Assembly: GCA_023663685.1 (NCBI GenBank)
Contig: JAMPHB010000011.1
Coordinates: 1 to 37,079, forward strand
Length of the DNA: 37,079 bases
Source: Blautia sp.
Lineage (GTDB): Bacteria; Bacillota; Clostridia; Lachnospirales; Lachnospiraceae
Reading direction: 5' to 3'
Below the pieces are notes generated by a model that was given only the letters and a program-made list of their open reading frames with translations, was not told the DNA's origin and ran no database searches. Made by a program: the position numbers and the translations under genes. Below are positions 1 through 37,079 of this stretch, piece by piece. How positions within the stretch are numbered: the first letter of the stretch is position 1; every line of letters begins with the position of its first letter.

Positions 1-1597
1 CCGCAAGCTTGGGATTGCGGAACATATCCATGACGCCGTGGTAACAGATTCTGTCACCGCTCCCGAAATCTTTATGTGTATTGTAATCGAACATGCACCA
101 GCCGAAGCTTCCCGCAATGTCTTTTTCCCCCGCCACCGCATCGAGTACATTCGCGTGGCGGATCGCATGTTCCGCCCTGTGTTCCTCCCAGTCAAAAGAT
201 TTGGAGGGAAACATATGCCCGTTATACTCGCTGACCAGATACGCCTTATTCATATCCGACGTCACATCTGCTTTTTTATCACAGCCTCTTGCTTTTCCAT
301 CATGGACAAAATCGTTGTATGTATAGACGTCCTCCAAAAGACGGCTCTTTTTGTGTGCCCTCACGCCCCCGGTCGGTCTGGAGGGGTCTAACGCGCGGGC
401 GGCGGCGTTTGTCTTTTGATAAAACGCATCCTCATCGCGCGACTCATTGATGCGGACGCCCCACAGAATGATGGAAGTATGATTCCGGTACTGCCGCACC
501 ATATCCCGCACATTTTCCACCGCCTGCCGCTTCCAGTCTTCATCACCGATATGCTGCCATCCCGGAATCTCCGTAAATACCAGCAGGCCAAGCTCGTCGC
601 ATCGTTCCAGAAAATAATGTGACTGCGGATAATGCGAGGTTCTCACCGCATTGAGCCCTAATTCCTTTTTCAGAATATCCGCATCCATCCTCTGCATGGA
701 CTTTGGCATGGCATATCCCACATACGGATAGCTCTGGTGACGGTTCAGTCCGCGGATTTTTATTTTTTTCCCGTTCAGGTAAAAGCCGTCTGCCCGAAAC
801 TCTGCCTTGCGGAATCCGAATGTCACGGTCTTTTTGTCTACCACATTTCCGTTTTGTTTTAATTCCGTCTTTATCTCATAAAGATACGGATGTTTCGTAC
901 TCCAGAGCCTGACAGAATCCACCGGAAAACGCAGCGTTTTCTTTGAGGCGTTTAAGGCCGCTTCGCCTAACAGGCGGTACTCGCTGTCCGTTTTCTTTTT
1001 TATGTACTGGCAGATGGAAAGACCCTCCGCCTCTTTGTTCAGGGTAAGCTCAGAAACCGCCGTTATTCTTTTTCCACTCCCTGCGCCAAACTCGGAACGG
1101 ATAAATACATCCTGCAGATAAACGGGATTCTTAATATCCAGATACACGTCCCGGTAAATCCCGCCATAAGTCATATAGTCCACGACGAAGCCGAACGGCG
1201 GTATGTTAAGCGTCTCCCGGCTGTCCACCTTAATCACCAGAACGTTTTTCTCCCCATAGCGGAGTTTCTCCGACAGATCAATGGAAAAAGCCGTATATCC
1301 GCAGGAATGCCCGCCGACTTTTTCTCCATTCAGATAAACTTCGCTCTCGTGCGCCGCGCCGTCAAGCGTCAGGATCACCCGCCAGCCTTTCCAGCCTTTT
1401 TTCGCTGTAATCACTTTCCGGTACCCGCTCACCATCTGATATATATGCTCGTCAAAATAATGCAGCGGAGTTTCTTTGCAGGTATGCGGAAGCCTGACCT
1501 CTGTCATCTCTTCTTGAGCATAATCCTCATCAAAAATCCGCTCGCTGAAATGCTCTGTAAAACGCCAGCCGTTGTTTAAATACACTCTCTCCTGCAT
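1..1597 (-). CDS. Glycoside hydrolase family 2 (beta-galactosidase type), 3' end cut by window
   Basis: The frame is open from an ATG at 1597 to the window edge, giving 532 codons without a stop. The protein starts MQERVYLNNGWRF and has the GH2 order: jelly-roll sugar-binding domain (about residues 10-170, with LDGAAHESEVYLNGEKVG), Ig-like domain (about 175-270) and TIM barrel. The acid/base is probably E385 in ILWGVRINES and the nucleophile E457 in LVSEYNGHM. It probably removes terminal beta-linked galactose (glucuronide is possible) from oligosaccharides in the cytoplasm, as no signal peptide is seen. GGAGG at 1603-1607 precedes the start. The TetR stop lies only 12 bp upstream, so the two are co-transcribed. 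The substrate is inferred. Confidence 0.9.
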   Translation of the reverse strand, partial: MQERVYLNNGWRFTEHFSERIFDEDYAQEEMTEVRLPHTCKETPLHYFDEHIYQMVSGYRKVITAKKGWKGWRVILTLDGAAHESEVYLNGEKVGGHSCGYTAFSIDLSEKLRYGEKNVLVIKVDSRETLNIPPFGFVVDYMTYGGIYRDVYLDIKNPVYLQDVFIRSEFGAGSGKRITAVSELTLNKEAEGLSICQYIKKKTDSEYRLLGEAALNASKKTLRFPVDSVRLWSTKHPYLYEIKTELKQNGNVVDKKTVTFGFRKAEFRADGFYLNGKKIKIRGLNRHQSYPYVGYAMPKSMQRMDADILKKELGLNAVRTSHYPQSHYFLERCDELGLLVFTEIPGWQHIGDEDWKRQAVENVRDMVRQYRNHTSIILWGVRINESRDEDAFYQKTNAAARALDPSRPTGGVRAHKKSRLLEDVYTYNDFVHDGKARGCDKKADVTSDMNKAYLVSEYNGHMFPSKSFDWEEHRAEHAIRHANVLDAVAGEKDIAGSFGWCMFDYNTHKDFGSGDRICYHGVMDMFRNPKLA

Positions 1598-1609
1598 ACG
1601 CTTCCTCCA

Positions 1610-2170
1610 TTATTCCATAATGATTCCACTCATTAAAATATCAACTACTTCGTCCAGTGCGTCCGTATAGGAAATGTGATTCCGTATCAGAATATCCCTC
1701 TGGAAAAACTGCTCCAGCGACGCCTCCAGCATCATTTTCAAAATCGGAATCTTAATCGGGCGGATGCAGCCCTCTTCGATTCCTTTTTCAATCAGGGCAA
1801 TCGTATTCTCCCATCCGGTTTCCAGACGGTGTTCGATTTGCTTATAGATCTTGGGGTATTTGTCTTTCATCAGATAAAGCTGACGGAAATCCACTTCCTT
1901 ATACGCCTCCGGCAGCACGCCTAAAATCATGCGCACCTTTTCCACCGTTTCCAGCGTTTCGTCTTCGACAATCTCCCTCTCGCTTTTTTTAATCATATCA
2001 AACAGGTAGTCCACCATGGCAAGAAACATGTCGTTTTTATCACGAAATACCGTATAAATCGTTTTCTTGCTCATCTTTAACCGCGCGGCGATATCGTCCA
2101 TTGTAAATTTCAGGCCTTTTTCATTAAATACCTGAAGCGTTCCCTCTAAAATTGTTTCCCGCAATTCCAT
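1610..2170 (-). CDS. TetR/AcrR family regulator of the GH2 operon
   Basis: This 186-residue protein has an N-terminal TetR helix-turn-helix (about residues 8-52): FTMDDIAARLKMSKKTIYTVF followed by RDKNDMF. The all-helical C-terminal ligand domain is not recognisable as to ligand. It is the first gene of an operon with the GH2 enzyme, and the upstream region holds two long inverted operators around a good promoter, which suggests autoregulation and control of the glycosidase. AGGAG just upstream of the ATG supports the start. TetR regulation of a GH2 gene is less usual than AraC or LacI control, so the inducer may be a glycoside or aglycone; this is inference. Confidence 0.9.
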   Translation of the reverse strand: MELRETILEGTLQVFNEKGLKFTMDDIAARLKMSKKTIYTVFRDKNDMFLAMVDYLFDMIKKSEREIVEDETLETVEKVRMILGVLPEAYKEVDFRQLYLMKDKYPKIYKQIEHRLETGWENTIALIEKGIEEGCIRPIKIPILKMMLEASLEQFFQRDILIRNHISYTDALDEVVDILMSGIIME

Positions 2171-2208
2171 TTTTTAACTCCTATTTGAACATCAGCCCAT
2201 GCTCCGAA

Positions 2209-2302
2209 GGAAACTGTTTTTTCAATTTTGGTTTCCTCTTTTTTCCATTATAAAATCCTTTCATGTAAAAAACAAGAAACCAAATTCACAAAAACAGTTT
2301 CC
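2209..2302 (-). promoter_or_regulatory. Promoter flanked by two inverted 28-bp operator copies
   Basis: On the minus strand the -10 TATAAT (2247-2252) lies 17 bp from a TTGTTT -35 (2270-2275). One 28-bp copy (2209-2236, plus strand GGAAACTG...GGTTTCC) lies downstream of the -10. A copy in opposite orientation (2275-2302, plus strand AGAAACCA...CAGTTTCC) covers the -35 edge. Each copy has GAAAC/GTTTC ends. The arrangement fits repression by the TetR protein encoded downstream. Confidence 0.65.
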
Positions 2303-2322
2303 ATTTTTTATTGATATGTAAC

Positions 2323-2355
2323 AAAAAAACGGGACTTCAAAAGAAGTCCCGTTTT
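2323..2355 (-). terminator. Rho-independent terminator after the FMN reductase gene
   Basis: The arms AAAACGGGACTTC and GAAGTCCCGTTTT (2326-2338 and 2343-2355) form a perfect stem with a 4-nt loop. On the minus strand the stem runs into a T-run. It ends the operon whose last gene stops at 2383. Confidence 0.85.
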
Positions 2356-2382
2356 GTATTTTCCCTTCAAAACCGCTCTGCC

Positions 2383-3015
2383 TTACCGTACAAAATTCGT
2401 AAAAACTGCCGGTTCCTGTTTCGGCAGCGCTACACCTGCCTTCTTTGCGGCTTCCAGGCATTTCAGAAGATATGCCATGTTCCGGCCTAATACCCGCATG
2501 GTGTAAAGCCCCTCCGCATCCTCCTTTACCTGCTCTGCAGTCGCTCCGTGTACCATATTCCAGTAGCGGGAGGAGACAACCGGCATCTCCTGGATAGTAA
2601 AATATTTGTTCATCTGGTCGAACGTCGCTGTAGTGCCGGCACGGCGGGCAGAAATCACGGCCGCTGCCGGTTTCATATAAAATGCCTTGTTTCCGTTTCC
2701 AATTTCCGAATAGAACAGACGATCCATGAAAGCCGTCATGCTGCCGCTGGCCGCGGCATAGTGAACCGGGCTTCCAAAAACAAATCCATCCGCCTCGTAT
2801 GCTTTTTCACGAAACTGGTTGACTGCATCGTCAAACACACATTTCCCTTTCTGGACACATGCCTTACATGCGATACAGCCACCGATGGGTTTATTTCCAA
2901 TCCAAAATATTTCTGTCTGAATACCCTCCTCATTTAAAGTTTCTGCCACTTCACAAAGTGCCGTGTATGTACAGCCCTCCTTATGCGGGCTGCCGTTTGC
3001 CAATAATACTTTCAT
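2383..3015 (-). CDS. Flavodoxin-fold NADPH-dependent FMN reductase / iron-sulfur flavoprotein-like
   Basis: The 210-residue protein opens with the flavodoxin-fold phosphate loop (MKVLLANGSPHKEGCTYTAL). It then has GCIACKACVQKGKC, a cysteine cluster (near residues 47-57) seen in iron-sulfur-flavoprotein relatives, and the GSPVHYAAASGSM flavin-contact segment. It probably transfers electrons from NAD(P)H to FMN or a small substrate in the cytoplasm. GGAGG precedes the ATG. It sits 31 bp after the aldo/keto reductase gene and is followed by a terminator, so it is the last gene of that operon. Whether it binds an Fe-S cluster cannot be told; a full set of spaced cysteines is not obvious. Confidence 0.88.
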   Translation of the reverse strand: MKVLLANGSPHKEGCTYTALCEVAETLNEEGIQTEIFWIGNKPIGGCIACKACVQKGKCVFDDAVNQFREKAYEADGFVFGSPVHYAAASGSMTAFMDRLFYSEIGNGNKAFYMKPAAAVISARRAGTTATFDQMNKYFTIQEMPVVSSRYWNMVHGATAEQVKEDAEGLYTMRVLGRNMAYLLKCLEAAKKAGVALPKQEPAVFTNFVR

Positions 3016-3046
3016 CCTAATTTCCTCCCGCTAAATAAAAATCTTC

Positions 3047-4054
3047 CTACTGTTTCTTCCCTGCAATCCGTGAACCGCCGAAGACCTCGGACATTTCTAT
3101 CCGATCCAGCGCATCATCAAGTGCTCCCACCTCCTCCGCAGACAGCTCCACATCTGCGGCGCCTGCATTCTCCTTCATGCGTTCTGTTTTGCGCGTGCCG
3201 GGAATTGGGACAATCCACGGCTTTTTACACAGCATCCACGCCATGGAAATCTGCGCGGGCGTCGCATTTTTATCTTCGGCTATGGTGCTAAGCAGCCCCA
3301 GAAGCTTCTGATTCTGTTCAACTGCTTCGTCCGTAAACTGCGGCATATTGCTTCGGTAATCCAGCTTTTTGTCAAATGAAACGCCTTTGCCGTAAGCTCC
3401 GGTCAGAAAGCCGTTTGCCATCGGGGAAAACGCCACGAAACCGACTCCAAGTTCTTCCAGAGCCGGAAACAGTGCTTCGTAATGCCGCGCCATCATGGAA
3501 TAACGGTTTTCTACCGCTGTCACCGGGCAGACCGCGTGGGCTCTGCGCAGATACTCCTCACTGGCTTCGGAAATCCCCCAGTGAAGGATTTTTCCTTCCC
3601 TGATAAGCTCCGCCATTGTCCCGGCAACGGTTTCCGGCTCCACCGCCGGGTCAATGCGGTGTTGGAAATATAAATCAATGTGGTCCGTCTGCAGCCGTTT
3701 CAATGATCCGTCTACAGAAGCGCGGATTACTTCCGGCCGGGAATCGGGAATGAGTGGATGGTTTGTCCGGGTACTTTCCATATCAAAATGGATTCCAAAT
3801 TTACTGACAATCTGCACATTGCTGCGAACCTCTTTCAATGATTCACCCACCAGCTCCTCATTCTGATGCGGCTCCTCCGGCGTCCCATAAACCTCCGCCG
3901 TGTCAAACAGCGTATATCCCATTTCATACGCCGTCCGTATTGCTTTTACCGCCTCCTTTCTTTCTGTCGGCGCGCCATAGGCATGGGAAAAACCCATGCA
4001 CCCAAGCCCCACGGCAGAAACCTTTAGCCCGTTTCCTAAGATACGCTGTTCCAT
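3047..4054 (-). CDS. Aldo/keto reductase
   Basis: This 335-residue NADPH-dependent oxidoreductase has the AKR tetrad: D51 and Y56 in FDTAEVYG, K85 in IVSKFG and H132 in LYFQHRID. The C-terminal IPGTRKTERMKENAGA segment is the usual cofactor 2'-phosphate site. It reduces aldehydes or ketones in the cytoplasm; the substrate is unknown. GGGAGG, 7 nt before the ATG, supports the start. It is followed by the FMN reductase and preceded by the truncated flavodoxin, and such sets are common in LysR-linked redox clusters of Clostridia. Its promoter region resembles that before the flavin reductase at 6765. Confidence 0.93.
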   Translation of the reverse strand: MEQRILGNGLKVSAVGLGCMGFSHAYGAPTERKEAVKAIRTAYEMGYTLFDTAEVYGTPEEPHQNEELVGESLKEVRSNVQIVSKFGIHFDMESTRTNHPLIPDSRPEVIRASVDGSLKRLQTDHIDLYFQHRIDPAVEPETVAGTMAELIREGKILHWGISEASEEYLRRAHAVCPVTAVENRYSMMARHYEALFPALEELGVGFVAFSPMANGFLTGAYGKGVSFDKKLDYRSNMPQFTDEAVEQNQKLLGLLSTIAEDKNATPAQISMAWMLCKKPWIVPIPGTRKTERMKENAGAADVELSAEEVGALDDALDRIEMSEVFGGSRIAGKKQ

Positions 4055-4098
4055 TCCTTATCCTCCCATTACTGTGTGGCATACATATTGTTTCAGCT

Positions 4099-4152
4099 TT
4101 AATACTTTAATTGAACAATCTATTTATTCACTGTTTTCTGTGAAGGAATGTC
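4099..4152 (-). pseudogene. Decayed C-terminal tail of the truncated flavodoxin
   Basis: In frame after the TAA at 4153-4155 the minus strand reads DIPSQKTVNK, a TAG (4120-4122) and IVQLKY, then TAA (4099-4101). The intact paralogue ends YDIPSQKTVNKWIDKLKY. So two nonsense changes (Tyr to TAA, Trp to TAG) remove the tail, while the rest is still nearly identical. This points to recent loss. Confidence 0.8.
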
Positions 4153-4821
4153 TTAAAAATTTTGCCCACTCAGCCAATTCCGGACATCATTCTCTGAAAC
4201 GCCGGAAGAAAACCTCTCACCGTCAAGCCAGTCCCCCGTGCCCGCCATTTCTTCAAGCAGAGTTCCGCTGTCTCCCAGCTCGCTGCTTGCAGAGGTGCAG
4301 AATGGAACCACCGTCTTTCCTGTAAAATCATTTGCTTTTACAAACGTGTCTGTCGGCCATGCGGCAATCCCCCACCAGATGGGAAATCCGATGAAAACCG
4401 TGTCGTAGGATTCCCAGCCGGGAACCGCCGTTTCCACAAGCGGGATATCCCTTGCCTCCGGATTATCATGTTCATATACAACCCTGCTGCCGTCATCCGT
4501 CCAGTCCAGATCTTCAGCACTATATGGCTCCTGCGGCACAAGTTCAAAGATATCGCCGTTTACAGCTGCCGCAATATACTCTGCGGCTCTCTTTGTGTTG
4601 CCTGATGCAGAGTAATAAACGACAAGTGTTTTTCCCTCTCTCACCTCTTCTTCTGCCGGTGCTTCCGTTTCCGCACTTTCTGACTCTGCCGGTGAATCTT
4701 TTGCCTGTTTTAATGCATCGGCGGAAGAATCCTGCTGCCTTCCGGCACCGCTGCCACACGCACAGAGGCCGAATGCCAGCGTCAGGCTTAAAAACAATCT
4801 CACTATTTTTCTCATGGTCAT
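4153..4821 (-). CDS. Exported lipoprotein flavodoxin, C-terminally truncated by a nonsense codon
   Basis: The product is a flavodoxin domain behind a lipoprotein signal (lipobox LCAC, with the lipidated Cys near residue 22 from this start). A Ser/Glu-rich linker follows, then the FMN phosphate loop TLVVYYSASGNTKRAAEYI and the isoalloxazine-side GFPIWWG. I chose ATG 4821 because GGAG lies 6 nt before it; ATG 4815 is also possible. It is probably membrane-anchored on the outer face. The closest relative is the flavodoxin at 6846-7475, which continues NFYDIPSQKTVNKWIDKLKY. Here the codon after NF is TAA, and the rest of the tail is still readable downstream with a second stop at the Trp position. 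The last helix of about 16 residues is lost. Confidence 0.88.
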   Translation of the reverse strand: MTMRKIVRLFLSLTLAFGLCACGSGAGRQQDSSADALKQAKDSPAESESAETEAPAEEEVREGKTLVVYYSASGNTKRAAEYIAAAVNGDIFELVPQEPYSAEDLDWTDDGSRVVYEHDNPEARDIPLVETAVPGWESYDTVFIGFPIWWGIAAWPTDTFVKANDFTGKTVVPFCTSASSELGDSGTLLEEMAGTGDWLDGERFSSGVSENDVRNWLSGQNF

Positions 4822-4850
4822 AATCCTCTCCACCTCTTAATTCTCTGTTT

Positions 4851-6011
4851 TTAAAGGCACTCTTCCAGAATCTCTAAGATTTCTTCCCTGGAGAACTTTT
4901 TACAGCATCCGGCCGTAAGGTTGCAGGTGTCAGCCACGTTTTTCAATATATCTTTGTCGGTAATTCCCATTTCGGTAAGTGTGGCCGGCATCCCGATTTC
5001 CTTCACGAAATCCGCCAGTGCCTGCACCCCCGCCTCCGCCAGTGCTTCCTTCGTCCTTCCTTCCCCGGAAATTCCCCAGACATTCCGGGCAAAACGGGCA
5101 AACTGGTCAACCCCTCCCTGTACATATGGCGGTAGAGCACAGGATGGATCACCGCCAGCCCCTGCCCGTGGTTGCAATCGGTGTATGCGCCAAGCTGGTG
5201 CTCAATCTGATGTGCCTGAAAATCCGTCACTTTGCCAATTTTTAAGATTCCGTTCTCGCCCATGGCAGACGCCCACATCAGTTCGCTTCTGGCTTCCATG
5301 TCGTCCATATTTTTTAGCAGGGCGCGGATATTGCGAATGGTATTTTTCATCACGGCTTCCGCAATTTCATCTGAAAGAGTGACTTCTCTGGGGCTTCCGA
5401 AATATGTTTCCATACAGTGGCTTAACGTGTCAAATGCTCCGGAAATCACCTGCTTTTTTGGAAGTGTCATGGTATATGCGGGGTCTAATACTGCAAAGTC
5501 CGCATAAGCGCCCAGCACTCCCGCTTTCTGCTTTGCCGCCTCATTCGTGATGACTGCACCGTTGTTCATTTCCGCGCCGGTGCCGGAAGCTGTGACAACC
5601 GCCCCCATCGGCACAAATTCTGTCGGATATTTGTGATCCGTAAATTCCATGTCCCAGATGTCGGCGTCCGTGACGGCCTGCGCCGCGATAATTTTACAAC
5701 AGTCGATTACGCTGCCGCCGCCCACGGCAAGGATGAAATCAACATTTTTCTCCCTTACCAGCACCGCGCCCTCCTGCACCTTTTTATAGGTCGGGTTGGG
5801 CATAATCCCGGAAAACTCCACAATCTCCTTTCCGGCTTCCTTCAGCAGGCTGCACATTTCATCAAATACGCCGCTCTTCTTCACAGAACCGCCGCCGTAT
5901 GCAATCATCACTGTTTTTCCGTATTTTCCCATTTCCGCCGGAAGTGCCTTCCCTGCCGCGTCCTTTCCAAAATATACCTTTGTCGGATAAGAATAAATAA
6001 AATCTTTCATT
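4851..6011 (-). pseudogene. Iron-containing alcohol dehydrogenase (butanol dehydrogenase type) with one frameshift
   Basis: The two halves lie in different frames. The 5' part starts MKDFIYSYPTKVYFG (ATG 6011, GGAGG 8 nt upstream) and carries the nucleotide-binding GGGSVIDCCKII and metal-site FDTLSHCMETYFG and AHQIEHQLGAYTDCNHGQG motifs. After VLYRHMYREG the frame runs out, and the family sequence VDQFARFARNVWG resumes in another frame to LEILEECL (stop at 4851). One extra G in the GGGG run (plus-strand CCCC, 5111-5114) would restore about 386 codons. The enzyme would interconvert aldehydes and alcohols with NAD(P)H. It could be a true inactivating deletion or a homopolymer sequencing error. 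Confidence 0.85.
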
Positions 6012-6090
6012 GCCATAACCTCCGTTTTCCATGTCCTAAAACAAAACCTCCTTAAAGCTTTTCTGCCAGATAGTCCCCACATTCTCAATT

Positions 6091-6125
6091 ATAAAAGAAT
6101 CGAGACTCCGGAAGAAGTCTCGATT
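6091..6125 (-). terminator. Terminator after the flavin reductase gene
   Basis: The arms AATCGAGACT (6098-6107) and AGTCTCGATT (6116-6125) enclose an 8-nt loop. On the minus strand a CTTTTAT tract follows. The core is almost the same DNA as the terminator at 8718-8747. Confidence 0.7.
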
Positions 6126-6207
6126 TGTTTTCCAGTATATACCTTTTGGTGTTTACTTGTTTAAGGAAATTACAATTTACCGATATGGCATCCGTTTTAT
6201 GGATACT

Positions 6208-6765
6208 TCACTCGATTTTTGCCCCATCTGAAAACGCATTGCCAACCCGTTCCCCCAGTACAAGATACCCGTTATTGACAGGGTCAAACGAAATGGGACG
6301 CAGCTTTGTGGGATCAACCATGCCGTCTTCGCCGAGAACCGATTCGTCAGCGCTGACATTGACAATCTCTCCAATCACATTTCCGTCCTCATTAAACTTT
6401 ACAAGCCTGCACTCTAAAGCCATTGGCAGCTCATTGATCACGGGCGCGTCCACATGGACGCTTTTTGTCACGGTAAACCCTGCCTTTTTCAGCTTGTCCG
6501 GCTCCTTGTTCCCGGATACAAGACCGACATAGTCGCAGGCCGCAACATGCCTCTCGTCGGCAAAGCTGACGGTAAACGCCTCCTTTGTCCTGATATTTTC
6601 CGTGGTCTTATGATCCGCACTGAGACAGAGAACAACCTTGTCTGCGTCATAAATTCCGCCCCATGCGGCATTCATGGCATCCGCCTCCCCCTTCTCATCA
6701 TAGGTTCCGATAATCAGCACCGGAAGGGGATACATCCATGTTTTTGCTCCGAAATCTTTTCTCAT
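6208..6765 (-). CDS. Flavin reductase-like, FMN-binding split-barrel protein
   Basis: The 185-residue protein has the flavin reductase split-barrel pattern: MYPLPVLIIGTYDEKGEADAMNAAWGG near the start, then TTENIRTKEAFTVSFAD and DYVGLVSG. It likely binds FMN and reduces it, or uses reduced flavin for a partner enzyme, in the cytoplasm. AAGGAG, 8 nt before the ATG, supports the start. It lies 80 bp after the second exported flavodoxin and is followed by a terminator. The gap contains a segment resembling the one upstream of the aldo/keto reductase, so it may have its own promoter. Confidence 0.88.
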   Translation of the reverse strand: MRKDFGAKTWMYPLPVLIIGTYDEKGEADAMNAAWGGIYDADKVVLCLSADHKTTENIRTKEAFTVSFADERHVAACDYVGLVSGNKEPDKLKKAGFTVTKSVHVDAPVINELPMALECRLVKFNEDGNVIGEIVNVSADESVLGEDGMVDPTKLRPISFDPVNNGYLVLGERVGNAFSDGAKIE

Positions 6766-6845
6766 TGTTCCTGCTCCTTTTCATTTACATCTTTTAATAA
6801 TTTTATTCTGCATTACTGCATGGTATATATGATTCTATTTTAACT

Positions 6846-7475
6846 TTAATACTTTAATTTATCAATCCATTTATTTACAGTTTTCTGTGAGGGAATGTCG
6901 TAAAAATTGCGCCCTTTCAGCCATTTGGTTTTAGAGGAGATTGTCGCATTTTTCTTCAAATTCTTTGCACTGTCCCCAAGGCCGCTGCTGATCGACGTGG
7001 AAAACGGTACAACCGTCTTTCCTTTCAGGCTTACCTTTTCCACCAGCGTGTAGACAATGTGCGGTGCTTCTCCCCACCAGATCGGGTAGCCGATGTATAC
7101 GACGTCCGCCTTTTTTACTGCCTTTTTGATTTCCTTCAAATTAGAAATTTCCGGGCGCACATCGCTTTCCGCCGGAGAAGCTGCGGATTCATGCTCCTTT
7201 ACGACCCGGCTGTCGTCCTCGCCGTAATCCAAATCCTCGTCTGTATAAGGATCCGCCGCTTTAATCTCTATCAGCTTTCCCTTTGTTTTTTTCTGAATCT
7301 TCTTTGCCGCTCCTTTTGTCGTTCCCGTCGCGGAAAAATAAAGCACTACGATGTTTTTCTTTTCGGACTTTGCCTGCACAGTCATCTTTCCGATATTTAC
7401 CATGGAAATTACCATAACGAACATCAGCAGGACTGCGACTGCCTTTATTTTTTTGCTGCCATACTTTCTCATCAT
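6846..7475 (-). CDS. Exported flavodoxin (full-length paralogue)
   Basis: This is a 209-residue flavodoxin with an N-terminal hydrophobic signal (about residues 10-32, AVAVLLMFVMVISMVNIG), probably cleaved after VQA. The FMN loop is VVLYFSATGTTKGAAKKI and the second flavin contact is GYPIWWGEAPHIV. It probably carries electrons on the outer face of the membrane or stays anchored by its signal. GGAGG precedes the ATG pair. It lies 37 bp after the esterase gene in the same operon. It is clearly paralogous to 4153-4821, and the similarity continues into the 3' flanking DNA, showing duplication of a segment larger than the gene. Confidence 0.9.
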   Translation of the reverse strand: MMRKYGSKKIKAVAVLLMFVMVISMVNIGKMTVQAKSEKKNIVVLYFSATGTTKGAAKKIQKKTKGKLIEIKAADPYTDEDLDYGEDDSRVVKEHESAASPAESDVRPEISNLKEIKKAVKKADVVYIGYPIWWGEAPHIVYTLVEKVSLKGKTVVPFSTSISSGLGDSAKNLKKNATISSKTKWLKGRNFYDIPSQKTVNKWIDKLKY

Positions 7476-7512
7476 TGATTCCCTCCTACCTCAATATTTG
7501 TTTTAAAAATCC

Positions 7513-8679
7513 TCACTTACCATTTGTGCTGAATACACTTTCCAGCCAGTCCGCATAATCCTTCACCCAGCCGCCGTCTGAGCCGAAGCCGTGGGACCAG
7601 CCTTCCAGCACGATCCGGCTGACCGGAATGTCCATATCCTTAATCACCTGATACTGCTGCTCAAACTGGCTGTAGAAAGGATCCTGCGTGCCATAGACAT
7701 AGAACGTCGGCGGAAGACTGCCCTCTGCAAGCCATTCGGGATCCATATTTCCGACACTTAAACGCCCATAGAAGGAATAGATCATTCCGTCCGCCGAAGC
7801 ATGGGCCGGAAGCGCATCCAGCTCGTCAGGAACATAACCCGGGTCAAGCGCGGCTCCGTCTACAGCTTCATCATAGTGCATCAGAAATTCCCCTGCCTGA
7901 ATGCCGCCCGCCGAAAATCCCATCACAGCGATATCGTCCGGCTCAATGCCGTAAATATCTGCGTTCTTTCGGATAAAACGCACCGCCCGCGCCACATCCA
8001 GCGCACCCTCCTCCTGACTGTACGGACTCAGACGGTAGTCCACGACAAACGTCCGGAATCCACATTCCCGCAATGCCGCCGCTGTCGTCAGCGAATCCGT
8101 AAAATTACCGCGAAACTGATATGCACCGCCCGCCAGCAACACCACCGAGCCTTTCGGCTCGACGCCCTCCCGCATGGGAATCGCCGTCACATACGGCCGG
8201 AAATCCCATTCATCATAGTAACCGAACATGTCCTCCGTAAACTCTGTGACTGCCGGGGCATTGCCCTCCTCCCACAGATACAGAGCCTGAAAACTTCCGG
8301 GGTCAGCGGCGGTATTTAAGACCGTCTGATTACCCTCCGGCTCCGGCATCCGCTTTGCCATATACCCCTGATTCCAGTCGCCTATGCTGCCAGTGCCATA
8401 GGCATAAGCCTCTGGAAAATCGTCAGGGGTAGCGACAGTGTCCGCCGACGTCCCTTCTCTGCGCTCATCAAACACAAGGATGCCTGTTTCCGTTTTCCTT
8501 TGTTCCACTTCCGTTCCCCCTTCCTTCCTGCCCGTCTCCGCCGCAGACGCTGCCCGCTGTCCAATGTCTTTGTCAGTTGCAGAATCCGCCGGCGTATTCT
8601 GCGCCTGGCAGGCAGATACGCATAAAAGGACTGCAACAGATACCGCAATAAATATTTTGCTCATCCGCCTGTTTTTCAT
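7513..8679 (-). CDS. Alpha/beta hydrolase (esterase/lipase-like) lipoprotein
   Basis: The reading frame can be extended upstream to 8769, but that would run through a terminator. The chosen ATG gives MKNRRMSKIF plus a signal ending in the lipobox VSAC (Cys24). The mature protein is an alpha/beta hydrolase: an LLAGGAYQFRG oxyanion segment, the nucleophile elbow MGFSAGG, an Asp in YGTQDPFY and a His in GWSHGFG. It resembles Aes/acetyl-esterase-like enzymes and would act on the outer face of the membrane. The substrate is unknown; an acetylated sugar or xenobiotic ester is possible. It is the first gene of an operon with the exported flavodoxin and the flavin reductase. Confidence 0.88.
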   Translation of the reverse strand: MKNRRMSKIFIAVSVAVLLCVSACQAQNTPADSATDKDIGQRAASAAETGRKEGGTEVEQRKTETGILVFDERREGTSADTVATPDDFPEAYAYGTGSIGDWNQGYMAKRMPEPEGNQTVLNTAADPGSFQALYLWEEGNAPAVTEFTEDMFGYYDEWDFRPYVTAIPMREGVEPKGSVVLLAGGAYQFRGNFTDSLTTAAALRECGFRTFVVDYRLSPYSQEEGALDVARAVRFIRKNADIYGIEPDDIAVMGFSAGGIQAGEFLMHYDEAVDGAALDPGYVPDELDALPAHASADGMIYSFYGRLSVGNMDPEWLAEGSLPPTFYVYGTQDPFYSQFEQQYQVIKDMDIPVSRIVLEGWSHGFGSDGGWVKDYADWLESVFSTNGK

Positions 8680-8717
8680 ATATGTGTCTTCACCTGCCTT
8701 TTTATTACCTCTATTAT

Positions 8718-8747
8718 AAAAAAACCGAGACTCCGGAAGAAGTCTCG
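8718..8747 (-). terminator. Terminator after the LysR gene
   Basis: The stem CGAGACT/AGTCTCG (8726-8732 and 8741-8747) is followed on the minus strand by GG and seven Ts. A 29-bp stretch beginning here (8726-8754) is identical to 6101-6129. Confidence 0.8.
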
Positions 8748-8775
8748 ATTTGTTCATCAGTTTATACAAAAAGGT

Positions 8776-9684
8776 TTACACTAAAGATTCCGGCTCCTGC
8801 GCCGCCGCCCGCGCCGCATCCAAAAAGCGCTTTACCGTCTCCGACGGCTGGTGGGAATGCAGCAGGCCGTATGGGATTCCATATTCCCATTCCACCGGCA
8901 GCACCTTTAGAAGCGGATGCACATTTGCCCAGCCGGGTATCGCCAGCAGCACATCGTTGCTGCTTTCACAGTGGTTAAATATATTTATGTCGTAAAACTC
9001 AAAATCCACGATATGAATCTGTCCATGGTTCTGCCGGATGTCATCCCGCAGCTCGTCCACATAACGGCTCCAGCCACGGTGCATCAGCAGCAGATTTTCC
9101 CCATACAAATCCTGAAATCCCAGCTTGTCCTTTGCCGCCAGTGGATTATGAATGGACACCGCCAGACAAAAGGGCTCCCGCGTCAGCTGCAGACCCGCGC
9201 AGGAACGCAGCTCAAGCATCGTTTCATCAAAAATACCGCCGACCACGTCGATGTCCTGTCCCAGATTCGCAAGAATCTTCCTCGCGTTTTCCACCGTGTT
9301 CTCGAAGGGGACAATTTCAAATTTGATATCCGGACAATGCTCCTGAATCTTCGGCCACATCTGCATTAACAGCTGCGCCGGGGTCATGGGGGAGCTTCCG
9401 ATACGGACTACATCCGCCTTTTCCTTCATGGCATTTTTCGCCCGCGTGACAGAATCCTTACAGTATTGGATAATGTATTTGCTGTCCTGGTACAGAGATT
9501 TTCCCGCCTTTGTCAGAATCAACCCCCGGTGTGTCCGCTCAAACAGCTTCACTCCCAGCGAATCCTCCAGCAGATTGATCTGTTTGATAACAGCTGTCGG
9601 CGTAATATACGCCTCCTCCGCCGCTTTGTTGAAGCTGCCCGTGTCCGCTGCCCGCAGAAAGGTTTCAAGTCTTTGATTATACAT
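8776..9684 (-). CDS. LysR family transcriptional regulator
   Basis: The 302-residue protein starts MYNQRLETFLRAADTGSFNKAAEEAYITP; AAGGAG lies 7 nt before ATG 9684, so I prefer this start to the one at 9711. The winged helix-turn-helix occupies residues 1-60, with PTAVIKQINLLEDSLGVKLFERT typical of LysR. The rest is the periplasmic-binding-protein-like effector domain (about 90-295). It sits between two operons on the same strand: the thiol/C-S lyase operon upstream and the esterase-flavodoxin operons downstream. Either could be its target; the redox cluster is the more usual partner. The effector is not predictable from sequence. Confidence 0.92.
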   Translation of the reverse strand: MYNQRLETFLRAADTGSFNKAAEEAYITPTAVIKQINLLEDSLGVKLFERTHRGLILTKAGKSLYQDSKYIIQYCKDSVTRAKNAMKEKADVVRIGSSPMTPAQLLMQMWPKIQEHCPDIKFEIVPFENTVENARKILANLGQDIDVVGGIFDETMLELRSCAGLQLTREPFCLAVSIHNPLAAKDKLGFQDLYGENLLLMHRGWSRYVDELRDDIRQNHGQIHIVDFEFYDINIFNHCESSNDVLLAIPGWANVHPLLKVLPVEWEYGIPYGLLHSHQPSETVKRFLDAARAAAQEPESLV

Positions 9685-9728
9685 GCGCCCACTCCTTGTC
9701 TGTGCGTTCATCTGAGTATCTTTCTATC

Positions 9729-9757
9729 ATCATACCTGTAAAATGCCTGCAAAGCAA
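9729..9757 (-). promoter_or_regulatory. Probable sigma-A promoter of the LysR gene
   Basis: On the minus strand TTGCTT (9752-9757) and TATGAT (9729-9734) are 17 bp apart. This lies between the upstream operon's last stop and the LysR start. Confidence 0.5.
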
Positions 9758-9788
9758 GGTATAATTAAAAAAGTGGGCAGCCGTATTG

Positions 9789-11063
9789 TCAATCCTGATT
9801 ACCGCGCCTGCCCTCCGCCAGCTTCACTCCGTTTTTGACATAGCCGTCCCCGAAGCGCTCCCGGATCTGCCACGCATACCGCTTTCCGGCATCTATGAAT
9901 TTTTCCTCCTGAAAGCGCAAAACCTCCTGCACCGGCGCGGGAAACTCCCGGTAAAATTCCTCCATCTCCTGTATAATGAGCAGAGCCATATCTGCCGCCG
10001 GGCAGGTTTCCCGCCCCGGCATGACGATCTTAACTGTCTTCAAATCGTAATGCGCGGCATTTTTATAATTCTGTACCGCCTGAATCTGCTGCCTTTCGCT
10101 GAGCTTTAACTCCGGTGTGGCGGAAAGCCAGCAGATTAACAGCTGTGCAAAAGCCACGTCCCGCACATCCAGACCGTATTCCGCCAGAGGATTGACGTCA
10201 ATCATCCGCAGCTCTATATGGTTGACTCCCTGTTTTGCAAGGACGTCCAGATCATTGACCCCCTTCGGCTTTAGCCGCACCGGGTAATACAACTCCGAGG
10301 GCGCCTGTATCATTCCCCGGTCGATGTAGCCGCGTATGCTGTCCACATAAGCGGCAAGGCTTGTATAGTCAAACATGGGAGTAAAAAAATTCCAGTACCC
10401 GAGCTCACTGCAGCGCACAGAGGCAAGCCCCAGAAATACATCCTCCCCGCATTTACCTTTTTCCACATAGGAACGGTCAAGCAGAGGACTTGCGGCCGTG
10501 GCTGCAACCAGAATCCACCCGTATGCCGCCAGCTTTTCCGCCAGCTTTAGATACGTCTGGTTTTTGTAATCCGCAAAATCCTTCTGCCCGCTAAATGTAA
10601 ACGCCTCCCTTAACAGCCCGTCGGAAAAAGAATAGTTCAGATGGATTCCGCTAAATGTCATTTTGTATCTTCCATACCGTTCAGACAAATAATTCCGGTA
10701 AATGGTTTTTGTACTTTCACTGCCCGTAAACTCCGCCACCGGTATATCATCTTCATTCTTAATGTACGGCGGATTGGAAAATGCCCATAAAAGCTCCGGC
10801 TGCGGCAAATGGCTTAAGGTATTCTGTATCCGGCGGTAATACCTTCCCATCGCCTCTACCGCCTTCTGCGGACTGTACTCCACCCCGGTGTTGATCTCGA
10901 TCTGGTTTTCACAGAAATCACGGACAATATGGGCGTCATCCGGGAATGGATGCGGCGTGTGCGCCAGGTATCCGTCCTGATCCGTCCGCAGCGCTTCCAG
11001 CTCAAGCCCGAATTCCCCGGACAAAAGCTTTTCCTTTATTTTGTCCCTTGTAATATCAAACAT
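9789..11063 (-). CDS. Glutamate-cysteine ligase (GshA-type), stand-alone
   Basis: This 424-residue protein has GshA motifs: FGLELEALRTD near the start (ATP/Mg and substrate site), DFCENQIEINTGV, SGIHLNYSFS and NHIELRMIDVNPLAEYGL. It would form gamma-glutamylcysteine from Glu, Cys and ATP in the cytoplasm. There is no ATP-grasp GshB half as in bifunctional GshAB, so glutathione is not implied. I place the start at MFDITRD (GGAG 9 nt upstream); the ATG at 11078 lacks a ribosome site. It is the last gene of a four-gene operon with two PLP sulfur enzymes and a class II amidohydrolase, which suggests gamma-Glu-Cys is used as a thiol carrier. The true acceptor amine or thiol is unproven. Confidence 0.87.
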   Translation of the reverse strand: MFDITRDKIKEKLLSGEFGLELEALRTDQDGYLAHTPHPFPDDAHIVRDFCENQIEINTGVEYSPQKAVEAMGRYYRRIQNTLSHLPQPELLWAFSNPPYIKNEDDIPVAEFTGSESTKTIYRNYLSERYGRYKMTFSGIHLNYSFSDGLLREAFTFSGQKDFADYKNQTYLKLAEKLAAYGWILVAATAASPLLDRSYVEKGKCGEDVFLGLASVRCSELGYWNFFTPMFDYTSLAAYVDSIRGYIDRGMIQAPSELYYPVRLKPKGVNDLDVLAKQGVNHIELRMIDVNPLAEYGLDVRDVAFAQLLICWLSATPELKLSERQQIQAVQNYKNAAHYDLKTVKIVMPGRETCPAADMALLIIQEMEEFYREFPAPVQEVLRFQEEKFIDAGKRYAWQIRERFGDGYVKNGVKLAEGRRGNQD

Positions 11064-11081
11064 AGTTGCATTCTCCATTCG

Positions 11082-11855
11082 TTATAGTGCAGAGTAATCC
11101 AAAAACAGCGCTTCCATATCTTTGGGATTGTCAGTATATTCATAATGGTGGTTCGTTCCCGTATATACCTGCTCCCCCGCCTTCCACACGCACAGCGTGG
11201 ACATGGGCAACGGCTTCCACTGGTATTTTCCCAGCGGCCGGGTGGAAAAATAAGCGCCGCCCTCTTCCTTCAAATAATATAAAGAAGAGGCATAGTTTGT
11301 ATGCACATAAAGGCATTCCCCGTCAAAAATCAGAAGGTTCACCTTGTTCCCCTCCGCAATTTTGCACACAGCCGTATCGACGGCGTCAAAGCGCTCCCGC
11401 TCCGTCAGCGGCCGCCCCGCTTCCTCCTGCCTTCCGTCAATGCAGTCTGTCAGATAATAGAGAATCCGCTCGCTGTCCGTCTGCCCCTCCTGCTGGTAAA
11501 AATAGGGCTCCAGCGCCGGACACCGGAACATAGTCCCATTGTGCGCCAGTGTCCACAGCCGTCCGGAGCTATCCTGCCTCACAAAAGGGTGACAGTTTTC
11601 ATACTCCATATTTCCCTTCGTGGCAAGCCGGATATGGGCAATCGCGTCCCGGACAAAAAGCTCATGCCGCAGCCGTCTTTTCAGGTATATGCTCGCCTCC
11701 GCCCGAATCGGCTCCTTTTCTATGGAAGCCATGCCATTCTGGAACACGGCCAGCCCCCAGCCGTGCGGATGCGCCCCGCTATGGGAATAGAATTCCCACA
11801 AAAAATCGTTGATCTTTGTTTTTTCCCTGCTGCTTACGCCAAATAATTCACACAT
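11082..11855 (-). CDS. Class II glutamine amidotransferase / gamma-glutamyl hydrolase (YafJ/EgtC-like)
   Basis: The 257-residue N-terminal-nucleophile hydrolase starts MCELFGVSS, so Cys2 is the catalytic residue once Met is removed. Family landmarks follow: HPHGWGLAVF, AHIRLATKGN, ENCHPF and LAHNGTMF. No synthetase domain is fused, so it acts alone. YafJ/EgtC relatives hydrolyse gamma-glutamyl amides; EgtC removes gamma-Glu from a sulfur conjugate in ergothioneine synthesis. Being next to a GshA-type ligase (18 bp from that gene's start) and overlapping the C-S lyase gene by 8 bp makes a gamma-Glu-removing role plausible. The substrate is inference. Confidence 0.87.
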   Translation of the reverse strand: MCELFGVSSREKTKINDFLWEFYSHSGAHPHGWGLAVFQNGMASIEKEPIRAEASIYLKRRLRHELFVRDAIAHIRLATKGNMEYENCHPFVRQDSSGRLWTLAHNGTMFRCPALEPYFYQQEGQTDSERILYYLTDCIDGRQEEAGRPLTERERFDAVDTAVCKIAEGNKVNLLIFDGECLYVHTNYASSLYYLKEEGGAYFSTRPLGKYQWKPLPMSTLCVWKAGEQVYTGTNHHYEYTDNPKDMEALFLDYSAL

Positions 11856-13035
11856 TGCCGACCGCCCCTTTTAACTGTTCTAAGGCTTTCTCCAGAGTCA
11901 CCCTCGGACAGGCCACATTAAACCGCTCGAAGCCCTCTCCCGATTTTCCAAATATAGCGCCGGAATCCAGCCAGAGCTTTGCTTTTTTCACAATCAGCTC
12001 CTCCAGCCGGGTCTCCGTCAGCCCCAGCCCCCGAAAATCCACCCATACAAGATAAGTCCCCTCCGGTTCCACCATGGTAAGCTGCGGCAGCTCCCTCTGC
12101 AGATATTCTCTCATAAACCGGATATTGTCCTCAATATACTTCGTCACCGCCTCATACCATTCGTTTCCATAACAGTACGCCGCCTCGCAGGCCGTCAGGC
12201 CGATGGCATTAAGCTGGCTGTACCCCGCCGCCGCAATCTGCTTTTTAAACTTCCTACGGAGACTTCCGTCCGGAATCAGGATATTGGAAACCTGCAGCCC
12301 TGCAAGATTGAAGGTCTTTGCCGGAGATGTACATGTGACGGATATTTCCTCCAGCTCTTTTTGCAGACCTGCAAAAACGATATGCTTTCTCCCTCCCCAG
12401 ACAAAGTCCGCATGGATTTCATCGCTCACAACCACTACATGATGCTTTAAACAGATCTCCCCTATTTTCAGCAATTCCTCCTCCGTCCACACCCTGCCCG
12501 CAGGATTGTGCGGACTGCAGAGCAGAAACAGACGAATCCGGTGCTCCACGATTTTTCTCTCAAAATCTGCAAAATCTATGTGGTACCGTCCGTCTTCTCC
12601 CAAGATTAAATCGCTGCTGACCACCTCTCTGCCGTTATCTTCGATGACCTCCGTAAAGGGATAATATACCGGCTGCTGGATGATAACCGCATCGCCTTCC
12701 TTTGTATATGCTTTGACCGCCATGGCCAGCGCAAACACCACGCCCGGCGTTTTTACCAGCCAGCCGCTTTCTATTTCCCAGCCGTGCCTTTTTTTCATCC
12801 AGCCCGCGACCGCCGCAAAATATCTCCCGCCGCTCTCGGTATAGCCGAAGATTCCATGCTCCACCCTTCTGTGAATGGCGTCCAGTATCTGTTCCGACGT
12901 CTTAAAATCCATGTCCGCCACCCACAGGGGGAGAACATCCTCCGGCTTTCCGCGCCTTGCGGCAAAATCATATTTTAGACAGTCCGTATTCCTCCGGTCG
13001 GTTACTGTGTCAAAATCAAAGTTTTCTTTTTGCAT
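11848..13035 (-). CDS. PatB/MalY family C-S beta-lyase (PLP aminotransferase fold)
   Basis: This 395-residue fold-type I PLP enzyme has LPLWVADMDF near the N-terminus, a marker of the MalY/PatB branch. It also has CSPHNPAGRVW, SDEIHADFVW and the Schiff-base lysine K240 in TSPAKTFNLAG. Members cleave the C-S bond of cystathionine or other S-substituted cysteines to a thiol, pyruvate and ammonia. It follows the trans-sulfuration gene by 15 bp and overlaps the amidohydrolase gene. In this operon it could release a thiol from a cysteine conjugate (an EgtE-like step) or complete methionine synthesis. Cytoplasmic. Confidence 0.92.
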   Translation of the reverse strand: MQKENFDFDTVTDRRNTDCLKYDFAARRGKPEDVLPLWVADMDFKTSEQILDAIHRRVEHGIFGYTESGGRYFAAVAGWMKKRHGWEIESGWLVKTPGVVFALAMAVKAYTKEGDAVIIQQPVYYPFTEVIEDNGREVVSSDLILGEDGRYHIDFADFERKIVEHRIRLFLLCSPHNPAGRVWTEEELLKIGEICLKHHVVVVSDEIHADFVWGGRKHIVFAGLQKELEEISVTCTSPAKTFNLAGLQVSNILIPDGSLRRKFKKQIAAAGYSQLNAIGLTACEAAYCYGNEWYEAVTKYIEDNIRFMREYLQRELPQLTMVEPEGTYLVWVDFRGLGLTETRLEELIVKKAKLWLDSGAIFGKSGEGFERFNVACPRVTLEKALEQLKGAVGNV

Positions 13036-13050
13036 AGCATCCCCTCGTCT

Positions 13051-14202
13051 TTATTCAAATGTCCCGATTGCCTGCTTAAGATCCGCTATCAGATCGTTTT
13101 TATCCTCTATGCCTGCCGAAAGGCGGAGCACTCTGTCCGTAATGCCGTTTTTGATGCGCACCTCCTCGGGCACATCCGCATGTGTCTGGGTTACCGGGTA
13201 AGTGAGGAGCGTCTCTGTTCCCCCCAGACTTTCTGCAAAGGGAATCAGCTTTGTAGATTTCAGTATATGATGCGCCAGCCTGCTGCTTTCCACCTCAAAG
13301 GTCAGCATACTTCCAAACCCGCCTGCCTGCTTTTTACAGACCTCGTACCCCCTGCTACCTGGTATGCCCGGATAATAAACCTTTTTTACCTTTGGCTCAT
13401 GCAAAAGATACTCTGCGATCGCCTTCGCATTCTCCTGCGCCTTTTCCATGCGCAGCGGCAGCGTTTTTATGCCCCGGATAATCAGCCAGCTGTCAAAGGG
13501 CGAAAGCCCCGACCCCACAGTCTTGATCAGAAACCGCAGCCTGTCCGATATTTCCTCTGAACCGGTCACGATAAAGCCTGCCAGTGTATCATTGTGCCCT
13601 CCCAGAAACTTGGTGCCGCTGTGAATCACGATATCCGCGCCAAGCGCAAGAGGATTTTGAAAATAGGGCGACATAAACGTATTGTCCACAATCAAAAGCA
13701 GGCCGTGCTTCTTGGCAATCCCTGCAATCCTGCGGATATCCGCCACATGCATCATGGGATTTGTCGGCGTTTCAATAAAAATGGCCTTTGTGTTTTCCTG
13801 TATGTAAGCTTCGGCGTCTTCTGTGCTGCAGTCTATATGGCTGAACAAAAGCCCGTTTTTCCTGCTCACATTCTGAAACAGCCGAATGCTGCCGCCATAC
13901 AGATCCATATCCGTAATCAGATGGTCTCCCGGCGCAAACAGCTCCATCATCGCTGTGATTGCTGCCATTCCGCTGGAAAATGCCAGCGCATCGATTCCCC
14001 CCTCAAGGGAAGCCACTATTTTTTCCACCTGCTGTCTCGTGGGATTCTGTAATCTGCTGTAATCAAAGCCCGTGCTTCTTCCCACCTCCGGGTGCGCATA
14101 GGTCGCGGTCTGATAAATCGGGAAGCTGATGGCTCCCGTCTGATCCTTGTCAAAATCCCTCCCATTGCCATAAATACATCTGGTTGCAAATTCATAGTCC
14201 AT
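13051..14202 (-). CDS. Trans-sulfuration PLP enzyme (cystathionine gamma-synthase/lyase family)
   Basis: The 383-residue Cys/Met-metabolism PLP enzyme has FPIYQTATYAHPEVG, YSRLQNPTRQQVEK, AFSSGMAAI, ETPTNPMMHVADI and the Schiff-base K198 in HSGTKFLGGHND. It could be cystathionine gamma-synthase, gamma-lyase or beta-lyase; the sequence alone does not separate these. AAGGAG, 6 nt before the ATG, supports the start. It is the first gene of the sulfur operon. A palindrome overlapping the promoter -10 lies about 80 bp upstream, so the operon is probably regulated by a repressor or LysR-type protein. Confidence 0.92.
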   Translation of the reverse strand: MDYEFATRCIYGNGRDFDKDQTGAISFPIYQTATYAHPEVGRSTGFDYSRLQNPTRQQVEKIVASLEGGIDALAFSSGMAAITAMMELFAPGDHLITDMDLYGGSIRLFQNVSRKNGLLFSHIDCSTEDAEAYIQENTKAIFIETPTNPMMHVADIRRIAGIAKKHGLLLIVDNTFMSPYFQNPLALGADIVIHSGTKFLGGHNDTLAGFIVTGSEEISDRLRFLIKTVGSGLSPFDSWLIIRGIKTLPLRMEKAQENAKAIAEYLLHEPKVKKVYYPGIPGSRGYEVCKKQAGGFGSMLTFEVESSRLAHHILKSTKLIPFAESLGGTETLLTYPVTQTHADVPEEVRIKNGITDRVLRLSAGIEDKNDLIADLKQAIGTFE

Positions 14203-14283
14203 TGTTTTCTCCTTATCTCTCCCAAAGCTGCCTCCATTATAAATGAAAAATTACTCATTGTATAATACATGTACCTTAGAATT

Positions 14284-14303
14284 CATTATAAGCAAAACTT
14301 ATA
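14284..14303 (-). promoter_or_regulatory. Putative -10 box with overlapping palindromic operator of the sulfur operon
   Basis: On the minus strand TATAAT (14284-14289) overlaps the inverted repeat TATAAG-N5-CTTATA (plus strand 14287-14303). The -35 (near 14307-14312) is poor, as expected for an activated promoter. The binding protein is unknown. No SAM riboswitch or T-box is recognisable between here and 14202. Confidence 0.4.
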
Positions 14304-14403
14304 GCAGGTAGAAATCTTCCTGTTTTCCACAATCTTCTAAAAGTTGCCAAAAAATTTGTGTTATGGTTAAAAAATACAAAAAATACCCCCCCGAGCTCAA
14401 TAT

Positions 14404-14432
14404 TTGACATATTTGTACAAAAATGATATAAT
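14404..14432 (+). promoter_or_regulatory. Perfect consensus sigma-A promoter of the chemotaxis receptor gene
   Basis: TTGACA (14404-14409), a 17-bp spacer and TATAAT (14427-14432) match the housekeeping consensus at all twelve positions. AGGAGG (14466-14471) follows, 8 nt before the ATG. Confidence 0.85.
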
Positions 14433-14479
14433 TATAGCAAAATTTCGTGACCCTGCACTATTTTTAGGAGGAGAGGCTA

Positions 14480-16024
14480 ATGGACAAGAAAAAGACTGCG
14501 GTAGATGTGTACCTGTCAACCGTGTACAAATGGGGGCTGATCATACTGTGCGGCGCGTGTATGTGCGCGACCATTATGTTCAACACTGAGAAGATTTTTG
14601 GATTGTATCCTACTGTGCCATGGCTCGCGACCATTATGCTGGGCGTGATGGACTGTACCTTTTTTGCCATCGCACTGTACATTATCAAAATATCGTTTGA
14701 TAAGGACGGCTATCTGAAAGAAGGCAAACTGCAGGTCGGGAAGATGTTTTCGGTAATTGCTCTGGTCATTCAGTGGAATTATCTTCTGTACATGCTGCCG
14801 ACAAGAACCTTCTGGGGCTTTCTGTTCTTTTTCCTGATCCTCATGGCATTCTTTTTAGACTTAAAAATGCTGCTGGTCAGCGGACTTGCATGTATACTTT
14901 CGCTATTCATCGCGTGGTTTTTCAAGGGCACAGATCTCATGCCGGTGAAGGACGAGCTGTTTTTGACAGATGTGCTTATGTGTCTGGTTGCGCTGGTACT
15001 GTCTCTGACAGGGCTTCTGATATTTGTATTTTTGGTTGCACATTTTCTTGTGAATGCCAAAAAAGATGAGCTGGAAAAGAACAATGATAAGGTGCAGAGC
15101 CTCTTGTACTCTGTCCAGCAATTATCCGACGGCCTGCAGACCGCGGGCACAAGCCTCTCGCAGGTATCCGAGAGCGAGAGCTCTTCCGCGGAGGAGCTGG
15201 CGGCCACAAGCCTGCTTCTGGTGGAGAGCAGCAATCTGCTGAGCCGGAAAACCGATGAGAGTATGACGAATCTCTCCGAGCTGAACCAGTGTGAGGAGGT
15301 TATGGCGGAGAATATCGAAAAGGTAGAGAGCACGTCTAAGAATCTCCTCGACAAATCCATGGAGAACTCCCGCCTGCTCAATGACCTTCACGCCATCAAC
15401 GGCGAGGTGTCGGACTCCATGCACACCACGATCGAGGTTGCCAAAAAGCTCTCGGACGCCGTACAACAGATTGGCGTCACCCTAAATCTTATCAACGAGA
15501 TTTCATCGTCCACCAATCTGCTGGCGCTGAATGCCTCCATTGAGGCCGCCAGGGCAGGCGACGCGGGACGGGGCTTTGCTGTCGTTGCAACCGAGGTTGG
15601 AAATCTTGCCAACAGCACAAAGGAGTCCCTGCAGGAGGTAGAGACTGTCATTGAGCGGGTAATGAACAATGTGAGTGAGATCACCTACCATGTGGGGGAA
15701 AATTCACAGAAACTGACCACGCAAAACGAATACTTCGACAACGTATTTAAGGGTATGCAGGATATGACGGATCTGCTGAATGTGTCTGTCGATGCCATCA
15801 ACACGATGGGCGAAGCGCACAGTAAACAGTCGGAGGTCATCCGCAATACCGTCTCCATCAATAGAGATATTACCGAGAGCATCCGAAATGAGAATGAGCA
15901 GTTTAATTCGATCAATGCGATGGCTGAAAATAATGCAAACGATACCACGGAGGTCGCATCGCAGGCCAGCCGTATCAATGAGATGGTCAGTGAAATGACA
16001 AGACTGTTAAATGCAGAGGATTAA
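14480..16024 (+). CDS. Methyl-accepting chemotaxis protein with a multi-helix membrane sensor
   Basis: The 514-residue protein has about six membrane helices in residues 15-195 (for example [21 protein letters not shown] and [20 protein letters not shown]) with only short loops and no extracytoplasmic sensing domain. A cytoplasmic coiled-coil signalling domain follows. Its conserved hairpin tip [20 protein letters not shown], then [11 protein letters not shown] (near residues 340-375), binds CheA/CheW in this family. No HAMP domain is clear. It probably senses a membrane or cytoplasmic signal. Transcribed alone from a perfect promoter; no other chemotaxis gene is nearby. Confidence 0.93.
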
Positions 16025-16058
16025 AGATACTCCATTTTCTGCGCGATATTTCCATACA

Positions 16059-16089
16059 AAGAAGAGGGCTGCCCGTCAGCCCTCTTCTT
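16059..16089. terminator. Convergent hairpin shared by the receptor gene and ldh 3' ends
   Basis: A perfect 13-bp stem (AAGAAGAGGGCTG, 16059-16071; CAGCCCTCTTCTT, 16077-16089) has a 5-nt loop. The right arm encodes the acidic last codons of lactate dehydrogenase. U-tracts are poor on both sides, so its strength is uncertain. Confidence 0.6.
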
Positions 16090-17062
16090 CGTCAAAAACC
16101 TCCTCAAGCACCTTCTTTAAGGTAGCGGCGGACTCGTGCAATGCAGTCACCTCCTCCTGATCCAGGGAAATCGGCACCTTCGTCTCATACCCCTTCGCCC
16201 CGAGTATGCAGGGCATCGACAACACCACGTCCTCAATCCCATACTCCCCGTGCATCCTTGTGGAGATTGGCAGAATCGACTTCTCGTCCCTGATAATCGC
16301 CTCGCAGATCCGTTTCACAGACATCGCAATGCCGAAATAGGTCGCTCCCTTCTTCGCAATAATCTCATAGGCGCTGTCCCGCACCTCTCTGGCAATCTGG
16401 TCTGTCGATTCCACATGATTGTAATGTCCCCGCATCTCGCAGAAATCGTCCAGCGGAATCCCCGAGACATTCGCGCTGCTGAACACCGCAATCTCGCTGT
16501 CCCCGTGTTCTCCGACGATGTAGGCGTGGACGCTGCGGCTGTCCACCTCCAGATGTCTGCCAAGTCTGGCCTTCAATCTTGCGCTGTCCAGAACCGTGCC
16601 CGAGCCAATCACCCGGTTTTCCGGATAACCGCTCAGCTTCTGCGCCGTGTAGGTCAAAATATCCACCGGATTCGCCACCACCAGAAGAATCCCCTGAAAG
16701 TCCCTCTTCACAATCTCAGGGATAATGGAGCGGAAAATGCCCACATTCTTGTGCACCAGATCCAGACGCGTCTCCTCCGGCTTCTGGTTCGCCCCAGCTG
16801 TAATGACAATGATCGCGGAATCCGCGATATCATCATAATCCCCGGCATAGATCTGCATCGGCCGGGTGAAGGGGATCCCGTGGGAAATGTCATAGGCCTC
16901 CCCCTGCGCCTTATCCTGATTCGCATCCAACAGTACCATCTCCGTAAACAGCCCGCTCTGCATCAGGGCAAAGGCAGAGGCCGCTCCCACATAGCCACAA
17001 CCAATGACAGCGACCTTCTGTTTATTGATTTTTGTTTTAACTTCCTGATTTTCTCCGCTCAT
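16076..17062 (-). CDS. ldh: L-lactate dehydrogenase
   Basis: The 328-residue enzyme has the NAD loop VAVIGCGYVGAASAFAL. It has the lactate-specific Q93 with R99 in TAGANQKPEETRLDL, substrate-binding R162 in VLDSARLK and catalytic H186 in VGEHGDSE. The Gln at 93 separates it from malate dehydrogenase. It reduces pyruvate to L-lactate with NADH, regenerating NAD in fermentation. The acidic tail (EEVFDEEEG) overlaps a convergent hairpin. It appears monocistronic. AGGAG lies 9 nt upstream of the ATG. No clear Rex operator is seen upstream. Confidence 0.95.
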   Translation of the reverse strand: MSGENQEVKTKINKQKVAVIGCGYVGAASAFALMQSGLFTEMVLLDANQDKAQGEAYDISHGIPFTRPMQIYAGDYDDIADSAIIVITAGANQKPEETRLDLVHKNVGIFRSIIPEIVKRDFQGILLVVANPVDILTYTAQKLSGYPENRVIGSGTVLDSARLKARLGRHLEVDSRSVHAYIVGEHGDSEIAVFSSANVSGIPLDDFCEMRGHYNHVESTDQIAREVRDSAYEIIAKKGATYFGIAMSVKRICEAIIRDEKSILPISTRMHGEYGIEDVVLSMPCILGAKGYETKVPISLDQEEVTALHESAATLKKVLEEVFDEEEG

Positions 17063-17170
17063 ATCATACCTCTCCTATTATTCTGTGCATTAAAACATAT
17101 ATAAAACCAGTGTTCCCAATTTTGTAACCCTTTATAACAGCAGAGATATTTGTTTTGTATAATTTTGATT

Positions 17171-17944
17171 TTACGAATTCGCCCGACTCCAGCCCTCAAA
17201 ATCCTCTACAATGTAGTCCGCATCCTCCGCGAAGTCCCCTTCCGGTGAAATGTTGGAGTTCACATAGTAGGTGTGAAACGCCACTCTTTTTGCTCCGGCA
17301 ATATCCGTCCGCAAATCATTCCCCACAAACAGCGTCCGCTCCGGCACAGGCTTATGCCGCTCCAGCAGAATCCGAAAGAACCTCTCGTCCGGCTTTCTCG
17401 TCTTAAAGTCCGAGGAAATCAGAATATCGTCAAAATACCGGGCAATCTCAATCGTGTGCATCTCATACTCCGTAAAAATCCGCTGGGCGTTGGAGAGAAG
17501 ATAGATTTTCTTCCCCTGCGCCTTTAGCTCCGCGAGCATGTCCGCTGTGCCTGCGTATGCCCGCACATAATCTGTGGACAGCACCCGGAAGAACTGTCCT
17601 GCGTGTACCGCGAGCACCGGATCCGCTTCCACGCCCTTTTCCGCAAACAGCGCAAGAAACACCTCCGTGATCTCAATCTCCGGGGAAGCCTCATGCGCGT
17701 AGCGCGCCTGCGCCTCCAGCTCAGATTTTAACGCCTGCTCCCTGCCGCGCACCAGAGCGCCGTAGCGCTCCTTCAGCTCCACGGGTTCATAGACCGCCCC
17801 GTAATATCCATAGAAGAGCGCCAGCTTCTCCCACACAAAAGCCTGCGATTCATCCGTATGAATATCCACCAGCGTGCCGTAGAGATCAAACACATAGGTA
17901 TCATATGTCTGCGGCAGAGCCGCCTTTTTCAGCTTCACTCCCAT
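17171..17944 (-). CDS. HAD superfamily hydrolase (YjjG/PhnX-like phosphatase)
   Basis: The 257-residue HAD phosphatase has motif I DLYGTLVD (nucleophile and acid Asp), motif II LLSNAQ, motif III Lys in KTRKPDERFF and motif IV FVGNDLRTDIAGA. A helical C1 cap lies between motifs I and II (about residues 30-110). It resembles nucleotidase-like YjjG proteins and probably dephosphorylates a small phosphorylated metabolite. GGGAGG, 6 nt before the ATG, supports the start. It lies 108 bp after the ldh start on the same strand, with no shared operon obvious. Confidence 0.9.
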   Translation of the reverse strand: MGVKLKKAALPQTYDTYVFDLYGTLVDIHTDESQAFVWEKLALFYGYYGAVYEPVELKERYGALVRGREQALKSELEAQARYAHEASPEIEITEVFLALFAEKGVEADPVLAVHAGQFFRVLSTDYVRAYAGTADMLAELKAQGKKIYLLSNAQRIFTEYEMHTIEIARYFDDILISSDFKTRKPDERFFRILLERHKPVPERTLFVGNDLRTDIAGAKRVAFHTYYVNSNISPEGDFAEDADYIVEDFEGWSRANS

Positions 17945-18061
17945 ATTGTACCTCCCATATCCTTCGTTTCTTCTTAATTATAATTCCATTCTATCACAGA
18001 TTCCGGGCAGCTGCCAAGAGCGGCAGAGATACTCTGCACGGAAATCCATTTTTCATGTCAG

Positions 18062-18796
18062 CTACGACAGCCTTCTTCGCATCTGCCCCAGCACCTTTTT
18101 CTCCAGACGCGACACCGCCACCTGATTTGTCCCCATCAGCCTCGCGACCTCCGCCTGCGTCCTGTCCTCCATATAGCGGAGCTGTATCAGCCTCGATTCC
18201 CTCTCCCCCAGCTCCTGCAGCGCCTGCTCGAGCGCGATGCGGTCTAAAACGGCGCTCTCAAAGCGGCGCTTGTCCTCCAGCTGTTCCTCCAGTGTCACGC
18301 TCCTGCCCTCGGAGGCAAGCGGCTTTTGGATGCTCTCTACCGTCCCCGCCTGAACCGCCAGAATAATATCCTCATACTCCAGCCTTGTCTCCTGCTTCAG
18401 CTCCTCAATTGTCGGCTCTTTGTTATCTGTCTTTTTCATTTGTTCTCTTACAATTGCTATTTTTCTTGCATTCTCCTTGACCTGACGACTGACATGAATC
18501 ATCCCGTCATCCCGCAGGAAACGCCGGATTTCCCCCATAATCAGGGGAACAGCATAGGTAGAAAAGGCATAGGGGAGCGTGGAATCAAAGCGGTCGATCG
18601 CCTTTAACAGCCCAATCACCCCGATCTGGCTGAGCTCCTCCATATCCAGCCCCCGCCCGAGAAAACGCCCCGCGACCATATGCACCAGCCCCATGTTCTC
18701 GTCCACCAGCCTGTCCCTTGTATCCTTGTCGCCGCTCTGTGCTTCTGCGATGGCTGTAAGCCACGCCCTGTCTTCCGTGGGAGGACTACTCTTCAC
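18062..18796 (-). CDS. sigF: RNA polymerase sporulation sigma factor sigma-F
   Basis: The 244-residue sigma-70 family protein is the last gene of spoIIA. Region 2 shows RLVDENMGLVHMVAGRFLGRG, then DMEELSQIGVIGLLKAIDRFD and YAFSTYAVPLIMGEIRRFLRDDG. Region 4 at the end (ALQELGERESRLIQLRYMEDR, QAEVARLMGTNQVAVSRLEKK) is the -35-binding helix-turn-helix. It directs forespore-specific transcription early in sporulation and is held inactive by SpoIIAB. The start is a GTG that overlaps the spoIIAB end by 11 bp, with GGAGG only 3 nt upstream, so translational coupling is likely. Confidence 0.95.
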   Translation of the reverse strand: MKSSPPTEDRAWLTAIAEAQSGDKDTRDRLVDENMGLVHMVAGRFLGRGLDMEELSQIGVIGLLKAIDRFDSTLPYAFSTYAVPLIMGEIRRFLRDDGMIHVSRQVKENARKIAIVREQMKKTDNKEPTIEELKQETRLEYEDIILAVQAGTVESIQKPLASEGRSVTLEEQLEDKRRFESAVLDRIALEQALQELGERESRLIQLRYMEDRTQAEVARLMGTNQVAVSRLEKKVLGQMRRRLS

Positions 18797-19226
18797 TTCC
18801 CTCCGCTATGTACTTGCTCAGCGTGATGCATGTCCCCTCTCCGGGCGCAGATTTGACCTCCATGCTGTCCGTAAATGCTTCCATAAAGGAAAAGCCCATG
18901 CCGGAGCGTTCCTGCTCAGGCTTTGTAGTGTAAAAGGGACGTCTTGCGGCCTCGATATCCGCAATTCCCACGCCCTGATCCTCCACCTGCACCGTGAGAA
19001 GCCGCCCCTTCCTCTCACAGAGTAGCTCCACCTGCTTCGTTTCATCCTCATAGCCGTGTATGATTGCATTTGTCACGGCCTCCGACACGGCGGTCTTGAC
19101 GTCCGCGAGCTCTTCCAGCGTCGGATTCATGTCCGCCATAAACGCCGCCACCATCATTCTGGCCAGTCCCTCATTCACTGATTTTGCGTCGAAGGACACC
19201 CGCATATGATTTAAGCACTCTTTCAT
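18786..19226 (-). CDS. spoIIAB: Anti-sigma-F factor / serine kinase SpoIIAB
   Basis: The 146-residue GHKL-type ATPase kinase has the N-box AVSEAVTNAIIHGYE, G1 VEDQGVGIADIE and the GMGFSFMEAF lid/G2 segment. It binds and blocks sigma-F and phosphorylates SpoIIAA. I prefer ATG 19226 (MKECLNHMRVSFDAKSVNEG) to GTG 19232, because GGAGG is 10 nt upstream and the length then matches the family. It lies directly after spoIIAA. Confidence 0.94.
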   Translation of the reverse strand: MKECLNHMRVSFDAKSVNEGLARMMVAAFMADMNPTLEELADVKTAVSEAVTNAIIHGYEDETKQVELLCERKGRLLTVQVEDQGVGIADIEAARRPFYTTKPEQERSGMGFSFMEAFTDSMEVKSAPGEGTCITLSKYIAEGSEE

Positions 19227-19228
19227 AA

Positions 19229-19552
19229 TCACATTTCCTCCCCATTATAATCTGTTTGAATCAGTTTATCTAATCCAGACTTAACAAAAATCATCTTTGC
19301 GCGTTCCCCGAGATTGACCGCGTAAATCTGTCCCCCATACATCTCCATGGTGCGGCTTCGCCCAATCATTACGCCTATCACAGAGCTGTCCATAAACTCC
19401 GTCTCCGCAAAATCAAACACCAGCTCGCGGACATGCCAGGAGTCAATCAGAAAATCAATCTCCCGGCTCATGGACTTTGCCGCGTGGTGATCCACCTCCC
19501 GGGGCATCGGCACCACCAGCGTCTCCTTGTTCATCTGATATTCCAGATCCAT
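19229..19552 (-). CDS. spoIIAA: Anti-sigma-F factor antagonist SpoIIAA
   Basis: This is a 107-residue STAS-domain protein. The frame extends upstream, but ATG 19552 follows AAGGAGGGG and gives MDLEYQMNKETLVVPMP, as in the family. The phosphorylation site is FMDSSVIGVMIG, with Ser57 the expected target of SpoIIAB. Unphosphorylated SpoIIAA frees sigma-F by binding SpoIIAB. It is the first gene of the spoIIA operon. A hairpin terminator (19584-19610) and a possible sigma-H promoter (19626-19654) lie upstream. Confidence 0.94.
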   Translation of the reverse strand: MDLEYQMNKETLVVPMPREVDHHAAKSMSREIDFLIDSWHVRELVFDFAETEFMDSSVIGVMIGRSRTMEMYGGQIYAVNLGERAKMIFVKSGLDKLIQTDYNGEEM

Positions 19553-19583
19553 TTGTTCTCCCCTCCTTTTCCTTCCCGAATAG

Positions 19584-19610
19584 AAAAAGACGCCAGTGCC
19601 TGACGTCTTT
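19584..19610 (-). terminator. Hairpin with U-run between the TPR gene and spoIIAA
   Basis: The minus strand has AAAGACGTCAG, loop GCA, CTGGCGTCTTT (one G-U pair) and then Ts. It could end the TPR transcript, or act as an attenuator for spoIIA if transcription starts upstream of it. Confidence 0.75.
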
Positions 19611-19625
19611 GGTAAATCCATATGC

Positions 19626-19654
19626 TTATTCTCTTGCATCCACATAATTTCTAG
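19626..19654 (-). promoter_or_regulatory. Candidate sigma-H promoter of spoIIA inside the TPR gene end
   Basis: The minus strand reads CTAGAAATT (19646-19654), an 11-bp spacer and AGAGAATAA (19626-19634). The known sigma-H pattern is RnAGGAwWW, 11-12 bp, RnnGAAT: the -10 fits fully and the -35 has one G-to-A change. The -10 overlaps the stop codon of the TPR gene. spoIIA is under sigma-H in Bacillus, which supports the guess. Confidence 0.4.
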
Positions 19655-20993
19655 CGGTGCGCGCCCGGTTCGACCCCGGATAGTGATCCAGCACATACTG
19701 GTAATACGGCCTGGCCGCTTCCAGATTCCCGCTGATGCGGTATGCCTGCGCCAGATAATAGGCGGCATTTCCGGCTCCGTAATCCTCGTCCTCGTCCACG
19801 ACCTTCTGCAGCTTCTCAACTGCCTCCTCATAGTTGCCGCTGGTATAGGCACTGTAGCCCTCATCGTAAAGAATCTGTAAATACTGCACCTGAACCAGTG
19901 CATTTAAATCCTTGTAAGTATTTTTTGCGCTCTTGGACAGAAGGGAGGTATCCACCTTTTCTAAAAGCGTCCCCGCTCCCACCGCATCCCCGGAGGAATA
20001 GGTCGAATACGCCTTTAGCAGCCGCTCGTAGGCCTTAATCTGATCCGCCGACTGCTCTTTGCTCTGCTGCTGTTCTAACAGCTGCCCCTCCAGCTCCTCC
20101 ACCTGCGCTTCCAGCTCCTTGATGGTCTGTCCGTTGGTAGACATGATATCGCTGGCGTCGATCAGCTTCTGCTGTGCCTCTGCGTTCGCCCTGTCGCGGA
20201 CGCCCGGCACAATCAGCCACGCAGTCACCGCCGTTCCCACAACAAGGCCAATCACAATCGACAAAAGGGTCGAGCCCAGGGAGGACTCCTTAAAGCGCTT
20301 CGGCATGATGATCGTCTCATTGCCGCTCTGGTAGGAAATCAGATCGTCATCCTTTTGCTTTTTCAGGTTGCCCTTCTCCTTCAGGCGGAGATTGACCTCC
20401 TTCAAATACCGGAGCGTCAGCGTATTGTTGGCGTCAATCTTCCCCGCGTTGCGCAGGGTCTTCTTCGCCAGCTCCGGCTTGTTGTCCTGCAGATAGAGAA
20501 GAGCCAGAAGCTGATGCCCCCGAATCAGTCTGGGGTTCATGGAGAGCACCTTCTTCAACTGGATTACCGCCAGGTCACGGCTTCCCTGCTCACAGTAGTG
20601 CAGGGCAAGATTGTATTTCTTGATGGCCTGATTGATATTGTTGAGCTCTCCCCGGTTCAGCTGGATCGCATCCAGATAACGGTTCGCCACATTCTCCTCC
20701 GGCTTGTAGCTGCGGCTGATGACCCACTCGCTCAAGGCGTCCACTGTCTCCCCCATCTCATAGTACACGAGTCCGAGAAGATTCCGGGCATCCATGTGGT
20801 TCTTGTTGAACTTCAGGCACTTTTTGAGGCTCTCCACCGCACCGGAGAGGTTGCGCACCGCGGCCCGCTCCAGCCCCTGATTGTAGTAGGCGTTGGAGAT
20901 GCGGATCACCCGGTGAAAAACCGAGAGCTCTGCCCCGCAGGAGGGACACCGCTCCTCCTTTGCCACCTCGTGCCCGCACCTATAGCATATCAT
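19626..20993 (-). CDS. Membrane protein with N-terminal zinc ribbon and two TPR regions
   Basis: The 455-residue protein begins with a zinc ribbon (C3, C6, C16, C19 in MICYRCGHEV...CPSCG). TPR-like helices follow to about residue 205, then a single membrane helix (about 239-263, STLLSIVIGLVVGTAVTAWL), a coiled coil (about 266-325) and C-terminal TPRs (about 370-450, for example YTSGNYEEAVEKLQKVVDED). It would span the membrane with a cytoplasmic adaptor half and an extracytoplasmic half. It is immediately upstream of spoIIA, separated by a hairpin, and starts at ATGA overlapping a 47-residue gene. No enzymatic motif is seen; a scaffold role in envelope or sporulation processes is speculation. 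Confidence 0.85.
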   Translation of the reverse strand: MICYRCGHEVAKEERCPSCGAELSVFHRVIRISNAYYNQGLERAAVRNLSGAVESLKKCLKFNKNHMDARNLLGLVYYEMGETVDALSEWVISRSYKPEENVANRYLDAIQLNRGELNNINQAIKKYNLALHYCEQGSRDLAVIQLKKVLSMNPRLIRGHQLLALLYLQDNKPELAKKTLRNAGKIDANNTLTLRYLKEVNLRLKEKGNLKKQKDDDLISYQSGNETIIMPKRFKESSLGSTLLSIVIGLVVGTAVTAWLIVPGVRDRANAEAQQKLIDASDIMSTNGQTIKELEAQVEELEGQLLEQQQSKEQSADQIKAYERLLKAYSTYSSGDAVGAGTLLEKVDTSLLSKSAKNTYKDLNALVQVQYLQILYDEGYSAYTSGNYEEAVEKLQKVVDEDEDYGAGNAAYYLAQAYRISGNLEAARPYYQYVLDHYPGSNRARTARNYVDARE

Positions 20994-21133
20994 TGCTCAC
21001 CTCTGTTTTCGCGAAGAATCTCTGTGATAATATCCGTCACATCTGTCAGGTCGCGATTGTAAATTGCAGATTCAGCCTCCTCCACCTCAAGGCTCGGCTG
21101 AAAGTTTTTAAGCTCCTCTTCAAAGTTGATCAT
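20990..21133 (-). CDS. Small acidic hypothetical protein, translationally coupled to the TPR gene
   Basis: This 47-residue frame starts MINFEEELKNFQPSLEVEEA and ends NRGEQ. It has GAGG 5 nt before ATG 21133, and its TGA overlaps the ATG of the TPR gene (ATGA). The protein is helical, rich in Glu and Asp, and has no membrane segment. The ribosome site, the coupling and its place between a terminator and the TPR gene make it a real gene rather than chance. Function unknown; a partner or regulator of the TPR protein is the simplest guess. Confidence 0.7.
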   Translation of the reverse strand: MINFEEELKNFQPSLEVEEAESAIYNRDLTDVTDIITEILRENRGEQ

Positions 21134-21161
21134 ATATACCTCAAAAGACTCCTTCCTCAAT

Positions 21162-21202
21162 AAAAAGCCACTATGTTCATCTAACTATCATAACATAGTG
21201 GC
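21162..21202 (-). terminator. Terminator after the fapA-family gene
   Basis: A perfect 11-bp stem (GCCACTATGTT, 21167-21177; AACATAGTGGC, 21192-21202) has a 14-nt loop, followed on the minus strand by five Ts. Within and before it, TTGCAT-N16-TATGAT on the minus strand could be the promoter of the next genes. Confidence 0.85.
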
Positions 21203-21271
21203 CGTGATATGCAAGCATATTTCTGTTAAGTTTTTAGAAAAAGCAGGCGTATCGACAGATTCCGCCACACT

Positions 21272-22669
21272 CTATGCAACGACGTCGCCCAGCTTCAACA
21301 TCACCACGTTGCCGTTTCTGATCTTAAACAGAATCGACTTCTGCTCATCCTTAACAATGAGTGTGCTCTGATTGATTACGATCACCGTATTGGGATATAC
21401 TTCCCTGAGCACCTGAACGGTAGCATCCTTCCCGCGCTCCACGATGGCGTTCAGCCGCTCCAGCGCCTTGTTGTCCGTAGCAATCTCCGCCTGCTTCGCA
21501 AGCTTTGCCCTAAGCAGAGCCACGCGCCTCTCGTCGGTACTGATATTCATGCCCTTCGCCTTCGCCATATCCTCGAACTGCTTAAGGCCGTCGTTCAGCC
21601 TCTTCAGCAGGCCGTTCGCCTCTCCCAGACGGTTCTCTATCTCAATGACATTGCGCAAAAGCGCCGGACTTGCACCCACGCGCACCTGCGTCTTGACCTC
21701 GTTGATATTGCCCAGCGTGTCCGCCTCAAGCCCGCTGGTAGCATAGACGTCGCCGCCGACGATGCCTGCGTGCTTGCCGTCCAGATAAATCTTATCAAAG
21801 CTTGTCATCTTACAGTTCAGTGCCGAATTCAGCCGGATACATCCCTCCGCCTCCACGGTACAGTACTCAAAAAACTTGGCCTGAATGTCTCCCTTGGAGC
21901 GAATGACCGCCTTGTCTCCCCCGAGCACGCCCCCGCGGAGCAGAATGCTCTTGCCCGCCTCCAGCGTGCAGGCCTCACAGATTCCGTCTACCGTGATGGT
22001 TCCGGTGGCCTTCACCACCGCTCCGGTGGTCACATTGCCATGGACAACGACGTCCCCGCGAAAATCAATATTGCCGGTGTGCAGATCCACGTCCCCGCTG
22101 ACCTCATAAATCGAGGACACCTGAATACGGTTGTTCTGCATCTCAATCTTGCCGGTAAAATCTGCGGTATAGGTATAGCCATCCTCCGAGCGGGTAAAGC
22201 CTCTCCCCACCAGAGGGGGCTGCGGCCTCCCGCGCTTTCCCTTGACAGGCCGGCTCAACACAGTGACTCCATCTGAGCCCTCGATGGGATCATGGTAGGT
22301 GGCAATGACCTGCCCCTCCTCCACCATCTCGATATTATGGACACTCCAGTAATCCACAGAACCATCCTCACGGACCGTCGGCTTCCCGTTCAGATCCATA
22401 TTGAAATTGTATACAAAGTAACCATCCCTGCCATCCACCGGCTGGACTCCCTTTGCAATACAGACCTCCCGGTTATATATTTTGCCTCTGATGATGTGCT
22501 CAAGGGCATCGTGATCAATACCATAGGATATACGGCTCTGCTCAACCAGTCTCTGGACGTCCGCCATCGTGTATTCAATTCCTTCTTCAGGTTCATTCAG
22601 AGTCAGATACGCTTCCATCTCATCCGATGAAACCCGAATCTTAGATTCGTTCTTCTCAGCAGCTTCCAT
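21272..22669 (-). CDS. FapA family protein (DUF342)
   Basis: The 465-residue protein has an N-terminal domain (about 1-150, with YTMADVQRLVEQSRISYGID), a central repetitive beta-helix region rich in V-G-I patterns (about 170-330, for example GNIDFRGDVVVHGNVTTGAVV) and a C-terminal coiled coil (about 340-410). This is the layout of FapA/DUF342 proteins, which are linked to flagella or cell-envelope polymers, though their biochemistry is poorly known. GGGAG, 6 nt before the ATG, supports the start. It has its own strong promoter (22703-22731) and terminator, so it is monocistronic. Confidence 0.88.
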   Translation of the reverse strand: MEAAEKNESKIRVSSDEMEAYLTLNEPEEGIEYTMADVQRLVEQSRISYGIDHDALEHIIRGKIYNREVCIAKGVQPVDGRDGYFVYNFNMDLNGKPTVREDGSVDYWSVHNIEMVEEGQVIATYHDPIEGSDGVTVLSRPVKGKRGRPQPPLVGRGFTRSEDGYTYTADFTGKIEMQNNRIQVSSIYEVSGDVDLHTGNIDFRGDVVVHGNVTTGAVVKATGTITVDGICEACTLEAGKSILLRGGVLGGDKAVIRSKGDIQAKFFEYCTVEAEGCIRLNSALNCKMTSFDKIYLDGKHAGIVGGDVYATSGLEADTLGNINEVKTQVRVGASPALLRNVIEIENRLGEANGLLKRLNDGLKQFEDMAKAKGMNISTDERRVALLRAKLAKQAEIATDNKALERLNAIVERGKDATVQVLREVYPNTVIVINQSTLIVKDEQKSILFKIRNGNVVMLKLGDVVA

Positions 22670-22702
22670 AGCGATCTCCCATAAGTGTATATATCTAATG
22701 CT

Positions 22703-22731
22703 ATTGTATCATTTTTGTTCAAAGATTTCAA
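22703..22731 (-). promoter_or_regulatory. Sigma-A promoter of the FapA-family gene
   Basis: On the minus strand TTGAAA (22726-22731), 17 bp and TACAAT (22703-22708) match the consensus at ten of twelve positions. Confidence 0.7.
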
Positions 22732-22776
22732 CTGTTTCGAACATTCTCGTAAATTCTTCTTTATTTTTTTCGAAAA

Positions 22777-25425
22777 TTATCCGAGAGCCGCCAGTCTTTC
22801 CTCCACCTGCGCCATCATCTGTTCGTATTTCGCCTGCTTCTCCTTTTCCTCCTGCACCTTTTCCGGTTTTGCGTTATTCAGGAACTTTTCGTTGGAGAGC
22901 ATTCCCTTCGAGCGGGCAAGCTCCTTCGTCAGGCGCTCCCTCTCCTTCGTCAGGCGCTCCCTCTCCTTTTCAATGTCCACCAGATCCTCAAGGGGAAGCC
23001 ATGCAACCGCCCCCGGAATCACGGCGGAGACTGCGTCCTCACCGATTCCGGCTTTGTCCGCCTGCACCACAATGCCGTTGGTGCAGGCCAGATTTACATA
23101 CACCTCCCGGTTGCTCTCAAAGCTCTCCCTTAAAGCCTCATTGTCTGACACGATAAACAGCTTTGCCTTTCTCGAGGGGGGCACGTCCATCTGGCTTCGC
23201 AGATTGCGGATGCCCCTGACCAGATCCTTGCAATGCCCGATGTCCTGCTCCGCCTCCGGGAAGCTCCAGTCCTGCCTGTACTCCGGCCACCGGGAGAGCA
23301 TGATCGTCTCCTCCGTGCTCTGGAGCGTGACAAAAATCTCTTCCGTGATAAAGGGCATATAGGGATGCAGGAGCTTTAGGGCATTGGTCAAAACCGTCTT
23401 AAGCGTCCAGAGCGCAGCGTTGGCAGAAGCGGGATCCTCCTGCCGTCTTGCGGTGCGCACCTTGGTGATCTCAATGTACCAGTCGCAGAACTCGTCCCAT
23501 ATAAAATCGTACACCTTCTGCACCGCGATGCCCAGCTCGTACTTGTCCATATTCTCGGTGACGTCCTTCGCCAGCGTGTTGACCTTTGACAAAATCCACC
23601 TGTCCGCGGTATGCAGCTCCTCTTTCGCGGGCTCTTTAAGCTGTGCCCCCTCCAGATTCATCAGGATAAAGCGGGAGGCATTCCATATCTTGTTGGCAAA
23701 ATTGCGGGAGGCCTCCACTCTCTCCCAGTAAAAACGCATGTCGTTGCCCGGTGCATTTCCGGTAATCAGCGTCAGGCGCAGAGCGTCCGCACCGTACCTG
23801 TCAATGACCTCCAGGGGATCGATGCCGTTGCCTAATGACTTACTCATTTTACGCCCCTGCGAATCGCGCACCAGCCCGTGGAACATCACGGTGTGGAAGG
23901 GAGCCTTTCCCATCTGTTCGTAGCCGGAGAAAACCATGCGGATCACCCAGAAAAAGATGATGTCGTATCCGGTCACCAGCACATCGTTCGGATAGAAATA
24001 CTCCAGTTCCTTCGTCTGCTCCGGCCACCCAAGGGTAGAGAACGGCCAGAGTGCCGAGGAAAACCATGTGTCCAGCGTATCCTCGTCCTGCGTCATATGG
24101 CTGCAGCCGCATTTCGGGCACGCCGCAGGCTTTTGGGCTGCAACCACCATCCCGCCGCACTCATCACAATACCACGCGGGGATTCTGTGCCCCCACCAGA
24201 GCTGGCGGCTTATGCACCAGTCCCTGATGTTGTCTGTCCAGTTGAAATAGATTTTTTCCATGCGGGCGGGAATCAGGCGAACCTCTCCATTTTTCACGCC
24301 CTCCACGGCGGGCTTTATCATCTCGTCCATCTTCACGAACCACTGCTGCTTGATCATCGGCTCCACCGTGGTATGGCAGCGGTCGTGCGTCCCCACGTTG
24401 TGGGTGTGGGGAACCACCTTCACCAGAAGCCCCATCTCCTCTAAATCAGAAACCAGTGCCTTCCGGCACTCGTAGCGGTCCATGCCGGCGTATTTTCCGG
24501 CCTTTTCATTCATGGTGGCATCGTCGTTTATGACAACGACCTCCTCCAGTCCATGTCTCTTTCCGACCTCAAAGTCGTTGGGGTCGTGCGCCGGGGTAAT
24601 CTTCACGCAGCCGGTTCCAAATTCCTTGTCCACATAGGAATCTGCGATCACCGGGATCTTTCGCCCGGTGGTGGGAAGCTCCAAAGTCTTTCCGATGATA
24701 TCCTGATAGCGCTCGTCCTCCGGATTCACTGCCACCGCCGTATCGCCGAACAGCGTCTCGGGACGGGTGGTGGCAATCTCCACGAAGCGCCCCGGCTCAC
24801 CGACTACGGGATAATTGATATGCCAGAAAAATCCGTCCTGCTCCTCGTGCTCCACCTCGGCATCTGAGATCGAGGTCTGGCACAAGGGACACCAGTTGAC
24901 AATCCTCGAGCCCTTGTAGATCCAGCCTTTTTTGTAGAGCTTGATAAACACGTCCTGCACGGCCTTTGAGCATCCCTCGTCCATGGTAAAACGCTCTCTG
25001 TCCCAGTCCGCGGAGGAACCGAGCTTTTTGAGCTGCTTTACAATGCGGCCGCCGTACTCCTTCCGCCAGTCCCAGCATTTTTCCAGGAATTCCTCCCTCG
25101 TCAGATCCGCCTTGTCGATCCCCTGCTCCTTTAACGCCTCGATCACCTTCACCTCTGTCGCGATGGAAGCGTGGTCTGTGCCCGGCTGCCAGAGGGCGTT
25201 GAAGCCCTGCATCCGCTTGTAGCGGATGAGAATATCCTGCATGGTATTGTCCAGCGCGTGCCCCATGTGGAGCTGGCCTGTGATGTTGGGCGGCGGCATC
25301 ACGATGGTGAAGGGCTTTTTGCTTTCGTCCACCTCTGCGTGGAAATAGCCCTGCTCCTCCCAGTGTTTGTACAGGCGATCCTCTATGCTTTTCGGATCGT
25401 AGGTCTTGCTCAATTCCTTACTCAT
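22777..25425 (-). CDS. valS: Valyl-tRNA synthetase
   Basis: The 882-residue class I synthetase charges tRNA-Val. The frame stays open upstream to 25563, but ATG 25425 follows AGGAGG and gives MSKELSKTYDPKSIEDRLYK, the usual start. HIGH appears as HMGH (residues 53-56) in PPPNITGQLHMGHAL, and KMSKS as GRKMSKSLGN. The editing domain lies between them, and the C-terminal coiled-coil arm (from about 815) carries a tandem heptad ERERLTK. The leader has a promoter and an attenuator-like hairpin, with no T-box motif seen. Confidence 0.97.
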   Translation of the reverse strand: MSKELSKTYDPKSIEDRLYKHWEEQGYFHAEVDESKKPFTIVMPPPNITGQLHMGHALDNTMQDILIRYKRMQGFNALWQPGTDHASIATEVKVIEALKEQGIDKADLTREEFLEKCWDWRKEYGGRIVKQLKKLGSSADWDRERFTMDEGCSKAVQDVFIKLYKKGWIYKGSRIVNWCPLCQTSISDAEVEHEEQDGFFWHINYPVVGEPGRFVEIATTRPETLFGDTAVAVNPEDERYQDIIGKTLELPTTGRKIPVIADSYVDKEFGTGCVKITPAHDPNDFEVGKRHGLEEVVVINDDATMNEKAGKYAGMDRYECRKALVSDLEEMGLLVKVVPHTHNVGTHDRCHTTVEPMIKQQWFVKMDEMIKPAVEGVKNGEVRLIPARMEKIYFNWTDNIRDWCISRQLWWGHRIPAWYCDECGGMVVAAQKPAACPKCGCSHMTQDEDTLDTWFSSALWPFSTLGWPEQTKELEYFYPNDVLVTGYDIIFFWVIRMVFSGYEQMGKAPFHTVMFHGLVRDSQGRKMSKSLGNGIDPLEVIDRYGADALRLTLITGNAPGNDMRFYWERVEASRNFANKIWNASRFILMNLEGAQLKEPAKEELHTADRWILSKVNTLAKDVTENMDKYELGIAVQKVYDFIWDEFCDWYIEITKVRTARRQEDPASANAALWTLKTVLTNALKLLHPYMPFITEEIFVTLQSTEETIMLSRWPEYRQDWSFPEAEQDIGHCKDLVRGIRNLRSQMDVPPSRKAKLFIVSDNEALRESFESNREVYVNLACTNGIVVQADKAGIGEDAVSAVIPGAVAWLPLEDLVDIEKERERLTKERERLTKELARSKGMLSNEKFLNNAKPEKVQEEKEKQAKYEQMMAQVEERLAALG
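22921..22962 (-). repeat. 21-bp tandem duplication in the valS coiled-coil arm
   Basis: Two identical adjacent 21-nt units (22921-22941 and 22942-22962) encode the heptad ERERLTK twice. The unit length keeps frame and heptad register. Confidence 0.9.
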
Positions 25426-25506
25426 ATTCTCCTCCTGCTCTGTCATAACTTCGCATGGTGCGGGAAACGCTTTTATCAGCGCCGCCCCCATATATCCCAT
25501 GTAATT

Positions 25507-25555
25507 GCTTCGCAAAAAACGCCCTCCATGCACATCCATACATGAAGGGCGAAGC
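25507..25555 (-). promoter_or_regulatory. Attenuator-like hairpin in the valS leader with an alternative pairing
   Basis: In the minus-strand RNA CGCCCUUCAUG (25551-25541) pairs with CAUGGAGGGCG (25530-25520) around a 10-nt loop, followed by UUUUUU (25519-25514), a classic terminator. GCUUCGC (25555-25549), overlapping its 5' side, is complementary to GCGAAGC (25513-25507) just after the U-run, so an extended or competing fold is possible. It lies downstream of a good promoter and before the valS start, fitting premature-termination control. Confidence 0.65.
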
Positions 25556-25580
25556 CGGTGCAACGTCTTGTTCTTTTTAC

Positions 25581-25609
25581 ATAATACTTATCCCATGCCG
25601 TTTTGTCAA
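25581..25609 (-). promoter_or_regulatory. Strong sigma-A promoter of valS
   Basis: The minus strand has TTGACA (25604-25609), a 17-bp spacer and TATTAT (25581-25586). The -35 overlaps the stop codon of the upstream TetR gene. Transcription would start about 150 nt before valS and run through the hairpin. Confidence 0.75.
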
Positions 25610-26289
25610 GCATGAATTGCGTGCAATTCTTTTTCCGGTGCAGGCATCTGATTTAATGTCTTCACCAGCGTCTCGTAGGCATAGGGCCGGAGCGTCCCGT
25701 AGTCCATGACAAACAGTGAATTCTTTGATTTTTCCCCCATCGTCATGGCAAACTGGAGAACCATTGCCGCCATAGCCATGCGGCGCTTCATCACGTCCGT
25801 CTCTGTGTACACGCCCTCCTGATAGCCCTGCTCCATGATGGCGTCGCCGTTCTCGCAGAGATAGTCGTGCATCTGCGTAAGCAGCTCTGCGGGAATGCAG
25901 CTGTGCAGACCCTGGCAGGGATTTCGGATGCCGGTCGTCATCTGAATCAGGCAGATAAAAGTCATGTGATAGCTGCTGTTTTCATGGAGCCAGTCTAAAA
26001 TTCCATAGATCTTATCCGAAAAACACGCCTTGCTGTCCACCAGCTTTTTCAGCTCTGTAATCTTCTTCCCATACTCGTAAATCAGAGCCATCGCGGTAAG
26101 CTCCTCCTTGGAGGAAAAATATTCGTAGGCCGTTCCTTTTCCGAGTCCCGCCCGCGCCATGATATCCGACACCTTGAGGTCTGCGATATCCGCCTTTTCC
26201 GCCAGAAGTGCGGACACCGCATCGAACATCAGCCGCACCTTTGGGGGCGGACTTGAAAAATCCTCCAGCCGAAATCTGCTTTTTCCCAT
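25606..26289 (-). CDS. TetR/AcrR family regulator of the RND exporter
   Basis: The 227-residue TetR protein has the DNA-binding helices LKVSDIMARAGLGKGTAYEYF followed by SSKEEL (about residues 38-66). The C-terminal domain should bind a drug-like or amphipathic ligand. Its ATG directly follows the stop of the RND gene, and its ribosome site GGAGG lies within that gene, so the two are one operon. The palindrome at 30074-30091 upstream of the operon is its likely operator, giving autoregulation. The start is well supported. Confidence 0.92.
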   Translation of the reverse strand: MGKSRFRLEDFSSPPPKVRLMFDAVSALLAEKADIADLKVSDIMARAGLGKGTAYEYFSSKEELTAMALIYEYGKKITELKKLVDSKACFSDKIYGILDWLHENSSYHMTFICLIQMTTGIRNPCQGLHSCIPAELLTQMHDYLCENGDAIMEQGYQEGVYTETDVMKRRMAMAAMVLQFAMTMGEKSKNSLFVMDYGTLRPYAYETLVKTLNQMPAPEKELHAIHA

Positions 26290-29200
26290 TTACAGTTCCT
26301 CCTCCACCATGCTCCTCTCACGGTTGAACGCATCGTAAATGCAGGGAATGACGACCAGCGTCAGAAGCGTTCCGTAAATCATGCCCCCGATAATCGTGAT
26401 TGCCATGGGCTTCATCATCTGCGCCCCCTCATTGCCGCTTAACGCCGAGGTGGACATGGCAAGTATCGTCGTCAGCGCCGTCATAAGAATCGGGCGAAGC
26501 CTCGTTTTCCCTGCCTCTATAATTGCCTCCTTCTTGCTCTCTCCCTCCCTGCGCGCCTGATTGATATAATCAATCAGAACAATTCCGTTGTTTACAATCA
26601 GTCCCGCCAGCATGATAAAGCCGAGCATCGCAATAATGCTGACCTCCTGTCCCGAAATAAAGAGGGCGATAAAGCCTCCCGTGAAGGCCAGCGGGATCGA
26701 GAACATAATGATAAATGGCGACAGCAGGGACTGGAACTGGGCAACCATAATCAGATAGATGAAAATGACTGCAAGCACAAGCATGAGCACGAGCTGGCTC
26801 ATCGCCTCGCCGATGGTCTCATCCTCACCCGCCATCTCCACGGTATAGCCCTCCGGGATATCCAGCTTGTCGATTTCCTCCTGCACCGCATCGGCAACCA
26901 GCGTCACATTGTGCTCCTCGTCGATCACGCAGGACACCGTCAGATACCGCATCTGGGAATCGCGCTGAATCGTGCTCAAGGTCGTCGTGTTTTCCATCTC
27001 GCAGATGTCGGTCAGCGGAAGCTCCTCCTCCTCACCGTCCTCATTTGTATGGGTAAAGGTCAGTTTTTTGATATCGGAAAGAGTCGGATTCGCCTGCTCC
27101 TCCGTCTGCAGATATACCTCATAGTCCTTAATATCCGTGGAAATCGTAGTCGCGCTGCTCTCCTCTGCCATCTCTGCATAGACGAGCTGGAAAACCTGCG
27201 CCACAGTAAGCCCGTACTCCGCCGCCTTTTCCTTGTCCACACGGATGGAAAGCTGCGGCGTCGCATCGTCCAGACCGTCCTCCACATCCATGGTACCCTC
27301 TGTATTTTCCACGATTTCCGCCACAGAGGCCGCCAGCGACTGCAGCGTTCCAAGGTCGCTTCCCGCGATGTTGATCGACAGGCCTTCCCCGAAGTAAGCG
27401 GAAAAATCCATAGAGGAGCTGCCCGCCGTAACCACGCAGGACATATCCTTTGTCCGCTCCTCGATCTCCTTCGCCACATCGTCCGCGCCCACACCGCTGT
27501 CCTCGTCCAAAAGCAGATACATGGAGACCGCATTGCTGCCGCCACTCATCAGACTCATGGTGCTGTTTCCTCCAATCGTGGAGGCGATCGTGTCCACACC
27601 CTCAATGTCAGAGATTTTTCCAAGCACCTCCGTACTCGCGTCCTTCAGCTCCCCGAAAGTGTAGGTCTCCCCCTCCGGGGGCACGATTGTCACGGAAAGC
27701 TGGTTCGTCTGCATATCCATGTCCATGAAAGTCATACCTCTGGACATGGCAAGAAAATAGCTCCCTGCCAAAAGCACGACCGCCACCACAAATACAACAG
27801 GCTTAAACCGCAGACACCAGTGCAAAAAGCTTCCGTATCCATCCTTCATCGCATCGAACAGCGGATGGCGGATCTCCCTGGTTCGCTTTAAGGTCGCCGT
27901 GGACATGGCGGGCACAAAGGTCAGCGCCACCAGAAGGCTCGCCACCAGCGTGAATGCAATGGTCAGCGCCAGATCCACAAAGAGCTGTCTCGTGATGCCG
28001 TCGGTAAAGATAATGGGGGCATACACGCTGACCGTCGTAAGGGTAGACGCCACAATTGCTCCCGCCACCTGGCCCGCGCCTTCGACGGCGGCCTTTTTGA
28101 TGGAAAGTCCCTCGTCCCGCAGACGGTAAATATTCTCAATCACGACAATCGAGTTGTCCACCAGCATACCGATACCCAAAAGCAGACCGGACATGGAGAT
28201 GATATTCATGGTAATTCCCGTAAAGTACATGAGAACGACCGCCACAATCACGGAAAGCGGAATCGAGCAGGCAATCACGAGGGTCGGCTTTACATCTTTT
28301 AAGAAGAAAAGCAGCACAAGGATTGCGAGAACCGCTCCCCAGATCATATTCTGCACCACACTGTCCACAATCATGTCAATGTACACGCCCTGATCCATCA
28401 GGGTGGTAAGATGAAGCTTGTCATTATCCTTTTTCAGGCTGTCAAATTTGTCCAGAATCCGGTCGGTCACCTCGCCGGTGGAATAGCCGGTCTGCTTTTC
28501 CAGCGACAGCGTGATGCCGGGGTTGCCGTTGATGAGCGCGTAGGTCTCGTCGGAGTTGTCAGTCGTTGCAATGTCCGCCACATCGGACAGGCGGATCACG
28601 TCCACCCCGTCCATGTTCATATCTATGAGCACAAGCTCCGAAAGCTCCTGCACATTTTTCACGGAATCCCCCACCCGCACGAGATACTGGGTATCCCCGT
28701 CCATGACATAGCCCGCCGGCATGTCAAAATTCTGCGCGGCAAAAAGGCTCTTGATCGTGTCCGTCGATAAAATCTCATTCACATCGGCTGCCTCGTAAGC
28801 GCTGTCCCTCGCCTCGTCTAAAGAGCTTTGGGCGTTCTCTAAGGAGGAGGCCGCATTGACCAGCTCCGCCGAGCTGCTGCTCATCTGAATGGCCGCAAGG
28901 GCGGCATTGGCATTTAACGTATCAAGCGCGTTCGACAGTGTGATTTTGCCCTGCTCAATCTGCTCCAGTGCACTGTCAATCGTCTCGATGCCGGAATTTA
29001 CCTGCGTCAGCAGCCCGGCAACCGTCGCCGCCGCCGTGGGCAGATCCTCGTAGGTCTTTACCTCGATCCCCAGCTCCGAAAGTCCCGCAAACTGCTCTGC
29101 GATCACTGCGTTCAGCGCCGCAACCTGCTCCTGCACCTCGGGAATCTGCAGAGCCTGCGGGTTCTGCTCAATCAGTCCGGTGAGCCCGGTATATGCCTCG

Positions 29201-30048
29201 GACTCCATGAAAGCGGAGATTCCCGCCTGCAGCTGTTCCAGAGACTTTTTCTGCTTGTTTAAATCCTTCTTCTGCTTGTTTAAATCTTCCTCGCTCTTAA
29301 AAAGCTCATCACGCTTATCCAGTACGTCGTTGATGGACTGTGTCAGACTGTCAGAACCGGAATTCAGCGCATTCTGCCCGTCCTCCACCTCGCTGGCGGC
29401 GTTGTCGATATCCTTCTGCGCATCCTTAAACTGCTTGTCGATGGCCTTACGGATCTTCTTGTTGAGTTTTTTTATCTTATCCGCATTCAGCGTGACCTCG
29501 ACGCTCTCCTCAAGCTGTCCCGTGGCAGAGACAGAGGCCACTCCCTCCAGGCTCTCTAGGCTGGGAATCAGATCCGTCTCCACATAGTCCGACAGCTCCC
29601 CTGCGCTCATGCCCTCCATATCCACGGCGGCTACAAGCACCGGAAGCATATCCGGGTTGATTTTCATAATCATGGGCGTCCCCACGGAATCCCCCCAGCT
29701 CCCCGAGATCTGGTCAAGCTTCTGCTGAATCTCAATCACAACAGAGTCCATGTTCGCACTCTGCTCGTACTCGCAGGTCACAATCGAATAGCTGTTGTAG
29801 GAGATGGAGCTCACATTCTTAATGTTCGAAGTGGTGGCCATGGACGCCTCGATCGGCGCTGTCACCTCACTCTCCACCTTCTCCGGGCTCGCCCCCACAT
29901 CTGTGGTGATAATCAGCGCATACTGAAAACTCATGTCCGGCAAAAGATCCGTCGTCATCCGCATCAGGGACACTACGCCGAGCACGATCACCAGCACCAC
30001 GCACACCAGCACGGTAAAGGGCCGCTTTACACTGTATTTCGATATCAT
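26290..30048 (-). CDS. RND family efflux transporter with an extra coiled-coil domain
   Basis: The 1252-residue protein is AcrB-like: first membrane helix at about residues 10-30, TTDLLPDMSFQYALI, then porter domains, and two blocks of membrane helices (about 565-750 and 1070-1240). Start ATG 30048 has GGGAGG 7 nt upstream. About 230 residues (roughly 195-430) are inserted after VTLNADKIKKLNKK; they are Gln/Lys/Glu/Ala-rich and coiled-coil-like, at the entry to the AcrB docking domain. The TM4 pair is D631-N632 (MLVDNSIVV), and the TM10 motif reads LIVNNGIVL, so the lysine of AcrB is absent. Likely a proton-driven exporter of lipophilic compounds. No adaptor or outer-membrane gene is nearby. 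Confidence 0.92.
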   Translation of the reverse strand: MISKYSVKRPFTVLVCVVLVIVLGVVSLMRMTTDLLPDMSFQYALIITTDVGASPEKVESEVTAPIEASMATTSNIKNVSSISYNSYSIVTCEYEQSANMDSVVIEIQQKLDQISGSWGDSVGTPMIMKINPDMLPVLVAAVDMEGMSAGELSDYVETDLIPSLESLEGVASVSATGQLEESVEVTLNADKIKKLNKKIRKAIDKQFKDAQKDIDNAASEVEDGQNALNSGSDSLTQSINDVLDKRDELFKSEEDLNKQKKDLNKQKKSLEQLQAGISAFMESEAYTGLTGLIEQNPQALQIPEVQEQVAALNAVIAEQFAGLSELGIEVKTYEDLPTAAATVAGLLTQVNSGIETIDSALEQIEQGKITLSNALDTLNANAALAAIQMSSSSAELVNAASSLENAQSSLDEARDSAYEAADVNEILSTDTIKSLFAAQNFDMPAGYVMDGDTQYLVRVGDSVKNVQELSELVLIDMNMDGVDVIRLSDVADIATTDNSDETYALINGNPGITLSLEKQTGYSTGEVTDRILDKFDSLKKDNDKLHLTTLMDQGVYIDMIVDSVVQNMIWGAVLAILVLLFFLKDVKPTLVIACSIPLSVIVAVVLMYFTGITMNIISMSGLLLGIGMLVDNSIVVIENIYRLRDEGLSIKKAAVEGAGQVAGAIVASTLTTVSVYAPIIFTDGITRQLFVDLALTIAFTLVASLLVALTFVPAMSTATLKRTREIRHPLFDAMKDGYGSFLHWCLRFKPVVFVVAVVLLAGSYFLAMSRGMTFMDMDMQTNQLSVTIVPPEGETYTFGELKDASTEVLGKISDIEGVDTIASTIGGNSTMSLMSGGSNAVSMYLLLDEDSGVGADDVAKEIEERTKDMSCVVTAGSSSMDFSAYFGEGLSINIAGSDLGTLQSLAASVAEIVENTEGTMDVEDGLDDATPQLSIRVDKEKAAEYGLTVAQVFQLVYAEMAEESSATTISTDIKDYEVYLQTEEQANPTLSDIKKLTFTHTNEDGEEEELPLTDICEMENTTTLSTIQRDSQMRYLTVSCVIDEEHNVTLVADAVQEEIDKLDIPEGYTVEMAGEDETIGEAMSQLVLMLVLAVIFIYLIMVAQFQSLLSPFIIMFSIPLAFTGGFIALFISGQEVSIIAMLGFIMLAGLIVNNGIVLIDYINQARREGESKKEAIIEAGKTRLRPILMTALTTILAMSTSALSGNEGAQMMKPMAITIIGGMIYGTLLTLVVIPCIYDAFNRERSMVEEEL
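29245..29286 (-). repeat. 21-bp direct repeat in the RND coiled-coil insertion
   Basis: A near-identical 21-nt unit occurs twice with TTCTGCTTGTTTAAATC at 29249-29265 and 29270-29286. It encodes LNKQKKD and LNKQKKS, one heptad each. Confidence 0.8.
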
Positions 30049-30073
30049 ATGTATTCCTCCCATATTCCGGTCT

Positions 30074-30134
30074 TGACTGACTGGTCAGTCAGTCGAATTC
30101 TCTTACATTATACTCCGACGTTTTTGTTTTACAA
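30074..30134 (-). promoter_or_regulatory. RND operon promoter and TetR palindromic operator
   Basis: The palindrome TGACTGAC-TG-GTCAGTCA (30074-30091) has perfect 8-bp half-sites. Upstream on the minus strand are TATAAT (30107-30112) and TTGTAA (30129-30134), 16 bp apart. The operator lies just past the start of transcription, typical for a TetR repressor. Confidence 0.75.
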
Positions 30135-30193
30135 GCGGCGGAGTAAAGAATTCATAATTATTTTAGAAGTTTCTGGAATCAAAGGATTTTATT

Positions 30194-30455
30194 TTGCAAA
30201 CTGTAAACAGCTGGGTGTGCAAAAAGGTTCCACGCTGTCGGCTTCGGCAAATGGATTTTCTAAATGTTCTGGAATGCTTATCTCCCTTGACGCGACCACC
30301 CGCAATTCGCCATCGTGGCTCAGTGCGGGCTTTGCGGGACGTCCATGCCCCGCAATCGCTGGTAATATACAGAACATTAAAAAAATCCAATTTCCCGTCG
30401 CAAAGACAGCTTTGTCAACCTTTTGCACACCCAGCTATTAACAATTGCAAAATGA
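30194..30455. repeat. Long imperfect inverted repeat with two hairpins at its tip
   Basis: The outer arms (about 30194-30285 and 30360-30455) are imperfect reverse complements, with a near-perfect core AGCTGGGTGTGCAAAA on the left and its complement at 30420-30435. They enclose two separate GC-rich hairpins: CCCGCA/TGCGGG with inner GCCA/TGGC (30299-30329), and TTGCGGG/CCCGCAA (30332-30355). The shape is a long stem with a Y-shaped tip. It could be a palindromic mobile element (MITE-like) or a structured RNA. Open frames across it follow from the palindrome and are not credible genes. It fills most of the 498-bp gap between the RND and PilZ genes. Confidence 0.75.
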
Positions 30456-30482
30456 ATTTCTATTCTAAGCCACTTTGCCGGA

Positions 30483-30511
30483 TTGTAGACGGAAAGAATT
30501 TGTGCTAAAAT
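30483..30511 (+). promoter_or_regulatory. Extended -10 promoter of the PilZ gene
   Basis: TTGTAG (30483-30488), 17 bp and TGC-TAAAAT (30503-30511) give a weak -35 with an extended -10. Confidence 0.5.
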
Positions 30512-30546
30512 AGGTATATTACACATACAATGAAGGGATTTTGATT

Positions 30547-31260
30547 ATGTATATAAATGAACTGCCGGAAGGAACCCGGCTCACGATCACCGCCTCCGCC
30601 GAGGACAAACAGGCGACTCTCGAGAGCGAAATCCTTCCACTTACACAGAATGATCTGGACTTTCTTGCCGAACTGCTGGCGAGAAGCAAATTCCGCGCCT
30701 GCGTCGCGGTGACGCTGTTTGTCAGCGATAACCAGACGATCAATTTTGCCTCCCCAAATGTACAGTGCGACTGTATCGGAATTTTTGAGGAGCTTCCCTA
30801 CATGTGGGAAAATGTTAAAATCGTGAAGTTTGCGCTCCCGGACGCCGGGAGACAGCACGTTATTTTTTCCAGCCATGATGCCCGCTCTTTTAACCGCCGG
30901 AAGGATTTCAGACTGTGGCTGGGAGAAGAGTGCACGCTGACCTATGGCTCGCCCGCCGTGACGAAGCGGGGGACGATCAGGGATTTCTCCGTGACGGGCA
31001 TGGGGCTTTTGGTGAGCCCGGACATAAAGATTGCACCGGGAACCCGGATCCGGGTTCAGTTCTCTGAACGCAAAAAAGTGGGCGAGGAGGAGCAGACGAT
31101 TGTTTATACGGTGTTTGTCTGCGCCGTGCGCTTCGCCCCCGTGAACGCCAGAAACCAGATTATCGGCTGCCGCATCATCGACGGCGGCAGGGATTATGTT
31201 GGCTATTTCTACAAGAAGCAGAGGGAATCCATGCAGCGGGAGAAGGGCACGGATCTGTAG
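30547..31260 (+). CDS. PilZ domain protein (YcgR-like c-di-GMP receptor)
   Basis: The 237-residue protein starts at ATG 30547 with AAGGGA 8 nt upstream. It has a YcgR-N-like beta domain (about 1-105) and a PilZ domain (about 112-230). Both c-di-GMP motifs are present: NRRKDFR (116-122, RxxxR-type) and DFSVTGMG (146-153, D/N-x-S-x-x-G). Such proteins slow flagellar motors or steer envelope synthesis when c-di-GMP rises. It is transcribed alone on the plus strand. Its job here (motility with the receptor at 14480, or control of polysaccharide processes) is inferred. Confidence 0.9.
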   Translation: MYINELPEGTRLTITASAEDKQATLESEILPLTQNDLDFLAELLARSKFRACVAVTLFVSDNQTINFASPNVQCDCIGIFEELPYMWENVKIVKFALPDAGRQHVIFSSHDARSFNRRKDFRLWLGEECTLTYGSPAVTKRGTIRDFSVTGMGLLVSPDIKIAPGTRIRVQFSERKKVGEEEQTIVYTVFVCAVRFAPVNARNQIIGCRIIDGGRDYVGYFYKKQRESMQREKGTDL

Positions 31261-31286
31261 GGGGCATAATCAATTGAAAACAGCAC

Positions 31287-31328
31287 AAAAAAGACTGCCG
31301 CCTTAACGAAATATCGTTAAAGCGACAG
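31287..31328 (-). terminator. Terminator after the 45-residue membrane protein gene
   Basis: Minus-strand CTGTCGCTTTAACGA pairs with TCGTTAAGGCGGCAG (31295-31328, with G-U pairs), followed by TCTTTTTT. It may also slow the convergent PilZ transcript. Confidence 0.8.
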
Positions 31329-31346
31329 CCCTTTCTCTGTCAATAC

Positions 31347-31484
31347 CTATTCGTCTCCGGAATCTTCCTCATCTACAATGGCCGCCGACGCGCCGGACAC
31401 GGACGCAACTACTGCGATAACCGCACCGAGCACAGCCACTCCGATAATCACTCCCAGAAAAATCAGAAATCCCATATCTGTCAT
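31347..31484 (-). CDS. Small single-pass membrane protein (45 residues)
   Basis: The frame MTDMGFLIFLGVIIGVAVLG continues through a second run of hydrophobic residues and ends in the acidic tail IVDEEDSGDE. It has one strong membrane helix (about residues 5-35) with GxxxG/Ala-rich faces. AAGGAG lies 11 nt before ATG 31484, a near-consensus promoter precedes it (31514-31542) and a terminator follows. These signals support a real monocistronic gene. No family is recognised. Function unknown. Confidence 0.65.
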   Translation of the reverse strand: MTDMGFLIFLGVIIGVAVLGAVIAVVASVSGASAAIVDEEDSGDE

Positions 31485-31513
31485 ACTACATTCATCTCCT
31501 TTTTATGCTGATA

Positions 31514-31542
31514 AGTATAGCATATCCGGTGCCTTATGACAA
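31514..31542 (-). promoter_or_regulatory. Strong promoter of the small membrane protein gene
   Basis: The minus strand has TTGTCA (31537-31542), 17 bp and TGC-TATACT (-10 at 31514-31519). It sits only 9 bp from the galactanase stop. Confidence 0.75.
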
Positions 31543-31550
31543 GAGCCGTT

Positions 31551-34500
31551 TTATTTCACTTTTACCTTAATCTTGATGGTCTTGGTCGTACCGTTTTTCA
31601 GCGTTACCTTCGCCTTGACCGTCACTGTGCCGTTCTTCTTTGCGACAATCTTTCCATTTTTGTCTACGGTCGCAACCGACTTGTCGCTGGTCGTGTAGGT
31701 GATGGATTTGATGTTGTCCTTGTTCGCCTTGTCGCTCAGCTTAAAGGTGGTGTTCTTGCCCTTCTTGACGGTGGTGCTGCTCTTCTTCGGCGTAATCGTC
31801 GCCTTGATCTCCTTGTCAATCTTGGCAGCCGTTTCCTTGTCCACCAGCGTGTAGGTCGCCTTCTTGCTCATGGATACGGACACATCGCCCTTGCTGTTCA
31901 CCTCGTAAGTCTTGGCATTGACCATGACATACTCGTTTTTCTTGGTATCCAGCTTGTAAATGTACAGCTCGTTGCCAGCCTTTAAATCCTCGGACTCCAC
32001 CTGCACTTTATACTTGGTATTTCCCGCCTTATCCTTTACAGTCATGGTGATGATAACGTTCGGAGTGCCTGCCGCCTCGGTGATCTGTCCCACGATGGAG
32101 GAAGGAATGGTCGTCTTATTTCCCTTTTCCAGCGTCTTACTGATTGAAGCCTTTGCAGAGGTAATCTCTCCCTCGCCGTCCTTCTTTACCGTCACGGTGG
32201 TGCTGGTGGTGGCGGAGGACTGTGCTATCACAGACTTCTCTGTCACTGATGTTACCTTGCCCTCAGCATCCGTCTTTGTGGTCGTGGTCACGTCCACTTC
32301 CTTGCCCCGGGTATTAAGCTCGCTCTCACTCACTTTTTCTACCACAGAACCATCGGCATTTGTGACGGTTTCGACCGCTGAGACAACCGTACCGTTGGCA
32401 TTTGTGACTACCTTCGTCTCGGTCACGGAGCCGTCATCATTCTCTGTCTTCTTGGTAGCTGTCGTTGTACCGTCCGCCGTAGTCTCTACCCTTGTACCGT
32501 CCGGAAGAAGCAGAATGGTTGTTCCGGTTGCTGTACTGCTGCTGGAAGACGAGCTTTCCGGCTTCTTATCGTCCTCCTCTCCTTCGGTGGGTTTATTCGG
32601 GTCGTCCGGGTTCTCCGGGTCTTTCGGGTCGTCCGGATTCTCCGGGTCGTCCGGATCTTCCGGCGGAGCAGGCTTTTCTGTAACAGTTACTGTGATCGTA
32701 GCAGAAACCGCGCTATTAAATTTGTTGGTCGCTGTTACTGTGGTCTCACCAGCCTTTAATGCCGTGATCTTTCCATCGCTGTCTACGCTCACGCAGGTCT
32801 CATCCTCCACTGACCAGATGGTTACCGATACACCCGCATCGTATTCTGCGGTCAATCTTGTGCTTGCGCCCTCCTCTAAGCTGACGCTGGTCACCTCCGT
32901 ATCCCCTTCATATACTTTCATGCCGGACGGAACCGAGCCTGCCCAGTACAGTGCAGCATCGTCAAAACCGCCCCAGCCGCCATCCTGACTTGTAACCGTA
33001 ATCTTAAAAATAATGGTATTATTTCCGGCATCAATCATATCCTGTGTAACGATAAGGCCTTCTGCCATCGGCTTCTTCCAGACTGCCCAGCCATCCAGCG
33101 TCTCCTCCGCCTCTTTCACCGTATCGTCCAGACTAATGCTAACCTTCACTTTATCTCCCGCCAGTCCCTGCGCAAATACATATCCGCTGTAGGCTCCCGG
33201 CTCGGTCACAGTAACACTCTGGGAAATGCCTGCCGTCCCAGCTTTCGCATGATACCAGCGGCAGGAATAAGAACCGGAATGCGCATCCTTCGCTGTGTCT
33301 GTGCCTTTGGGCGGAATCCGTAAATCCCCCTCCACCGCCCAGTTGTCGGCAATCGTCCCCTCAAAACTGCTGTCTTTTAGTAAATTCTGGGAACCCGGAT
33401 CTATCGTTACTTTGCAGACAATTTCATATTCTCTGTCATCGCTTAACGCGCCGTAAATGACATGCTCTCCAATACCCGCGGTGGTAGCCGCCTTTGCATT
33501 CAGCGCCTCCACTTCCTCCGCATTCCATGTAACAGCCTTTTCCACCGATGTGCCGTCATTGTAGAGTACTGTCGCCGCCACCGGAAGCACGGCTGTGTCT
33601 CCCACCTCCATGGAATAGGTAAGCGGCGTATATCCAACTGCCTTTACCTCACCTTTTGCTCCATAAGTCAGATAATTTGCATTATAGACCTTGATACAGG
33701 CCATCGCATTGCCATGAAAATCAAAGAACGCCTGATTATCTACCGCGCTGCCGCCATACCATTTACCGGCGTCCTCCGCATCATATCCACCGCCATAGGA
33801 AGCCGCCCAGCCACTGCCGTATTTTTCCCAAAGCACCTTATTGGCGTTTATGATTTCCTCATTTGCTGTGCCGTCTTCATTATATGCATACTGCACCGGA
33901 ATCCACGCGCCCTCCCACCAGAAAGCGCCAAGTCCCGCCTTATCGCCATTTGTCAGAGTTACATCTATATTGGAAATCGTCGCCAGTACATCACGGAACT
34001 CATCTGCCTGCCCCTGCACGGAAAATGACCATGCCGGATCGCTGTCATTATTTCCTAAACGAACGGTATTGTCGTGTCCGTCGCCGTCATCAAGTGTAAA
34101 TGCCCAGGAGGTCTCAGCTACCATCACATATTTGTCATAAGTGCCTGCAATCGTTCCCAGCACACTCTGCAGATTCTGCAGCGTTCCATGCCAGTACGGA
34201 TACCATGAGGTCGCAAACACATCGTAGCTCACGCCTTCTTTTGTCCCGTCACCGTCGCCGTCATAATCCGCAAGATTTTTAGCATAGCCTGCCTGTCTTC
34301 CACTTGCTTCCGGGTTCGTGAAATGCACAGCCGCCAAAATTGTCCTGCCCTTCGCAGCCGCAACCTTGTGAACCGCATCGCAGCCTGCGTCAAAGATCTG
34401 ATCCATCTTCGCCCAGTCATCCTTCTCCCCGCAGATTGCGCCGTTCGTCTCATTTCCCACCTGAACCATCGTCACATTAACGCCGGCGTCAATCAGCTCC

Positions 34501-35675
34501 GTCAATGCATTCTCAGTAAATTCGCTGACTGCACTCACTTTATCCGCAAGCTGCATGCTCGCCCACGCTTTAGGCGCTTTCTGCTTGCCGGGATCTGCCC
34601 AGAAATCCGAGTAATGGAAGTCAATCAGCACATCCATGCCCGCAATTGTAGCGTATTTTCCCATCTCCTTAGCTGCCGCGACATCATTCGTGCCGCCGCC
34701 GTAGCCATTCCCCGATGCATCATAGGGATCATTCCATACACGCAGACGTATATAGTTCACGCCCTGCGATGCAAGGAAGGTAAAGAAGCCCTGACGATCC
34801 AGCAGATTGCCGTCAAAGTCGCGAAAGCCAAGCTTATCGCTCTCGTTTGTAATGGATTTATTCAATTCGTCAAAGGAATTCATTATGCTCACATAGGAGG
34901 ATACATCCATTCCGCGAATCGACGCCTCTGCATCATAGCCGTCAATCTTCTTGATAAAAATATCGCCGTCCGAGATTATGAGGTTAGAAATGACGGATGC
35001 CAGCGCCTCATAGCAGGTCTTTATATCCTCCGCCGTTGCGGACGCATTGCTGTAGCAGGTCTGCGCACTACTCATGGCAGCTGCCAGTGCCTCCGTGTCT
35101 GTAAAGCCAAGGGATGCGTAATCCGCCGGGATGGAATCCATCAGCGCCTTTAAATCTTCCTTTGAGTATGTCACACCCGATTCTGAAAACGAAAGCCCCG
35201 CCGCCGCAAGATCCGTATAAACCGTCCCATTCTTAATCGCATATGCATCATTTGTACCACCGATCAGGGTTGCATAAACTGTCGAATTGTTCCACTGATC
35301 ATCATACTCTACAACTTTATTTGAGTCTGCGCTTCCACCCTGATAGATAGTAAAGCCATCAGCTGTAGATGCATCAAGGATAGAAAAATCTACGCTGTAC
35401 CACTTTGCATTTCCCTCAACCGGCTGCATAACAGCCTGACTGTACTTCCAGCCCCAGTCAGAACTCAAAGTATTACTGTCTGGAAGTGAAATTCCAGCCC
35501 AATTCCAAACATTTACATACAGTGCATCACTCGACTCACTGTAGTAATACAATGTAAATGCATTCTCCGCCGCCTTCACGACCATAAGTCCGTCGCTCCA
35601 AGGCCCAAGCCCTGCCAGAATCATAGCCAGAGCAAGTACAACACTGGTAATACGTTTTGCCCATCGTTTCTTCAT
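31551..35675 (-). CDS. Secreted multidomain GH53 endo-beta-1,4-galactanase
   Basis: The 1374-residue protein starts at ATG 35675 (AGGGAGG 5 nt upstream). Domains in order: signal peptide (about 1-36, ending VKAA), a beta-rich carbohydrate-binding-like domain (about 38-160), GH53 barrel (about 250-650; acid/base E409 in VGNETN, nucleophile E521 in MVAETSWAF), Big4-like domain (about 685-760), CBM61-like galactan-binding domain (about 765-910), Big2 (about 915-1005), a Pro/Asp-rich linker and Ser run, a long Thr-rich region, and a C-terminal Big2 (about 1295-1374). It cuts beta-1,4-galactan (pectin side chains) outside the cell. No LPxTG is present; the very basic end (KIKVKVK) may hold it to the wall. 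Confidence 0.93.
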   Translation of the reverse strand: MKKRWAKRITSVVLALAMILAGLGPWSDGLMVVKAAENAFTLYYYSESSDALYVNVWNWAGISLPDSNTLSSDWGWKYSQAVMQPVEGNAKWYSVDFSILDASTADGFTIYQGGSADSNKVVEYDDQWNNSTVYATLIGGTNDAYAIKNGTVYTDLAAAGLSFSESGVTYSKEDLKALMDSIPADYASLGFTDTEALAAAMSSAQTCYSNASATAEDIKTCYEALASVISNLIISDGDIFIKKIDGYDAEASIRGMDVSSYVSIMNSFDELNKSITNESDKLGFRDFDGNLLDRQGFFTFLASQGVNYIRLRVWNDPYDASGNGYGGGTNDVAAAKEMGKYATIAGMDVLIDFHYSDFWADPGKQKAPKAWASMQLADKVSAVSEFTENALTELIDAGVNVTMVQVGNETNGAICGEKDDWAKMDQIFDAGCDAVHKVAAAKGRTILAAVHFTNPEASGRQAGYAKNLADYDGDGDGTKEGVSYDVFATSWYPYWHGTLQNLQSVLGTIAGTYDKYVMVAETSWAFTLDDGDGHDNTVRLGNNDSDPAWSFSVQGQADEFRDVLATISNIDVTLTNGDKAGLGAFWWEGAWIPVQYAYNEDGTANEEIINANKVLWEKYGSGWAASYGGGYDAEDAGKWYGGSAVDNQAFFDFHGNAMACIKVYNANYLTYGAKGEVKAVGYTPLTYSMEVGDTAVLPVAATVLYNDGTSVEKAVTWNAEEVEALNAKAATTAGIGEHVIYGALSDDREYEIVCKVTIDPGSQNLLKDSSFEGTIADNWAVEGDLRIPPKGTDTAKDAHSGSYSCRWYHAKAGTAGISQSVTVTEPGAYSGYVFAQGLAGDKVKVSISLDDTVKEAEETLDGWAVWKKPMAEGLIVTQDMIDAGNNTIIFKITVTSQDGGWGGFDDAALYWAGSVPSGMKVYEGDTEVTSVSLEEGASTRLTAEYDAGVSVTIWSVEDETCVSVDSDGKITALKAGETTVTATNKFNSAVSATITVTVTEKPAPPEDPDDPENPDDPKDPENPDDPNKPTEGEEDDKKPESSSSSSSTATGTTILLLPDGTRVETTADGTTTATKKTENDDGSVTETKVVTNANGTVVSAVETVTNADGSVVEKVSESELNTRGKEVDVTTTTKTDAEGKVTSVTEKSVIAQSSATTSTTVTVKKDGEGEITSAKASISKTLEKGNKTTIPSSIVGQITEAAGTPNVIITMTVKDKAGNTKYKVQVESEDLKAGNELYIYKLDTKKNEYVMVNAKTYEVNSKGDVSVSMSKKATYTLVDKETAAKIDKEIKATITPKKSSTTVKKGKNTTFKLSDKANKDNIKSITYTTSDKSVATVDKNGKIVAKKNGTVTVKAKVTLKNGTTKTIKIKVKVK

Positions 35676-35697
35676 AAATACCTCCCTTTCTTCAACA

Positions 35698-35840
35698 TCA
35701 GCCCATGTAAACTCTGCCTTTGGCAAATGGGCTGAGACTACTGCTCCCTCTTCGTTGGAGGAGAGGGTTTTGCGCAAGCTGCGCAACCGATTGTCCTTTT
35801 GCTATTTTTACTATATCACTTTACCCCCCCCGAACTTCAA
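35698..35840 (-). promoter_or_regulatory. Structured leader and weak promoter of the galactanase gene
   Basis: Three hairpins lie in order before the ribosome site: TTGCGCA/TGCGCAA (35770-35786), CCCTCT/AGAGGG (35746-35767), and TCAGCCCAT/ATGGGCTGA (35698-35735) enclosing a small TGCC/GGCA stem. A possible -10 TATAGT (35810-35815) and -35 TTGAAG (35835-35840) are 19 bp apart. The fold does not match a riboswitch class I know. Confidence 0.45.
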
Positions 35841-35896
35841 TTGTTAATTCTGGCAATTTTTCAATGAATTTTTTGTAGATATTTCATAAAGCCCGG

Positions 35897-35941
35897 AAAA
35901 AAATGCCAGGCCTCCGGATTTTCGCTGGTGGTCTGACATTT
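35897..35941 (-). terminator. Terminator at the end of the AbrB-PIN transcript
   Basis: Minus-strand AAATGTCAGACC pairs with GGCCTGGCATTT (one mismatch, one G-U) and runs into seven Ts. The rest of the gap, 35942-36104, shows no gene or clear signal. Confidence 0.65.
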
Positions 35942-36104
35942 TTACACATATTCAGTTTCTACATAAACAGGAATAACAAGAGAAAATAAGCCTGCCTTGT
36001 TCTGTACGATCAAAGTTGTTTTCAATTATGCTTGCGTTGAATTTGCAGATATGGTATATCGTATGTAGAAAAGGGAAAGCCAGAGAAGCGGCTTACCCCG
36101 AACA

Positions 36105-36230
36105 TTAAAGCTTCAGCCTTTTGTAAGGCCAGCCGTCATTATTCGCAGTAATGGCGGCTATTTTCGTTTTTGTTGACGGCGCAACTGACTTGCCGCTGGT
36201 CGTGTAGGTGATGGGCTTATTAAGAAAAAA
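36105..36230 (-). pseudogene. Remnant of a Big2 domain protein
   Basis: In frame after the PIN stop the minus strand reads LNKPITYTTSGKSVAP and on to RLKL-TAA (36105-36107). KPITYTTSGKSVA matches KSITYTTSDKSVA of the galactanase's last Big2 domain, and the DNA agrees at 32 of 34 positions (36181-36214 against 31672-31705). There is no start codon or ribosome site for it. It is a fragment copied or left from a related surface protein gene. Confidence 0.7.
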
Positions 36231-36239
36231 CAGAGCCTT

Positions 36240-36638
36240 TTACAGCTTCACTCCTTCCATATTGAGAAATTGTGCTACAGTCATGCACTCGGGATGCTCT
36301 ATATTCAGGCTTAAAAAGTCTTTGTCACCAGTAAGTATAACGTCAACATCATAAAGAATAGCCGCATTCAGAATAGGCTGGTCTTTGGCATCCCGTATCA
36401 GCTTTTGTGCATGAGGTACGGCAGGGATTAACTCATAAGGTAACTCCGTTAATAGAACTTCTGCATCAGCCAGAGACTGCGGTGCTTTCCTATTAAGGAC
36501 TTCCCGAAGTTCTGTCAGATTTTGGTCGCATAAGACCATATCGTGGTTTTCTGCGGTATAAATCAATGCTTTTGCAGGCTTGGAACGCGGAAATAGTATG
36601 GCAGAAATCAGAATATTAGTGTCTATCAGTATCTTCAT
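36240..36638 (-). CDS. PIN domain toxin (VapC-like ribonuclease)
   Basis: The 132-residue PIN nuclease has the acidic metal site: D6 in LIDTNILISA, E43 in LTELREVL, D86 in DAKDQPIL and D105/D107 in LTGDKDF. It probably cleaves RNA (a tRNA or mRNA) when freed from its antitoxin. Its start overlaps the AbrB-type gene by 4 bp (ATGA), so they are coupled, antitoxin first. All active-site residues are present, so it looks intact. Confidence 0.9.
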   Translation of the reverse strand: MKILIDTNILISAILFPRSKPAKALIYTAENHDMVLCDQNLTELREVLNRKAPQSLADAEVLLTELPYELIPAVPHAQKLIRDAKDQPILNAAILYDVDVILTGDKDFLSLNIEHPECMTVAQFLNMEGVKL

Positions 36639-36895
36639 TCACTGCCCTTTCCGTAACGCACTTCATCTACCAATGTCTGTACGTCATCTTCGTTATATAC
36701 TCCCATTTGTTCGGCGATACCCTCAAACGCTTTCTGAGCTTTATAAATTGCTTGTGAGGAAGCGTTATGGATGACAATCTCACCGCTTGGTTTCTGGAAG
36801 AATAGGATTTTATCACCAGATTTCAAACCAAGCAGGCGGCGTATTTCTGCAGGCACGGTAATCTGCCCATTGGCAGAGATTTTTGCTAAGTTCAT
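36635..36895 (-). CDS. AbrB/MazE-type antitoxin
   Basis: The 86-residue protein has a swapped-hairpin AbrB DNA-binding domain (residues 1-48: MNLAKISANGQITVPAEIRR, then LLGLKSGDKILFF). The C-terminal helical part (about 50-86) should bind and block the PIN toxin. GGAGG precedes the ATG. Two inverted repeats between promoter and start are likely operators for autoregulation by the toxin-antitoxin complex. Confidence 0.9.
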   Translation of the reverse strand: MNLAKISANGQITVPAEIRRLLGLKSGDKILFFQKPSGEIVIHNASSQAIYKAQKAFEGIAEQMGVYNEDDVQTLVDEVRYGKGSE

Positions 36896-36917
36896 GTAAA
36901 ACCCTCCTTTCTCATAG

Positions 36918-36992
36918 CTGTGCTGTCTGCACAGTCAGATATACGGAATTCTTGAAATCTAAAGAATTCTTTAGTCCTCTGTTTTTATTATA
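36918..36992 (-). promoter_or_regulatory. Promoter and two palindromic operators of the toxin-antitoxin operon
   Basis: TATAAT lies on the minus strand at 36987-36992. Downstream come GAATTCTT-N8-AAGAATTC (36946-36969, perfect) and CTGTGC-N5-GCACAG (36918-36934). Both fall between the start of transcription and the ribosome site. Confidence 0.6.
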
Positions 36993-37032
36993 TCTAAAAA
37001 CCAGAAAAAGTAAATGGCTTTCAAAAAATTTA

Positions 37033-37063
37033 CCCCACAGACGCAGAAACCGCATCTGTGGGG
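37033..37063. terminator. Bidirectional terminator at the window edge
   Basis: A 12-bp stem (CCCCACAGACGC, 37033-37044; GCATCTGTGGGG, 37052-37063) has T-runs on both strands. On the minus strand it would end a gene lying beyond the window. Confidence 0.75.
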
Positions 37064-37079
37064 CTGGTATTTTTATTTC

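Follow-up and report, generated by a model that had tools for sequence, protein, structure and literature searches.

A four-gene operon of Blautia sp., a probable inhabitant of the gut, probably encodes a module that makes and breaks gamma-Glu-Cys within cysteine and methionine metabolism, where it would serve as a cysteine buffer or as a recycler of S-conjugates. We base this on computational evidence for the gene families, the catalytic residues, the fold of the amidohydrolase, the tight linkage of the genes and the exchange of ligases among relatives; on the best reading, ergothioneine biosynthesis is not the role of the operon. The window, i.e. the whole stretch of DNA analysed, comprises 37,079 nucleotides and contains the following features:

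13051..14202, minus strand: MetB-like enzyme (MetB/MccB-type PLP enzyme of the cystathionine gamma-synthase/gamma-lyase family), first gene, 383 aa
11848..13035, minus strand: PatB/MalY-type C-S lyase (PatB; probable cystathionine or cysteine-S-conjugate beta-lyase), 395 aa
11082..11855, minus strand: stand-alone class II glutamine-amidotransferase-fold (Ntn) amidohydrolase, EgtC/YafJ-like (GAT), 257 aa
9789..11078, minus strand: GshA-type glutamate-cysteine ligase, monofunctional, 429 aa
14236..14264, minus strand: promoter-like site upstream of the operon (TATACA-17-TATAAT, 10/12, consensus match only)
8776..9711, minus strand: LysR-type regulator (PF00126 and PF03466), 77 bp downstream of gshA

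The four genes are tightly packed and transcribed from 14202 to 9789, with gaps of 15 bp between metB and patB and 3 bp between GAT and gshA, and with an 8-bp overlap of patB and GAT. All four are real, and Pfam and NCBIfam scores confirmed that their family-level names are correct; the genes, families, coordinates and tight operon described in the earlier note stand. The region contains 12 promoter-like sites, compared with a mean of 7.3 (sd 2.9) in shuffled sequence. The LysR-type gene, for which no NCBIfam model scored above its cut-off (best 25 of 53), is a possible candidate for the regulator of the operon.

The GAT protein matches PF13230 (GATase_4) with 120 bits against a cut-off of 23 and begins with Met-Cys, in agreement with the N-terminal Cys noticed previously. 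In an alignment of 78 rows (the window GAT and 77 relatives), Cys2, Arg76, Asn106 and Gly107 are invariant in every row but that of L066, a fragment that is gapped there (77 of 78), and Asp127 is found in all 78. In the comparison of its structure model, EgtC was closest, tied with the YafJ-like 1te5. The protein thus has the EgtC/YafJ-like Ntn amidohydrolase fold with its Cys-Arg-Asn-Gly-Asp site and is predicted to hydrolyse a gamma-glutamyl amide, whereas its score of 38 bits with the curated EgtC model TIGR03442 is far below the cut-off of 218.65.

The ligase belongs to the type 1 glutamate-cysteine ligases (PF04262, 194 bits, cut-off 27): aligned with GshAB and glutamate-cysteine ligase structures, it shares 14 motif positions that are identical in 10 of 10 sequences, and the relatives of known structure comprise the N-terminal halves of two GshAB proteins and a pair of glutamate-cysteine ligases, including 1v4g, the E. 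coli enzyme. The score with the equivalog TIGR01434 (131 bits) was below the threshold of 393. It has PF04262 in common with the GshA/GshAB (GshF) route to glutathione but lacks the ATP-grasp half, being 429 aa long compared with 750-757 aa for GshAB, and no match to the GshB-type PF02955 was found in its own genome, which is 82% complete (controls matched in 10 of 14, 8 of them above the cut-off). This bears out the description of a GshA-type ligase without GshB, and we rejected bifunctional glutathione synthesis by GshF because the protein has half the length and PF02955 had no match. Addition of glycine by this system is not expected. PF04262 gave two matches in the own genome, both in one gene, the gshA of the window.

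The MetB-like protein matches PF01053 (474 bits); its best NCBIfam models, PRK08247 (454) and PRK07671 (452), each remained under their own cut-offs, and its best solved chains are 4l0o, a cystathionine gamma-synthase, and 7d7o, an MccB-type enzyme. The second protein is a PatB C-S lyase (TIGR04350, 488 bits, cut-off 340), whose best solved chain is the cystathionine beta-lyase PatB (6qp3, E 1.6e-118) and whose solved relatives include cysteine-S-conjugate beta-lyases. Most simply, the two enzymes would carry out the trans-sulfuration of cysteine to homocysteine. They resemble the known MetI/MetB and PatB/MalY system in that the same two PLP families are adjacent, but here the pair is joined to a gamma-Glu-Cys ligase and a hydrolase.

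The linkage of GAT to the ligase is conserved. Among 150 genomes sampled from the family, GshA was present in 10 and GAT in 13; with the own genome excluded, both occurred in 7, GAT only in 5, GshA only in 2 and neither in 135 (Fisher p 9.6e-8). A gene for a ligase of the glutamate-cysteine ligase (GCL) type directly adjoins GAT in 67 of 77 relatives with a median gap of 1 bp, and 79 of 80 such neighbours are on the same strand, although the 77 loci are not fully independent, since L051 and L052 have identical GATs from one MAG and L049 and L050 are near-copies. These loci are the 80 named ones minus L048, L054 and L114, whose GAT frame was not called; in L048 and L054, GshA is directly upstream of the GAT match. 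L066 and L104 were scored as lacking an adjacent ligase, although GshA precedes the split GAT in the former and GCLX, the divergent ligase type introduced below, lies further downstream in the latter, and in 9 of the 77 loci GAT is less than 1 kb from the end of the available sequence. Chance is ruled out as the reason for the GAT-ligase linkage. The neighbourhood survey suggested in the earlier note upheld the pairing of GshA with the EgtC-like protein, but the proposed linkage to a PatB-like gene only in part: 18 of the 77 loci have PatB no more than 5 kb from GAT, and most have none within this distance. In 14 of them, metB and patB both lie at most 4 kb away, in four contiguous gene orders, and 36 have metB, patB or cysK within that range. 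Among the matches listed in the open-access literature, we found no paper describing a GCL and EgtC-like pair in Clostridia.

The ligases at GAT are exchanged: a locus may carry the GshA type, GCLX (a divergent plant-type relative), the two together or, as in G079, a GshA-GCLX fusion. In Anaerobutyricum hallii DSM 3353 (L088), a cultured member, a single gene matches both ligase profiles. Within 4 kb of GAT, 42 of the 77 loci have GshA only, 22 both, 5 GCLX only and 8 none, and the best tree, which covers 74 GATs, requires 17 changes of ligase state. The plant-type ligase beside GAT in G002 scored 145 bits with TIGR01436 (cut-off 463). The different ligases are expected to have gamma-Glu-Cys as their common product. 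A profile search of the own genome, run without a positive control, gave no match to GCLX as a second ligase. At some loci, an ATP-grasp ligase and an esterase join GshA and GAT.

From these data we infer the substrates, the direction of flow and the physiological role. The GshA-type ligase would form gamma-Glu-Cys from glutamate, cysteine and ATP, and GAT would remove the gamma-glutamyl group from gamma-Glu-Cys or its S-conjugates, releasing glutamate and cysteine or Cys-S-R. MetB with PatB would pass the sulfur of cysteine via cystathionine to homocysteine, and PatB may cleave Cys-S-R as well. Together, these steps would give the organism, presumably an anaerobe, a non-toxic pool of cysteine capped with gamma-Glu that would also buffer thiols.

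With regard to RNA elements, some relatives have an unusual tRNA-Cys(GCA), either as the first element of the operon or beside cysK or metK. No tRNA-Cys was found in the window by ARAGORN or Rfam, and our model R1 for it gave a single match at chance level (10.3 bits, E 0.36). In 40 of the 80 named loci, Rfam recognised no SAM riboswitch and a single T-box, which in L061 follows GAT at a distance of about 1.9 kb downstream and is encoded on the other strand; on the basis of these loci, we rejected a SAM riboswitch or T-box ahead of the operon.

Four other explanations were considered. It is unlikely, though conceivable, that GshA and GCLX add two different groups and that GAT uncaps gamma-Glu to yield a new thiol of anaerobes, a cysteine-based cofactor or sulfur carrier that replaces glutathione and bacillithiol in Clostridia and that, in some lineages, the regulon's own non-standard tRNA-Cys senses or draws on. 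Scarcely more doubtful is that the operon combines two independent functions: methionine synthesis from cysteine by MetB and PatB, and salvage of gut gamma-glutamyl peptides or glutathione by GAT, with gamma-Glu-Cys as a plain thiol buffer. GAT genes that lack a ligase come after a polar-amino-acid ABC transporter in L120, according to Pfam, and probably, on visual inspection, in L122 and L099 as well. This arrangement suits a hydrolase and speaks for the make-and-break module too. In addition, a C39-like cysteine-peptidase family is found near GAT in 7 loci. However, the adjacency of ligase and GAT described above makes the linkage of synthesis with hydrolysis far commoner than that of uptake with hydrolysis.

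A mercapturate-like recycling, in which gamma-Glu-Cys traps an electrophile, GAT removes glutamate and the PatB beta-lyase produces R-SH, pyruvate and ammonia, appears somewhat less probable still. It is consistent with the beta-lyases among the PatB relatives, with the resemblance of GAT to EgtC, which has been solved with its natural substrate (4zfl), and with the loci that have PatB near GAT. However, no S-transferase or exporter was recognised in the operon of the window, MetB, the partner of PatB, would be superfluous, and the majority of loci have no nearby PatB.

The ergothioneine likeness pointed out in the earlier note holds insofar as an EgtC-like fold, a GCL and a C-S lyase occur together, as do a gamma-Glu-Cys ligase, an EgtC-fold Ntn amidohydrolase and a PLP C-S lyase in the ergothioneine pathway of actinobacteria (egtA, egtC and egtE). 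It does not extend to ergothioneine biosynthesis itself. The own genome gave no match to the histidine methyltransferase EgtD (PF10017; controls matched in 2 of 14) or to the FGE domain of the sulfoxide synthase EgtB (PF03781; 4 of 14), an absence that is soft owing to the 82% completeness of the genome but agrees with the missing sulfur-insertion enzyme. Furthermore, the ligase is of the GshA type (GCLX in relatives) and not EgtA, and the lyase is PatB/MalY. As the EgtC model score was also far too low, we rejected the full pathway. Sulfur transfer from gamma-Glu-Cys to an unknown acceptor by an unlinked C-S bond-forming enzyme, followed by trimming by GAT and cleavage by PatB, is very improbable despite this trio of families, since no such enzyme was recognised in the operon, EgtD and FGE were not found, and EgtB uses oxygen, which a strict anaerobe would lack. 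The proposal of a gamma-Glu-Cys pathway was partly supported, in its ligase and GAT pairing; its ergothioneine-like form is not favoured.

For the gamma-Glu-Cys make-and-break module, another comparison is the yeast DUG pathway: according to PMC7617739, Dug2p-Dug3p is a class II GATase complex that cleaves gamma-glutamyl bonds in glutathione as well as in gamma-Glu dipeptides. Judged by this description, GAT is alike in being a class II GATase acting, as predicted, on gamma-glutamyl bonds, but it is coupled to a ligase, and no gene for a Dug2 M20 partner was seen within the operon.

To our knowledge, the low-molecular-weight thiols of gut Clostridia are poorly known. The ligase-hydrolase pairing kept in many relatives suggests that they store or handle cysteine in a manner not yet described. 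A conserved pair in which the ligase has been exchanged repeatedly would argue strongly, on genetic grounds, that gamma-Glu-Cys or a derivative is a working metabolite there. GAT would be a bacterial counterpart of the DUG-type hydrolases, Dug2/3 being described as restricted to fungi in PMC7340319. The module could influence the retention and release of cysteine and hydrogen sulfide by bacteria of the gut.

The window operon consists of four head-to-tail genes on the minus strand, running from 14202 to 9789 and separated by 15, −8 and 3 bp. They encode a Cys/Met-metabolism PLP enzyme, a PatB C-S lyase, a stand-alone, EgtC/YafJ-like class II GATase-fold amidohydrolase (GAT) and a PF04262 glutamate-cysteine ligase (GshA). 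Gene calls and family matches show that the four-gene operon had been described correctly in the earlier note. A LysR gene (minus strand) lies 77 bp downstream, and a chemotaxis-receptor gene, transcribed divergently, begins at 14480 (plus strand). Two further features of the window are:

14404-14432, plus strand: sigma-70-type promoter, a perfect 12/12 match with TG ahead of the second hexamer, preceding the chemotaxis-receptor gene
30239-30403, minus strand: TwoAYGGAY RNA (107 bits), followed on that strand by a large transporter-like gene (26290-30063; named by eye)

Of 150 genomes sampled across the window's family, each representing a genus of its own, 10 carry the ligase and 13 carry GAT. 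With the window's own genome left out, seven had both, five GAT only, two the ligase alone and 135 neither (Fisher p 9.6e-8). Among the GAT-only genomes, GAT adjoins a divergent relative of plant glutamate-cysteine ligase (GCLX, ~460 aa) in G007 and G074; G002 has a plant-type ligase (TIGR01436 145 bits, cut-off 463), G060 an amino-acid ABC transporter, and G124 a short GAT frame starting 58 bases from the contig end. The ligase occurs without GAT downstream of cysK and metB in G012 and stands apart in G062; G103 carries a second copy with no GAT beside it. At least 571 candidate stretches of a named collection encode a GAT relative, and the best 80 were taken, of which the 77 with gene calls (numbered L loci) underlie our counts. 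A glutamate-cysteine-ligase-type gene sits immediately beside GAT in 67 of the 77, and 79 of 80 such ligase neighbours share its strand (median gap 1 bp). Across the phylum sample, GAT profile matches occurred in 9 of 398 genomes (4 strong, own genome included). We conclude that the window operon is a member of a real, conserved gene pairing, of which no published description appeared among the matches listed in the open-access literature. Four MAGs labelled Muribaculaceae, Bacteroides or Bacteroidales (L044, L045, L100, L116) carry Lachnospiraceae-like operons, the L044 GAT being 95% identical to the window GAT; the taxonomic labels could be erroneous, or the contigs could have been binned wrongly.

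GshA alone accompanies GAT, within 4 kb, in 42 of the 77 loci, GshA and GCLX together in 22, GCLX alone in 5 and neither in 8. The L041 GCLX scores 49 bits with TIGR01436 and matches plant GCL in the PDB (E 1.5e-8), and the L028 protein has no NCBIfam match. In G079 GshA and GCLX are fused into a single 880-aa protein (TIGR01436 66 bits), the only one of four GCLX-bearing proteins scanned to pass the Pfam GCS2 cut-off; in Anaerobutyricum hallii (L088) both ligase profiles match a single called gene. In the best GAT tree (74 sequences, with weak support at 23 of its 70 inner branches), ligase state is clustered (17 changes vs 31.2 in shuffles) yet has switched many times. The expected common product of the exchanged ligases is gamma-Glu-Cys, which argues that the predicted substrate of GAT is gamma-Glu-Cys or something derived from it.

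An ergothioneine or glutathione pathway was rejected, since the own genome has no match to PF10017, PF03781 or PF02955 (controls positive in 2, 4 and 10 of 14 genomes, respectively), absences that are soft because this genome is 82% complete. Subject to that completeness, the sulfur-insertion enzyme EgtB (PF03781) and EgtD (PF10017) were not found and the GshA-type ligase occurs without GshB (PF02955), as had been claimed.

Of the 77 loci, 36 have at least one of metB (MetB/MccB-type trans-sulfuration), patB and cysK no more than 4 kb from GAT. Of the conserved linkage that the earlier note had proposed to survey, the GAT-ligase part held; metB and patB together are near GAT (within 4 kb) in a minority (14 of 77, GCLX in none of the 14), in these orders:

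metB-patB-GAT-GSHA, contiguous, as in the window: L044, L045
metB-patB-GSHA-GAT, contiguous: L047, L058, L073, L074, L087, L093
GAT-GSHA-metB-patB, contiguous: L055, L056, L065, L067
GSHA-GAT-metB-patB, contiguous: L117
non-contiguous, two genes intervening: L076

That metB and patB are kept through re-ordering, albeit in a minority of loci, speaks more strongly for a functional tie than a single fixed operon would. Same-strand regulators near GAT are of the Rrf2 type in 11 loci and of the LysR type in 9; profiles were used to check the identity of three of these genes, two Rrf2 and one LysR, and both Rrf2 genes score below the CymR and IscR equivalog cut-offs.

Two further families recur near GAT. 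One, C39-like (201-206 aa; Cys14, His120 and Asp136 invariant), occurs in seven loci (L070:8791-9408, L076, L077, L104, L113, L117, L042); the L070 member has a weak, below-cut-off C39-peptidase match, and the family could trim a gamma-glutamyl peptide. The other, an ATP-grasp protein of ~400 aa resembling an L-amino-acid ligase structure, occurs in nine loci; with a PF00756-type esterase gene it lies upstream of GshA-GAT in L046 (4775-6720), L069, L071 and L110, where the two may add a third step.

In six relatives GAT is preceded, at 29-86 bp and on its own strand, by an unusual tRNA-Cys(GCA), and in two such a tRNA lies downstream of cysK; the window has none of this kind. Positions are:

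L055:1411-1482
L056:7883-7954
L057:7900-7971
L059:7900-7971
L065:7845-7914
L067:7900-7971
L087:10153-10223
L093:7040-7109
further instances: L162-L165

The eight with positions all carry an A.G mismatch in the anticodon stem, three of them have C for the usual U before the anticodon, and changes on both sides support four pairs. With the acceptor stem taken as 7 bp, the discriminator is G or A rather than U; because ARAGORN reads an eighth U.G pair and then U in five of the eight, it is only probably non-U73. Unlike these RNAs, the odd tRNA-Cys already known, of the selC* kind, are described in an excerpt of PMC7609411 as having an 8/4 form with a long variable arm. Our tRNA-Cys-like RNA model R1 matched strongly (85-94 bits) in 4 of the 150 family genomes, none with GAT, and at most with 57 bits elsewhere; three strong matches lie between cysK and a NifB-like gene and one before metK (named by eye or from their similarity to L093 proteins). 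An ordinary tRNA-Cys with U73 is also present in G112; none was seen among the tRNA loci checked, part of each genome, in G076 and G014. A nitrogenase-like cluster lies beside cysteine genes in L093, L162, L164 and L165, its NifB-, NifX- and NifH-like genes adjoining the tRNA-Cys-like gene (in L093 at 7211-10333), as does a second cysK in L093, L162 and L164 (names by eye).

The GAT-ligase pair is most likely a cysteine capping and uncapping system. The ligase is predicted to store cysteine as gamma-Glu-Cys, from which GAT would free it, or would free Cys-S-R from a conjugate; MetB and PatB would pass the sulfur to homocysteine. Excerpts of the literature report that yeast Dug2/Dug3 cleaves gamma-Glu dipeptides (PMC7617739) and that this complex occurs in fungi only (PMC7340319). 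Three loci have GAT, with no ligase, behind an ABC transporter (L120, by Pfam; L122 and L099, by eye), and there the same enzyme would serve both uptake and salvage.
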